From Sporodiniella umbellata (taxonomy: Eukaryota > Mucoromycota > Mucoromycetes > Mucorales > Rhizopodaceae): a DNA stretch of 64,000 nt. A program made the translations under genes and the position numbers. Position 1 is the stretch's first letter. Each line of letters begins with the position of its first letter. The stretch covers positions 124,001 through 188,000 of the forward strand of contig JAIXMR010000008.1 in NCBI GenBank assembly GCA_025677835.1, given 5' to 3'. This document shows positions 1 to 64,000 of the stretch, piece by piece. The notes beneath the pieces are model-generated. The model did no database searches. It saw only the letters and a program-made list of their open reading frames with translations, and was not told the DNA's origin.

Positions 1-2733
1 GTGATTGGATTCTTCTCCACTCTGAATGAATGGATACCGATTCAAATAAATCATATTACGAATATGCGATCCAATTGTCAGCTCAAGCACCTCTGCAGGA
101 ATGGCCTATATAAAAGTCAGTATCCCTTCTTTCAACACCGAAACATACCATTTTCAAGAAAACAGCAAGGATGTCTCTTACACTCCGTTTAGTAATGAGT
201 AAATGGCTAGAATAGTTATCTTTATCTCGGTTTTTTTGAGCTGCAACAAGTGCAATCGAGGCTTCTTTGAACTTTTTTAAAGAATCCCCAAAAATCCAAT
301 AGGATTGATTTGACTGCAGGCCTTCTTCTTCCCTTACAATTTCTAACTCATCATCATCACTTTCAATAGCATCTTCCATACGTTGTATATCGGTGGTTGT
401 CTCTTCAGGCTGTTCGTTTTTTGAAATGCCGGTGTCTGGTATTGAAGAAGGCTTTGGAACACTGTCGTTACTAGACGGTTCTGCTGAGGGAATACTTGGA
501 GCATCTGGCATTGTATTGTCTTCGTCTTCTATTTCTCCTTTTTCCAGTGAGTTCTTTGCGTTGCTTTTATTTTCTGATTCTCCATATAAAAACTCATCAA
601 CATCTATATCGTTATCCATTGAAGGCTTTCTAGTTGGTTTCTCCTCCTCCTGTTTAATTTTAGTAGGTTTAATTTCAGATGGCGTATTCACAGGCTGTAG
701 TGTAACGGACTTAGGCATAGAAGGTACGGGCATAGGAGGTAGAGAAGGATCGTCTTTCAGAAATTCAGAAAATAAAAACTGCATGTATTCTCTTGTAGCT
801 GTGTCTAGAGACGGGCATTTGTACAAGGGCATTAGGCTCCTATAAATTGAAAGAGGTAAATCGAACATGTTTTGCATGTATAGAGTGGGGATTCTGATAA
901 GAAAAAAAGAGTATTTGCCTAATAACGCCTTTTGAAAGCATGGCCTTCATTCCAATAGACACACACTTCAGGAAGTGATCCTTCATTGGGGGGAAATATT
1001 CCTCCACTGTGATTTTTAAAAACTCCATTAAAACTCCAGTAATGTAAGGATATCGCTCAGCCGATCTTTCCATCAGTAGCATTGTAGGCTCTATAAACAT
1101 GATATTGTCGGTTGGTGTAAAAAAAAGCCAATCATAAATAAGAGCGAGCTTGATACTGGCTGCTACTGTGCTACTCTATTATAATTGATAAGAGCCTAGT
1201 TTCAAAACTGAAGCAATACCTTAACAGATCTTATCATACTTCCAATCACAACATATCTAGGTACAATTTCGCTTTGTAAAATCTGGTTTGATGGATACCA
1301 CCCTGCCACTAAGTATCGAACAACATCAACATAGTGTGGTTCCATTTCGGGTGTATTTAGAAACCTTTGAATAAACCAGTTCAAATTTCGCTGATACATG
1401 CTGATTTTGAGCTTAAATAAAAGTGAGTCTACATGTGTTGCATTTTTCTGTTCCTAAGCGTTTACATTTTGAACAATAAAAAGCAATTTGTGTTCCATAT
1501 CAGGCGTTAGTCGACATCTTAGAAATTCTTTAGGTGTAGGCTGCAATAATAACATATCGAGACCTATGAATTATTAAGTACATTTCCTTCTTTACATTTC
1601 TCTATTGTTCTTGAATAAAAAAAGATGTTAACCTTTGAATCTTGGCGATAGCTTTTGTGGTTGTTTAGTGAGGTCCTCCCAAATTTGCGAGAATTCTGGA
1701 ATATTTTTCAAATCGCGCAAAACTCTGGCCAAGTCTCTTCCTATCGGTACACAAACCATCCACTATAGTGATGAGGTTGGTAAGTATTAACACATTGAAT
1801 TTTTTCGTTCTTCCTTAAAAGAAAACATGTACCTTCTCTCTTAGCAAATTTGCTGTAAATCGAATTTCACGATGCTGTAATTGCTGCATAAGCTTGTGGT
1901 CGGGTATTGTTCGTAAGTAAGTATAAACGAACGTGGCAACAACTCTGGGATTCATGTCAAGCCAAGGTTTGTGCAGTTCACATAACTTTAAAAGTTGGTC
2001 GCAAAACGTGACATTACGCTGACTAACATCTCCTCCTTTTAATTGTCGCATCAGAGAGAGATAAAGAGAATCAACATTTTGAACGCTTATTAAAGTTAAT
2101 TCATTTACAAGCCAAAATATCTGCGAGTAGAATAAAGACTACAATCAGAACGTGAATGCATTAGGCTAGAAGTTACCTGTTCTCGCACAGCGACTTTCAA
2201 AAGATGGAATTTTATAGAAATAATCAACATTTGTAATCGGTTTACAACAACAGAAAAGTTGTCTCTATTCACAAAGCCAATTGTTTGGAACATCTAAAAC
2301 TGTCTTAGCATAAAATAAAAGTGTATCTCAAAGAACTGGACTTACAACGCGGGCATTTCCCGGCTCTGTCAACACGCCATATAGCAAAGCAGAAACAACT
2401 TCATTATATTCCTTTTTGTTTTGAGAAACCTAAGGAAGCTAGTGTTATTTTTTTTTTCTCGCTCTTGAAAAAAAAAAAAGTCTTTATCGTTAATTGCCTT
2501 TTCTTGCAAAAAATTGTGAAATTCGATTTCTGACTTATTTTTGGCGGATTCCTGATGTTTTGCATAAAGTCTTGCTAATTCCTATACAAGCTAAACATTA
2601 GTGAAAAAGTTAAGCGTAAAAGACTTTCTCTGGCTCAGATAAATTATTTTTGTCTTATTTTTACAGTTTCAAATTCATCATCGGCATCTATGACTGAAAG
2701 GTCATAAAATTTGGAGGTTGGCTGCTCGAACAT
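1..2733 (-). CDS. INTS3: Integrator complex subunit 3 (INTS3), 3' end outside window
   Basis: Multi-exon gene starting at the ATG at 2731-2733 and running off the left edge. Seen: the N-terminus MFEQPTSKFYDLSVIDADD; an exon near 2295-2105 with VNRDNFSVVVNRLQMLI; one at about 2050-1820 with MRQLKGGDVSQRNVTFCDQL, VYTYLRTIPDH and LLREKVHVFF; one at about 1400-1200 with FIQRFLNTPEMEPHYVDVVRY and SEIVPRYVVIGSMIRSVK; one at about 1100-900 with YPYITGVLMEFLKITVEEYFPP; then an acidic linker (860-300) and WIFGDSLKKF. Their order and wording follow the animal INTS3 family (GGDVT..., VYTYLRLI, DLIRYICGV, ILPRWAIIGW, NFYPPL). INTS3 is the Integrator/SOSS subunit that acts in snRNA 3' processing and with hSSB1 in DNA repair; that role is known for animals and only inferred here. 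Intron 1 is about 2664-2582. The boundary near 2540-2400 could not be closed in frame, so it may hold a GC donor or a homopolymer error. Confidence 0.88.
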
Positions 2734-2904
2734 GTTCGCGTGCCTTTGAAAGAAAACAACGCTGTGCATGAAAATGGGTTGTAACTGATTTATAAGCCAC
2801 CAGTAGGTACGACTGCTAATTGGGTTGGCATTGAATCTCAGTTTGTCAAATTTTTTAAAGAGTAGAAGCTACCAATATGAAGCTCCTTCTCTTTCTGTTC
2901 AGCA

Positions 2905-3421
2905 ATGCAACTTTTCGTCAAGTCCCTTGCCGGCAACACCCTCGCTCTCGAGGTCGCCCCCAACGCTTCTGTTGATAATGTTAAGTCTATGATTGCCGCT
3001 CGTGAAGGTATAGCTTAACTTTTTCAATATGAAGATGTGAGATTCTAATCAACCCTAATTAGGTATTGACGCTTCTTTCCAATGTCTCTCCTTCGCTGGT
3101 AAGTCTCTTCAAGACTCTCAAGCCATCTCTATGTATGGTGTTCAAGATAACTCTACTCTTCACCTTAACGCTGAACTCCTCGGTGGTGGTAAGAAGAGAA
3201 AGAAGAAGACCTACACCACCCCCAAGAAGATCAAGCACAAGCGTAAGAAGGTCAAGATGGCTATCTTGAAGTACTACAAGGTCGATGAAGCCGGCAAGAT
3301 TACCCGTCTCCGTCGCGAGTGCCCTAACGCCACCTGTGGTGCTGGTGTGTTCATGGCTAAGCACAAAGACCGTCAATACTGTGGTAAATGTCATTTGACC
3401 TACGTCTTCCAAAAGGTATAA
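2905..3421 (+). CDS. Ubiquitin-like / 40S ribosomal protein eS31 (S27a) fusion with a degenerate ubiquitin moiety
   Basis: join(2905..3007,3063..3421), 153 aa, with a 55-bp intron. Residues 1-76 align without gaps to ubiquitin; from 78 on it is a normal eS31, with the [13 protein letters not shown] basic start and a C..C (CPNATCG) and C..C (CGKC) zinc ribbon. eS31 is a 40S subunit protein near the A site, made as a ubiquitin fusion and cleaved after Gly76. The ubiquitin part is strongly altered: I44S, V70N, K11N, K29M, K33R, R42C, K63D, R72E, R74L; K6, K27 and K48 remain. The junction reads LLGGG. It is therefore unlikely to serve as conjugating ubiquitin. C. elegans UBL-1/S27a is a precedent for such an architecture. 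Codon use is strongly biased (GGT, AAG, CTC), as in the neighbouring EF-1alpha, which fits high expression. A ctgttcag acceptor lies 2 nt before the ATG, suggesting a 5'UTR intron. Confidence 0.93.
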
Positions 3422-4231
3422 ACCATCACAAAAAAAAAACAATACAGAAACTTTAGGTATAGAATGCTTACAAAATGGTATAGGATCAACAAGCTTAAAC
3501 CCCTTTTTGTCGCGTCTATTTAATAATAAAAGCAAAAAAACTCAAACAACAGAAAAATACGATTTGTAAATATGTGCCAATTTTGACGGCCTTTGTAAAC
3601 AATACTTTTCTTACCGATCTAAAGCCTAGCAGCTCGATTTAGATACACAAGTTTGCGAGCGCCATCTATAGTGGAAGGATTTTCATCATCCATAGTGATT
3701 TCTGTTTTCAATAATAATTTTCGTTTCATTATTTGCTCAAGGTTTTTTTTTTTTTTTTGATGTCTGAAAGAAAGACAAATAGAGTATAAAACAGAGCCTA
3801 TCTACTTAATTCAGGGCTGCGTGTATGACATAATAAATATCAAACAAATTTCTTAACGTTGTCCAAGGTCTCCAAAAAGGAACAGCTTTTTGCTGTTGAA
3901 AGAACGGGTATCAGGTACGGTTTGTGATACATAACACAGGCGAGATTCAGAAATAAAGCATCAAGTACAAACAGCAAACTTAGTAGCTGCTAAACAGTCT
4001 TATTTGGGAGTAACCGGAATAGCTTAACCATTGTTTGATAACGGCAAACACAGAAGGAGAAAGGCAACTTTTAAAAAAATAGAAAAACACGAAAAAAGAC
4101 ACATCAGGATCTTCTCTTGGCCAGAGCACCGGAGTAAGAACTATTATGTGGCTTAGTCGCTAAAGTGTTTATATATCAGAATTTTTAGTGGAAAAAAATA
4201 GTTCTCTCCTCCACTTTCTCAAAGTTTATAA
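3422..4231. other. Intergenic, eS31 3' flank to EF-1alpha promoter
   Basis: About 800 bp with no supported gene. The minus strand holds a 24-codon ORF (3619-3693) with no recognisable match, followed by a GTAAGA donor-like site at its end; it could be a stray exon or nothing. The EF-1alpha core promoter should lie in the right part; a TATATC stretch occurs near 4171. Confidence 0.5.
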
Positions 4232-4304
4232 GTAAGTATACTCTTATCCATCCATCCATCCATCCATCCATCCATAGATGTATACTAACTTACCTGTCTA
4301 CTAG
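4232..4304 (+). other. 5'UTR intron of the EF-1alpha gene
   Basis: Donor GTAAGTATAC at 4232, a perfect TACTAAC branch site at 4283-4289 and acceptor CTACTAG at 4302-4304, just two bases before the start codon. The intron contains a (TCCA)n/(CCAT)n microsatellite at about 4246-4275. Leader introns of this kind are common in highly expressed fungal genes. Confidence 0.85.
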
Positions 4305-4306
4305 CC

Positions 4307-5683
4307 ATGGGTAAAGATAAGACTAACGTCAGTGTTGTTGTCATCGGTCACGTCGATTCTGGTAAATCTACCACTACCGGCCACTTGATTTACAAGTGTG
4401 GTGGTATTGACAAGCGTACTATCGAAAAGTTCGAGAAGGAAGCTGCTGAACTCGGTAAGGGTTCTTTCAAGTACGCTTGGGTTCTTGATAAGCTTAAGGC
4501 TGAACGTGAACGTGGTATTACCATTGATATCGCTCTCTGGAAGTTCGAAACCCCCAAGTACCAAATTACCGTTATTGATGCTCCCGGTCACCGTGATTTC
4601 ATCAAGAACATGATTACCGGTACTTCTCAAGCCGATTGTGCCATTCTTATCATTGCTGGTGGTACTGGTGAATTCGAAGCTGGTATTTCCAAGGATGGTC
4701 AAACCCGTGAACACGCTCTTTTGGCTTTCACCTTGGGTGTCCGTCAATTGATTGTTGCTGTTAACAAGATGGATACCACCAAGTGGTCCGAAGCTCGTTT
4801 CAACGAAATTGTCAAGGAAGTTTCCTCTTTCATCAAGAAGATTGGTTACAACCCCAAGTCTGTCCCCTTCGTCCCCATCTCTGGATGGCACGGTGATAAC
4901 ATGTTGGAAGAATCCCAAAACATGTCCTGGTACAAGGGTTGGAACAAGGAAACCAAGGCTGGTGCCAAGTCTGGTAAGACTCTCCTTGAAGCCATCGATA
5001 ACATCGACCCTCCTACCCGTCCTTCTGACAAGCCTCTCCGTCTTCCCCTCCAAGATGTTTACAAGATTGGTGGTATTGGTACGGTCCCTGTTGGTCGTGT
5101 CGAAACTGGTGTAATCAAGGCTGGTATGGTTGTTACCTTCGCCCCCGCTGCTGTCACCACTGAAGTCAAGTCCGTCGAAATGCACCACGAAACCCTCTCT
5201 GAAGGTGCCCCCGGTGACAACGTTGGTTTCAACGTCAAGAACGTCTCCGTTAAGGATATCCGTCGTGGTAACGTCTGTTCTGACTCCAAGAACGACCCCG
5301 CTAAGGAAGCCGGTTCTTTCACCGCTCAAGTCATTATCTTGAACCACCCCGGTCAAATTGGTGCTGGTTACGCTCCCGTCTTGGATTGTCACACCGCCCA
5401 CATTGCCTGTAAGTTCTCTGAATTGATCGAAAAGATCGACAGACGTTCCGGTAAGTCTCTTGAAGCCGAACCCAAGTTCGTCAAGTCTGGTGACTCTGCC
5501 ATCGTCAAGATGACTCCCTCCAAGCCCATGTGTGTCGAAGCCTATACCGACTATCCCCCTCTTGGTCGTTTCGCCGTCCGTGATATGCGTCAAACCGTCG
5601 CTGTCGGTGTCATCAAGGCCGTCGAAAAGGTCGATAAGGCCGGTAAGGTCACTAAGGCCGCTGCCAAGGCCGGTAAGAAATAA
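4307..5683 (+). CDS. TEF1: Translation elongation factor 1-alpha (eEF1A)
   Basis: 458 aa, uninterrupted CDS. GTPase that delivers aminoacyl-tRNA to the ribosomal A site. Visible are the P-loop GHVDSGKST (residues 14-22), the G3 motif DAPGH and the G4 motif NKMD, followed by the beta-barrel domains 2 and 3 with the fungal-type lysine-rich end KAAAKAGKK. Length equals the family norm. Codon use is extremely biased to GGT, AAG, GTC and CGT, as expected for an abundant protein. Transcribed in the same direction as the eS31 fusion gene, 0.9 kb downstream. The long antisense reading frame over this gene is a by-product of the codon bias. Mucorales usually carry several EF-1alpha copies; this is one intact copy. 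Confidence 0.98.
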
Positions 5684-6072
5684 ATGATTTAATATCGTTT
5701 ATCTCTACCTTCTCTACCCTAAAAGTGCTCATTACTTTTGTTTAATAAATATTAAATCTTAATATCCAAAATCTGGTTTTGTTTTTCATTTTAATGAGTT
5801 GAACAAACACATACTATTTGTGCATCATTCCTTGGTTTAAATCAGTATATTCTATAAAATCAATAGTGTAGGTTATTTATTCTTATATAAATAAGCTTTA
5901 ATTTTCGCTTCTTGTCGTTCTGTTTTTGTAAACTCATACTTTTTAATATAACCAGAAAAAAAACCTCAACCAGAAGGGCCCAATATTGGAATATGTCTTT
6001 TGATTTAAAAACAAAAGTGTTCGATATATATGTATGTATATGTATTTATCTTCTTGAAAGTAGTTGAATTAT
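5684..6072. other. Intergenic between EF-1alpha and transposase, convergent
   Basis: The EF-1alpha 3' flank carries AATAAA-like signals (TTTAATAAATATTAAA near 5740). No terminal inverted repeat for the transposase could be found here by comparison with 7210-7600. Confidence 0.5.
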
Positions 6073-7209
6073 CTATAAAAACTCTTTATTTAAACAGCTT
6101 TGCAACTTTGACTCTGAGTAACGGCAGTGTTTTTGAAGAGTTTCCGAAGAGATGTGGCTACAGGCATCAGCTACCCTAGAGAATAGACTCTCTCCCTTTT
6201 TGAGTATTTCTTCCTTCACATTGTTTTTAACTTCAAACCAAAACTGCTCAACAGGGATAAGGTCTGAGGAATAGGGAGGAAGATAAATGCATTTATATCC
6301 ACGGCTTACAATCGAATTTGCAATTGCATAGAGGGTATGCGACCGAGATTGATTTACCATCAAATAACACCCTTTGTATTCCTCATGGCAGTCTAATTCG
6401 TCTAAAACCCCACTTATAAAATCGGCATAGTTGTCTTTTGTGAATCTCTTCCTAGTTAACTTTCCAAAGATTGCTTCTGTGTCTTGCTCTACTTTTATCT
6501 CTAGTTTAATAACTCTTTTTGAAGTTGTAGCCGCCAATACTTCTGTGGATTTCCATCTGGACCCCCAACGAGTTTTATGTGCATCAGGACAATCTTTGGA
6601 AATCGCATTTCGACGCACTCTCGTTTCAGCCTTAAATTTGTCAATAAAAACGCAGTTGGTTTGATAGTCTGCTTCTGTTGCCCGAAGTCTGGCTACCCAT
6701 CGCGATCGGGCAGTAAGAAGATATTCCTGGTTTTTTTCTTGTGAATTGACTTGAGGACTTTTGATTACCAGTGCATGCTTTTTGTTCATAAAACTTGCAA
6801 CAACTTTTGGAGGAACCCTTAAGCCATTGAATTCCACAAATAAACTTTCCAGCATCTCGCTTAGTTTAGCTTCGAGATTCTTGCTATATTTTTCTGCTAA
6901 AAACTCTTTCTGCTCGTCATTTAAAGTTTCAGAGGTGTAATTGCTATTTTTGTTTTTGCATGCTCGATACCAATTGTATAAAGTACGTAAAGTAACATGT
7001 AGCTCTTGTGCGGCTTGAGCGATTTTTAAGCCCTGTACAAATACTAGGTTTAGGAATATTTCTTTTTCTTTTTCAATGCGCTTGGTACGCTCGCTTTTGT
7101 TGAACTTCCTTTCTGTAGTTCCAATCGTTTTTGAATTAGGACATCTCAGACATGTGTAGGTGTCGAAATCAGTAATGTCGCAAAGAGGGAAACTTTTGTT
7201 ATAGACCAT
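6073..7209 (-). mobile_element. Tc1/mariner-type (DDE_3) transposase ORF, catalytic Asp replaced
   Basis: 378 aa from the ATG at 7207-7209 (the frame stays open 59 codons further, to 7386, through a poly-lysine/phenylalanine stretch unlikely to be coding). Residues about 90-125 form a helix-turn-helix (LKIAQAAQELHVTLRTLYNWY). The C-terminal half is an RNase-H-like DDE_3 domain: VFIDKFKAETRVRR holds the first Asp; the second motif reads YLMVNQSRSH where the family has MDNAxxH, so the Asp is Asn; the third is LPPYSSDLIPVEQFW with the Glu 35 residues on (34 between). The frame is otherwise intact. The element is probably catalytically dead, or the protein is domesticated for DNA binding. No terminal repeats or TA duplication were found. 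Similar genes are abundant in Mucorales. Confidence 0.85.
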
Positions 7210-7663
7210 TTTGTTTAGTTTTTTAGATTTCAATCCAAGATCAGAAAAAGCCTTGTGTTTTTTCCAATTGGGTTGGCAACTAGTATGTAGTACTTGATCA
7301 ATGTGACACAAACGAAAAAAAAAAAAAATACACAAACGAAATGAATAAAAACATGTACACCTTTTTCGAATACTATTCGCGTACAAGGAAAAGGCTCTCC
7401 GACCTTTTTAAAATTTACAATATGAGATATACGTTAGGTTTTATGATACACAAGGCCTAAAGTTACTAAATGCCTGAGGTTCAATAAGATCCAGTTTTAC
7501 CTAGTGTCTTTGTACTACACTATCATATTACAATTAGGAACACTAAACAATTTCAAGTGTTTATGCAACTTTAAAATACACTAATAGTAGCTTTTTTTCT
7601 CATAAAAAAGTACAGAACTGTTTCGAGTTTTTACACAGACAAGACCATTTTGCATGCATAATT
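7210..7663. other. Intergenic
   Basis: About 450 bp between the transposase start and the 3' end of the transporter gene. No gene, no tRNA and no clear inverted-repeat end were seen. Confidence 0.4.
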
Positions 7664-8897
7664 TTATGTATTTAAAATACCAAAGCCGACAAGTATAAAA
7701 ACACTACCAACCACCGTTGACACAGGAAGGGTAACGTCAGCAATAAGAACATCAGCAACTGCTACTACAGGAACAGTAAGCATTACTCCTACAGCAGCAA
7801 AAACAGGGTGTACAAGGGCAATCACAGCCATAAACGTTGCGTTATAAATAACGCTCATCATTGCTGTGGCCAATATATAAAAAAACGTAGTTGAATCTGG
7901 CCAAACAAAAGTTTCAATGCCAGACCAATGTAGGATGGGAATAGGAATCCAAAGAATAAAAAAGGTGACAATACCAATTGTACTAGTAATCATATTTGCA
8001 AAGAAAATAGTAGGCTTGGATGGAGTGGCGTACTTCTTGTAGTAAACCTCATAAAAGCCATACAGAGCAGCGCCCGTACAAGAGACAAAAACGCCTATCC
8101 AGGAGCTTGCGCCTTTTTCGCTTTGTAACGTCTGGTCTTCACCCGGCCAATAGGCCATAAAAAAAACGCCAAACATACAAAAAACAACAGCTGCAACTTT
8201 TTTCCCTATTATCCGGTCATGAAGCATAATCACAGAGAAAAAATAAGCAAAAAAACAGCCAGTATTATAGATGGCTGTCAAATTAGTCATCGATATCAAG
8301 TTAACACTCAAATACCAAATATAGGCAGGTAAAGTTAACAGAACTGAAAGCAATAGACTGGTTTTGACAATAAACGTAACAGGTCTTTCATCGCCTTTCT
8401 GAATCTGTTGCTTTAGTTCATTAGTGGAATCTTCAATTTTCTTTTGGCTGGATCTTAAAACCAGTTGGATATCGTTCACTATATTGTTTTTGTTTTCTAG
8501 TTGAGTATATTCTATTAACAGCTGTAAAGGTATCATAAATATATAGCAAGAGTGGCTAATATATCTTTTATAAGAAAAGCAAGCCACAAGAAAGTTTTAG
8601 TAGCAAAATAGGTACAGTTTTCTAACTTTTTTTTTTTTTTTTTTTTTTTTACAGTATGAAATAAGGCTTCGAGAAATTTGTAGTCTTCTGTATATATTGA
8701 GCAAGTTCAGTTTGAATAACAAAGGTAATTATACAAATGGCTAACATGAGAAATGCCATTATGTTGTGCCTGGTGTTTTTTTTTGTCGGGGTACTAGACG
8801 CCTCTTCCTCAGCGGGAAGTGTTTGATAAGAAGCCATAACTAAAGCGAATAGACAAACGGAAATGGAAGAAAGAGATTTTGTATTACCAATCAACAT
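7664..8897 (-). CDS. SLC35F-type (EamA/DMT) membrane transporter
   Basis: complement(join(7664..8564,8653..8897)), 381 aa. The splice restores ..KPYFI-L-YISHS.., the conserved loop of SLC35F proteins. There are about ten hydrophobic segments: two in exon 1 (LSSISVCLFALVMA, IMAFLMLAICIITFVI), and eight or so in exon 2 including LLLSVLLTLPAYIWYLSV, FFAYFFSVIMLHDRIIGKKV, WIGVFVSCTGAALYGFYEV and VSTVVGSVFILVGFGIL. The FxAxxFSVxxLxExI-like and GAxxYGxYEVxYKK motifs are typical of the SLC35F3/F4/F5 and yeast YML018C group, which sit in vacuolar or Golgi-type membranes; the substrate is unknown (thiamine for SLC35F3). The intron holds a 26-T tract on the plus strand. Confidence 0.85.
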
Positions 8898-8967
8898 TCA
8901 TTTAGATTTTATTTTTGATTTTCGTAAAATGACTGTTTATTGTTGTGCATAAATAGGATCTATCTGT

Positions 8968-9299
8968 TCAGCTTTTGGATTTGAATTTTTGGTTGGAGTT
9001 GTATGTATCTTTTGCTGGTAGTCCCATTAGGCTTCTGATATAGAGCATGTTAAGAAAGTCTTTTTTTTTTTTTTTTTTCTACCTCATAGCATTTAGTCTA
9101 GTTTTAGCTGGGCTCTTCAAAAAAAAACAAAGTTCAGCTTTGAAACTCTTTGCATACATCTTACCAGTTCGTCCTTCGCTGATTGTAAAGAAAGTAAAGA
9201 ATACTGCTGTAATTTGTTAAGAGCAGCTTGTCTTTCGTATGCTGTAGCGTTATCAGTTCGTACTGAAGTAGGGACTAGCCGCTCAGGGTGACTACCCAT
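8968..9299 (-). CDS. Small protein of unknown function (77 aa)
   Basis: complement(join(8968..9034,9083..9114,9165..9299)). The three exons join in frame with GTAAGA and GTAGAA donors, giving MGSHPERLVPTSVRTD... then LQQYSLLSLQSAKDEL, SPAKTRLNAMRS and a basic, Lys/Ser-rich end. A TTTGCACAG acceptor lies 7 nt upstream of the ATG, suggesting a leader intron. It is predicted helical in the middle with no membrane segment. I do not recognise the family. It is divergently placed to CLASRP. The reading-frame continuity over three short exons supports a real gene, but the start could lie in a further upstream exon. Confidence 0.45.
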
Positions 9300-9960
9300 A
9301 TTTAGACTGTGCAAAGGAAAAAATAACAACAATTGAGAAAGAAAAAAGATAAAAAATATTATTCTGAATTTATTTGAAGTGCAGTACCTAATCAAGTTCT
9401 ACAAAAATTCAGTGAAAGTGAAAGCGAAAACTGAGTCTTAGATAAAAACAGAGCCAATTGATACCAAAGCCAATATTGAAGCATTTATATTGTGTATTGA
9501 TTTGCAGCTACATTTGATGTCTTTTAAACACTTGTGTTTACAAAGAATGTCACTTAGTAAAACGCTATATAAAAGTCTAGCTTACGGTCAAAAGAGTCGT
9601 CCGTATAACTTGATTTGTTAGAGAAACTTCGGCTTTGTATTATATAGCAGGCTAAGTGGAATAACGAGGCAAAAAAAACCTTGGATGCATCTGAGGGCGA
9701 TCAAGGCAAGCGGTATTGTTTTTCTGCATAGAACCAATAACGAGAATGAAGCCTTTGGGTACACCCAAAGAGTGACCTAAAATCAAAATAGATACGTTTA
9801 TATTTGTTATTGCAGCATAAATCACAAGACTCTAGCTTCTAAGGAATTAGATATGTTTAGCCAAAAGATTAGAATTGATGACGTGAAACGTTGCAAAAAA
9901 TTTGTCAAAAAAAAAAAAAAAAGAAAAAAGGTTTTTGTTTTGCTTTCAACAGATATAAAG
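9300..9960. promoter_or_regulatory. Divergent intergenic region upstream of CLASRP
   Basis: 660 bp between the 77-aa gene and CLASRP. It has TATA-like stretches (TATATAATAC and TATATAGCG on the minus strand near 9570-9640) and a short minus-strand open stretch (9655-9770) without family match. An ATG at 9853 is in frame with the CLASRP start, but the conserved protein begins at 9961. Confidence 0.35.
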
Positions 9961-12261
9961 ATGTGGCAAGAAGCCAAAGCCAATGACCGAAGGGTACAGT
10001 TCATACATACATACACACGTATGCACATGTTTGCACTAAAAGAGAAGAAAAAAGAAATCGGCGAAAATGGCAACTTTTTTTTTGCAGCAGAGATCTAATG
10101 GAAAAAAAAATAGATTAAAGATTTGATGGCTAATCACAAACGCCGTGCTGAAAGGCGTCGAGCTTATCATGACTCAAAAGTAACTTGAATTGTTTTTCGT
10201 TTTTTTTTTTTGTCCTTTTTTCTTAGTTTTCCTTTTAAAAGAAATAAATTAAAGCAATACTTCATTATTTTTAGTTAGGCGATCCACGACAATTATTGCG
10301 TGTCATTGGATCTTCTTTGAAACTTTATCCTGATGCAGAACAATTTTATTACCACGAAAATCCAGAGAATCTGTAATAGATATATATTTTTTCTATATCT
10401 CATAGTAGAAATAATCATTCTTTTATTGATGTCAACAGAAGTAAACTTATGCTTTTAATGTAGAATGTCCTGGCAAGGAAATCCGGATATAAAAATCGAT
10501 AGGTACTGAGTACATCTTACATGAAATAGCAGCTTATACAGTATTTAGGTTTGACGGCCGTTCGCTCCTTGATTTTGTGCCTGAGTCGGCCCATGGACTG
10601 GAAGAAGATAGTGAAGACAACGATGAACTCAACTTTGAAAGATATAGAGATTTGATAGAAGCCGATCGACTGAACAGTAAGAGGCGCTATGAGCCTTCTA
10701 AACACAACATACTTACCGGTGTTATAATAGTTGATGAATCTGAAAGATTGGAGCAGGTAGAGGAGGAATGGACAAAATTGATGGATCGACACCAAGCCAA
10801 ATTGGCATTGATCAATAAATCAAAGTAAGAAGTCAAAAGGCGTTATCCTGTATATTAGTGATATTTATATATTTAAAACAGCAAAGGAAGAACCAACACA
10901 ATTGCCTTCGACTACGGAACAGCCAAAGCGGCGGATGACGACTCCAGATCCAATGAAAACTCACTCATATATGATATCCTTTTTATCTTATCACCACTTT
11001 CTTATTTTTTTTTAAAAAAAACTATTATCCTTAACATCTAACCTTACAGACCGACATTTTGGAATATGTAGACGACCTAACAGATAAGGACAAAGAAATT
11101 CTGAATGCCATGTCTGCACAATATGGAGTGAAAAGCTATGCACGATTGCTGCGTGTCGCTAAAAAAGATCGGGACGCAGAACTAAAGGCTCTGAAGAAAA
11201 AACAAGATGAAGGGAAACCTAAGGATCCGTCATCAAAAAAAGGAAGAAAAAAGAGAAAAAGAAGAAGACGCAGTAACTATCCAAATGGCAGAGATAGATA
11301 CAGACGCCGACACAGTCCAAGCTATGAGCCGTATAGAAATGGAAGCTCCACGGGTAGTAGTGACGAAGACGATAGCAGCAGTGATAGCAGTGGAGGAGAA
11401 GGTAGTGGGAGTTCAGATAACTCTGATTTTGTTATCGAGTTTAGTTCAAACAACACAGAGGAGACATCCTCTGTAGAGAACACGAAACAAACAACGCAGT
11501 CTAGCCAAAAAATAGAGCAAGAAAAAAAATTAACACCTATGGAAAAATTAAAGCTAAAAATGAGAGAAGGGCTAGAAAAACAAAGTAAGAATAATCAATC
11601 CATTATAATTTAAACTAAACGCCTCTCAGTTGTTTCAGACGAAAGAGATAAACGGTTAAAGGAGAAGGAGAAGGAGGTAGAGGAACTTCAACAGCTAGCA
11701 AAAAATCAGGGTCTACCTATCAATAGTTTTTTGAGGCCAGAGCCACCTTCTAGACCTAAAAGCGAACGCTATCGATCACCTTCTTTGTCACCTGAGCCGG
11801 AAAAGCGTAGGCCTTTACTTGATGTAGCTGGAAAACCGTATTTGCCTCGTAATCCCTCAAAATCAAAGATTAACACCGACCTGAAACGCTACAGATCACC
11901 ATCTAGTGAAAGAGAAGAGGCTTTTAAGAAAGACAATATGTTGCCACTGAGTACCTCAAAAAAATCGAACCAAGAACGTTATAGATCACCATCTAGTGAA
12001 AGAGAAAACCCCACTAAAGGGCGCTATAGATCACCATCTAATTCTAGCAGGCGGTACAGGTCGCCTTCTGAAGAGAGAAACCACGCTAAACGTCATAGAT
12101 CTGGCTCTAGAGAAAAATCATCCAGGCGACGATACAGCTCTAGAAGCCCTCCTAAACATTCTAGAAGTCGGAGGTCGCCAGATCGCCTAAAAAAAGATTG
12201 GTCTTCTAGAAAAAGATCTCGTTCTAGAGAGTCAGATAGGCACTATCGCCAAAGATATTGA
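9961..12261 (+). CDS. CLASRP: CLASRP (CLK4-associating SR-related protein) orthologue
   Basis: join(9961..9993,10114..10179,10275..10372,10464..10502,10549..10824,10882..10973,11048..11584,11639..12261), 587 aa. The N-terminal SWAP-N type domain reads MWQEAKANDRR-IKDLMANHKRRAERRR, ...MSWQGNPDIKIDRFDGR... and LNFERYRDLIEADR, matching MWHEARKHERK, KKRAERRREYY, MPWQGDTNNMIDRFDVR and YERYRGL of animal CLASRP. Then come a Q/YG helix (LEYVDDLTDKDKEILNAM..YGV), a Lys/Arg- and Ser-rich region, the conserved LTPMEKLKLKMREGLEKQ helix, and an RS domain with repeated RYRSPSSERE units. Animal CLASRP is a nuclear splicing regulator that binds CLK kinases; a role in alternative splicing is inferred. Intron 6 is U12-type (separate entry). 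The start at 9961 is set by conservation. Confidence 0.92.
10974..11047 (+). other. U12-type AT-AC intron in CLASRP
   Basis: 74 bp. The 5' end is ATATCCTTTT, the minor-spliceosome AT-AC donor consensus; no GT donor exists that keeps the frame. Near the 3' end TCCTTAAC matches the U12 branch site, with 13 nt from the branch A to the terminal AC (..CTTAC). Splicing joins ..LIY-G to AG-ACC-GAC.. and restores the conserved frame ETDILEYVDDL. The other seven exons of the gene are joined by ordinary GT..AG introns. Confidence 0.88.
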
Positions 12262-13232
12262 TTAGACTCGAAAAAATAAAACGGTGTTTATGATATTTGA
12301 GAGAATTTGATGTTTTTATGCACTATTTTTGAAACGGCTCATTTATGGAGAGCAGCCTTTTCTACAGCTATATTTATTGATGTTGTCACTACTTCTCTTT
12401 ATGCAATACTCACTTTTTAAAAGTGGGCAATTAAGCTGTTATTTGTATACAAAGTGGGAAACTGTAAATATTAGATTGGTTGTAAGCATAATACATACAG
12501 TTTGTATTTCGCGTTGATGTAAAAAAAAACAATAAAACAAAAGTCGATGCTCACAGACATTGGTTCCTGTTCGTGGCGATTAAATATTTATTTAACTCAC
12601 TTTTTTAAAATTCGTTCATTTAGAGCAGTTTTTTTTTAAAGCAAATGAAAGTTGCAAAGTAACCTATATATAAGCCTCAGTTCAACTTTTGCAATAACTA
12701 TAATAACGCAAAGAAAAAGAAAATTTTAATGAGCTGCTCCTATGGTGCTTTGTTGATTTCCATGTCCATTTATTCAACTCTTATTAAAAAGATTTGAAAG
12801 AAAAATCAAGTTTATAAGAAAATACAACTATGTGTTAAAGGACTGGATTTTTTCTTGAAAAGTACAAAGTAGAAAAATGAAAAGAAAGAGCGAAGAGCAA
12901 ATACAACATAAGTTTCCAAAAAGAAAAAACCTTCATTGACTTTTACAGTACAAGTGTTATATATGCATATAAAACCATATGCGCGTTTGTATATATATGT
13001 GTGTATGTGTGTGTTTGTGTGTTTGTATGCGTTCTCGTAATTATATTAAGCAGCATAAAGCTAATAAAAAACACAAGTAAAATGCTGCATAACGTTAGGA
13101 GATTCGTCAATAATTCTATTTTGAACTTATTGCAGTAAAAAAAAAAGAATAAAACTTCCGTATTTACTATTATACTATTTTAATTCAGTTTGTTCCTTTT
13201 ATATTTGTTTTATTTTACTAAAGAGTGTCGAA
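12262..13232. other. Intergenic, AT-rich
   Basis: About 970 bp without a supported gene. It contains a GT-rich stretch (TGTGTGTATGTGTGTGTTTG near 13000) and short A/T runs. Confidence 0.4.
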
Positions 13233-14237
13233 ATGTATATGCAAATTGATGTACAGTCAGCCGAAAAGATTGTAGATGGAAAAAAGAATAAGCAAAAACA
13301 ACAACTGAGTCGTATTATTAAACAAATACAGATACGACGCGAATCTATACAAAGATACCTTAGTACGGTTGAAATTATCGAAAAGCATTTCGGAGAGAGA
13401 CACGATCTACTGCAAAAACGAGTAGACCATCTTGTTGACCGAGAGCACAGCTTGGAGCAAGAACTAGCCTCGTTGAGCGAGCATCAAACAGATTTGAAAA
13501 AACGGCAAGGAGAAATAGAAGACAAGCTCGTTTTAGTGCGTCAAGAAGCAGAGAGACATCGGGAAAAAAAAATGAGATGCGAGCAACGATACGCCCGTGT
13601 AAGCTATGTACCTATACTTGCCACTCAGTCCAAAAAAAAGTATATCAAAGCCCGAAATAAGGACTGGCAAGCAGAGCAGCAACTTTCTGAAATGCGGGGT
13701 GCGCTTGATGTTTGTAGAGAAAACTTGAGGACAATATGTAAAAAAGCATCCAGAAGTTACTCGGAACAAGATACCATCAGTATACAAAGAAAAGCTTCCG
13801 TAGACAAAATTAAAAGCACATCGGAACAATTAAACTATTTAAAAGAAGGAAGTGAATTTTGGTCAGGTTTTGATGTTTATCAAGCTCAAGTTCTTTCAGA
13901 AGCTGCTAAATACCTTCTAAAAAACAAACGATACAAATCTTCGAGGAAACATACTGTTGACGTGGATCAAGTTTGGATAAAGACATTTAAGCTGGCTTGT
14001 ATTGAATATGGAGACCGCGAAATATATGGAGATAAGCACTGGGATACAAATACACTAAAAGTCAATTTTGATTGTTTCTCATGTAAAATGTCTCTTGTCG
14101 GCTGGCCAAAAGTTTCTGATCAAGAGGAGCTTCTTTGTGAACAATGCTTTACACCTACTCAAAAGCAAATGACTACAATAATAATACCCAACAATATACT
14201 AAAAAAACTGTTGCAGTCTTTAAGCTTTTTTAAATAA
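13233..14237 (+). CDS. Coiled-coil protein of unknown function with a C-terminal Cys-pair region
   Basis: 334 aa in one exon. Residues about 15-200 are charged and heptad-rich (LSRIIKQIQIRRESIQRYL, LVDREHSLEQELASLSEHQ, QGEIEDKLVLVRQEAERHR), predicting a long coiled coil. The C-terminal part has FDCFSCKMSLVGW ... LLCEQCF, a CxxC-x(n)-CxxC arrangement that could bind zinc. I do not recognise the family. No signal peptide or membrane segment. It is convergent with nothing nearby and precedes the VPS3844-like gene by 170 bp in the same direction. The length of the ORF against many AT-rich stops argues that it is real. Confidence 0.75.
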   Translation: MYMQIDVQSAEKIVDGKKNKQKQQLSRIIKQIQIRRESIQRYLSTVEIIEKHFGERHDLLQKRVDHLVDREHSLEQELASLSEHQTDLKKRQGEIEDKLVLVRQEAERHREKKMRCEQRYARVSYVPILATQSKKKYIKARNKDWQAEQQLSEMRGALDVCRENLRTICKKASRSYSEQDTISIQRKASVDKIKSTSEQLNYLKEGSEFWSGFDVYQAQVLSEAAKYLLKNKRYKSSRKHTVDVDQVWIKTFKLACIEYGDREIYGDKHWDTNTLKVNFDCFSCKMSLVGWPKVSDQEELLCEQCFTPTQKQMTTIIIPNNILKKLLQSLSFFK

Positions 14238-14407
14238 ACCCCTGCTGTATCTTCAAACGTAAGCGAGGTCTATACATGTTTGACCATTTTTGTGCAACAT
14301 ATAACACTAGTTCACGTCATACCTTCTCCTTTCTGTGTTTGAGCGCTTCTCTAAAAAAAAGTTTCAACGGCTGTCCTTTTTTTCCATAATTTGTTTCAAG
14401 TAAAATA

Positions 14408-15805
14408 ATGAGAGTAGCATCGCTGACTGCAATTGTAACAAGCCTTTTCACAGGATTGACCCTTGGTAACTGCCCAATAAAAAAAAATGCTAGCAAGGCA
14501 TAGTTTAATGCTTAATTTGCTTTTTAGCACGCTCTCCTGTCTATGTTCTTTCTGAAGACGTGAACACTATACCAGAAACTGTTTCTTTTGATGCATTTTC
14601 TATGTTTTACTCGCACATGATGGACGCGAGCCAAAACAGTGTAGTTGTTCAAGGGGACCATTGGTTGCCTCAGAGTAGAAACTTGTTTGAGAAAAAAGTA
14701 GACGCCAATTTGGTTGTTCTTGTTTCTTCAGTCCAATCACCTCAAGGTCAGTGTGAATTTGAAGCACTGAGACGTTTTTTCTGACAGCCAAAAAAAAAAA
14801 AAAATAGACTTGTTAGCTTCGCAAAAACCTTCTTTTTATGTCTCTGACAACGACTACATGGGTGACTACTCTGCTTTGGCCGAAAAAGTTGCTAGCGATA
14901 TTACAGAGAATGATCAAGACGCTACTGCCACTATTTTTAAACTTCCTTCAGTGAGTCTTTTGTTGTGCTTGAGAGTTAGGCTCTTCAGAGTTGTTTGTAC
15001 TAAACATTAAAATATAGATCTGTCATAAAGAAAAAAACACAGAGGATTTGTGTATAAATACAACTCTTTCTCCCGCACGCTTTTTTAGAGATTTCTCTGA
15101 TTTTGAAACTGATTTGTTCGATGAAACCAAGGAAGTATGGACATAAATATATATTCATAAATACGAAGCAAATTACTGATTTCTCAAACAGGCAGATGAA
15201 CAATTCATGCACGAAATAGAGTCCGTCAAAGAGCATTGGAGTGAGCCAAAAATTGCTCCCCACAGTCTAATTGAAATTCATTCACTCAAAGTAATAGAAA
15301 AAGAGAGAAAAAAGAAAGAGAAACTAACTGTATCAAAAAGAAACTTGCCGAAACCTATGGAGCTGAATCAAGCCAATACAAAGAAGCCAGTCGTATTGTT
15401 TCTCATTTACTCGAAGCTATAGTTATACCAAACTTTCAAAGAGCTTACGCCCATAAATCTTTGGCAATTTTGGCTCTTACCCCCATCCAAAACCAAAGCA
15501 TGAAGAAGCGTGAAGAATCAGGGTTATGCTACAAGACAGTCAAAGAATGCAATAATGCAACCTCATACTGCCAAGACCACGGAAAATGTGTTGAGCATAA
15601 TGGATGCTTTACATGTCAGTGCAACCCCTCATATGTAGGTGAATCATGCACCTATGTTGATGCTGTGGGCGAATTCCAACTACTTTTCTGGACCAGTGTT
15701 CTTTTGATTGTTATTACTACTTCAGTGGTTGCTTGTATCTACCAAAGTGGAAACAACATGGATACAGGAATCATTATGACCCAATCTCCTCCAAAACAAG
15801 AATAA
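14408..15805 (+). CDS. VPS3844/DUF3844-type secretory-pathway membrane protein
   Basis: join(14408..14465,14528..14746,14808..14950,15018..15134,15192..15290,15341..15805), 366 aa; every junction is in frame. A signal peptide (MRVASLTAIVTSLFTGLTLG) is followed by a lumenal region. The C-terminus has an EGF-like cysteine cluster, CYKTVKECNNATSYCQDHG.. to CFTCQCNPSYVGESC, and one transmembrane segment (LLFWTSVLLIVITTSVVACIY) with a short tail. This order (signal peptide, helical lumenal part, C-NxTxxCxxHGxC, CxxCxC, TM) is that of the fungal vacuolar-sorting protein VPS3844 family (Pfam DUF3844), thought to act in the ER or vacuole. The function is not established. Exon 4 has an in-frame readthrough to 15134 that restores DFETDLFDETKE. 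Confidence 0.8.
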
Positions 15806-16179
15806 TAAAATCCAAGTTCTAATTTTTTTCATTTTCAACTCAATAGAAAACGATATTTTATTAGTGCAAAATAAGGCATTGTATTTACAAAATATGAATA
15901 CATATCCATACATACATACATGTATACATTCCTATTTATGCTTATTTATGTCTGTATGCCTGTGCATATGGTTGTTTGTTTGTGTATTCTAATGCCTATA
16001 TGCCTGTGTGTGTATGTTTATGTATTTGTGTGTAAGTCTTAGTAGGTACATCAACGCTTAAGTATGGATTTGCTTTGTATTGGTTTTCGTATTCATCGAA
16101 AAAGTGCTTAGGGGTATATTATCTACATTATACGGTATATTGGAGCAGTAGCACACTAAGCTGCCATTTGGTTTAGCGA
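15806..16179. other. Convergent intergenic region with low-complexity GT/AT repeats
   Basis: Contains CATACATACATACATG-like and TGTGTGTATGTTTATG-like imperfect tandem sequence at 15900-16035, between the 3' ends of two convergent genes. No gene. Confidence 0.5.
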
Positions 16180-16656
16180 TCAAAACGGTAGTCGACACAT
16201 AGACATAACTTTCATACTGGTATTCCTAAAAAACTCAACTTTGTTTGCGTCATGTTGGTGTTCTAACGATAGACCACGATAGGATAAGCCGCATGACAGC
16301 GGAGGGGACGATAGGCCAATCGAGCGTTTACGGGATTTCCGGATTCCTTGTAAAGTGCGATATCGATTGAAACAAGTAGCTCTTTTTCTGTGTGGCAGCT
16401 GGCGAGATATTTGCCCCCATGTTAAGCCTTTTGCAACTCCTTCGCAAATGATTGTATCTTCAGCATCCGAAAAACGGCTTCTAGATTTGCTTAAAGCTGA
16501 CTGATCTTCACTGGACTGAGGAGAAGGTGGGGGAGAAACAAACAGGTCAATTCGGTCAAATGTAGTAGGATTAAGCATTTCAGAGACTAAAAAAAAGTAT
16601 GAGTGAGTAAATAGCAAAGAGATGTATGTAGAGAAAAAATGTTTACTATTCATCAT
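16180..16656 (-). CDS. Small Myb/SANT-like DNA-binding protein
   Basis: complement(join(16180..16586,16647..16656)), 138 aa, MMN-ISEMLNPTTFDR... after a 60-bp intron with a GTAAAC donor and TTTTTTTAG acceptor. A single Myb-like helix-turn-helix is seen: RFSDAEDTIICEGVAKGLTWGQISRQLPHRKRATCFNRYRTLQ, where W, the spaced hydrophobics and the R..CxxRYRTL third helix fit the SANT/Myb pattern. A Ser/Pro-rich segment precedes it (VSPPPSPQSSEDQSALSKSRS). Many such short Myb-like proteins occur in Mucorales, presumably nuclear regulators; targets are unknown. Confidence 0.75.
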   Translation of the reverse strand: MMNSKHFFSTYISLLFTHSYFFLVSEMLNPTTFDRIDLFVSPPPSPQSSEDQSALSKSRSRFSDAEDTIICEGVAKGLTWGQISRQLPHRKRATCFNRYRTLQGIRKSRKRSIGLSSPPLSCGLSYRGLSLEHQHDANKVEFFRNTSMKVMSMCRLPF

Positions 16657-17380
16657 TGGCTAAAAAAAAAAAAGAAAAAAAAAAAGAAAATATAGAGAAA
16701 TAGAAAGAGAAACGGATACAAAAGAAAAATGGATTGGTATTGTTCAATTATTTATATATATAGCAATAACTGCCACTGATTTTTTTCTAATGTAAGGGTA
16801 AACACGCTTGTGCATAAAGCCATGTATGGTATATTATATAAAAATTAAAAGAAAATCGAGAGACATCAAATTAAAATATGAAAGGAGAAAGTGAAAGGGA
16901 CTATGAAGGGTTAAATACGAATCAAGGGGGAAAGACAAAGACATTATAAAGCTTTATACTGCTGTTGTTTGTTACTGTTTATGAGTCCCTTTGATCGTCC
17001 CTTTGTTTTACACAAAGCAAAGAATGTACATTAGGCAATGTTTGTGCATACATATGTTAACAACCGTGTGCGTTTGCATGTTGATTTATTGTAACTACAT
17101 TCCTTTACTCCATACGATTTACAATTGAAAGGCCCTTTTAACTATATAGGTTTGTGCTTTGTTTTTACCACCTATTGTGCTATCAGTGCGGATCAGTTTG
17201 AAAGGACTGCCTCCACAAAACAAATGTAACTCCTTTTTCGCACATGAATGTTTTTATTAAAAAAAAGGGCGTTGTGTTTCTTCAAGGGCTTTTTTTTTCT
17301 TTTTGTTTGTAACTTTTTTTAATTAAAATAGATTAAATAACGCGCGTTGTCATACATTGTTTCCGTAGTGAGGTTTCCCT
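16657..17380. other. Intergenic
   Basis: About 720 bp upstream of the Myb-like gene and downstream of Acl4. It contains AG-rich sequence (16660-16720), as expected in a leader or promoter region. No gene seen. Confidence 0.4.
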
Positions 17381-18564
17381 TTATTCTTCCATCACATCGT
17401 CGTCAGATTCAATTTCAAAATCTTCGTTGATTTCCTCTTCTGGTTCCTCTACTGCTTCCGGAACCACTAAATTGATTGTTTGAATTAACTCATTGGAATG
17501 CTCCAACATGGCTTCATCATCAGATCCAATTAAATTAAATAGCTAACAAAAAAAAAAAAAGTAAGTGTATATGTTTCAGGAGCTTCAAGCCTACCTTCAC
17601 TGCTGTTTCCAAGCAGTCTCGAGCATCATTCCATAATGTGGCTCTTTCTTCCTCTGTTCTTTCTTCTTCGTCCCCTAAGCAATAATAGGCCCAACCGTAA
17701 AGATACCACAGATCAACTACTTCGTCTTTTTCTTTTTGTAAAACTTCCAAAACTGTAAAAGCTTGTTCAAATAGGTTGACTTCTAATAGTAGCTTAACAA
17801 GGGCCAATCTCGTATCATAAATGGGTATTGTCACATCTCCAGGCTCTTTATGAATCCACAAATCCATACTCTTGTTCAATGCCACTGCCGCTTCTTCACT
17901 GCGCTGCTGACTTAGTCTAACAGAAGCTAACAATTGATATACTTCAGGATTTTCAGGGTCCACCTGCTGTGCTTGATTTAAATACTCTTCACACTTCGAT
18001 TCTGCCTCTGGTTCAAAACTTTTTTTTTATAGTTAGCTATTTACTTTCTCGCTTTTTCATATTATCGTTTACCAGCAATCTGTCAAGTAAATTTCAGTCA
18101 TAGAGCATAATGCACTGGATATTTTAGAGCATAGAAATTTGCATTCTTCTGAGGAGTGATCTTGGATTTTATTCCTTTCGCTCATCATGATTTCAACGCC
18201 TTTTTGGAACGCAGAAATTGCTTGTTTCTCCGTCAGCATTTGCCCTAAATACATGTATTTGCTATATCCTTCATTGGGTGCAAGTTCAATTGTTTGTAGT
18301 AAATGCTATAAGCTAGAAGTCAACACTTTTTTCAAGCAAGAAAGATGAAAAGGCAATATGCAGTAAATGTCTCTACTTCTTTACGTTGTGTGCGTCCTCG
18401 AATTGCTCAAGCTCTAATTCGACCTGAGCTGTTAGTTCCAACAATTCAACATTTTTAGGCTCCATTTCAAGCCCTTTTTGACAGAACAAGTTGGCAGTAG
18501 GGTAGTCCATCTTATCGATGTTTTCTGTGATTTTCTGTTTCAAGTCGTCTACTGTATATGACAT
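17381..18564 (-). CDS. ACL4: Acl4-like TPR chaperone of ribosomal protein uL4
   Basis: complement(join(17381..17542,17595..18018,18073..18305,18385..18564)), 332 aa, all joins in frame. TPR units run through the protein: YPTANLFCQKGLEMEPKNVELLELTAQVELE, GYSKYMYLGQMLTEKQAISAFQKGVEIM, CEEYLNQAQQVDPENPEVYQLLASVRLSQ and FEQAFTVLEVLQ...LWYLYGWAYY. The C-terminus is strongly acidic (EEPEEEINEDFEIESDDDVMEE). This TPR plus acidic-tail layout and the WYLYGWAYY/LWNDARDCLETA block fit the assembly chaperone of RpL4, which captures nascent uL4 and escorts it to pre-60S particles in the nucleus. Confidence 0.85.
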
Positions 18565-19212
18565 GTTGTATATTTTTCTTTGAAAGCTTTTTAAAAGTTA
18601 ATAAAAATTCAGAAACAATATTCATTTTTTTGACAGAGGTACTCAAGAGAAGTAGTCACACAAAAGCCACAGAATGAACGGCCCTTATTGTTTGTAATAT
18701 ATTATGTATTGCTTATTAAAAACAAAAAATCACATTTATTGTGTGTTGTTCCAAAAATAAAAACAAAGCCCTTCTTGATGGCGTATCAAAGGGGAGACCC
18801 TTAAGGCGTGCTGTCTTTTTTTTTTGTATGTCTACACTAAATCAGATACCGCTAACGGATCTTTAAAGCCGCTGTCCCTGAAGTTTCGACTTTGCTTTGG
18901 CAGAATGTGGAACAGACAAACGTTGATTATTTTGCAACAGTAGCAAGCCAAGCTGTTTACAGATAGAAATAATATGTTTAAGCGCTTAAAAAACAAAGCA
19001 AAAAGTGTTCAACAACGCCTAAATTAGTAGTTTGTGTTAAAATGAAGCATTTTTTTAAACAGCCTTTTGTGAACCTATGGGCGCAAGATTCTTTTGAAAT
19101 TTAATATTTGTCAGAAAAAAAGCTGGTTAAAATAAATCTACGGAGAATTATCTTGAATGTAGCATAAAGGGACCTTTTTTCAATCGTTTCTTTGTCTTTT
19201 TCGTTTTCAGTT
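18565..19212. promoter_or_regulatory. Divergent intergenic region of Acl4 and the 19.2-kb gene
   Basis: 650 bp between two divergent starts. The right end carries a pyrimidine-rich acceptor (TTTTCGTTTTCAG, ending at 19210) two bases before the ATG of the next gene, so that gene's leader exon probably lies in this interval. Confidence 0.4.
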
Positions 19213-20279
19213 ATGGTATATTCCAGTGATAATATGGAAGCTTCACTTTATAGCCAAGATAATATTTCGTCAGAAAGCTTGGTGTCATATGCAAATCCAC
19301 TTCGAGAAGCATCTAAAGACTCACTTATTATACGCGAAGCCCCTACTTTTATTGAAGACTCTGAGCAAGATATATTGCTTGATGCATCTTTACATTTAAA
19401 AAAGAGCAACACACATTGTGATGAATTTTTGCAACACAAAAATAATAGCGGGGAGAATAATAATTTATTGTACCTTACATCCAAGGAGAGTTCTCAGGAC
19501 TTGTGCATAGATAAATTATTCCCTGAGAAGGCGGATGAATCGACAAACAAGAAAACAGATACACCCTACAGAACACCCTATATATCTCAAAACACCACCC
19601 CTTATACATCTCCCAAGTCAATGAGTGAACTTATAGACGACTTTCCTTTACCACACTTAGATGATTCACTTACAACACAGTCATCACTTTTAGAAGAGCC
19701 TAAAGCTTTTACCTCAACACCTAAAAGTAGTTTTACTAGTCCTGCGCTTTCCAGCTCTTCTGAAAATGCTGCTTATGAGTCTGCAATGGAGGAGGAAATG
19801 CTCCTAGAAGACGATTGTTCCAAAAGGAAGACGTCTACTTTTTCTGGAATCAAAAATAGGCTGAAAAAAATGTATACATACAAACCAAAGGCCAAGGAAG
19901 AAGCAGCTTTTGAGAATCTTGAGGTATGTCATATCAAATAGTTTGAATGTTTTTGAGTTTTTCTAATTTTTTTCTTCGTCGTAAAAAAAAAAAAAAAAAG
20001 CTAAAAGAGAGTAATAGTAATCCTCACAGGGAAGAAGCCAGATCTTCAAAAACCATAGAAAACCATAGCATATTGTCTAGTTCTGAAAACGGTTTTTTAT
20101 TGAATCAAGCTGGCGAAAAGAGTACTTTAGAAACCCCCAATTACAATAGATTCGCTAAATACAAAGATGACTCAAAAGAAGTAAGCGCGACTCCTAAGGC
20201 CGAATCTGATACAGAATGCTTGGACGAATTTACAGCTCGCTTGTTGGACGGGTTTGATGTGGACATCCCATCTTTTTGA
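19213..20279 (+). CDS. Ser/Thr-rich protein of unknown function (329 aa)
   Basis: join(19213..19923,20001..20279) with GTATGT donor and a poly-A-rich acceptor. The protein is mostly disordered: Ser, Glu and Asp rich with repeated TP-containing motifs (TDTPYRTPYISQNTTPYTSP) that look like proline-directed kinase sites, a basic patch at the exon junction (KRKTSTFSGIKNRLKKMYTYKPKAKEE) and an acidic C-terminal helix ending DEFTARLLDGFDVDIPSF. No family recognised; the SGIKNRLKKMY basic block may be a nuclear localisation signal. I chose the ATG at 19213 because a splice acceptor immediately precedes it; the upstream in-frame ATG at 19192 lies in the pyrimidine tract. Confidence 0.6.
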
Positions 20280-21607
20280 GTATAGTTCTTTAAAAGCAAC
20301 TTTTGGTTTGACATCAAGGAACCTTAAAATAAATTTTGACTACAAACACCTTTTTTAAAAAATGAATAAACAAACAAAGGGGCTCTTGAGCTATTGTTGA
20401 GAGCTTTACTTGTTTTTTTTTGTAGCAGAAAAAGACAATTTCTAGCATAATTTCTACAAACGTGCCGGTAAAAACACTGCCTAGACCGCAATCTAAGATT
20501 AGTAGTGGCATTTTATTTTTTAGCTTGGTTTTTTGAAGTTCAAGAAAAAAAATCAGAAAAATTAGAAGTAATCTAACAGATTCAACAATTGAACCTGTCC
20601 AATACCAAACCGCTCAAATCTACTTTAAAAACCAAAAGGTGTATTATTTCTGTTAGCTCATCATGAAACTGTATCAATCTTTTGAAGCAAATGGAAAGTG
20701 CAGTTTGTCTTTGAGATTTAAAAGGCACATTCAATGAATCCCAAAGGTCTAGCTGCTACATTCAGAGAGTTCGAGTATGTCTATTCTTGATTGTTTTTGG
20801 TTTCAAAGCTCTTCGCATCACTCTGTAACTTTTTTTTTCTTGAAAGGTTACCCCAATAACCTTCACATAAAGTGTAACTACAGAATGAGTTTGTGATACA
20901 TTACTATATAGCGGTTATTTTAATTCAAACAATAGAAAGAATACAATAAAAGAGACTGATAAAAAAGTTGTTTTTATAAAGAAATTAGGTCGACTTAAGC
21001 TTACAAAGCAATACATCAAATGCACTTTGTGAGCAATAATGCTACCTCTATGATAGTCTGTCACTGGAGTTGATATTCCATAGTTTCTGCTCACCATATT
21101 GTGACTTTCAAGATTCAGTGAAACAAAGAACGGATTAAATGGAGACTTTGATTGTATATAGTTTTTAGATGCTCAAAAGCGGCACTGGTTTTCTTTGACT
21201 TTCTTTTCTCGACTACGCTCAACCGATTATAGAATATCCCTTTTAGGGGACGAGTCTTTTTATCTTCTTTTTTCGTCTAGGTCATCTAATATAACAGTTG
21301 AGCACCCTATATTTGAACACTACATAATTTTATATATCTCTCCTTTCAACAAAAAGGGGCTTTAGCAACCAGCTTTATGTTTAGCTATACACACGTAATG
21401 TATTTTATTTGGATGAAGAAAAATGAATATGAGCGACACCTTTAAATCAAGGCAATACGGCACATAAAAAGGGGATTTTTTTTGCTTGAAATGAGCTTAT
21501 ATTAGTAGACCCACTAGTATATTCTATCTAGAGAAACTGTCCTCACTTTGGGTGATTTTATTGAGCACAGTAGCATTGCTCTTTATTTGCCTATTTTGTA
21601 AATTTGT
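20280..21607. other. Intergenic, AT-rich
   Basis: 1.3 kb without a supported gene or RNA. The last 50 bases may be leader sequence of the next gene. Confidence 0.4.
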
Positions 21608-22644
21608 ATGACTCTGGAAACAATAAATGTATTTCTGTCTTTAAATTATTCTCCCCTTCTTTACAATCTCTTTTATAGCCTCATGTCAGTACCCATCTAT
21701 TCACCAACCAATGGATCTGTCAGCTCTCCTAATCAACCGGGACTCTATGAGTATCTTTCAGAATTAGTTTCTAAACGAGTTGCTACCATAAAATACATTC
21801 GAAAAGCGCATGAAGGAAATACCCATTGGTTCAATACCATTTTATTGACGACAGAAAATCTACAAACAATCTATTCGAATTCCAAAGTTGTAAAAAGGTA
21901 TAGAAACAACCTAATCTCCTCCCTTTCTTTTATTTTTCGTTCGGCTTTTATTAAAGCGACCTTTTTTCTTGCTTAGAACATATAACTTTTATGCGCTGGG
22001 ATTATCTTTAGGTGCTATACTGGATATAACGAACCCTCTTGATTACATTAAAGCTTTAAATCAGATTATGAATGAGTTTGAAAGACACACTGAAGAGTCA
22101 AAACAGAAAATGGTATTTGACAAGAAGAAAAAGAGTAACAAAGCAAATCCCAACTAGAGCAAATATAGAAAAACATTTTTAGAAAAACAAAGACAGACAG
22201 CTCAGATAATGCCAGTGACTATGGCTACCTAATTCTACCTCATATTGTAAGTGTGTAAGCAAAGATATCAATAGCTTACATCGATAGCCCTTTGAAATGG
22301 ACTACTTTGAAACATTCTTTACCATGGTTGATATTATAGCAGAAGCATACTATAAACTGCTTGTAGGTACTGAGGGACCTATCTGTACTCAAGCTTTTTT
22401 TGAGCTGGTTATCAAATGCGATGCAAAGTTTAAGGTTTCTCAAAAAAAAAAAAAAAAAAAAAACCAAAAGATAACGACCTATCTCTGACAGTTTTCTTTT
22501 CAAATATAGAAAATAGTATCTATGATAACCAAAGAGCTTGATCAACTTGCAAGAGACGCAATTAAAGAAGAACTAAGAATGATAGATCCCATATCACAAT
22601 CAACAAAAAACAACTTCCCAATCGAGTTTGATGGCGAAGTCTGA
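21608..22644 (+). CDS. Helical protein of unknown function, five exons
   Basis: join(21608..21897,21977..22112,22169..22246,22288..22434,22510..22644), 261 aa, every join in frame. A shorter start at 21683 (MSVPIYSPTNG..., 236 aa) directly after a TTTTATAG acceptor is equally likely. The product is helical: LYEYLSELVSKRVATIKYIRKAHEGNTHWFNTILL, YNFYALGLSLGAILDITNPLDYIKALNQIM, DYFETFFTMVDIIAEAYYKLL and KIVSMITKELDQLARDAIKEELRMIDP. The sequence looks conserved in style (motifs such as NPLDYIKALN and VDIIAEAYYKL), but I cannot assign a family. No signal peptide or clear membrane span. Intron 4 contains a 22-A run. Confidence 0.65.
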
Positions 22645-23561
22645 CGTATTGCATTTTTAATAGATAAACAATAAAGACTCCTAACATAAAGAAGTAAGCA
22701 TATATTGCATTTAACAAAAGTTAGTTTTTAGCTTTCATGTTTTTTGAGTTTCGTTTTGACATTGCCACAATGTCCGACTTGAAAATTACTGAACGTTACA
22801 TTAAGCGACTAGTTTGCAAACAAATCCTAATGCGTTTTTTAGTCGGCATCGTATACATCATGTACATTTCAAAGCGTGTTAGAGTACTACTTTTGAGTTA
22901 TAGAGATCAAATTATCACAGATATAAACTACGAGTAAGAAAGTAAAAATACGTAATAAATTTCCCGATGGGTGTTTTTTTTTTATTTAGTCTCATGGCTC
23001 ACTAGCAAAGCAAAAGCATTTGTAACTGAATTATAGCATTAGTTGTTTGTAGTTAATGGTAATAGTTAGTCGTATTATTGATATGATGTCATTGGAATTA
23101 GTGTGTACCCATTTTAAACAATAACCGCCTTATTTTCTAAAACACAAAATAAAAAAAAACAAAGGACTGTATTTGAAAAAAAAAAAAAAAAAAAAATATT
23201 TTTCTGGTTTCTCTTTATTTTTTTCTTTGCCAGCCATGTGAGTTATAACAAATGGTGGGTTTTATAGTAAGAATTAAACAGGGCCCGGTCATACAGCCTG
23301 AAGCCCGTTAAAAGCCATAGACTCAATTACGTAAGCCATAAATAAACAAACGCCAATTCAATGTATTTCAGACTCAAAGATATACCCTTCAATGTACCTG
23401 AGGCTAGACCTCAGTTATCACCATTCCATAGGTATCCGCAAATATAACTTCAAGTGTTCTAGTGTATATAAGCTATATAAAGTTAAATTTCTTATGTATC
23501 AGCTTTCAGGTGGTTCAATTATTACAAACATGGGTTTTTCTTATTCAAAAAAAAAAAAAAC
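22645..23561. other. Intergenic, AT-rich, left of the inverted-repeat element
   Basis: About 900 bp. A 66-codon ORF at 22737-22937 has no recognisable features and is probably chance. Poly-A (23177-23196) and poly-T runs are present. Confidence 0.4.
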
Positions 23562-24794
23562 AAAACAAGCGTGTCGCTGAAAATGAAATACGGTCCGAAG
23601 GCCTGTAACCATCACTCATCTCCGTCTTACCCCCATATAAACCCAAAGGTAGTACCAAATTCCTAGTCAGGCCTTTTTTTTTTTTTTTTTTTTTTTTAAA
23701 TTTCTGCTATTTTTTGGTGTAAGACCTATGAGTAGTACACATGAAAGTCAAGCTTTTAATCCAACCAATCATCAGTCCAAAACTATTCTTGAGTTGCTTC
23801 AGACAATGTATTATGCAATTTTTTTTTGTCTTGGAGATTGTTTTCGCATTTATTACCAACAACCTAAAAGTCATGCTTTCCTATCTCTTTTTTTATTGAC
23901 TATTTAAAAAAGGGCGCTAATACAATATAAATGAGCATTTTACTGAGAACAACGTAAGCTTTGTGTAAGGCACTATAAAGAAACTGCGATATGGATAACA
24001 CTCAATTAAATACAGCCCATCCTATCAAATATATCGTTTTACGTCTTATTGTTCTGGGGGAGATAGTGTGTATATAGGCATTTGTGTACGAGTTTTTTTT
24101 TTTTTTAGGACAATAGCGTAGTGCTCATGGGCGAAAACGATAGCATATTATTTCATTCAATAGAGTTAAAAAAGGATTTGTGCCAACTTAATGACAGAAG
24201 ATTATACTCGAATAAGGAATTTGTTGAAAATCGATATTAGTGTATGGCTATCTTGTACCCCTGCTTTCTCAGAACTGTGTAGAGCTGGGGCATAACTTTT
24301 TTTATACTTCAGTAACCTTTGTATGTAATATATTGAACAATTGGGCAATCGATGAAACACAAGGTTGAGCTAACAAATTTCACCAGCTACAATTGTTTTT
24401 TTTTATAAAAAAAAAAGGCATCACGTATTATACGAAAACAACATGAAGAAGAAAGACATAAGCTTCTCATTTATTAAATACAAACAGACATACTCACTTG
24501 TTCTGTGGCTAGCTTTGCTCCTGAGGGCTTCTAATGCTGTTTTTTGATATTTAAATTGCCCAAGTGTGTATGTCAGAGCTGATGCTCACATATGTTAGTC
24601 TGTCCGTAGTTGCCAAGAAGATTTGTTGTGTTGTTAGGTTAAGATGGCTATATTTCATATATATGTCTTTGGCTCTTGGTTATAAGAAAGCTCGTGTTAC
24701 TTTCCAAAAACAACTGCATGATGACTGAACATTTCAATTGAGCTTGACTTTCATGTGTACTACTCATAGGTCTTACACCAAAAAATAGCAGAAA

Positions 24795-24828
<34 letters not shown>

Positions 24829-24938
24829 CCTGACTAGGAATTTGGTACTACCTTTGGGTTTATATGGGGGTAAGACGGAGATGAGTGATGGTTACAGGCC
24901 TTCGGACCGTATTTCATTTTCAGCGACACGCTTGTTTT
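23562..24938. mobile_element. 1.4-kb non-coding element with long inverted repeats (MITE/foldback type)
   Basis: Left arm 23562-23754 and right arm 24741-24938 are reverse complements of each other over 193/198 bases. The arms are the same apart from a homopolymer (24 T against 27 A) and a two-base T-run difference beside it. They begin AAAACAAGCGTGTCGCTG and end at CATGAAAGTCAAGCT. The 986-bp centre has no ORF of 60 codons. No convincing target-site duplication was found next to the arms, so the class (Mutator-like, hAT-like or foldback) is open. Transcripts through it would form a 190-bp hairpin. Confidence 0.85.
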
Positions 24939-25420
24939 CTTTTCCTGTTATTTGAGCTATCCTAGGAAAAGAGCCAGTACCCGCTTTGAACGTTTTATGA
25001 GAAAGAAAAACAAAGGAAAATGCAAACAAAACAAGAAAAAATAACAAAAAGAAAGAGACCTTAAATTTCCCAATGCTATTAACAATTGAAGCACGGCCCA
25101 TGGAGTGAATGCGATGCTTATTGTATCAACGTCAGTCAAAAAGCGTCACAATTCTGTTTTTTTTTTTTTTTTTAGCCTTTGTTTTTTTTTGGAAAAATCT
25201 GCCAATTTGTAGAGTTGAACAAAAACTATTTAGAAAATTCCTCCGAATGCAATATCAAGAGCTATGCGGTTGCATTTTTATTTAGTTTAAGTTACAAAAT
25301 GTGCAGCAAAGAAAAAGAGAGGAAATGATGAAAAAAGTAAATGTATATTTATATGAAAGGGAATAGTTTTTCTTTTATGAAAAGTTAATAAATAAAGCTG
25401 TGAAGAATAGAAGGTGTGGG
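24939..25420. other. Intergenic right of the inverted-repeat element
   Basis: About 480 bp, no supported gene; contains a poly-T run at 25159-25175. Confidence 0.4.
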
Positions 25421-25756
25421 TCATGTAAACCAGTTGTATATTTTCTTGACCATTTTGCTGCTGTGTTTGTCTTGATGACGAAACTTTAGACAGTTACCCG
25501 AAAAGTGTTTTAATCGGAGAGATGAATGGCGCCTGATCTTTGGCTTGTCCATGAAGTCATCTTCAGCAAGCTCCAACTCTAATTGAGAATCATCCCAACG
25601 TTTAACTGGCATTGGTTCAGAATTTGTCTTTTGATGTATATTGACACGCTCTGATGAGGAAGTGCGCGGAGTGTGCAGTCGACTGGTAGTGCTCTCTATG
25701 GAGTGCGATAGAGAAGGCAGAGATGGGTGTGTCTTGTAGTTTTTTTGATTCTGCAT
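25421..25756 (-). CDS. Small basic hypothetical protein (111 aa)
   Basis: Single open frame, MQNQKNYKTHPSLPSLSHSIES..., with a Ser/Pro-rich start, an acidic centre (QLELELAEDDFMD) and a basic end (RRHSSLRLKHFSGNCLKFRHQ). No family recognised. The ATG overlaps an ATGCAG acceptor-like site after a pyrimidine-rich tract, so the true 5' end may be an upstream exon and this the last exon only. Confidence 0.4.
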   Translation of the reverse strand: MQNQKNYKTHPSLPSLSHSIESTTSRLHTPRTSSSERVNIHQKTNSEPMPVKRWDDSQLELELAEDDFMDKPKIRRHSSLRLKHFSGNCLKFRHQDKHSSKMVKKIYNWFT

Positions 25757-27578
25757 TTAGAACAAGAGAAAGAAAGAAAAAGAAAAAGTTTGAAAATAAA
25801 AAAAAAAACAAAATAAAAAAGAAAGAAAAGAAAAGCGCGTGTGCGAGTGTGAGACTATATGTGTTTCTATTCATTTTAGAAAATGGTAATACACGACACG
25901 TGGTATGGTTTTCAAAGGCGAGTCAACCCAGATCAAAGTATTTGTATTGACGCTGTAGATAAAAACAATTAAAGCCAAAAACCCATTGTGTTGTTCTTAC
26001 TGCGTACCAAGTAAAATGATGACAGAGATGCCTTGGAGTACAGTTTTGCTCACTTGATTCTTGCGCTTTATTATATTTCCTATCTTTCTACAATTAGGGT
26101 AGGCATTGCTTTTTATGTAAGATTAAAAGTCATTCAACTAAATTAAAATGCACATGAAGGTTGTGATAAATAAAAAATAACAACCCCCTTTTTTGCAGGA
26201 AAATCTGGGTGTAAAGAGAAACAAATAGTGCACCAAACTTTTTCTTGGAGAAAAGACGCAGCTTTATCTCCAGACTGTCATCAAATAGACACAAGACTTT
26301 TTCTTATCTGGTAGAATGCGAGCAACAAAAACTATACTTACTATGGGAAAAGTGGAGTTTTGTTGCCGGGTTTTCTGTTACCATTAAAATCAAATAAAAA
26401 CAAACAAAAATGCGAATACAACGATGTCCAAGAATAAACCAGTCGACTAAGTCTCATGTTTCTTTGATTCGTCCATGTCTTTACAGTCCTTCAATTACAG
26501 TCTCTCTTCAGTTACATCCCAATACTCTTTGAAGGAAATATGTACATTGTCCTATGAGGCGGTCTTAAGTTAGAGGGTTTGTCCATCTTCCTAGTCCCAA
26601 AATTAAACTGCTTTACTTTATTTTTACAACTTTTTATGTACAATAATAGGCTTTGATAGAGCTGAGGGTTGATGGCATTTTAAGTATAAGATGTTTTGGT
26701 AATGTCATGGGTCGATTTTGCTAATGCATTACAAAAAAAACAGTTTTGTACAAAAATAGAACTTTCTTTTTAAAAATAGTATTTGACTTAAGCCCCAATA
26801 GTACAAGTGCAACATTTATTCATAGAGTTTTCCAAATACATTGACCATATACAGTGTTCCCAAAATCAATGTCGCATTTTATAATACAAATTATACAGAA
26901 ATATACGATATCGATTTTGGAAACACTGTATTTTAGCTGTATTTAGGCACCTTTTGGTTTATTTTGGGATAACTAAGACCAATTTTATGTTGACCTAAAC
27001 AATACCCGGTCAGTTCTTCATTGTAGTAAGAGCTAACAAGTTACTTAGTTGTCAAAAAGAAAAAAAGAAAAAAGAAAAGAAAAGTAAGCCTCTAAACAAA
27101 AAATAGTTGCAGACTGATAAGCTGAACCGTATTGTTTGAAAGGGTTTTTCTTGTACTGATCTAACTTCGAATTCTATACATTTCAGCCCTCTTTTTTTTT
27201 TCCCCGCTTACCAGGTTCTGGATAACAATTATATACTTTTTCGTTCTTTTTTTAGTTATATCCAATCAATAAATACTCAATTGTGTAAAAAAAGCAACCT
27301 AAATGCTTGCTGTTTATGCAGAAGAAATATACTATAGCTCACTAGATTGTTGATATATACCCTATTAAATGTTTTTCTGCTTAGAGAAGTATACTAAACT
27401 CTTTCGTTATTTTGTTTCGGTAATTGATGTATATACTTTTTGTATAGATTGCCTTTTAACCCTTCTATCAAAGTACAAATGCTCGTGTAACAGCAAACAA
27501 GGTTTTAACTTGGGCACTGAAATAGAATAATTCTTGTTTTTCTCCTTTTTTTTTTTTTTTTCTGTAACTGATCATCTG
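25757..27578. other. Intergenic, 1.8 kb, holds a MITE
   Basis: Upstream region of the rhomboid gene. Apart from the 77-bp mariner-type MITE at 26852-26928 and A/G-rich tracts (25760-25840, 27050-27085), nothing recognisable. Confidence 0.45.
26852..26928. mobile_element. 77-bp mariner-type MITE
   Basis: Flanked by TA on both sides (26850-26851 and 26929-26930). The left end CAGTGTTCCCAAAATC and the reverse complement of the right end CAGTGTTTCCAAAATC form imperfect terminal inverted repeats that extend to about 30 bases each with a few mismatches, so the element is almost all TIR. CAGTG ends and TA targets are the Tc1/mariner signature. No coding capacity. The ends do not match the flanks of the transposase gene at 6-7 kb. 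Confidence 0.85.
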
Positions 27579-29010
27579 ATGGCCAGCCCAATACCACCAC
27601 CAGTTCCTGATCATTCAACTCATGTTATTGATGCTCATGAGATGCAACAACGTAATGGATTTCAAAAATTGAATTCTTTCCAGAATCAACCTGAATCACA
27701 AAATCAAGGAGTCTATACACCTCAAAACAACCAGACATACTATAATGCACCGTCTGGGCAACAATACGGTCCATCCTATGGAGGGCAGCCTTACTATTAT
27801 GGCACTCCACCTCCTACCGGTCAACATTATCCTTTATTAACAGCACAGCAACAGACTACATTACCCAACGGATACGATAGACACCCTCTGTTGCGGCTTT
27901 TGATTGGTCCAATAAGCACTCCTGTTTTTACCTACCTTTCTGGTATTGCTATGGCAGCCATGCTTATTTATGAGTTTGTGACAATGCACAATCTCACTGG
28001 GGAAGTCATTGCAACCAATCCTTTCAATGTGATGATCGGACCCAGTTTCCAGGTACAGACCCCCAAAAAAACAAAAAAAAAAGGTGACAATTAACGGTCG
28101 AAAAAGGTTCTAGTCAATATTGGAGCAAGGTTTACACCTTGTATTAGATCTGTTCCTAGTTTCCCGCCATCAACTCTTATAGCCGATTGTTACGGATCAG
28201 TTAAAGATACTTGCACAGTCGAGTCGTTGTGTGGATACGGAGGTTTTCCCGACAATATACCCAACCAAAGTTTCAGATTGATTGTGCCAATTTTTATGCA
28301 CGCAGGTGTTGTACATTTTCTGATGAATATGCTCACCCATTGTAGATTGGGTGCAGATCTTGAACGTACCTTGGGTACACCGAGATATGTGTTGTTGTAT
28401 ATGGCATCAGGTATATACGGCTTTGTGCTATCTGCTATGCTTTCACAAAACATGAGTGCTTCAACTGGTTGCTCGGGTGCCTTATTTGGTCTAATAGGCT
28501 ATATGTTTATTGACATTATGGTTAATTGGAAGTTCCTTCCTTTCCCCATGCGTGATCTCATGGGTCTCTTAATATCCACTATCATCAGTTTAGTTCTTGG
28601 ACTGTTGCCTGGCTTAGATAATTTTGCTCATGTTGGTAAGCTTATCATAACAATAAAAAAAGAAAAGCAAAAAAGGAGTGTTCTTTTTATTAAAAAAAAA
28701 AAAAAAAAATCTAGGTGGTTTTGCTATTGGTATTCTTATGGGTATGGTTGTTGCACCTATGCGCCCAATGCCCACTCCAACTATAAAAGCCTTAACATGG
28801 GTTATGCGCGTTGTGGCTTTGGCAGGTTTGGTAGTCTTGTTTGCGGTTTCAATTCATCAGTTTTACGCTGTCTATGACACTACCAAAGTAAATTTGATTT
28901 TGGAAAAAAAAAATCCGCTCTATACTAATTTTTATATTGCTGTACACTAGATTTGCCCTAACTGTAAATATTTTTCTTGCCTTCCTGTTAGAGATTGGTG
29001 TGATCGATAG
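27579..29010 (+). CDS. Rhomboid-family intramembrane serine protease
   Basis: join(27579..28052,28107..28635,28715..28887,28951..29010), 411 aa. The N-terminal 110 residues are a Gln/Pro/Tyr-rich cytosolic stretch, then a first TM (VFTYLSGIAMAAMLIYEFV). The loop has paired cysteines (CIRS, CYGS, DTC, LCGYGG) as in eukaryotic secretory-pathway rhomboids. The core shows HAGVVHFLMNML (HxxxxHxxxN), GCSGALFG with catalytic Ser at about 281, and NFAHVGGFAIG with catalytic His at about 333. The end ICPNCKYFSCLPVRDWC is the conserved fungal C-terminus. It likely cleaves TM substrates in Golgi or endosomal membranes; the substrate is unknown. It is a secretase-type, not the mitochondrial PARL/Pcp1 type. 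Confidence 0.93.
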
Positions 29011-29212
29011 ACACTATTATATAAATAAACAATGTAACGAGTCTTTATTTTCATCTTTTTCTTTTGTTAAGCCAGACCATCAGATCGTTGTACCTGTTTT
29101 TCTGCGCATTCTGAACTATGAGATATGAAATAAATATAAGCCCAGATAGAAGTGAGTATAAAAGAAAGAGGGAAATCTGTTTTTTTTTTTATATATATTA
29201 TTATCCTCTACA

Positions 29213-29950
29213 ATGCGCTTCTCTGCTCTTATTGCTGCTTCTGCCGTCTTCTCCTACGCTTTTGCTGAACCTATCAATGCTATTGCTTATATCAATAATC
29301 CGCCTGTTACTGGTACTATTCACTTTTCTCAGGAGAGCTATGAAAGTAACACACGTATTCATATCAACATCACTGGATTGATACCAGGTGAACACGGAAT
29401 TCATATCCACCAGTTTGGGGACCTGTCACAAGGTACCAGTACAAATGAAATAACAGTGACGAGAAACTAAAAAAAAAAAATAGGTTGCGCCTCTACTGGA
29501 TCTCATTATAATCCATTCAATCATACCCATGGGGGTCCAGAAGCTCAAACAAGACATGTGGGTGACTTTGGTAATATAATTGCGGATGCCACAACGGGTC
29601 TGGCCATTCTCAATTTAAACAGCAGTTTAGTAAAACTAAGTCAAAAGACTTCTGTTGTTGGGTAAAGAAAAAAAAAGAAAAAAGTTAGTGGGCATGTTTT
29701 AATCACTACTCTATTCCTGTTTTTCTTTTTTTTTTTTCAATTGTTACTATAGACGAGCCGTTGTGATTCATTCTGGACAAGATGATTTGGGGTTAGGCGG
29801 CATGCCTTTATCCAATACAACAGGTAACTCAGGAGATCGTGTAGGCTGTGGAGTAATTGGATGTAAGTGTATTTTTATATTGAATTAAAACGCAATCTGA
29901 TGTATCCTTTTTTTTTTCTCTCTTTTTCAGACTCTTCTGTTGTCTCTTAA
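29213..29950 (+). CDS. Secreted Cu/Zn superoxide dismutase
   Basis: join(29213..29432,29484..29661,29753..29862,29931..29950), 175 aa. Residues 1-18 are a signal peptide ([18 protein letters not shown]), so the enzyme should be extracellular or cell-wall bound. All metal ligands are present: copper H64, H66, H81, H139; zinc H81, H89, H98, D101. The disulfide pair C75/C165 and the active-site Arg162 are there too. It dismutates superoxide to peroxide and oxygen. Length fits the Cu/Zn SOD core with a leader; it lacks the GPI-type tail of yeast Sod4-6 proteins. A TATATATATTA box lies about 25 bases upstream of the ATG, followed by the short leader CTCTACA. Same direction as the rhomboid gene, 200 bp behind it. 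Confidence 0.95.
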
Positions 29951-30490
29951 AAAAAAAAGAAGAGGGCTATTGCAACATACTAAAATATAGTTCGAATTTT
30001 TGCTCTGTTATTGTTATTTAGAACGTAGATTTACACAAATAAAAATAAGGATAATTTATTGATTTGACAAGCCAGTGTACAGCTTGATAAATAGAGTGAA
30101 CTCAGCAGAATACCCTAGAGTGCTGTATTCTAATAGGCTTATTAAAAGTGCGTTCGTTTTTTTGGTTACAAAGACGTATACTATATACATGGCTTTAACG
30201 GAATACAACAATCTTGGGCGACGGTTGTTTTGTTTTTTGGAGGAGATCAAAAAGAAAAGATTGAGGACCGAAACAACGGGCGTTTTGAAGAATTGTTTAG
30301 GTCAAACAAAACAAGATTTGCTTAGCAGTTGAGTACTCTTGGCTAAATGAACACAGCTTCCTATTAGAGACTAAATTTGAAACTGTCAGCCTCAATTTTT
30401 GTACTACCGATTCAGCATTTTTCTTTTACACGCATTGAAATTACTTGGCGACTTTGTTTTTACTTGCATTTTTTCTTTTTCTAAAATTCA
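29951..30490. other. Intergenic
   Basis: About 540 bp between SOD and the next plus-strand gene. Two overlapping 60-85-codon frames on opposite strands (30056-30332) have no features and are probably chance. Confidence 0.4.
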
Positions 30491-31864
30491 ATGTCTAAAA
30501 AGCGTCCTGAAAACCGCAGTTTGTTTCTTGACGCAGATCCGATAGAAAATCAACCAGTAGCTTCTGGTTCCGATGATATTGCAGAGCTACCCTCTTATAA
30601 TAGCGTTGTAGCTGGTTCTTCACAATACGATACACCCTCTTTGAGTGGAAAACCTCCTCCACAGCATAACACTTTTTCAAGCACAAGTGATAGCGATCAT
30701 TGCTCTTTACCTATGCCGTTACCAAGCTGTGATTTAAATACACAAGGGTATCCGCCATTTCCCTCAACAGTTGAAAACAACAGCACAACACAATCAGAAG
30801 ATTTGCCGCATTCCGCCATTGAAATGGATCAACATGAACATTTGCTAGCAGAAGAAGATCAATACCGTGCTCGGCCTGCACCTCCAGGATACTCCATTTA
30901 CAATGCAGAATCGAAAACATTAAAAGACGGCAATGTAGTTTCTCGAGATAAGCACATTAACGAAGACAGAGAAGCCCTATCGCAGTTTATGTACCGAAAC
31001 AATACAAAACCTGATTTGTTTGTAGTTTTTTATGGTAAACAGACTTGTATAGAATTTTTTTTTTTTTGTTTTTTGATAAGAAAAAGTAACCTGACTTCTC
31101 CATGCCTATACCCTCAGGGTCTCACGAAGAAGTATATTACGAGACAAGAATAGAGCGTAATACAGATGGTGAGAATGTGACTGTAAGAGAGCGAAAGACA
31201 CGAGAAGTGGACGACTTTGACTTTAAAGTGGATCTCAGCGACTATGTTATACCGACCTGTCGAGGTGTTTATGCACTACCCGATTCAAAAAGCAACGAAT
31301 TGAAAACCGTCAGTGGTTTATGCGACGATTATATTAAATCTATCAGTATTCTGAAAGAACTCAGATTGAAAAAAGAAGTAACGTGGGATTTTGATAGAGT
31401 GATAACAGGTAGAAACAATCTCCCTCTTATATGTCTTTCAATAACATTTGCTAAAAAAAAAAAAAGCCATGAAAAATGCCATTATGTCTACAAACGCATG
31501 CGAAAAAGTCAGAGTCAGTTTCTCAACAACAAAAGATACAGTCAGTGTCAAAAGCAACCATTGGTACTCAAAGTTAATGGACAATAATTTTTTCACGGCC
31601 TTTATGATTATATCCTGCATATGGATCTTTATAATCCCTTTCAATTATCTATACAAAAGAAACCACAGTAAACTGAGAATCAAGAGTGAGTGGCTGATGA
31701 ATGTGTCAGAACAAGCGTGGTATGAAACACACGCTCGAGAGATCATGACCATGTGTATCAGCAAGACAATGCGCGGTAGCAAACCTTTCAAGCTTATCAC
31801 TCAACTTCGACCCATGCCAAAACCGTCCCCCTCAATGAACGCACCTCACGGCCCTTGGTTTTAG
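30491..31864 (+). CDS. Fungal membrane protein with disordered N-terminus, function unknown
   Basis: join(30491..31034,31118..31408,31467..31864), 410 aa, all joins in frame. Residues 1-140 are Ser/Pro-rich and disordered with an ELPSYNSV motif. The middle (EEVYYETRIERNTDGENVTVRERKTREVDDFDFKVDLSDYV) and the following CRGVYALP...LRLKKEVTWDFDRVITAMKNAIMS are ordered and look conserved. One strong membrane segment, FFTAFMIISCIWIFIIPFNYLYKR, lies near residue 330 and is followed by a basic tail with SEWLMNVSEQAWYETHAREIM. The WDFDR...I block and PSY motif recall fungal proteins of unknown function in the endomembrane system, but I cannot name the family. The Pro-rich PSY motif could recruit a NEDD4/Rsp5-type ligase (inference). 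Confidence 0.7.
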
Positions 31865-32481
31865 ATGGCTCTTGGCTAAAGCATATACACACTTACATCA
31901 ATATATCCCGCTTTAAACGAGTTTCTAGCTACAATGTGAAATAATAATAAAAATACGTGCTGTTCTCAACACAATCAAACGGAAGAGCTGTGCGCAGCTA
32001 CTCATATTGCTTCTTTGGCTAAAACATAGTATATCAAAAATTCATATACTGCAAACACAAACATGTTTTTGAATTCCACGTCTGTCACGGTAAGATAACC
32101 ATTTCTTGCTGCCAGTTTGAAAATACATGTCTGCTTCTATAAAGCGTACTAAAATATAAAAGAAAAAAAAGAATCTTTCAATAACAGGAACGCTCTTATA
32201 GCAACGAAATGTAAACGGTATTTGTTTTGATCCTGTGAATATCAAGGGCATGACTTAGGGCTAACGGCTTAGAGCGATATATAAAAAAAAAAAAAAAAAT
32301 CTCAGCGTAGCAAGACATCTGCTTACTAATAGGATCGTATAAAAGTGCCAGCCTAAAGTCGCTTAGGATTTATCCAGTTGTTGTATTTGAAAGTAAAAGA
32401 ATGAGGTACATCCACGCACACATACACACACAATATATCAATATGTACATTTTGTCAAGTCTATCTTCTTTTCGGTAAGGT
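31865..32481. other. Convergent intergenic region
   Basis: About 620 bp between two convergent genes; a 17-A run (32283-32299) and a CACACATACACACACA stretch near 32415. No gene. Confidence 0.45.
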
Positions 32482-32929
32482 TTATTCAAGTGCCTGCTTC
32501 GAAGAACCTTTCTCTTCTTCTTCTTCATCATCATCATCAATTTCATCTCCATAGACGTCAGGGTGTTGACGGAAGCAGTTTTGCATATCTTTAAATTTTT
32601 CGACGCAATCTATACCTTTAGGTTCTTCTTCTGAGTATACAAAGCAACTGAAAGCTGCCTTGAAATCTTCACCGCAAGGCCCTTGTGCCATACCACCCAA
32701 GCCTTTATACAAATCGTGTTTAATAAACAAGTTTTTATACATGTGTTTAGAGCTTACAGGGACAGTCCCAATTGATCTCTCCAGTTTCTGGGTTGAATGC
32801 AGCAGATTGACCTTCAGGTTCTTTTTGTTCAACTTGATCACTCTTTTTTTCTTCTACATCTTCAGCTCTGTTTACTTCTTCCTCAGTAACAAATTTGATG
32901 GTATCCTTTCCTTCGAATACTGTAGACAT
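32482..32929 (-). CDS. MIA40: Mitochondrial intermembrane-space oxidoreductase Mia40/CHCHD4, short form
   Basis: complement(join(32482..32702,32758..32929)), 130 aa. The splice falls inside the catalytic motif and restores [15 protein letters not shown]: the redox-active CPC (56-58) followed by the twin Cx9C motifs [11 protein letters not shown] and [11 protein letters not shown], then RQHPDVYG, all typical of Mia40. It oxidises cysteine-rich imported proteins in the intermembrane space together with Erv1. The N-terminus ([19 protein letters not shown]) has neither a presequence nor a membrane anchor, unlike the long yeast form, and resembles the animal and plant short form. The C-terminus is a poly-acidic tail. 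A CTTATAG acceptor sits 2 nt before the ATG, implying a leader intron. Divergent to eIF3j. Confidence 0.95.
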
Positions 32930-33291
32930 TTCTATAAGACAAAAATATATAAAACAGAAAAGAAAAAAGGAAAAAAAAAAACGCAGCCCTGTCAAAATAT
33001 AAAGGCAGAGTAAAGATGCTTCGCACTTATTATTTTTTTAATAACCGAAGTTAGAACTTCTGTTTCTTATATCTTTGAGGTTCAAAACCATATCTGTCTT
33101 TTATTGGCTTTGTATTGATCCCTTTGTTTTCTTAATCTTTTTAATGGTATAAAAAAAAAAAAAAAACAATAAAATACGCGTATTTTGGGTATAAGCGGAT
33201 ACCTTGGGTTGGAAAAAAAAAAATATTTTTTTTATGGAAAGAGTGAATCAAGTCACTTTTTTTTTTTTTTTTCTTTCACTGTATTTATACA
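32930..33291. promoter_or_regulatory. Divergent promoter region of MIA40 and eIF3j
   Basis: 360 bp between divergent starts, rich in A and T runs (16 A at 33151, 18 T at 33258). No discrete element could be assigned. Confidence 0.4.
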
Positions 33292-34221
33292 ATGAGTGAT
33301 TGGGGTAAAGTTTTGCACAAGACCACTCTAATAGCCCCCCCCTTTTTTTTTTGGTCGTTCTAGACCACAAAGGAAAAGTTTTTACTCACCCTTTCGTTTA
33401 TTTATTTAGAAGAAGAAATTGACATCCAGGTAGCAGCCCCTAAAAAGAATCAATGGGATGATGAAGATGTTGAAGACGATGTCAAAGATGACTGGGAGGA
33501 TTCAGAAGAAGAAAAGCCTGAAGTCAAGAAAGTAGCTGCTGCTCCTATTAAGAAAAAGGTTCCTTTAAAGCAAAAGATTGCTGAAAAGCAAGCAGCTGAA
33601 GAACAAAAGAAGAAGGAGTTGGAAGAAAAAAAGAAACAAGGACAATCAGACGACGACGAAGAAGAAGACGCTTATGAACGTGCACAACGTTTACGTCAAT
33701 TGGAATTGGAAGCTGACATGATTAGCGCTACTGACCTTTTTAAGGGTGTCTCTATTGGTAATTAGCTTAAGAAAAAAAAAAGAGATTGTTTACTTATTCA
33801 GAACAGAGGACATGAAAGGAAAGCCTATCGAAGAATGGAAGCCAAAGAACCGTGTTGAATTAGATACTTATCGCAAGCGTTTAGTGGAAATCATCTCTGC
33901 TAGTTCTGTAATGTTCAATAAAAAAAATAATTGGGGGGAAAAGACAAGAGTAACTTATATCTTGTATAGAAATCAATCAACTATGGCTGGGTCATTGATG
34001 AATTGTTGCGCGATATTGCTGTCCCCCTAAAGGATACTGAAGTAAAGAAGGTGGCTGCCAGTTTGACTGCCATTGCCAACGAAAAGCAAAAGCAAGCTAA
34101 GGATGCTCTTAAAAAGACCAAAGGTAAGAGCAAACCACAACTCGCTGCAGCAGGAAAGAGTGGTGCCTCAGAAAGTAAATACAACGACATGGATGATGAT
34201 TATGATGACGACTTTATGTAA
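33292..34221 (+). CDS. HCR1: Translation initiation factor eIF3 subunit j (Hcr1)
   Basis: join(33292..33304,33410..33757,33807..33907,33970..34221), 237 aa. MSDWGEEEIDIQ... starts with the WGxE/D motif found in eIF3j, then WDDEDVEDDVKDDWEDSEEEKP, a Lys-rich coiled region, EDAYERAQRLRQLELEADM..ATDLFKG, LVEIISASSKSINYGWVIDELLRDIAVPLK, the conserved IANEKQKQAKDALKKTKGKSK, and an acidic/Phe end DDDYDDDFM. eIF3j binds the 40S decoding centre and aids initiation and recycling. The first exon is only 13 nt. Length is close to the family norm (about 240-265 aa). Confidence 0.93.
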
Positions 34222-35670
34222 AACAAAGAGAAAAAGTAAATAATGGAAACCAAAAAAACAGAAAAGAAATAAATTGCTACTTTAAAAATACATATACAAG
34301 AGATCTCTTCAACCAGACACTTATGAATAAACAAACACAGCCTAAACCTTTTTGTTCTTCCTGTCTTGTTGGAAAAAAGTGTCTATCCAAATTTTCAAAT
34401 TAACAGGTTTACGTTGCCCAAGGCTAAAGAGCGGCCATTGTTGATTAAAAACGTTGATCACACGCTTCATTTTTTCTAGAGACGGCAAGAATAGTATTGA
34501 CTGTCCTATCAGTTAGCGATCCACTTTAGTTATATGTTTAAATACAAAACTATGGAATTCAAATTATAGTCGCTAAAAATAGAAGACTATAGATAGCTTT
34601 TTTTTTTGCTTAGCGTAGTAAAACCATTCGGATAGTGTGGATTCAGCGTGCTTTTGAGAAGCAGTTCAGGTGCTACTGATTATTTACATGGACTTTGATT
34701 ACAAATACTATTAAAGAGTTTAGACACAGCCCCCTCCCCCCTAGGTTTAGCCATTTTCCATCGCTACCCTTTAGAACGAGACATAATGTTTTCCTTATTT
34801 AGATAGGTGCTATTGCAACCATTCTATTGCCTTACTATGCAGGCCTCTTTTTTGTTTTGTTTATCCAACAAACAACCGTTTGCTTCTTTTTGTTTGTTTG
34901 TTTATTTTAGAACATGGATTGTTTGGAAAAATACTCAGCTTTTTTTGTTTAATGTTGTTACGATTAATATAGACAGTGTTGACTACGCCTCGAAAAATAA
35001 CAGCTCAGAAAAGATACAGCAAAAGAATCACATCATGTATCTATAAAGATAAGATAAAAGCACCAAAGAAAGATATCGATGTTCTTTTTGTTACCATTTG
35101 AAGCTTTGGCCCAGATTGATAAGCGATGTACAGGAAGCTGCCTTTCTATAGAGATAAGCTGATGCGAATTTTCAGCGCATATTCGGTACGCCTTTCTCTT
35201 TTGTATTACAATAAGATAGAGCAAATGTATTTATCCAGTGACAGTTTGTTTGTTCTGAAGCATTCATTTATTATTCTTTTTTTTTTGCTTTTGCCTTTCT
35301 TTTTTATAAAAGCATCATTAGGATTTTTTTTTTAGAAAGTCTGTAATCATAATTGGTAATGACGATACATATGTTTTGCTTTGCACTGTTTTTATTACGC
35401 AGCTAAAAAAGAAATATTTTATCCCTGATCAGAGTTGTTGTACAGTTTCAAACGGAGGAAAAAGAAGAAAAAAACAGAAAAAAAGAGAAAGATGCACTGT
35501 CCAGGGATGTTTCTTTTTTTTTAGAGAAAGAACAATGATGGCATTGAAAGTAAATACAAATAGTACAAAACGCACCCCTATATCTAAGGTGGAGCACAGC
35601 CTTAACCAAGTCGAGTATTTTTCTTATCACCTGATCAAAGAGATATTGCGGACTTGGCAGAAAACCAAAC

Positions 35671-35710
<40 letters not shown>

Positions 35711-36739
35711 ACGCACACATACATGTGTATATATATTTATTGCCGTCTATTTACTCTCACTTTCTTTTTAGAATGGGGGCGGGGAGTAGACGGTGTAGAT
35801 CGGAAAAAAAACAAATCAGATTCTCAGACTGGTATAACAACAGATCAGGCTGGGAGTTTAACAAAATGGTAACAAAATCCTTATACGGTAAGAAGGAATA
35901 AGAGGATATAATAACCTGCGCTGTCTGTCTTTTTCAGTGACAGAATTTGCTTTCCAGTTTGTGTTCCTATTCACTCACCTCTTTCTTTTTTCTTTTTGAA
36001 TTTGCAAATAACAATAAAAGCTGAATTCGTTTTAGCAAAACAGAGAGCAGTGAATTTTTTTTTTTTATAAAAAAAAATAAAACAAGTAATGTGAGTAAAT
36101 GACACCAGAGTTTTCGATACCATCTGCACAAAAAGAAGCACTTTTTGCCTATTTCGGTAATGGATCCTCTTTCCTTGTCCCATGTATTTTATTGTTTGGA
36201 AACACAACCGAACGTTTTTTCAAACAGATGAGAAGCAGCCTGCACTACTTGCTTTTTTTAGAGCTTTCTCCACTTTTTGTTGTTTTCAATAGGTGTCTTA
36301 CCCTTCAAAAGAAACAAGTGTATGCTAGTAAAAAAAAAGTCATTGATCTTTAGGATATTTTTTTGTTTAGACACAGAACTTTTTAATCCATTCATTCATC
36401 AAAAGTAACACGATAGCTGTGAAACTGGTTTAAGCTTTCTAACCTTCGTTACCAACTATAAAAGAGCTTAAACTCCCATTCTACACTGCCCAAAAAAAGA
36501 CATTTGCTAGATCCATGGCTTACCTAATTCAACTGATCATTAGGCTTTAGCCAAACAACTCCGAACTTTACTGAAAAAAGAGCAAATAAATAGAAAGTGA
36601 GAGGATTATCTCTTTCTTAATCTTATCATTTTGAAATAGATTAAAACAAATCGAACTAAACGATTTATTGAACACAAAAGGCCCCCCTTTTTTTCCCTGT
36701 TTTTCTGTATTATTATTGTTTTTGATTAAAAAGAAAACC

Positions 36740-36773
<34 letters not shown>

Positions 36774-36996
36774 AAAAGAAATAAGAAAACGACGATTTGT
36801 TATTGCGTAGTACCGCTTCTTTCAGTCTGTAGGCTTATAATGTATAAATACAAGCCTATTTTAATTTCAACTTTTTCTTTCTTTTTTCTCCTTTTTTTTT
36901 TTTTTTTTTTTTTTTTGGAGCATATATATTTATATGCATATGTATGTGTGAGGTTCTATAATTACTATTGTTTCCTTTTTTTATATACCGAATAAA
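34222..36996. other. Gene-poor AT-rich interval with a CA microsatellite
   Basis: 2.8 kb. Short open frames at 35126-35872 and 35971-36353 have low complexity or repeat-derived sequence and no recognisable domain. A (CA)n tract lies at 35671-35720, a 31-A run at 36741-36771 and a 20+ T run at 36893-36916. I searched translated frames for a Zn2Cys6 motif that would extend the ERT1-like gene upstream and saw none. Confidence 0.4.
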
Positions 36997-38144
36997 ATGC
37001 TAGAGCCTACACCTTCGCCTGGATTACCAGAGACATTTAATAATAGAGAATTGCATATTTTAAAGTAAGAAGGGTGTGTGTGTTTAAATGAGTCTCTCTT
37101 TTTTCTCCCCAAAAATGACTTATTTATTTATTTTCTGACATGTATTTATTTGGATAGTGATTTTGGGAATGACATAACAATAAGCACCGATCGAGAAGAT
37201 CAATTCTATTTAACAGCAGCAGATCCTCCGGATGGTAAACCTGAGCAAAAGTTGGATAAAGTGATCAATGCGAAATACGAAGCTGGTTTTTTAAGGCCGT
37301 ATAATTATGTGAATGGCTATGCTCGATTACAGCGCTACATGGAGCAAAAGTAAGCTTTTGTTACAACTATTGATATTGGTATCTTAACGTTTGTTGGTAA
37401 AGTATGACGATTGATAACCGACAACGCATTCTTAATGTGATGGGCATGTTTCGACCTACTTTTCGAAAAGTCGCACAGTCTCTTACGGACACTGATCTGA
37501 TCTTGGTAGAAGAAGGATTTGAAAGACTCTTGCTGGATTATGACCGAGTCTTTAGTGCCATGTCTATTCCTGCCTGTCTATGGAGACGGACAGGTGAAAT
37601 ATATAAAGGAAACAAGGAATTTGCTGCTCTCATCAATGTCCCTTATGATACTTTACGTAATGTAAGTTCTCAACTATACTTATATTATATACACACGCCT
37701 ATTTATTTATTTTTCAGGGTCAGTTGTGTATTTATGAAATTATGGCAGAAGATTCGGTAGTTAATTATTGGGAGGTGAGAAAAATAATAATAGTAATAGA
37801 GGCAGTCTAATTAAAACAACGATTGAAATAAAACAAGAAATATGGAAACATAGCGTTTGATCCAAGACAAAAAGCCATCTTGACATCTTGTATACTCAAC
37901 TACCATCCTCGTAAAAACAAAAGGAACCCCATTACCCTGTCTTGTTGTTTTTCATTTACCGTGAGAAGAGATAGATTTAACATGTAAGCCCAAGTAAAAG
38001 GATAGCAGTATACATTTATCTAACACTTTTTTTTTTTTTTTTACAAGCCCTGTAAGTTTTTTTGTTTTATGACTCTTTGTATAACCTTTTTATTGTTAGA
38101 CTTTGATTGTAGGCAACTTTTTGCCCATAGACACAAGAGCTTAA
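36997..38144 (+). CDS. ERT1/AcuK-like PAS-domain protein lacking a visible Zn2Cys6 domain
   Basis: join(36997..37064,37158..37349,37403..37661,37718..37774,37838..37983,38048..38051,38100..38144), 256 aa. The protein begins MLEPTPSPGLPETF, has KVINAKYEAGFLRPYNYVNGYARLQRYM, IFRP-like MFRPTFRKVAQSLTDTDLILVEEGFERLLLDYDRVF, then the PAS-like ACLWRRTGEIYKGNKEFA, LCIYEIMAEDSVVNYWEKYGNIAF and LSCCFSFTVRRDRFNIPTLIVGNFLP. These blocks match the C-terminal half of the gluconeogenesis activators ERT1/AcuK/AcuM. No CxxCRxxxxxC cluster is present in this model. It may be a DNA-binding-free partner, or an upstream exon was missed. Exon 6 is four bases long (separate entry). A Zn2Cys6-containing paralogue would be expected elsewhere in the genome. 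Confidence 0.88.
38048..38051 (+). other. 4-nt microexon (CCCT) of the ERT1-like gene
   Basis: Acceptor TTTTTACAAG before it and donor GTAAGTTTT after it. Without it, exon 5 (..RFN-AT) joined to exon 7 gives a stop after two codons. With it the frame reads RFN-I-P-TLIVGNFLP, the conserved end IPxxIVGNF(I/L)P of ERT1 proteins. Flanking introns are 64 and 48 bp. Confidence 0.8.
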
Positions 38145-38259
38145 CATGCCCTACCGTGATCCTTAAATTACCATCATTTATATCGTCTGTATATTCTCTT
38201 TCTTTTATTTCCATATATAAAATCTCTCTTTCCTCCCTCCCCCTTCTATTTTATATGTT

Positions 38260-40190
38260 CTATGATTCTTTTAATCCATTAGCCATACCACTCAATAATT
38301 TAGCCAGACCATAAGCACCCGCGTCAGGTACATTGGCTTCCATGACCTGTTCGCTGGATAAATAAGATGACCTTCCGAGATGAGAAGGCATGGTACGTGT
38401 ACTTTCAGCACCTTCTTTTGCCAATTCAACAGACCGAAAGAACCCTTGGGTTTTTAACGATTCAACAAAAGGGCATAGGGTATCCATCAGCGTACGATCA
38501 CCTACTCTGGCCTTGGTATAAGACATTAAGACCTGAAGGGCATCCTCAAGTGCCATGACCCAGACTTGATCCGCAGTTTTGTGTTGTACGAGTCCATTTG
38601 CCAAAGCATTAAGAAAAATGCAATAGAGAGCAGAAGAGGTACCTCCTACAGAAGTTTCAATCGTTTCAGCAATTGCCAATAACGTATCAGATGTGGATAG
38701 TAAGGGATAGTTGGGCAATTGATCCAAAATAGCTAATAGTGAATTTTTTTTTTTTTTTTTTTTACGAAAGAGGGAAGGTTATGTAAACATACTCATCAGG
38801 ATACTTTTTTTGGTGCATCCTTTTCTTACCTAAAGCTGCAGTTTTCAATGTCTGTCCACAATCCCCATCACCTAACAAGGTATCGTACTGTGTGATTTCA
38901 GGTTCGGCTTGAATTACAGCATGAGAAGCGCCTTGAATAGCTTGAATCATTTTAGGGACTGAAACAACTAGAATAAAACATGTTATTTAAAAAAAAAAAG
39001 ATGAACAGGTATCTATGTATATATAACCTTGAGCAGAAGACTTTAGGGTGGCCTGTTCTTTTTTTTGCTCTGGAGGATGATCTTCAATCAAAGAAGAAAA
39101 CGAAAGAGCAGGAGCCTGAGGCCAGCCTGAGAGACTTACAGGATGGTCAAGAAGACTAAGAATCGAGGGATCTTGAAGGGTCATGATAGAAATTGAAAAA
39201 CCAGGCATGTTCAGGCTGCTTAGAAACGAACCCGCATATACTCTTTCCAGTGTGAGACCCATAGCCAAGACATGTTCTACCGTTTCTTTTACAGCCAGAT
39301 GAAGTTCGATAGCGGGAAGACCTCCAAGATTGTTGACCAAGATAACAACAGGAGTGCCTGGATCAAGAGAAAGATAAGCGCGGTCCTTGTCCTCTTGACA
39401 GGTTAAGAGATCCATCATACGACCAACCATAGTGTGCGCATCCATCAAGGGTGTCTTTAGAAATCCTGACTCGTTATGGATACCCATACCCAACTCAAGT
39501 TCGTCAGATGCTAACTGACTTAACGATAAACTTCCTGGAACATGACAATGATCAAAGGCAACACCAAGCGTAGCACTGTGATCGATTGTGTACTGAACAA
39601 TTTGACGAACTTTTTCTAGTGGCGCTCTTTAATCAACCAAAGCATGCTTAGTAATAGAACCACTCCTCTTTTTTTTTTTTCTTTGTATTGTACCCTCGAG
39701 CGGCCAAAGCACCGGCTAATTTGATTGCCATTACCGTGGCCGCCATGCCGCGTCGACCTACTTTGGCGTTCTTTTTTCTTCCAATAGCGACATCATCCCC
39801 GACCGAGATCATGTCTACCTTTATTCCCTTTGCTTTGGCACGTTCCACGGCCAATCCGAAGTTAAGGCAGTCACCTGTATAATTCATTACGATGACCAGC
39901 GTACCATGGGGTGATTGAACGCGTTCCAGGGCGGCCAGGACCTGACTTGAAGAAGGAGAGGCAAATACATGGCCAGCTACGTTGGCTGCCAATCCGCCCT
40001 GGCCTACCATGCCCGCGTACCCAGGTTCATGGCCCGACCCACCACCTGAGATCAGAGTGACCTGCTGGGAGGCCATCGTCTGGATATCTGCATAACAAAT
40101 CACTTTTTCCGACCTGATATATCTCAACTGGGGATGGCTATAGCATAACCCCTCTAAGCTCTCGGATACTAAATTTTCGCTGGTATTCAT
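38260..40190 (-). CDS. DAK: Dihydroxyacetone kinase (DAK, DhaK-DhaL fusion)
   Basis: complement(join(38260..38732,38830..38967,39028..39626,39694..40190)), 568 aa. ATP-dependent kinase that makes dihydroxyacetone phosphate. The DhaK half has ISGGGSGHEPGYAGMVG (substrate pocket), MNYTGDCLNFGLAVERAK, VGRRGMAATV and GMGIHNESG with the His (about 216) that binds the substrate covalently; the usual HGE is HNE here. VNNLGGLPAIEL and YAGSFLSSLNMPGFSISI close this half. The DhaL half has TLLGDGDCGQTLKTAA (Mg-binding Asp loop), ETSVGGTSSALYCIFLNALA and DAGAYGLAKLL. The order and length match fungal DAK1/DAK2. Used for glycerol and dihydroxyacetone detoxification or assimilation in the cytosol. The acceptor of exon 3 could also be at 38958, nine bases shorter. 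Convergent with the ERT1-like gene. Confidence 0.95.
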
Positions 40191-41872
40191 AACATGTTTG
40201 GCTGTGGTTCATTTTTAGTTTTTTAATGTTTTTTTCAATACAACACGCCTACCAAAGCTCTTTTTTTTTTTATACGCTCAAAAAAAAAAAAAAAAGGAGG
40301 GAAAGGTAGGAGAGGAAGAAAAAACAAAAATAATAACAATAATACTAGTACTATTTATTTATTTTGTACACTTGAACTGTCGTGTTATTAAAACTGAGAT
40401 GTGTTTAAACAGCCTTGAAAGAGAGAGAAAGAAGGGGAAGTACGTTTGCTGATAAAAAAAGAGAAAATTGTAATATAAACTAACAAGAACTAGCTTTAGA
40501 TTTTAGAACAAAAGACAAACGATCCCCAAAGAAAGGTGGATAAAAAGCTCAGCATTCTTTCAATCAAGGTTTGATAATCTCTGTTTCACAAACAGGCTTT
40601 CAAGTCATTTTGCTGACTCAAAAGGAATAGAAACTGCGGATAAGGAGAATGATGAGAGAAATGTCATTTTATATGAAAAAGAAAAAGTGATGACGTGCAT
40701 CAAGCTATATAAATATCACTCTATATATATATATGTGTGTGTGAACGCCCACCTTCCCCCCAGATTGTGTATCAACCGACATTCTCCTTTTCTGTCCAAA
40801 AAAGAAACCAACGATGTCTAGACAAGTAAAGAGACCATGTGAAGGAAGGATAAATATGTAAAAGGGAAAGAAATAATGGTAGTCTTGTCTTGGTCCAAGA
40901 ACCGCAGGCGAATGCGGCTATATATAAATATATACATGTGTGTGTGTGTGTGTGAGTGTGTGATGATACGGGCGAGAAGGAAGGCACAGCAAGAATTCAC
41001 AACTTTATCGATCTTTATGCTGCTTTCTTAAGCTTCTTTTTTTAAAGCAAAGCAGCTTTATTTATTTTTATTTATGAAATGAACATCACAACGACAACAA
41101 CAAGAGAAAATAGCAAGGAAAAAAAACAAGTGAGTTTATTTCATCTAGTGCTCATCACAAGTCGCAGCTGATGTAACACCAAAAATTTAAATTTGGTAGA
41201 ATTGCTGCGGTTTTGTTTTTTCAATAAGCCACGGCTGGAAATGGAAATTCCGCGAGATATAAAAATCAAAAACTGGCCTTTTTCTTTCTTTTTTTCTCTT
41301 TTTTCCCTCACTGCGGAGCAACAGTTTATTTCACACACACACACACCCACATACATTTCTACATTTACTCTTTTCCCCCCTTTTTCTACTACACACACAC
41401 CTTAATTCAGCCTATTTTATTTTTCATTGTTTGAGAAGAGTAGACTAGCAGCACCAGCGACCTAAGCGCCCACGCCTCATTAAAATTAAGAAGAAAAAGA
41501 AAAAGCGTAAACTAACGACCTCCCAACCACCCACCAACTTCAGTAAAACTTTACTCTTAGTGTACGGATTATTGATTAAAACAACTAAATAATCACAACG
41601 CACACACTCACCCTTTTTTTTTTCTTTATATAACTAAACACACACCTTTTCTACACTCCACCCATAAACACACACTCTTTACTTTTACTATGTTTTCTTT
41701 TCTTTTTCTCTAAATAATTATTTACTTTATTCAGTCTATAACAAAAACCAGAAAAAAAAAGAGAAAAAAAAAAAAAAAAAAAAAAAAAGAACCCTATTTT
41801 ACTCTTTGCTCCACCCTTTTTTTTTTTTTTCTTTCCCGCCCCCTTTTCTCCCCCTCTTTTCTATTGCCTTGA
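40191..41872. other. Intergenic, upstream of DAK and of the cyclin gene
   Basis: 1.7 kb between divergent genes. CA/GT microsatellites at about 40731-40742, 40936-40960 and 41330-41400, and a 27-A run near 41763-41788 followed by pyrimidine tracts before the cyclin ATG. Low-complexity frames over the repeats are not genes. Confidence 0.45.
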
Positions 41873-42938
41873 ATGATCACTATCCAACTACCCAGTCCAG
41901 CCAACCACCCAAAACCTACTACTACACTGTCAAAAGATGAAAATGCTTTGACCGAAGAACAACCTTGCGAGAAATACATGCAATTCATGGATTCTTCCCG
42001 TCAAGAACGTACGTTTATGATTGAAAAACTAATTGGTAAGTTTCTTTTTGGCAACGCGCACATATACAAACAATGCACGCACAAACAAACACACATACGC
42101 ACCCTTTTCTTTTTTATGTTGTATCTGTTGTTGGAATACAAAGGGATTTTTTTTTTTTTTTTTTTGAAAAAAAAAAAAAAAAAAAAAAAAAAAAACAATA
42201 CAACACGCCTGCGAAACGCACACAAGGAAAGGGTTATGTGCCTAAAGGAATAGAAAATGTGAAGGGCTAACACAACTTATAGAGACGTTTGCGAATGTGA
42301 TTGATTCAATCTGGCACCCCAAGTTTGCGGAAGGGGAAAGCAAAGTAGTGCCGACTCGAGGGTTTATCAACGAAATACTGAAGCGATCCAAAGCCACTTA
42401 CTCCACTGTGCAAGTGAGCTTATTCTATGTCTTTCGAGTGAAAAAAGTAGTTCAATACAAACTGCAACAACAACGCTCAAAGAACAAGAGCCACCCCATG
42501 GATGATTTGATGTGCTGCGGACGCCGTATGTTCCTGGCATCCCTCATGCTTGCCTCCAAATACCTTCACGATCGAAATTACCAAAACAAGGCATGGGCAC
42601 AACTGACAGGTCTTAAGCTGGAAGAAATCAACGCTGCTGAAATGGCCTTTCTCCACCTTATCGACTACCGTCTCTATGTGTCCAAGCCCACCTTTGACCA
42701 ATGGTATACGCAACTTCACGGTCACATCCAAAAGGGCTTTGCCAAAAAACCTCAGCACAGCATCCCTGCCACCCCTCCTCATACACCACCACCTCAGACA
42801 GGCTACACTCGATCCGACTCGGGCATCTCCCTTCTCTCGCCTCCTCCTTCAGACGAAGAAAACTTTTCAACTGCTCATAAAAGAGCGTCCTCAGACGATG
42901 AACCTCTCTTTTGTGCTAAAAGGTTTTGCCAACAATAG
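41873..42938 (+). CDS. Pho85-type (PCL/Pho80 family) cyclin
   Basis: join(41873..42035,42283..42938), 272 aa. After a disordered start the cyclin box begins: ETFANVIDSIW, TRGFINEILKRSKATYSTVQVSLFYVFRVKKVV, CGRRMFLASLMLASKYLHDRNYQNKAWAQLTGL and EINAAEMAFLHLIDYRLYVSKPTFDQWYTQL. The FLASLMLASKYLxDRxYxNKAWAxLTGL block is the hallmark of Pcl5/Clg1-like partners of the Pho85 (CDK5-like) kinase. A Pro/Ser-rich C-terminal tail with TPPHTPP and SPPPSDEE sites is a likely phosphodegron (inference). The 247-bp intron is long for this genome and carries opposed T17 and A24 tracts that can form a hairpin. Confidence 0.9.
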
Positions 42939-43749
42939 CACTTACTTTCCCCCCCCTCCCCGCCCCCTTTATTATTTCTCTGTACATTATTTTTTTTTTT
43001 TTTTTTTATTATTACAAGGAAAAAAAAAATCAAAGGAAAAACAAAAGAAAGACGACTGCAAACAAAAGCCATTTTTTTCTTTTTTCATTGTTTCTTTACT
43101 TCTTTTTCGTTCCAAATACCTCTTTTATTATAAATACTTTATCTTTTCTAAACCTTTTTTGTTCAATAAACAAGCTACTCTTTTTTTTTTTTTTTTTTTA
43201 CAACACTCTTTAGACTGCGGAAAAATGAAAGAACCAATCAAAATCCTCTTTTTTTTTTTTTTTAATTGACTGCGTAAAGAAAGAGTTGCCATGACGATAG
43301 ACGACTGTGTATTGGCTGAATACGAATTGTCATGACTACTTGTAGTGGCCAAAAAAAAAAAAAAAAATAAAAAAAAAAAAAAAGGCGCCAATTGGCGTTG
43401 AATGAAGAAAATGATAATTTAGACTTGATTGGGTTAAACACCTATGGATTTCAATTCATTCAACCAAGGTGATTGACTTTTTAAGCTGTATTTAAATTGA
43501 CACATTATTTTTTTTTAAAAAAAAACAAGCGCTTTTTGCAAAGCGTTGTTAAAAAATAGGTCAAAGGGGAGGGGAGGGGAGGGGGGGGGGAGTCATCAAA
43601 CATGAAAATGAAAATAAAATACACTATAATAGTATCTACTACATATTTACTTGATTTGCCAAGAACTATCTCGAGCTGAACAATGTTCAATATTATTAAA
43701 GATTTGACGCTTGTATGAATAGAAATGGAGTTGGCTTTTGTTTTCTAAA
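42939..43749. other. Intergenic with homopolymer tracts
   Basis: About 800 bp with many T and A runs of 15-24 bases and a G-rich AGGGGAGGGGAGGGG run at about 43566-43590, a possible quadruplex-forming stretch. No gene. Confidence 0.4.
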
Positions 43750-44902
43750 TTAGGAGTGGTGATTCACTTTTGATGGTATTTCACCCTTATTTGAAGTTCT
43801 TTTCGTCCTAAAGTCAATGGAAATGCGTTCATCGATTTCTTTGTTGGTGTAATTCACATCTGTGCTAAAATAAAATGCTAAAGTTTTTCTATTGTTTGAT
43901 AGCATAGATTCGTGGATTGCTTTTATACACAACCTCATCTGTCTTTCCCTTAGATTATTTACAGTTTCTAAATTAATGACCAGCCTCACTGTAGGTGAAA
44001 CGTAATCTAAATAGCAATAAACGCTTTTGTGCTCAGGAAGGACAAAAGTCTGGCTTTTTACAAGGAAGATGCTAGAATCCTGAGTAAAAAAAAAAAAAAA
44101 AAAAAAAAAAGGGAAAAGTCTTTTCCGAATACTTTAACCTACAAGCAACTGAAAAAAGTCCGCTTTAGAAATTATTTGGCATGAGTCTAGATCTTTTTCG
44201 ACCGTTTTCTTGTAAAGATATTGGCATATTATTATAATCAAGAATGTCGCGTTTTCATCAATTGATGTTGAATCGATTGACAAAAATCGCTCTAGACAAA
44301 AGGTGGTGGACAGACTAATTTATTAAAGCCATGCTAGTTTTGTTCAGATCAGAGTCAACTAAACAACCTTTGGCAAGTATACAGAAAGTAGAAACCAAGA
44401 AACAATGGTCTGTTTTTTTTTTTTTTTTTTTTTTTTTCTGAGTTGTATTCTATTGTGTACAAATGCACTCTTGTGCTTTTGTATTCGTTTTTTTTTTTTT
44501 TTTTTTTTTTTTTCTTTTACCCCACCATGCTCACTTGTGAGGTAATTGGGCTCGATTCTAGTACGTTGAGAGTCTATAAAAGTAGGTGTGGCATGGCTTA
44601 GGGCGAGTGTTTATTGAAGGTGAAAGGCGTTTGAATGGATCACAAATTTTTTTGGTTCTAAGCAATGGTTGATCAAACAATGTCAACACAAGTCTACGTA
44701 AAAAGAGTCATTACACTTTGAGTCATATTCTGATATGACCAAGTCAAGAGCTTCCCTAGTGCAATTAGCAATCACAAGACGTACACCTTGAGTGAACTCA
44801 GTTGTGTATAACGGTACCTAGGCAATGGTAACCTCTGTAGTGTCAAAAAAACATACGGTATGTTGTTGTAACAAAAGTTCAGATTCTATCAAAACCACAC
44901 GT
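43750..44902 (-). CDS. Unrecognised multi-exon gene, 5' end unresolved
   Basis: The last two exons are firm: complement(43750..44079) and complement(44143..44314), joined in frame and giving FCLERFLSIDSTSIDENATF, LIIIICQYLYKKTVEKDLDS, SIFLVKSQTFVLPEHKSVY, CYLDYVSPTVRLVINLETVN and a basic C-terminus. Upstream, in-frame exon-like blocks with good splice sites occur at 44535-44573 (TLNVLESSPITSQ), 44698-44817 (VPLYTTEFTQGVRLVIANC, REALDLVISEYDSKCNDSFY) and 44857-44902 (RVVLIESELLLQQHT). One or more small exons in 44315-44534 are missing from this model. A further coding-like stretch lies at 44945-45290 (MYTPPSKIQIDQIRKKKLH, RRLIYLQPRVATLDRR), so the gene may start near 45264. Mixed helix/strand character; no family recognised. 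It could also be a decaying gene. Confidence 0.45.
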
Positions 44903-45611
44903 CTTGTTTACTGTGGATAAACAAATAGGGTAGCTTTAAAGCATCACTCGCGTCAAGAGCAAAATCATGTCTACACAACGCCTATCCAATGTCGCGACCC
45001 TAGGCTGAAGATAGATGAGTCGTCTTTGGCCGTTCTAAATACACTTATATAAGCTGACCCCCCAAAAAAAAAGAAGGCTTACTTTAAGAATGATAGTAAC
45101 AAGAAAAAGGTCCAAAATACAACGGTGGTGGTACTCCTCTTGTATTGATATAGGCATTTAAAATTCAAGTCAAGGCAGTTGTTAACTTTTTTCCGTTGTT
45201 TTTGGCGGTGGAGCTTTTTTTTCCTTATTTGATCTATTTGGATTTTGGAAGGCGGGGTGTACATGTCGTCAGATCATCAAGCCAAGACGAGGTCTATTTT
45301 TGTTTTTGTGTATTTAGCCTTTTCTGGCATATTCAAGGAAAGGTCTTACAATCTAGTGTAAAGGACAGTTTATAAACGCTTTATTGGACCTGTGGATGAT
45401 ATAATGGCTGTTGATACAAACTCTAAAAAAAAAAAAAAAACACGTGCAACAGAGAACAGACTTGTGCGCTAAACAGATCGAAAAACAGCTGAACCTAATC
45501 GTACGCAGCCAATGTTGGATAGACTCTATTAAAACAGATGATCTGAAAACAAATAAAAGAGTGGCATAAGACAAGCGTGGTTTCTTTTTGGGTCTTGTTT
45601 TGTATTTTGCG

Positions 45612-45648
<37 letters not shown>

Positions 45649-45936
45649 ACTGACCGTTTCTTTAGTCTGCCCACTGTGCAACCCTACTCAATAAGTGAAT
45701 GTTGCAATGCATAAGCAAAAAAAAAAAAAAAACTATGTTTTTCCTTTGGGCAACTCCGTTTGTTTTATTTCATATGAAACCCTCTCTTTTTCAAACTGCT
45801 CTTTATTTTAGGCATCTAAAGTTTTGTAAAGTTCTTATAACGCTACCTGGTTTTAGCCGCGTCTTTTTAGATATAAAAGTGTACCTCTTTTTTATTTGTT
45901 TCCCTTTTTCCTTTGTTATCATTACTTCTCCCCCTG

Positions 45937-45993
<57 letters not shown>

Positions 45994-46001
45994 TAGACAG
46001 C
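44903..46001. other. Region upstream of the Mga2-like gene
   Basis: About 1.1 kb. The left part may hold 5' exons of the minus-strand gene above. It has A-runs of 34 bases (45613-45646) and a CA/TA microsatellite just before the Mga2-like ATG. Confidence 0.35.
45943..45994. repeat. (CA)n-(TA)n compound microsatellite
   Basis: About 24 bases of CA followed by about 26 of TA, ending 8 bases before the Mga2-like start codon. Confidence 0.9.
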
Positions 46002-47866
46002 ATGAAAGATAGCACGTATCCACTCCTCTATTCACCGGTTCGAGCGCTTGATCCGTTTGATGTCTACTACTCACCTCCAGCATCTCCCCTATCGCCTTTC
46101 CAGCCCACCATGCTTAGTCAAGACTCGGTAAGTGTCAATGATTTAGTAAAGGCTTTGACTGATCCAAAGGTTAGATAGTGCCATCTTCTGTACATAAAAC
46201 GTAATGAGAGCAAGGATGTTATGGTTTGTTATTCTAACACTTTTTTAAAAAAAAAAGTAGTGCCCATTCTATGCAGAGCGCAAGCTGTAACAAGTAAGGG
46301 AGTGTGTGTGTGTGTGTGTGTGTGTGTACACGAAACAAGTTTTTTATTATTATTATTATTTCTTATAGTTCTCCATTCAGACTCCAAGTGGACTGTGTAT
46401 CTGATAAAGAGGCAAGAACACGAGTGGAGACACAAATCAAGCTCAAGCTTCGGTTGGTGGCCAACGACTCGCGGATGGAGCCGACCTGGTCTTACCTTCG
46501 CATTCCAACGCATTTGTTAGCCAAAACGCAGTCTAGAAGAGCGCAACAAAAACAAAGACAAGCAGAACTTTGCCAGGATACGCATCGACTTGATTTGGAA
46601 GCCAAAGTCACTTGCGAGAGCGACCCTCAGAAAACCATCCAGCTCTGTCCTGGGTGTGTACGACGTGAGGTAGAGTCAACAATAAGCATTGATACAAAAC
46701 TAATGACCTTTTTGAAACTCATTGTAGCGTAAACGAGCGGAACGTAAAAAGAATGCCACGCTAACCTCGATTCATATCCAACCGGGTCTACAGGCTGTGG
46801 TGGACGAGGCGTATGCGATGGATAGTCAACGTATCCTACTTTTGAGTTGTGATCCGGTGGTGGACTTTAGTTCTTGTCAGCTATTGTTACCTACGCGTAT
46901 CACTTGTTATTGCCGCCATCACAATGAACGTATTGGGTTTCGGTAAATGAACACAGATTTAGAAAAAAAAAAAAAAAGAAAAATTCATGTTTTTTTCAGT
47001 GTGACGTTCACGATGAGAGATCATCGAGGTGCAATCGTAGCCCAAGGTCAAACACCGCCTATCATGATTACAGACGATCCTAAAGTAGCCAAGCCGGATC
47101 GTCTTGTTCGTCGTTCGCGTCGTCATCGCCCGCCCAGTCTCTATTCAGAATCGAGAACGCCGAGTCCTACCTTACAACGACCGTGCGAGCCAGACGCCAC
47201 CCTCACTTCCTCACCCGTCGTACGTTTGTTCAGGCTCTACCCTTCGCATGGTTCGTTTATGGGCGCTACCCAGGTCACTTTATTAGGTGAAGGGTTCTAT
47301 TCGGGAATGACCGTGCTCTGGGGATCCCTTGCGGCCATCGTTCTTAGCGTGACGCCCAACTGTCTTGTCTGTCTCAGTCCTCCGGCAGACCAGATGGGTT
47401 CGGTGCCTATTCTCTTACCCCATCACGTCTTGGCCGACTCGCTCTATTTTACTTACGAGCTCAACACGCCTATCGATCACCCTCAGCGTCTGAACGAAAG
47501 TGGTCATACCTTGCTTCACCTCGCTGCCCATCTCGCCTTGGATGTTGCCGTCAGTCGTCAGCTTCTCCAAAAACACCCAGATTGGGTTCATCTGCAAGAT
47601 CCAAACGGTCTCTCCCCATTGCACTTTGCCATCCGGGCCAAAGCAACTGCCACCATCGATCTTCTCTTGGCCCACGGAAGTGACCTACTCTTGACCTCCT
47701 GTCTTGGTACCCCCATCGATATCGTCATCGACCTCTTCCATCGTCTGTTTCCTAATACCAGTCTGGTTCCTTCCTTACTGCATCGTTATCTGCCCTGGTT
47801 GCCCTTCTCGTTTGGTAAGTGATCATCATTCGAAAAAGAAAAAACCCCTTTTTTTAACCTGTGTGT

Positions 47867-47915
<49 letters not shown>

Positions 47916-47977
47916 TCTCTCTGTTTATTCAACATTACCCATTGACCTTTGAAAATGAATCCCCTTTCTTGTTATAA
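46002..47977 (+). CDS. Mga2/Spt23-like IPT/TIG-ankyrin factor without a membrane anchor
   Basis: join(46002..46169,46277..46293,46369..46669,46728..46942,47000..47814,47916..47977), 525 aa. Blocks in order: SP-rich start; SDKEARTRVETQIKLKLRL and TWSYLRIPTHLLAK; CPGCVRRE-RKRAERKK; LLPTRITCYCRHHNERIGFR-VTFTMRDHRG (Mga2/Spt23 DNA-binding-like region); an IPT/TIG domain from about 307 (FRLYPSHGSFMGATQVTLLGEGFYSGMTVLWGS); two ankyrin units from about 400 (GHTLLHLAAHLA, GLSPLHFAIRAKATATIDLLL). Yeast Mga2/Spt23 are ER-anchored and released by Rsp5/proteasome to drive OLE1. Here the ORF ends with a short polar tail (PLTFENESPFLL), so there is no TM segment. Exon 2 is only 17 nt and is needed for frame. 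An alternative exon 1 donor at 46128 is also in phase. Confidence 0.82.
46302..46328. repeat. (GT)13 microsatellite in an intron of the Mga2-like gene
   Basis: Pure GT repeat inside intron 2, between the 17-nt exon and exon 3. Confidence 0.9.
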
Positions 47978-48043
47978 TAAAAGACATAGGCTTGTTCTTT
48001 CTCTCTTTGTGTGTATATATATATATATATTTCTATCCTATTT

Positions 48044-49936
48044 TTAAGAGGGTTCAAGACAAGGGAAAATATGCCAGCCGGCATCAGCGGTGATATCATC
48101 AAACAGGGCTTCACGTAGGGTATCTGGCGTACTTGATTCGTCTGGATGAATCCCGAGAGAATGTAAGAGGTGTATTAAGCCTTTTTCGAGCAGACTTTCA
48201 CCAAAGGAACGCTTGGTGGGTGTGATTTGATACAGTCTGAGTAGATGGGCGAGATGGGCGCGACTGACGGCGACCAAGGCTGGGGAGCGACCGGGACCCG
48301 AGACGTTGCGAGCCAAGGTATGTTTGGCGCTCATGAAATGATAGAGGTAAGGACGAAAGAAACAGTCAAAGGTATCGCCATGAAACCAGCGATCGAACAG
48401 GTGAACCATCGCCACGGCTGCTTGTGAAGTACAACGGATGGCGTACTCTGCTTCGGCCGTGATGGGCGCCTGCCCCAGTGGAAGCGAGGCTTGATGCAAA
48501 GTGATCCAGGCCTGACAGTAATCGAGCAAGACACAGAAATAGCTACGTCGGGTCCATAAAGAGGTGGGTTCGACCGCAGTCAACCGGAGCGACGCCGGCA
48601 TCGCTCGGTAAAAGCGTTCAAGACGCGTACGGTAGAGCGCCATCGGGCACGGCTCGGGTCGTTCCAGCGCTTCGTTTATTTCACTTACCAGCAACCGGAA
48701 CCGGATCAAGCGGGTGACAAACAAGGTCTGCTCGCATTCTAACCTGTTGAATTCAGGCAGTCGGCAAGGCAAGTCAATCTTGATCTGCTCTGATTTGATC
48801 GTAGCGCGCTCTTCAGGAAACAGCTGGGGTACCTTTTCAGAGGTTAGAATGGATAAAAAAAAAAAAAAAAGAGACGCGCAGTGGCTTTTACCATGTTATC
48901 ATAAAACCAGACAGTCCAAAAGATACGTTTGGTTTGCTCCCTTTCAAACGCGGTCCGGCATTGGCGATAGCCTTCTGGACAGTGCAGGTTCAACAGAAAA
49001 CACATGCGGACGGCAATGCCCAGGTGAACAAAGGCTCTTCGTACGCGGCCATGGTCAAGATCATAGGTGATCAGAAACGTACGTTGGTGAATATTCGAGA
49101 TGCTGGCCGGCTGATCATCCACGCCGAGCAGGTCGTGCGAATGATCGTAAAACTTGACGCCCAGCTCGCGAAAGTTGCGGATATGGACGAGGTGAGGGTG
49201 ATAGATCGAGACGTGGGGAACCGAATGGGATAGGAGAGAGGAGAGCACCAAAGGCTTGAGTTGGCCTTGCCGGTGATGGTTTTCAAATCGGGCTGGGCTG
49301 ACCAAGGTCGGGAAGGAACACTGGTGGTGTTGATGGATCAGCCGGGTGATCACATCCAATGCAAGCGAGCCGTCTTGGAGAGTGGCTACCATTTGATCCG
49401 CGATACGTCCATCGTCGTTACGCAGCGTCATTTCTCCCCGGCCGCTCGTAGGTGGCAATCGCCCTAGACTCTCAAAGAAACTAAACGAGTGAGCTTTTGC
49501 AGGCAGTCCAGACCGGGGTAGCCCACTCGGCTGTCGGTACAGCTGATCCCCTTGATGCTGATGGATCAAAAACACCGTTTGCTCAATCGCTTGCCTTAGA
49601 TCCTCAAAGCGCTGAATGTCTGTATAGATTGCACGTTGCCCATCCTCACCTTCGTCCACTGCCCATCCTTTCTGTCGTGCCCAGACATGAACACTATCCG
49701 ATTTTGGATCTTTAGGGACTTCTTGTCTCATCCTGTGCTCCAGATAACCCATCTGTACTGTCAATGCCTTTACTTTTTCCTCCAAAATTCCCATACGCTG
49801 CTTGATCGACACGTTCTCCAGCTTGAGCCCTTCGTTGCTATACAAACACTCGTAGCGATCTTTGCATTGGCCACACATCGGCTTGCCTCGGTCACAGCCT
49901 ATCCTTCTCTCTCGACACCTTTTTTATAACTCGCAT

Positions 49937-49976
<40 letters not shown>

Positions 49977-50132
49977 CTTTACTCACTTGTCACAGGCATA
50001 GCCCACATGCTGTCTTTTTTTCTTGGGTGCCTCTATCACTTTAAACCCTTCTGATGTAGAATTCTTTTGGTTCTTGGGTGCTGAATACTGTACAATCACA
50101 AATGGTTTTTTCGTTGTAGGTGGGCCATACAT
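48044..50132 (-). CDS. Zn2Cys6 fungal transcription factor with fungal_trans domain
   Basis: complement(join(48044..48832,48892..49918,49987..50132)), 653 aa. The zinc cluster spans the first intron: YACDK-CRERRIGCDRGKPMCGQCKDRYECLY, six cysteines in the GAL4-type pattern, preceded by a basic PKKKRQ. A coiled-coil dimerisation helix follows (LKLENVSIKQRMGILEEKVKALTVQM). The middle homology region has FPTLVSPARFENHHRQ, VHLGIAVRMCFLLNLHCPEGYRQCRTAFEREQTKRIFWTVWFYDNM (typical RxxFWxxFxxD) and LPCRLPEF. Nuclear regulator of unknown targets. The coding GC content is clearly higher than in neighbours. Intron 1 contains a (CT)n microsatellite, and a GTTTTGTAG-like acceptor lies one base before the ATG. 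Convergent with the Mga2-like gene, only 66 bp apart. Confidence 0.92.
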
Positions 50133-50384
50133 TCTACAAAAGGGGAAAAAGAAAAAAAAAAAACCAAAAAAACCAAAAAAACCAAAAAAAACCAAAAAAA
50201 AAAAAAAGGGAATAAAGTTTTTATTTTCCTCTCTGTGTTCTTTCAATGTGTAACACACGCATCAAGCGATGTAAGTGTGCATATAGTAATACAGACCAAG
50301 AAGACATCGAAATCATCTAAATCAAGAATAGGATTAGGCAAGAGCGGCGTGGGTTAGAAAAAACAAGTGGATGTTCTATGAATA

Positions 50385-50429
<45 letters not shown>

Positions 50430-50464
50430 ATTTATTAGGTGAAGGGTGTGATTTGTAAAGCGTT
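50133..50464. repeat. Upstream region with (CCAAAAAA)n and (GT)20 repeats
   Basis: An imperfect CCAAAAAA/CCAAAAAAA tandem array at 50162-50207 directly upstream of the Zn2Cys6 gene, and a pure (GT)20 tract at 50387-50426 near the 3' end of the LRR gene. Confidence 0.85.
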
Positions 50465-51512
50465 TTAGATCAATTCTAACAAACAAGGCTGTTTTGTTTT
50501 GGGCAAGGCCAGCCGGGGTTTAAAAGAAAACATGTCGAGCAGCCTTTGATTTTCATCTCCCCAGTGAGCCGAACAGAGTTTATATTCGACAGGAATCCAT
50601 GATTCGTCCTGTTTCTGTACCAGTCGATGGCGAACGAGACAGGTCTCGAAGTAGGGGCCGCCACAAGAGGAGCAGCCTCTGGGGGAAGATAAATATTCCC
50701 GAATGTGGGGAGGACATCGTTTCTGAATCAAACCGATAGCCTCTTTTAATTTCCTTGACTTCTTTTTTTTGCCTATCAGTTCTTGCAAGATAGGTTGCAT
50801 CATCTCTCTTGCGCACAGTTCAAATAGGCTCGGGATCGTCCATGCATCGTCTCTCGTCGGCTGGTTCTCGTTCAGCAAGCGTTCACAGTGTTCTGTCCGG
50901 ATCGTAGTCATGGCCAGGTCGAGTAACTCGGCCGGAATAAATTGAATGTCGGTATACGAGAGATCCAACAGGCTCAGTTTTTGAAGACGCGACACGTTGG
51001 CTGTGATGTGCTGGAGCGGGTTATGCGAAATATCGAGGTGTACAAGCTGGACAAGTCGGCACAGAATCGTTGGTAGCTGGACAAACTGGTTATAGGACAC
51101 ATCCAAATGTCTCAGATTGGTCAGTTGTTCAATACAGGCTGGCATTTCTCGTAGCTTGTTGCGTGATAGATCCAATACCGTCAGTTGCGTGAAAAACGAA
51201 AGCTGGCTTGGTACAGACAGCAATCCTACATTGTGTCTATTCACCCCGTTAGCCCCACTGAAAAAAAAAAATTCTACGAACCCAAATCCATCTTACTTAC
51301 AAATCTGCAAAAGACCGTGTTGATCGGCTGAGTAGGTCATGCGTGAGGTCGGATTTCAGCTCAGTCATTGAAAGCGCTTTGTTATCCTCTTCGTAGTATG
51401 TTTTGTCAATGTAGTGAAGATCTTTATCTAGAGCAGTAGGGGAAAAGAGGTGGTGCATAGGAAACTGTTCAATCGATCTTGACAAACTTCGGATAGTAAA
51501 ATGGGCACTCAT
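50465..51512 (-). CDS. Leucine-rich-repeat protein
   Basis: complement(join(50465..51257,51301..51512)), 334 aa. Four or so typical LRRs: LTVLDLSRNKLREMPACIEQL, LRHLDVSYNQFVQLPTILCRL, LVHLDISHNPLQHITANVSRL and LSLLDLSYTDIQFIPAELLDL (LxxLDLSxNxLxxLPxxIxxL, the Ras-suppressor/SHOC2 type). The C-terminal 150 residues have a CSSCGGPYF and CLVRHRL cysteine/histidine cluster that may bind zinc, and a helical SLFELCAREMMQPILQELIGKK. No signal peptide. This layout (short N-terminal helix, LRRs, then a C-terminal Cys region) is seen in fungal LRR proteins of unknown function. It is a scaffold by inference. Confidence 0.82.
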
Positions 51513-51953
51513 TTTGCAAATAAAAAGAGGTTTAGGAAAAAGAAAAAAAAAAAAGAGAAAAAAAAAAAAAAAAAAAAAAAAGAGGGATAACAAGATAAAA
51601 TAGAAATAGGGATACCTTTTATATACATCTAGATTTACACACTCTTTTTTTTTCTTATAAAAAAACTAGTGACGCACAACACTGTCGCTTTTTTTTGGAT
51701 ACTGACTTCGTTTTTTTTAAAACAAATTGTCGTCTTCTTTTTATTTTTCTTGCTTTTCTTCTTTCCTTTCATCACTCAATACAGTGCAACACTGCATAGA
51801 ATAAATTATTGCGTAACTTTTTTTTTTTTTTTTTAAAACTAAGCTACAGACTCCAATCATAGATTGCTTGTAAGAGGACTTGAAAAAGTAAGCTTTTAGA
51901 CCATTGCTGTCTTTTATCAACCGTTTTAACCAATTCTCTCTCTCTATCTCTCT

Positions 51954-51988
<35 letters not shown>

Positions 51989-52531
51989 CGTTTCTTTTGA
52001 TTTCGCTTCTACGTGCATGTACATGCTTATCGTTCATAACCAAACAATGTAACTTTAAGCTTTTTATATAAAATAAGCGTAACGCCAAAGGGCGGATTTT
52101 GAAATTTCAAGTAGATGGTTTGAATTTTTTCAAAGGGCAGATTCTTCAAATGCCAATAGCTTTGGAAAATTTTATTAAACCCAACACGCTTCAAATGCAT
52201 TAAAAGTGCTGCAAAAAAAAAAAAAAAAAAAAAAAAATTCTCTGAAAAAAGGTGCGTACCTTAGTTAGTTTAACCTTGGATTGCATTGGTTACAGACCAG
52301 TCAAGAGGGGATTGTCAGAATAATACCAAAAGGAGGCTCATTGAGGGTAGGAAATAGTTCTTTAGCCGTCTGCTTTTTACAAGTGCTGTTTCTCTACTAC
52401 CACTTTCTGACCGTTCTCTTCTCCTCTATCCTCGTAGAACAACAGCTTGTAAAAAAGAAATTGCTTGTCATTAGAATTGGGCTTTAAAACAAAATCAAGC
52501 CTGCAGTTTCTTCTTACTCTATCAAGCGATC

Positions 52532-52532
<1 letters not shown>

Positions 52533-52580
<48 letters not shown>
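52533..52580. repeat. Poly-T tract, 48 bases
   Basis: Uninterrupted run of T, the longest homopolymer in the window. Confidence 0.95.
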
Positions 52581-52583
<3 letters not shown>

Positions 52584-53332
52584 CCTTTAAGGCATAGCAT
52601 AAAAGTAGGTAATGTGTGTGTGTGGGGGGGGAGGGGACTTTCATAGAGGCTGCCTATCAATTTATCTCATTGTACTCTTTCTTCAAACAACTCTAACCAG
52701 GGTTGTTTTCCTAAGCAAGCAATGATAACTCGTTTGACCGTGTTTTTTTTTTGTTTTTTTTATTTTTATTTTTATTTTTTTTGGCGGTCTTTACAAGTCA
52801 TGGTTTGTAATCTTTGAGGGGGAAGGGTCGGGCTTTATCCTCAACATTCACTTTGGATTACTTTGAGAATACTTTTAAAAACGATGGACAATCCAAACAT
52901 TATGTCTAGTCGTACACACGTAAAAAAAAAAAAAAAAAAAAAAAATGAAAAAGCGTTTTTTCATAGCCAATCAAGTTTTGAAGTTTGTTTCCTTTGTTAT
53001 CCTACAAAATACAAGGTTGGTCTCTCTGTCTGATATTTACATTGGCACCTGGCCCGGTCTTTATTTATTCCTAGAAAAGATTAAACGCTTGCTTTAAAAG
53101 CGACTCTTAACAACTTTAACCTGCATATCTTAAAAAAGAACAGAAAGCGAACAGAGAAAACAATAGTAGTTTATATGTACGCCTGCATAGGGCTTGCCAA
53201 AATTACGTACAAACGCTTTTCCTCGTTAAAAAAAAAAAAAAAAAAAAAACAAGAAAAAAACAAAAAAAAACCACTGAAAAGAGGGTTACTTTCTTTTGGA
53301 AATACCTACTACTATAAGTGTCGACTGTAAAA

Positions 53333-53334
<2 letters not shown>

Positions 53335-53363
<29 letters not shown>
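53335..53363. repeat. (TA)n microsatellite
   Basis: Pure AT dinucleotide repeat of about 29 bases. Confidence 0.9.
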
Positions 53364-53366
<3 letters not shown>

Positions 53367-53877
53367 GAGATCAACTGGTCTATCCTTTTTATGAACCGAA
53401 AGCCTTCAAAAATGAAAATGCCCTCTGAGGGGGATACTAAAGTAAGTAGCAGCGATATATTTTAGGGAATGGTCTAACAAAATGCACTGCATGGTCAGAA
53501 ATATCCCTGTTATCTACTTGGAAAGCCCAAGAGTTAATCATACTACATACCTAGATCCCTATTGGTTTACTTTTAAAAGTTGGTCGAAAGTCAAAGGAAA
53601 AGATGAAACGGTAGTTTGTGATAACTGGGTGATTAGAGCCGATTTTGGAACAAGGAGCCTTTAGTCAAAGTGAGTGTCCTTGAGTTAAGCCGTTGTATTT
53701 TATAAGCTATTTGATTCTCAAACGAATGAAAGTCAGTGGTCTCTTTTATGATCTAACTCAGTATACACTTGACAGAGTGGTTACCCAACTCCGTCCGTTC
53801 TAGATCAAAACCTCAATAGGCTGCCTAGTTTATGAAACCATGAGTGACTTTATTAGCCGTCAGTTTATGCAATGATT

Positions 53878-53879
53878 AC

Positions 53880-53908
<29 letters not shown>
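53878..53908. repeat. (AAT)10 microsatellite
   Basis: Pure trinucleotide repeat of about 30 bases. Confidence 0.9.
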
Positions 53909-53910
<2 letters not shown>

Positions 53911-55402
53911 GGCAACTTGGGTAAAAGGTTAAGCCTAAACGTTTGGCAATCAAAGTTTCTGCACAATACGAGTACAAAAAAGGTAAATTGCCTACTATCA
54001 GATCGATCCTTTTTTGGTCAATTCATCTGTTATTTAAGGCCCAAGATGAAAGATCCTATAGGCTCACAGGTAAGGCTTTATGCATAGAGGCTGTGGTATA
54101 GATGTATACATACGCGTTTAAAGGTTATACGATTGTTTCAAGTCAAGGGGTTGCTTGATTCACTACAGACTTGCGGACCTCTTGTTGTTGGATAGCCTAA
54201 ACTGCGCAAGCCCGCCACTGAGATCCCCTCCCCACGTTGTAGACTTTTTAAAAGACAGATTTGTTTGTTGTACTTTTTAAGGACTCAGGCTGCCTTTCGC
54301 TTTTAGTGTAGTATAAGGCAAACCCACGCTTAACCTAAAGGGAGACTTGCCTTTTTTTCATTCAAGAATTCATGCACTTGTGTGTAAAGAAAGAATGGCT
54401 TGGCCTTATAGACCTCTCTAGAGCAACGTCTATACTATACACACTCAGTTTCTCAGAATTTCCTTTAGACAAAATCGGTAGTAAAAACTCCAAAAAAAAA
54501 AAAAAAAAAAAAAATTAGTGCGTCAGTATTTTAAGGTTTTTCTTTTCTTTTTTTTTTTTTTTTTTTTTTTACTAATGTTAGCAATTATCCGAGTCACCCG
54601 CTATTATAGTTGACTCTTTAACCTCTCTTTTTTTTTTTTTGCTTAAATTTGTGTCTCTGAGTTTGTAGCCCCCCCTTCAAAGATTTGTCATCTTTTAACC
54701 AGTGGATTGGTTCACACCAATTGTTTTCGTATGTGAGTAAGAAATGGGAAGCAATTGAAAGCATAAGCAATCCAATTGATCTTTTTTTTTTTTTTTTTTC
54801 AAAAAAACAGAGAAAAACAAACGCCAGCTTATTTTGTTTATTGCTAATACTTTTTGGGATCAACGGAAATAAATCAAGCAAATAACATTGGTCTATATAC
54901 TCTTTTTCAGCGCTTAAAAGTACGTAAGCGATACGATTAGGTTGTAAAACAAAAAAAAATTTCTTTTTTTGACCAATTCATTTTAGTCAAGTAAAACCAA
55001 AAAAAAAAAAAAAAAAAAAAAAAACAGTAAATATTTTAATATGCAATACAGCGTAAACTGGCTCAGTTGTGTTTTGAAAGCAAAACGGTTGGTGTACTCA
55101 TCGCCTGTTTCTTTTTCCATTTTCTATAAGCACTAACATGACCGAAAAAAAAAAAAAAAAGCTGGCACTGTAAAGATTTGAGTGGAATTTTTGTTTTGAT
55201 AATCAAGAATCGTATTTTTAATACCAGCTACACACGCATAATTGCTTTTGAATCACATGCGTATGTTGAAAGCTTTTTTTTTTTTTTTGCTATATAATTT
55301 GACTTTTATTTGTCTTTTTTTTTTTTTTACTTATTTGTTAGAGAAAGGAAGAGAGAGAGAGAAAAAAAAAAAAAGAGAAAGAGAAAAGCCAAAACGATTA
55401 AA

Positions 55403-56790
55403 ATGACTTCCAAACTTCCTGAACAATTGCCCATTCTGCCTTTAGAAAATAAAGTGTTATTGCCCTCCGTAGTTCTCAAGATTGCCATGCGGGGTAAAGA
55501 TGCTGCTGCTTTGACTCGAAAACACCTTCGTGCGAATGAGCAGCGTGAGCCAGTTTATCTTGCCTGTATTCCAATTACAGCACAAAACAACCAACTGTTT
55601 GACTATGGATGTACCGCACGTATCTTGCGTATACAACGAGCCGGTTTGGGCGCTTTTACGCTCTTTGTGGAAGGAGTGGCTCGATTTAAAGTGGTTGAGA
55701 CAAAAGAAGTGGGAGAGGGAAAACAGGTCAAGGTCGCTTACTTGAGCCCGAAAGAAACAGAAGATCAAGACAGTCTAGTTCAGTTCAAAGCGCTCGTTCG
55801 CGAGTTCTTGAATAAAATGAAAGAGTTACGCATGCCTGAGCATCTTGTACAGCAACTCACTAAACTCTTAGACTCGGTTCCTTCGCCTGTCCTAGCAGAT
55901 CTTTTAGTCACCGTCATCGAAACCTCTTTTGATGAAAAGCTGACAATGTTATCTACCGTGGAAACGAAGGAACGCCTTGAAAAAGCTTCTGAGTGGATGA
56001 CTCGACAACTGCATGTAAACTCATCTATTTTTAATCTTTAACACAACAACTTACCTCTACATATGTGCGTCACACATCACTTGTCTCTTCTTTTTATAGG
56101 TGCTTAAAATATCTGAGCAAGTGCATTCCAACGTCGAAAACAAACTGTCTCAAAGACAAAGAGAATTTTATTTACGCCAGCAGGTACTTTTTATATAGAC
56201 TCGTACGAATATAGACTGGTTGACTCCTTCCTATAGTTGGAGGCTATTAAAAAAGAATTGGGAGAATCTGAAGGCTCGGCTAATAAAGATGAGGATGATC
56301 TGGAACTACTCGGCAGAAAGCTAGAGGAAGCAGATCTACCTGAAGAGGCTTCCACCGTAGCTCAGCGGGAACTCAAACGTCTTAAAAAACTCCAACCTGC
56401 TTCAAGTGAATATTCGGTTGCACGAAACTATTTGGAACTCTTGGCAGACTTGCCCTGGAATAAGAAAACGCAAGACACCATCGATATCAAAAAGGCACAA
56501 ACAAAACTAGAGACCGATCATTTTGGCCTGGAGCATGTCAAAAAGCGTATTATTGAGTATCTTTCGGTGATGAAGATCAAAGGTGACCTAAAGGCACCCA
56601 TCATTTGCTTTGTTGGTCCACCAGGCGTAGGCAAAACCTCTTTAGGAAAATCAATTGCTGCTTCTTTAGGTCGAGAGTTTCATCGGGTGTCTTTAGGTGG
56701 TGTAAGAGATGAAGCAGAAATGAGGTATTAAAATCGTTACATACGCATATACTCCCCCCAAAAAAACGATTTTTTCTTCATCTGACAAAT

Positions 56791-56825
<35 letters not shown>

Positions 56826-58204
56826 TCTAGAGGTCACCGTCGTACCTATGTAGGCGCTATGCCCGGTCTATTTGTTCAAGGCCTAAGGAAATGCAAAGTG
56901 AACAATCCTTTGTTCTTATTAGATGAAATCGATAAACTGGCTCATTCCACTCATTATGGAGACCCTGCAGCCGCTCTCTTGGAAGTATTAGATCCTGAAC
57001 AAAACAATAGCTTTTCAGACCATTATCTGAACGTCCCATTTGATCTTTCGAACGTGTTGTTCATTGCTACTGCCAATAGCTTAGAAACGATCCCTGAGCC
57101 CTTGCTGGACCGTATGGAAATTATCTCACTGAACGGCTATACCTTTGAAGAGAAACTCTACATTGCAAAGTCCCATCTTTTACCCAAACAGCTAACCATG
57201 CACGGACTACAAAAGGGCCAAGTACAGATGTCGGATGAAGTCTTTTTAAAAGTGGCTGAAAATTACACACGAGAAAGCGGTGTTCGTAGCTTGGAAAGAA
57301 CAATCGGCTCCATCGTACGTGCCAAATGTGTTCAGTTGGCCAACTTGCGCGAGTCAAATGAGGAGTCAAAATATGATCCCAAAGTCAACCTGTCTGACAT
57401 TGAAACCATATTGGGCATGGCTTTTTACGAAAAGGAAGTGGCTGAAAGAGAGATACAGCCAGGTGTTGTGACCGGATTGGCCTATTCAGGTAGCGGAAAT
57501 GGAGGTATCCTGTTTATAGAATCTACAAAAATGCCTGGCCGTGGCGATTTACATTTGACAGGTATACATACAACCACTCTCACCCCCCTTTTGTTTGGAA
57601 GGGCTTTTCTACTATTGTATATTTATACAAAAATAAATAGGTTCCCTTGGAGATGTCATCAAAGAGTCTGCTAAACTAGCCTTGACATGGGTAAAGTCCC
57701 AAGCGTATGCCCTCAAAATGGTAGACAGTAAAGATACCAACCTTGTTGAAAAATACGATGTCCATGTTCATGTGCCAAGTGGTGCCGTTCCCAAGGATGG
57801 ACCCAGCGCAGGTAAGCTATAATCAAACACAAGTCATTGTGTATCTTAAAAAAAAAAAAAAAAAAAAAAAATTAGGTGTGACTATGGTAACTTCACTTGT
57901 CTCTCTCTTCTCTGGATACTATGTTCCTTCTACAACAGCCATGACTGGCGAAATTTCCCTAAGAGGCCAGGTTTTGCCAGTTGGGGGCATCAAAGAAAAA
58001 GTTGTCTCTGCACACCGTGCTGGTATCCAAAAGATTATTCTGCCCTTCAGAAATCGTAAAGATGTTGAACAAGACGTACCTGAAAAAGTCAAAGGGGATA
58101 TTGAATTTGTTTATGCAAAAAACATTTGGGAAGTTTTGGAAGCAGCTTTAATTATAAAAGATTCTGAAAAATGGCACAATCGTACTTATGAGAGTCACCT
58201 GTAA
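55403..58204 (+). CDS. Peroxisomal-type Lon protease (Lon2) with C-terminal SHL
   Basis: join(55403..56014,56100..56183,56237..56724,56831..57561,57641..57811,57876..58204), 804 aa. ATP-dependent serine protease. The LON substrate domain starts [21 protein letters not shown] (1-200); then a helical linker with [21 protein letters not shown]; the AAA+ domain has Walker [10 protein letters not shown] (about 360), [38 protein letters not shown] (Walker B) and [21 protein letters not shown]; the protease domain has PKDGPSAG (Ser, about 693) and [14 protein letters not shown] (Lys, about 735). The compact N-terminus, lack of a mitochondrial presequence and the terminal tripeptide SHL, a PTS1 variant, all point to peroxisomal matrix protein quality control, as for LONP2/Pln. 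Confidence 0.95.
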
Positions 58205-58504
58205 ACAAAAATAAAAGTTATGCATACAAAAAACACAACAACAATCCACCAAAGCTTTTTGACAATACCAACATATAAAAATAAAATCATGATAGTAAAT
58301 GATATTTACTTTTACTCCTATCTCTGTTTACCTTATCTATCGATACTGTGGGAAATATTGTTTCTAACCTTTTTAGTCGAATAGAATTTGTTATATATCG
58401 ACTGTCATCTATGTATTAGACAAGGTCAACTTGTACTTTCTCCTTGCTCTTTTTTTCTTTTTTCTTTTTTGCTTTCATCTCTGCTTGATCTTTCATTCTT
58501 TTAC

Positions 58505-59149
58505 ATGTACTCATTTCAATCCGCACTTTTTACAAGTGAAAACGCCTTTTTGAATGATACTGTTGATCCTTCTCAAATATTCCATCTCTTTCCATCTTCA
58601 TCTCCTGTGATAGACACTGCTAATAACGAACAGCAGCCTTGCATTCATCCCTTACAAATCTTTTCACCCTCTTCGCATGATACATCTTTTCCATCCACTA
58701 TTGTAGACAAACGACTTTCTTTGGAAGAATCGCCTTGCGGCTATGAAAAGGCCAAGCCAGACGAAAACTTATCACCTATACCAGATTCATTGAGTGAACA
58801 AGAATTCTCTGCGGGCGATCAGCATGACTCAGATAACGATTCAGAATGGGGGGTAGCCACTACAAGAAAGTGCAGAGAGTCTGCTAACTCTGTTCTGAAG
58901 AGGAACCGTGGCTCCAAACCTTTAGATATAAGAAATGTATGCCACCACTGTCAAGAGACCAACACAACCCTTTGGAGACGAAGTCCAGAAGGTCATACCC
59001 TTTGTAATGCATGTGGCCTGTTCTTCAAACTCCATGGAGTCATCCGTCCCCTGAGCTTAAAATCAAGCGTTATCAAAAGAAGAAACAGATCTGGAAACAA
59101 CAGAACCCGCAAAAGACGGCTAAAAAAGAGAAACCATCAGTGTGTCTAA
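58505..59149 (+). CDS. GATA-type zinc-finger transcription factor
   Basis: 214 aa in one exon from the ATG at 58505; the upstream in-frame ATG at 58388 would add a hydrophobic stretch from a pyrimidine tract and is unlikely. Residues 1-130 are Ser/Pro- and acid-rich. One finger, [45 protein letters not shown], has the CX2C-X17-CX2C spacing and the RPLSLK tail of fungal AreA/NIT2/Gat1 type factors. A basic cluster follows ([19 protein letters not shown]), likely nuclear localisation. AreA-type proteins activate nitrogen catabolic genes; this short member could as well be a light- or iron-related GATA factor, so the role is open. Confidence 0.92.
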
Positions 59150-62100
59150 CAGTATGCTTTTGTCTCTTATAAACCCAAAAAATTCCAACTACATGCACTC
59201 GCTTTGATGTTTTTTTCTCTCTATTCCTTTTTTTTTTTTTTTTTTTTTTTGGTCACAATTATATAGTCGTCCCAAAGCCAAATGGCGGCTAATAAATTAT
59301 CCCCAAGACAGCTTTGGCTTCATGATTTAATTTTTCTCAGAACAACTCACTCCAGCGCTTCGCTCTTCTTTTATTATTATTTGATACTAATATATCTTGC
59401 AAAGAAGTAGTTTTTTTTTGTTCTATATAGTCTCGTGCGTGAGTAAACATTCTAAAACCATCGATAGAATAGAAGGTCTGGATGTTTATACACTGAGAAT
59501 TTCATACTCACACTATTTGCCTCTCTATAATACATGAAGAATATTGAAAGTCCCTTAAAATTCTGCAAACAACCAAACAAACTGCTAAAGTGAAAAAAAA
59601 TCTTATTCCAATAGATCAACCAACCCATTTGCTTACTGGAAGTGAGAGATATTCTCAACTAACCGAACAAACTACTCATCGTATGGCACAATATGCACTT
59701 TGTCATTATCTACAAAAGAATCAATAGCAATTTCTAAATTGCGGTGCTTAAAGAAACTAAATCTGGCTAACCATTTTGCAAAAAAAAAAGCAAGCACCTA
59801 GTAATGAAATAACAATTTGACATTGCACAAGCCGCTTATTAAGTTCAAAAAGTCAACAGTATGCTTTATTCAACCTGACTAGCTCCCCAGCGTGGCTTCA
59901 CAGATACCATTAAAACAAGTATTGGTAAAACCTTGAACAATTTATGCATAATTGTTCACTTTTAGCAATTCAGCTACTGTCGTACTCTTTTTGGACTCGG
60001 TAATAAAGGCTTACTAAGTGGTGTGCAGCCATAAATAATAGTGGTTTCACTGATAGGTTGGAAATTTCACTCTCAAATACTAGCCGGTTCTTAATTAAGA
60101 CACCAAACCGTTTACACAAATACACAGGTCAAATAAGGCATAATTGCTAAAAGAGCTCAAAACAAAAGGGGGAATAGAGGTGAAGTATGTACCTGAGTAC
60201 ATATAGGCTTTTGAAAAGCTTGCTTAAGCTCTTAAGGTTTTATGAGACCGTTAAACGATAAGATTCCTGTATGTGTTAACCACTGAAAAAAATATATAGC
60301 CCTTTATTGCTTTAAAAATCTCGTTACCTTTCAGCATTAGTTATATAAAGCTTCTTGGTGAATTTGTGTAAGCTCAATGATTACACTTTGTATTATTACG
60401 TTCTAGCCGAAAAAGTGTGGCGCCATATACAAAGTGATACCCAACATTTAGTAAACTTAAAATAACACTATCTACGATCTTCATTAACCTAAACACACTC
60501 TTTCTATCAGTCTACATTCTGTACTCTGTCAAGTGACTTCAAGCAAAAAAAAATTTGAGGCAAAACAAAGATCTACATAGAATTGACGTACTACATTGAT
60601 TATATAGATATTTTAAACGCAGAGGCCCTAATTCTTGATATCGTATCTATAGAACATATAGATACTTCAGACATTTTTTTTTTGTTTCTAAGATGAGAAA
60701 CAAATGTATATACACATTACAATGAATTATATTTGTTTTTCTAGAGATTTTGCTTACATTGTCGAAAAGTCTCGCCCTTGATTGCAAACTACGCTATTCA
60801 ATACACAAACATTTTTTTCTTGGTTTTGTAGGATTTACTAATAGTATTCCTCTTTATAATTTTCAGTCCTCTCAGCCAAAAAAAAAAAAACATGTGCTAT
60901 ACTGAAAAAAATTTATACTCATAAATCGTATAGCTTGGTTGTGCCAATAGATAAGTCTTCTATATCTATTATAGCTATTGTTTTATGCTCAGTTTAATAG
61001 CTTTGAGTATAAATCCTTGATAAATCGACGTTTTAATATATAATACAACGCCTTTTAAACGAATAAGGAAGTTTCATAATAGCTTCACTAGTTCAAAAAC
61101 AACCCTTTGTAAATTTTCGGGGCTAAAAAAGCTTCGTTTTGTAATAGTTTTCTTTTACTCTTTCAAGCCGTTTAAAAAACAAAGGAGAAAAATACCTATA
61201 AACCTTGGATGGCACATTAAAACTAATTGAACAATGAAACAAAATTCAAGTTCGTACAGCACCTTATTATATAAATATCTAGACTTACAAAAAAAAGCTT
61301 TCAAAACCAATAACGTGATGCTCGAAATACCTTTTTTTAAGAGTAATAACAGAAGCTGGTGCTATTACGAAGAGCAGAACATGTTATAAAAAGGAAAAAC
61401 AAATGCAGCAGTTTAAGAAGCATAAATCATTAAAAGCTGTATATAATTGAATAATTAAAGCATTTTTTTTAATTATTTGTATTAAAAAAACGGTATCTAT
61501 AAATAAATATAAAAGCGGTTGGGTATTTGCATCTAATTTTGTCTATTGTACATTGTTTTTCATAATAAAATTACAACACAAAGAGCAATAGTTTTCAAAA
61601 AAAAAAAAAAAATATATACATAAGTACGTTTATTAACTATATATTTTATTTGGCAAAAACACTTTTGCTTAACATTTAGAAAGCCTAAAAAAATTGCTTA
61701 AAAATCCTTCGAAAAAGTTCCCTCACTGTTTTTTAACAAACCAAAAAAAAAAAGGGGGGGTTTAAAGATAAGGTGCAACAGTTTGCCAAACAAAAATGCG
61801 TAAAAATTTCTACAAAAAAAACTAGATAAACATTCAAAAATTAATGACTGTAGATTTTAGTTTATACCATAACTAAACAAAAAATTGTTCTGTACCTATT
61901 TTAAATAGCGTACGAAGTTTATTGTACTTTGAGTTAAAAATCAAACAAATCAACTAATGAAACCTAAGTATTGTGTTAATCGCTTTGACTTTTTCGTTAA
62001 TTTCTAGCTCAAATTCAGGGTAAAAAAAACTTCCGTACACTCACTTTTACAAAGACTCCACTATAAAGGCTGTGTATAGCAAGTCAGCAGAACTCTGAAA

Positions 62101-64000
62101 CTAAAACCTAAAATTGACATATGTTTTACCTATACAAAAAGCTATAGTATTTCGTGAATAAAAAACTCAAGCATTAAGGTCTAAACAGCTAATAGTGAGC
62201 AAGATGTAAGGTCAAAAACCAAATAGGCTACACACTTGCACAATCAAGATGTTGGTTTTTTTCCAAGTTTTAATAAAAACTAATTGTATATTTGTTTAAA
62301 TATCTTTTTAGGTAATCAAATTGATTTTGAAAGCAGATGAAACTAAATACTGTACTGTACATTTATTTTGATAGTATTTTGAAAAAAAAGTGTATTTCTT
62401 TTTTATAACTATGCTTTTACGAGAACACCAAAGCCTTTGTCTAATTTGATGTTAACAATTTCACATTGCTTTTCAAAAATATACAAGGAAAACCGCTTTT
62501 GAGAAAGAATTCAACCGTGTGCATTTGTACTCGCTAACTTTCTAGTATTTAGGTTTTGCAGTATAGCAAAATTATGCAAAAGTTAAAACAGCGCAAGGTA
62601 CCTTAAGAGTAGCTACATTTCAATTAACTATGCTTTTTTAAACGAGTATTTAAAATTTTGGCTCTATTTATTTGTTTTTTTTTAGGCTTAGTTATTATTG
62701 TGTATTTCGGCTATAAAATGACTGACTGTTACAATAAAACACTTGTATCAGACAATAGAACATCATTATTAGATGTATCCACTTCTATTTTCTCTTATCT
62801 TCTTAGATCCAAGCGATTAATGCTAACATAAGCAGTATACATAAAATAATCATAAAAAAAGTAACAGAAAGTTTTACTGTTATATTCAAATCTCTAGTTA
62901 AGCTTTATATATATGACTAAATACAAATCAACTAAGAAAGTCTGTATATACTATTGGCAGTGTGAATTGAAAAAAGTATACAGTTGAACTATTATTTTAA
63001 TCTCTTTTATTACGGCACGATGTTAGAACATAAGTACTCAAGAGATCTTGCTTAACTTCAATACAGCAAACAGCATTAAGAATTTGTTTAGATAGTAATT
63101 AAATGTAAAAAGTCTACTCTTTTATTAGTAAATATATTGCGATAAAAAATATAAGTCGTATAAAGTCGTATAACAATGTATGAGTGTTGCGGCCTTTTTT
63201 TTTCATCGAGTTAATAGTGCCTGTTTTTTCTTTTTTAACGATTTCGACTTTTTAAAAAAAAAATGAATTTCAGCTTTTTTTTTATATTAAAAACTTGCCA
63301 TCCAGCAGTTTAAAACTCCTTACAATTGTACAGTACATTTGGTTTTCTTACAAATGTGTTGACGTTTTATAAAAAAAAGCACTAAAACAAAGCTTAAAAC
63401 AATAATTTGACAATTGTTGAAAGACAAATGTAAAAAAAAAAAAAAGCTGGAATGCTTGTAACAATAAAAAAGTCCCTCCTATAATATTAATAAGCAAAAG
63501 ATCATTTCTTCTTCTTTTGGGATACACTGATTTCGTGGAGTAACAATTAGAAAGCAACTTCATTGGTATGTTCTTATTGTCTTAAGCAGTAGTCGATAGA
63601 TTATGCATAATGTTAAAATGGCGTTTTAAAGCAGTTTAGAGTATGCATACAAACTAGTGTTGCACTTACTATAGCTGTTAGCCAATAGTTAGTTTAATGT
63701 TTTTGGTTGATCTTTAACTAAACGCTACAAAACTAGATAACAGCCTTGTACTACATATATTCAGCTAATGAAAACAGTTGAGTTCCATTAAAAGGCAGAG
63801 CTGGTTGCAGGATCTATTATGTTCTATATACTCACTACTGTAGTAAAAAGGCAGTCCTTTGCATTTTGAATGGAGCTCTTTAAAAAGGATATATTATTTC
63901 GTGTGTTTCGATTTATTGCTTTGATCTACATTACCTTTTTTTTTTTTAGTTTTTCTTTAAGCTATTTTCTCAATTGTTTACTATTCGTTAGCTCAGATAT
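59150..64000. other. ORF-free AT-rich region, 4.85 kb, to the right window edge
   Basis: No frame of 75 codons or more and no recognisable domain, tRNA or transposon. The texture differs from other gaps: base order is mixed, long homopolymers are rare after 59250, and GC looks low throughout. A short direct repeat (AAGTCGTATAAAGTCGTATAAC) lies at about 63152-63173. It could be a decayed element, a pericentromeric stretch or simply a large intergenic region. Confidence 0.5.

Follow-up and report, generated by a model that had tools for sequence, protein, structure and literature searches.

A ubiquitin-derived domain maintained in place of ubiquitin on ribosomal protein eS31 in Mucoromycotina

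Introduction

What is left for the ubiquitin-like domain (UBL) of an eS31 precursor to do once the residues by which ubiquitin is charged and recognised have been replaced? The question is raised by a gene in a 64,000-nucleotide stretch of DNA from Sporodiniella umbellata, which was analysed as a whole and is called the window here. The reason for producing ubiquitin precursors as fusions of this kind is a mystery according to a review (PMC8122580), which describes the ubiquitin part of yeast Ubi3 as a cis-chaperone and the uncut precursor as poorly assembled. Divergent ubiquitins on S27a, scattered over the eukaryotes, have been recorded in nematodes, Giardia, Plasmodium and other organisms (excerpts of PMC10457151 and PMC11354881). 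The 2005 list of Catic and Ploegh, as far as it is reported in PMC10457151, comprises 12 species beyond Caenorhabditis, nine of them protists; a mucoralean may be among the remaining three. No description of the mucoralean case was found among the matches listed in open-licence PMC texts.

UBL-eS31 is real, maintained and old, and its fungal form was not found described. It belongs to a known kind, the divergent ribosomal ubiquitins, and the surprise lies in a conserved new face and a recurring tail.

Results

The window gene has three exons

The gene occupies positions 2905-3498 of the window on the forward strand and encodes 156 amino acids, a 76-residue UBL followed by eS31. The start at 2905 and the fusion itself, both proposed in the earlier note, agree with the exon model. 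Exon 1 (2905..3007, +) runs from UBL codon 1 into codon 35, which is interrupted at phase 1, after its first base, by a GT-AG intron (intron 1, 3008..3062, +). Exon 2 contains the rest of the UBL up to codon 76 (3063..3187, +), ending in NAELLGG, and the eS31 part (3188..3415, +), which matches Pfam PF01599 with an E value of 6e-26 and ends in FQK. The end at position 3421 given in the earlier note had to be corrected: the TAA at 3419-3421 lies within intron 2 (3416..3483, +), and exon 3 (3484..3498, +) adds DQQA and the stop codon. We infer that exon 3 is a real third exon because a paralog, C148, is of identical structure, with an intron 1 of its own and a matching intron 2, and because the relatives P0001 and P0002 have the same DQQA ending.

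The genome assembly comprises 25.9 Mb in 198 contigs, and the nearest protein relatives among the matches listed are labelled Rhizopus. One inverted repeat was noticed near the gene, with one of its arms in intron 1. Roughly 800 bases downstream, an intact open reading frame on the same strand (window positions 4307-5683) resembles translation elongation factor 1-alpha.

A ubiquitin fold with altered recognition residues

Compared with ubiquitin, the window UBL carries K11N, K29M, K33R, R42C, I44S, K63D, V70N, R72E and R74L and retains K6, K27, K48, G75 and G76, so that the alignment agrees with the earlier note at every position named there. The Phe4 patch residues Q2, F4 and T12 are also retained. 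Identity to the ordinary ubiquitin units of the same genome amounts to 49-51%, or 48% in one longer alignment. A structural model of the close relative P0002, built from a 50-row alignment, has block-mean pLDDT values of 88-92 for residues 1-70, eS31 being modelled with low confidence. It superimposes on 1ubq with a TM score of 0.93 by target and an rmsd of 1.2 over 76 columns, and the PDB matches listed for it are ubiquitins, 1ubq included. The modelled domain is thus a beta-grasp ubiquitin fold ending in Gly-Gly. At the positions of Arg42, Arg72 and Arg74, the reported contacts of UBA1, the window UBL has Cys, Glu and Leu. From the Leu8-Ile44-Val70 patch, Ile44 and Val70 are lost in all 56 UBL sequences of the alignment described below, and Leu8 is kept in 54. 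The gene product has the make-up of a divergent S27a ubiquitin, a ubiquitin-derived and clearly non-ubiquitin domain N-terminal to eS31.

The ubiquitin ancestry of the UBL is demonstrated. The intron at phase 1 of codon 35 is common to the window gene and the ubiquitin-eL40 genes C79 and C117, two of the three such genes in this genome, which supports descent from a ubiquitin gene. A swap of FUBI from eS30 finds no support: the partner is eS31, and neither of the two eS30 loci of this genome is adjoined by a match to PF00240, ubiquitin or NEDD8, the three queries used. An origin from NEDD8 is unsupported as well. The window UBL has Glu72 together with ubiquitin-type Q2, F4, F45 and A46, in place of the NEDD8 type with Ala72.

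All eS31 loci found are of the UBL type, with purifying selection on the window UBL

A PF01599 search found three eS31 loci, the window gene (C177), C148 and C35. All three are of the UBL type and end their UBL in NAELLGG. C148 is a close copy of the window gene with the same introns; C35 has no introns, represents a second type (B) and lacks one residue near position 55. A second, canonical ubiquitin-eS31 gene, which together with a silent or decaying copy in the window would have refuted the earlier note, was not found among the three PF01599 loci of this possibly incomplete assembly. Canonical ubiquitin is encoded by the polyubiquitin genes C10 and C101 (three units each), by the first unit of C144 and by the ubiquitin-eL40 genes C79, C117 and C133. 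Thus, the other ubiquitin genes stay canonical except for the second unit of C144 (G000:C144:467944-468639; L039:245-940). This unit follows a ubiquitin, is 64% like ubiquitin and carries Lys42, Asn70 and Gly72; the region after it resembles an AN1 zinc finger.

Between C177 and C148, the UBL differs by 21 synonymous and 6 non-synonymous changes (dS 0.54, dN 0.035, dN/dS 0.066; Fisher p 4e-10), and the eS31 part by 18 synonymous changes and 1 non-synonymous change (ratio 0.010). The UBL is constrained by purifying selection, though less than eS31. The relaxed selection (dN/dS near 1) considered in the earlier note does not apply to this closest pair of paralogs, and the ratio of 0.066 rules out a decaying pseudogene. 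In comparison with C35, UBL dN/dS is 0.29 for C177 (dS 1.39) and 0.47 for C148 (dS 0.89). All these ratios refer to the three copies of this genome. As the same residues recur in 56 UBL sequences and synonymous changes outnumber non-synonymous ones 21 to 6, the UBL is not a product of chance, error or decay.

The UBL type is widespread in Mucoromycotina

A protein query without exon 3 gave 2193 matches, the best 120 of which were used. Among the matches listed, the named Mucoromycotina proteins with a readable tail were of the UBL type, representing at least 20 genera, Umbelopsis and 19 others that belong with it in Mucoromycotina. Three genes of Calcarisporiella thermophila, which has its own phylum in the taxonomy, are also of the UBL type. 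Hence, the change, whose sharing across Mucoromycota the earlier note proposed to examine, occurs in named proteins of at least 20 Mucoromycotina genera and of Calcarisporiella. Ordinary ubiquitin precedes eS31 in Rhizophagus, Chytriomyces, Zancudomyces, Dimargaris and the two Dikarya Phlegmacium and Coniochaeta, which served as six canonical rows. Queries with the UBL part only gave 43 matches (Umbelopsis query) and 3 matches (Calcarisporiella query). Mortierella and Endogonales did not occur by name among the best 120 of 2193 matches or those listed for the UBL-part queries.

The alignment comprised 56 UBL rows (53 proteins, some without an organism label, and the three copies of this genome), the six canonical rows and ubiquitin; the partial or odd models P0060, P0121, P0123 and P0125 were left out. 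K27, R33, K48, L73, L74, G75 and G76 are present in all 56 UBL rows, and R72 and R74 are replaced in all of them. Residue 44 is Ser in 52 rows (Thr in three, Asn in one), residue 70 is Asn in 54 (Ser in two) and residue 72 is Glu in 52 (Ala in three, Asp in one). N11 is found in 51 rows; R42 is replaced in 48 and kept in eight. Outside the alignment, P0060 ends in NAELIGG, showing that Leu74 is not strictly universal. Gly76 is followed by Gly or Ala and then KKRKKK or KKKKKK except in three gene models, P0023, P0054 and P0088. These lack the GKKRKKK start of eS31, probably owing to gene-model errors, and are still counted among the 56.

Five JGI proteins without an organism label (P0064, P0065, P0067, P0068 and P0074) have UBLs between ubiquitin and the Mucorales type and possibly stem from other early-diverging fungi. 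Four of the five keep R42. For instance, P0074 has a KTLTGKT start and R42, yet S44, N70, E72 and L74 are already present. P0011, labelled Rhizopus stolonifer, carries a UBL that groups with Choanephora, Blakeslea and Gilbertella, a possible label or contamination problem.

A conserved new face

Sequence entropy was computed on 40 thinned rows, with core and Ile44-patch positions assigned by hand. Mean entropy was 0.61 in the core, 0.67 at nine Ile44-patch positions, 0.28 in the tail and 1.52 at the 39 other surface positions (one-sided p 0.007 for the patch against the other surface, 0.0003 for patch and tail). The patch list mixes kept residues (8, 46, 47, 48) with variable ones (42, 49, 68), the latter being less conserved (entropies of 1.8, 1.4 and 1.1). 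Positions 7, 11, 13, 23, 33, 44, 60, 70, 72 and 74 are both changed and conserved. Patch and tail, taken as one, roughly match the core in conservation and exceed the remaining surface, and a new surface thus seems to be maintained. Likewise, the near-constancy of Ser44, Asn70 and Glu72 (52, 54 and 52 of 56 rows) suggests that the old Ile44 patch has been re-specified and is not decaying. The statement of the earlier note that the interaction surface has been lost thus holds for the hydrophobic surface, which is gone, but not for the face as such, in view of its core-like conservation.

Two UBL classes persist side by side

Nine species holding both a class A and a class B copy were compared. 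Mean identity of the eS31 halves was 0.96 between A and B within a species, and 0.89 (A-A) and 0.91 (B-B) between species. In five of the nine (Phycomyces, Hesseltinella, Cunninghamella, Gilbertella and Backusella) the species' own B was nearer than any A from another species; in the remaining rows, two of Rhizopus type and two of Absidia, it was not nearer, or only equal. Over UBL residues 1-47, all nine had an A from another species nearer than their own B, with mean identities of 0.62 within species and of 0.81 and 0.69 between species. In a tree of 23 eS31 halves, a single clade of A copies is rejected (p 0.0016). Trees of the UBL reject an A-B pair for the own genome (p 4e-5) and Cunninghamella (p 0.005) and do not reject it for Hesseltinella (0.18) and Phycomyces (0.09); the tree of the whole UBL is built on just 76 columns and is modestly supported. 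This pattern fits gene conversion of the eS31 halves while the two UBLs stay apart. The A-type UBL is B-like in its second half in Gilbertella, Choanephora, Blakeslea and Backusella, so that conversion seems to reach into the UBL.

Tail changes in other eS31-joined ubiquitins

A set of 127 proteins was sorted by hand into 57 clade members and 70 others, and those units of the others that were at least 75% identical to ubiquitin were counted. Residue 72 and/or 74 was changed in six of 65 eS31-joined units and in none of 29 units followed by ubiquitin, a contrast short of significance (p 0.10). P0030 and P0105 have R74L, P0048 and P0075 have R72E, P0053 has both, and P0078 has R72A with R74L. 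Ile44 and Val70 are intact in all six, and an upstream unit with RLRGG is present in P0030, P0048, P0053, P0075 and P0078 (partial in the last two). Positions 72 and 74 were the most often changed, four times each, compared with a mean of 0.65 and a maximum of three elsewhere, once eight positions that often vary, picked on the basis of these very counts, had been set aside. The six sequences carry no organism label, and some, such as P0078, are garbled; their clusters at 90% identity have 37 (P0048), 11, 7, 5, 1 and 1 members, the tail being read in the representatives. The reverse combination, in which the patch is altered and the RLR tail intact, occurs in four of the 65 units: P0037 (V70M), P0076 (L8T, H68R), P0083 (I44T) and P0120 (R42H).

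Discussion

Ubiquitin E1 strictly selects Arg72, and the variants selected with it in an earlier study all kept this residue, whereas NEDD8 E1 accepts hydrophobic and, less often, uncharged polar residues at position 72 and rejects basic ones (as far as given in PMC3731359). According to passages of PMC12355090, Arg42, Arg72 and Arg74 touch the crossover loop of UBA1, and residue 72 of SUMO is Glu or Gln. Sensitive positions of yeast ubiquitin under the control condition are Arg42, Ile44, Lys48, Gly75 and Gly76 (excerpts of PMC4862753); the UBL keeps Lys48, Gly75 and Gly76 and has lost Arg42 and Ile44. Set against these reports, the loss of Arg42, Arg72, Arg74 and Ile44 supports the expectation, already voiced in the earlier note, that the UBL would not be charged or read like ubiquitin. 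From its residues we strongly infer that it cannot be charged, and the precursor is likely to be cleaved at Gly-Gly. Ala72 of Calcarisporiella would be acceptable to NEDD8 E1, and thus a lock-out from every E1 would not be general.

With moderate confidence, we consider a ubiquitin-derived cis-acting helper for eS31, cut at Gly-Gly and barred from ubiquitin E1 by its tail, to be the best explanation. The UBL would fold first and help to keep eS31 soluble, as is reported for the cis-chaperone of yeast Ubi3; a protease of the deubiquitinase type would then cut after Gly76, and eS31 would enter the 40S subunit. Its tail, ELLGG and not RLRGG, would keep the freed UBL from entering the ubiquitin E1 cascade. 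The weakest step is the gateway, an early tail change that would have let the body leave the ubiquitin sequence without poisoning chains. In support of this, the six units with changes at R72/R74 have intact I44 and V70, and P0074 points the same way. The four units with patch changes and an intact tail (P0037, P0076, P0083 and P0120) oppose a strict tail-first order, and for this reason we hold the explanation less firmly. The former Ile44 face would have been re-tuned to a polar conserved surface made of S44, G47, K48, N70 and E72, which most simply might dock the processing protease or eS31 itself. A pure chaperone role alone leaves unexplained why Lys48 is constant and Asn70 and Glu72 nearly so.

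Relaxed drift, set free once the eS31-linked unit had escaped polyubiquitin homogenisation and sparing only fold and junction, corresponds to the view of Catic and Ploegh as reported in parts of PMC10457151. Variability of much of the surface (mean entropy 1.52 over 39 positions), the scattered occurrence of divergent S27a ubiquitins over the eukaryotes (same source, in part) and the four units, among 65 from outside the clade, that combine a changed patch with an unchanged tail all speak for it. We nevertheless regard drift as unlikely, given that patch and tail are largely core-like in conservation in their new state, that dN/dS is 0.066 and that residues 72 and 74 acquire the same new letters elsewhere. 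Alternatively, the freed UBL might work as a new modifier or a trans-acting ligand, using the new face and ELLGG with a dedicated E1 or reader. Gly75-Gly76 and Lys48 in 56 of 56 rows, the conserved S44/N70/E72 face and the coexistence of classes A and B in nine species, with eS31 halves that look homogenised in five, are consistent with such a function. However, Gly-Gly is needed for cleavage as well, the absence of the three arginines speaks against UBA1, and release in step with ribosome production would also be expected of a by-product, which makes a modifier quite unlikely in our judgement.

C. elegans UBL-1 (PDB 9bh5 chain Af) reads QRLCYAGR...ATIYVNLELLGG, that is C44, N70, E72 and L74. 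Like the fungal UBL, it precedes eS31, has I44 replaced (by Cys), shows V70N, R72E and R74L and keeps Gly-Gly. Unlike the fungal UBL, it is shorter, with a four-residue gap near position 53, keeps Arg42 and has Arg in place of Lys48. The independence of the two cases asserted in the earlier note does not follow from the sequences, as Asn70, Glu72 and Leu74 are common to both, though the UBL-1 body is nearer to ubiquitin than to the fungal UBLs. The chance of N, E and L occurring together is about 3 in 10,000, at general residue frequencies and for positions picked after being seen. A single eS31-linked UBL of ancient origin, retained in Mucoromycotina, nematodes and some other groups but lost from the rest, would explain these three residues. 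It would also account for the identity of UBL-1 and the fungal consensus at six of the 11 positions where both have left ubiquitin (32, 38, 60, 70, 72 and 74), and shared letters are not significantly enriched in the tail relative to the body (p 0.12). Residues 27-69 of UBL-1, however, match ubiquitin at 21 of 39 positions and the fungal rows at a mean of 15.6 and at most 19, as opposed to four of seven for ubiquitin and six of seven for the fungal consensus in residues 70-76. The common-descent comparison thus yields a shared tail and a body nearer to ubiquitin, with only 76 columns available for a tree. Moreover, the six canonical rows (Rhizophagus, Chytriomyces, Zancudomyces, Dimargaris and the two Dikarya) have ordinary ubiquitin, and the tail is also changed in six other fusions whose bodies are ubiquitin-like. 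Such an ancient UBL appears very improbable to us.

A large fungal group that swapped the modifier yet kept the fusion separates the chaperone role from ubiquitin supply. The recurring change of R72 and R74 suggests a rule, namely that free divergence is open to an eS31-linked ubiquitin only once it has ceased to be chargeable. Should our overall reading hold, work on Mucorales that assumes eS31 genes to supply ubiquitin would need correction. More speculatively, and decidedly doubtful, ELLGG might be the mark of 'ribosome-born' UBLs that arose repeatedly, the eS31-joined ubiquitin of several lineages having been shut out of E1 at Arg72/Arg74 and then re-tuned. In Mucoromycotina it would have become a dedicated ligand that binds its own partner (protease, assembly factor or reader) through the S44-K48-N70-E72 face and reports ribosomal protein synthesis in trans.

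Related tails occur in other named systems. PDB 5xxu chain f, probably Toxoplasma eS31, ends in TLYQSLELLGA, corresponding to S70, E72, L74 and A76. Like other apicomplexan UbS27a proteins it has a divergent ubiquitin on eS31, here with E72 and L74 in the tail; unlike the fungal UBL, it has Ser70 and Ala76. PDB searches for further divergent tails (Tetrahymena, kinetoplastids, others) did not bring these to light. Giardia GlUb-S27a is reportedly to be credited to Catic in 2007. It resembles the fungal protein in having a divergent ubiquitin fold on eS31, for which a chaperone role was proposed (passages of PMC10457151). In contrast to the fungal UBL with Gly-Gly in 56 of 56 rows, the Giardia junction is altered and uncut, a change that excerpts of PMC11354881 and PMC8122580 describe differently. 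The UbS27a ubiquitins of Plasmodium differ from each other by up to 36.8%, as stated in a part of PMC10457151. FUBI-eS30 (FAU) differs from the fungal fusion in its partner, eS30 instead of eS31. FUBI also has Leu at position 74. As is likely in the fungal case, a non-ubiquitin UBL is made with, and cut from, a protein of the 40S subunit (passages of PMC8354635 and PMC8122580).
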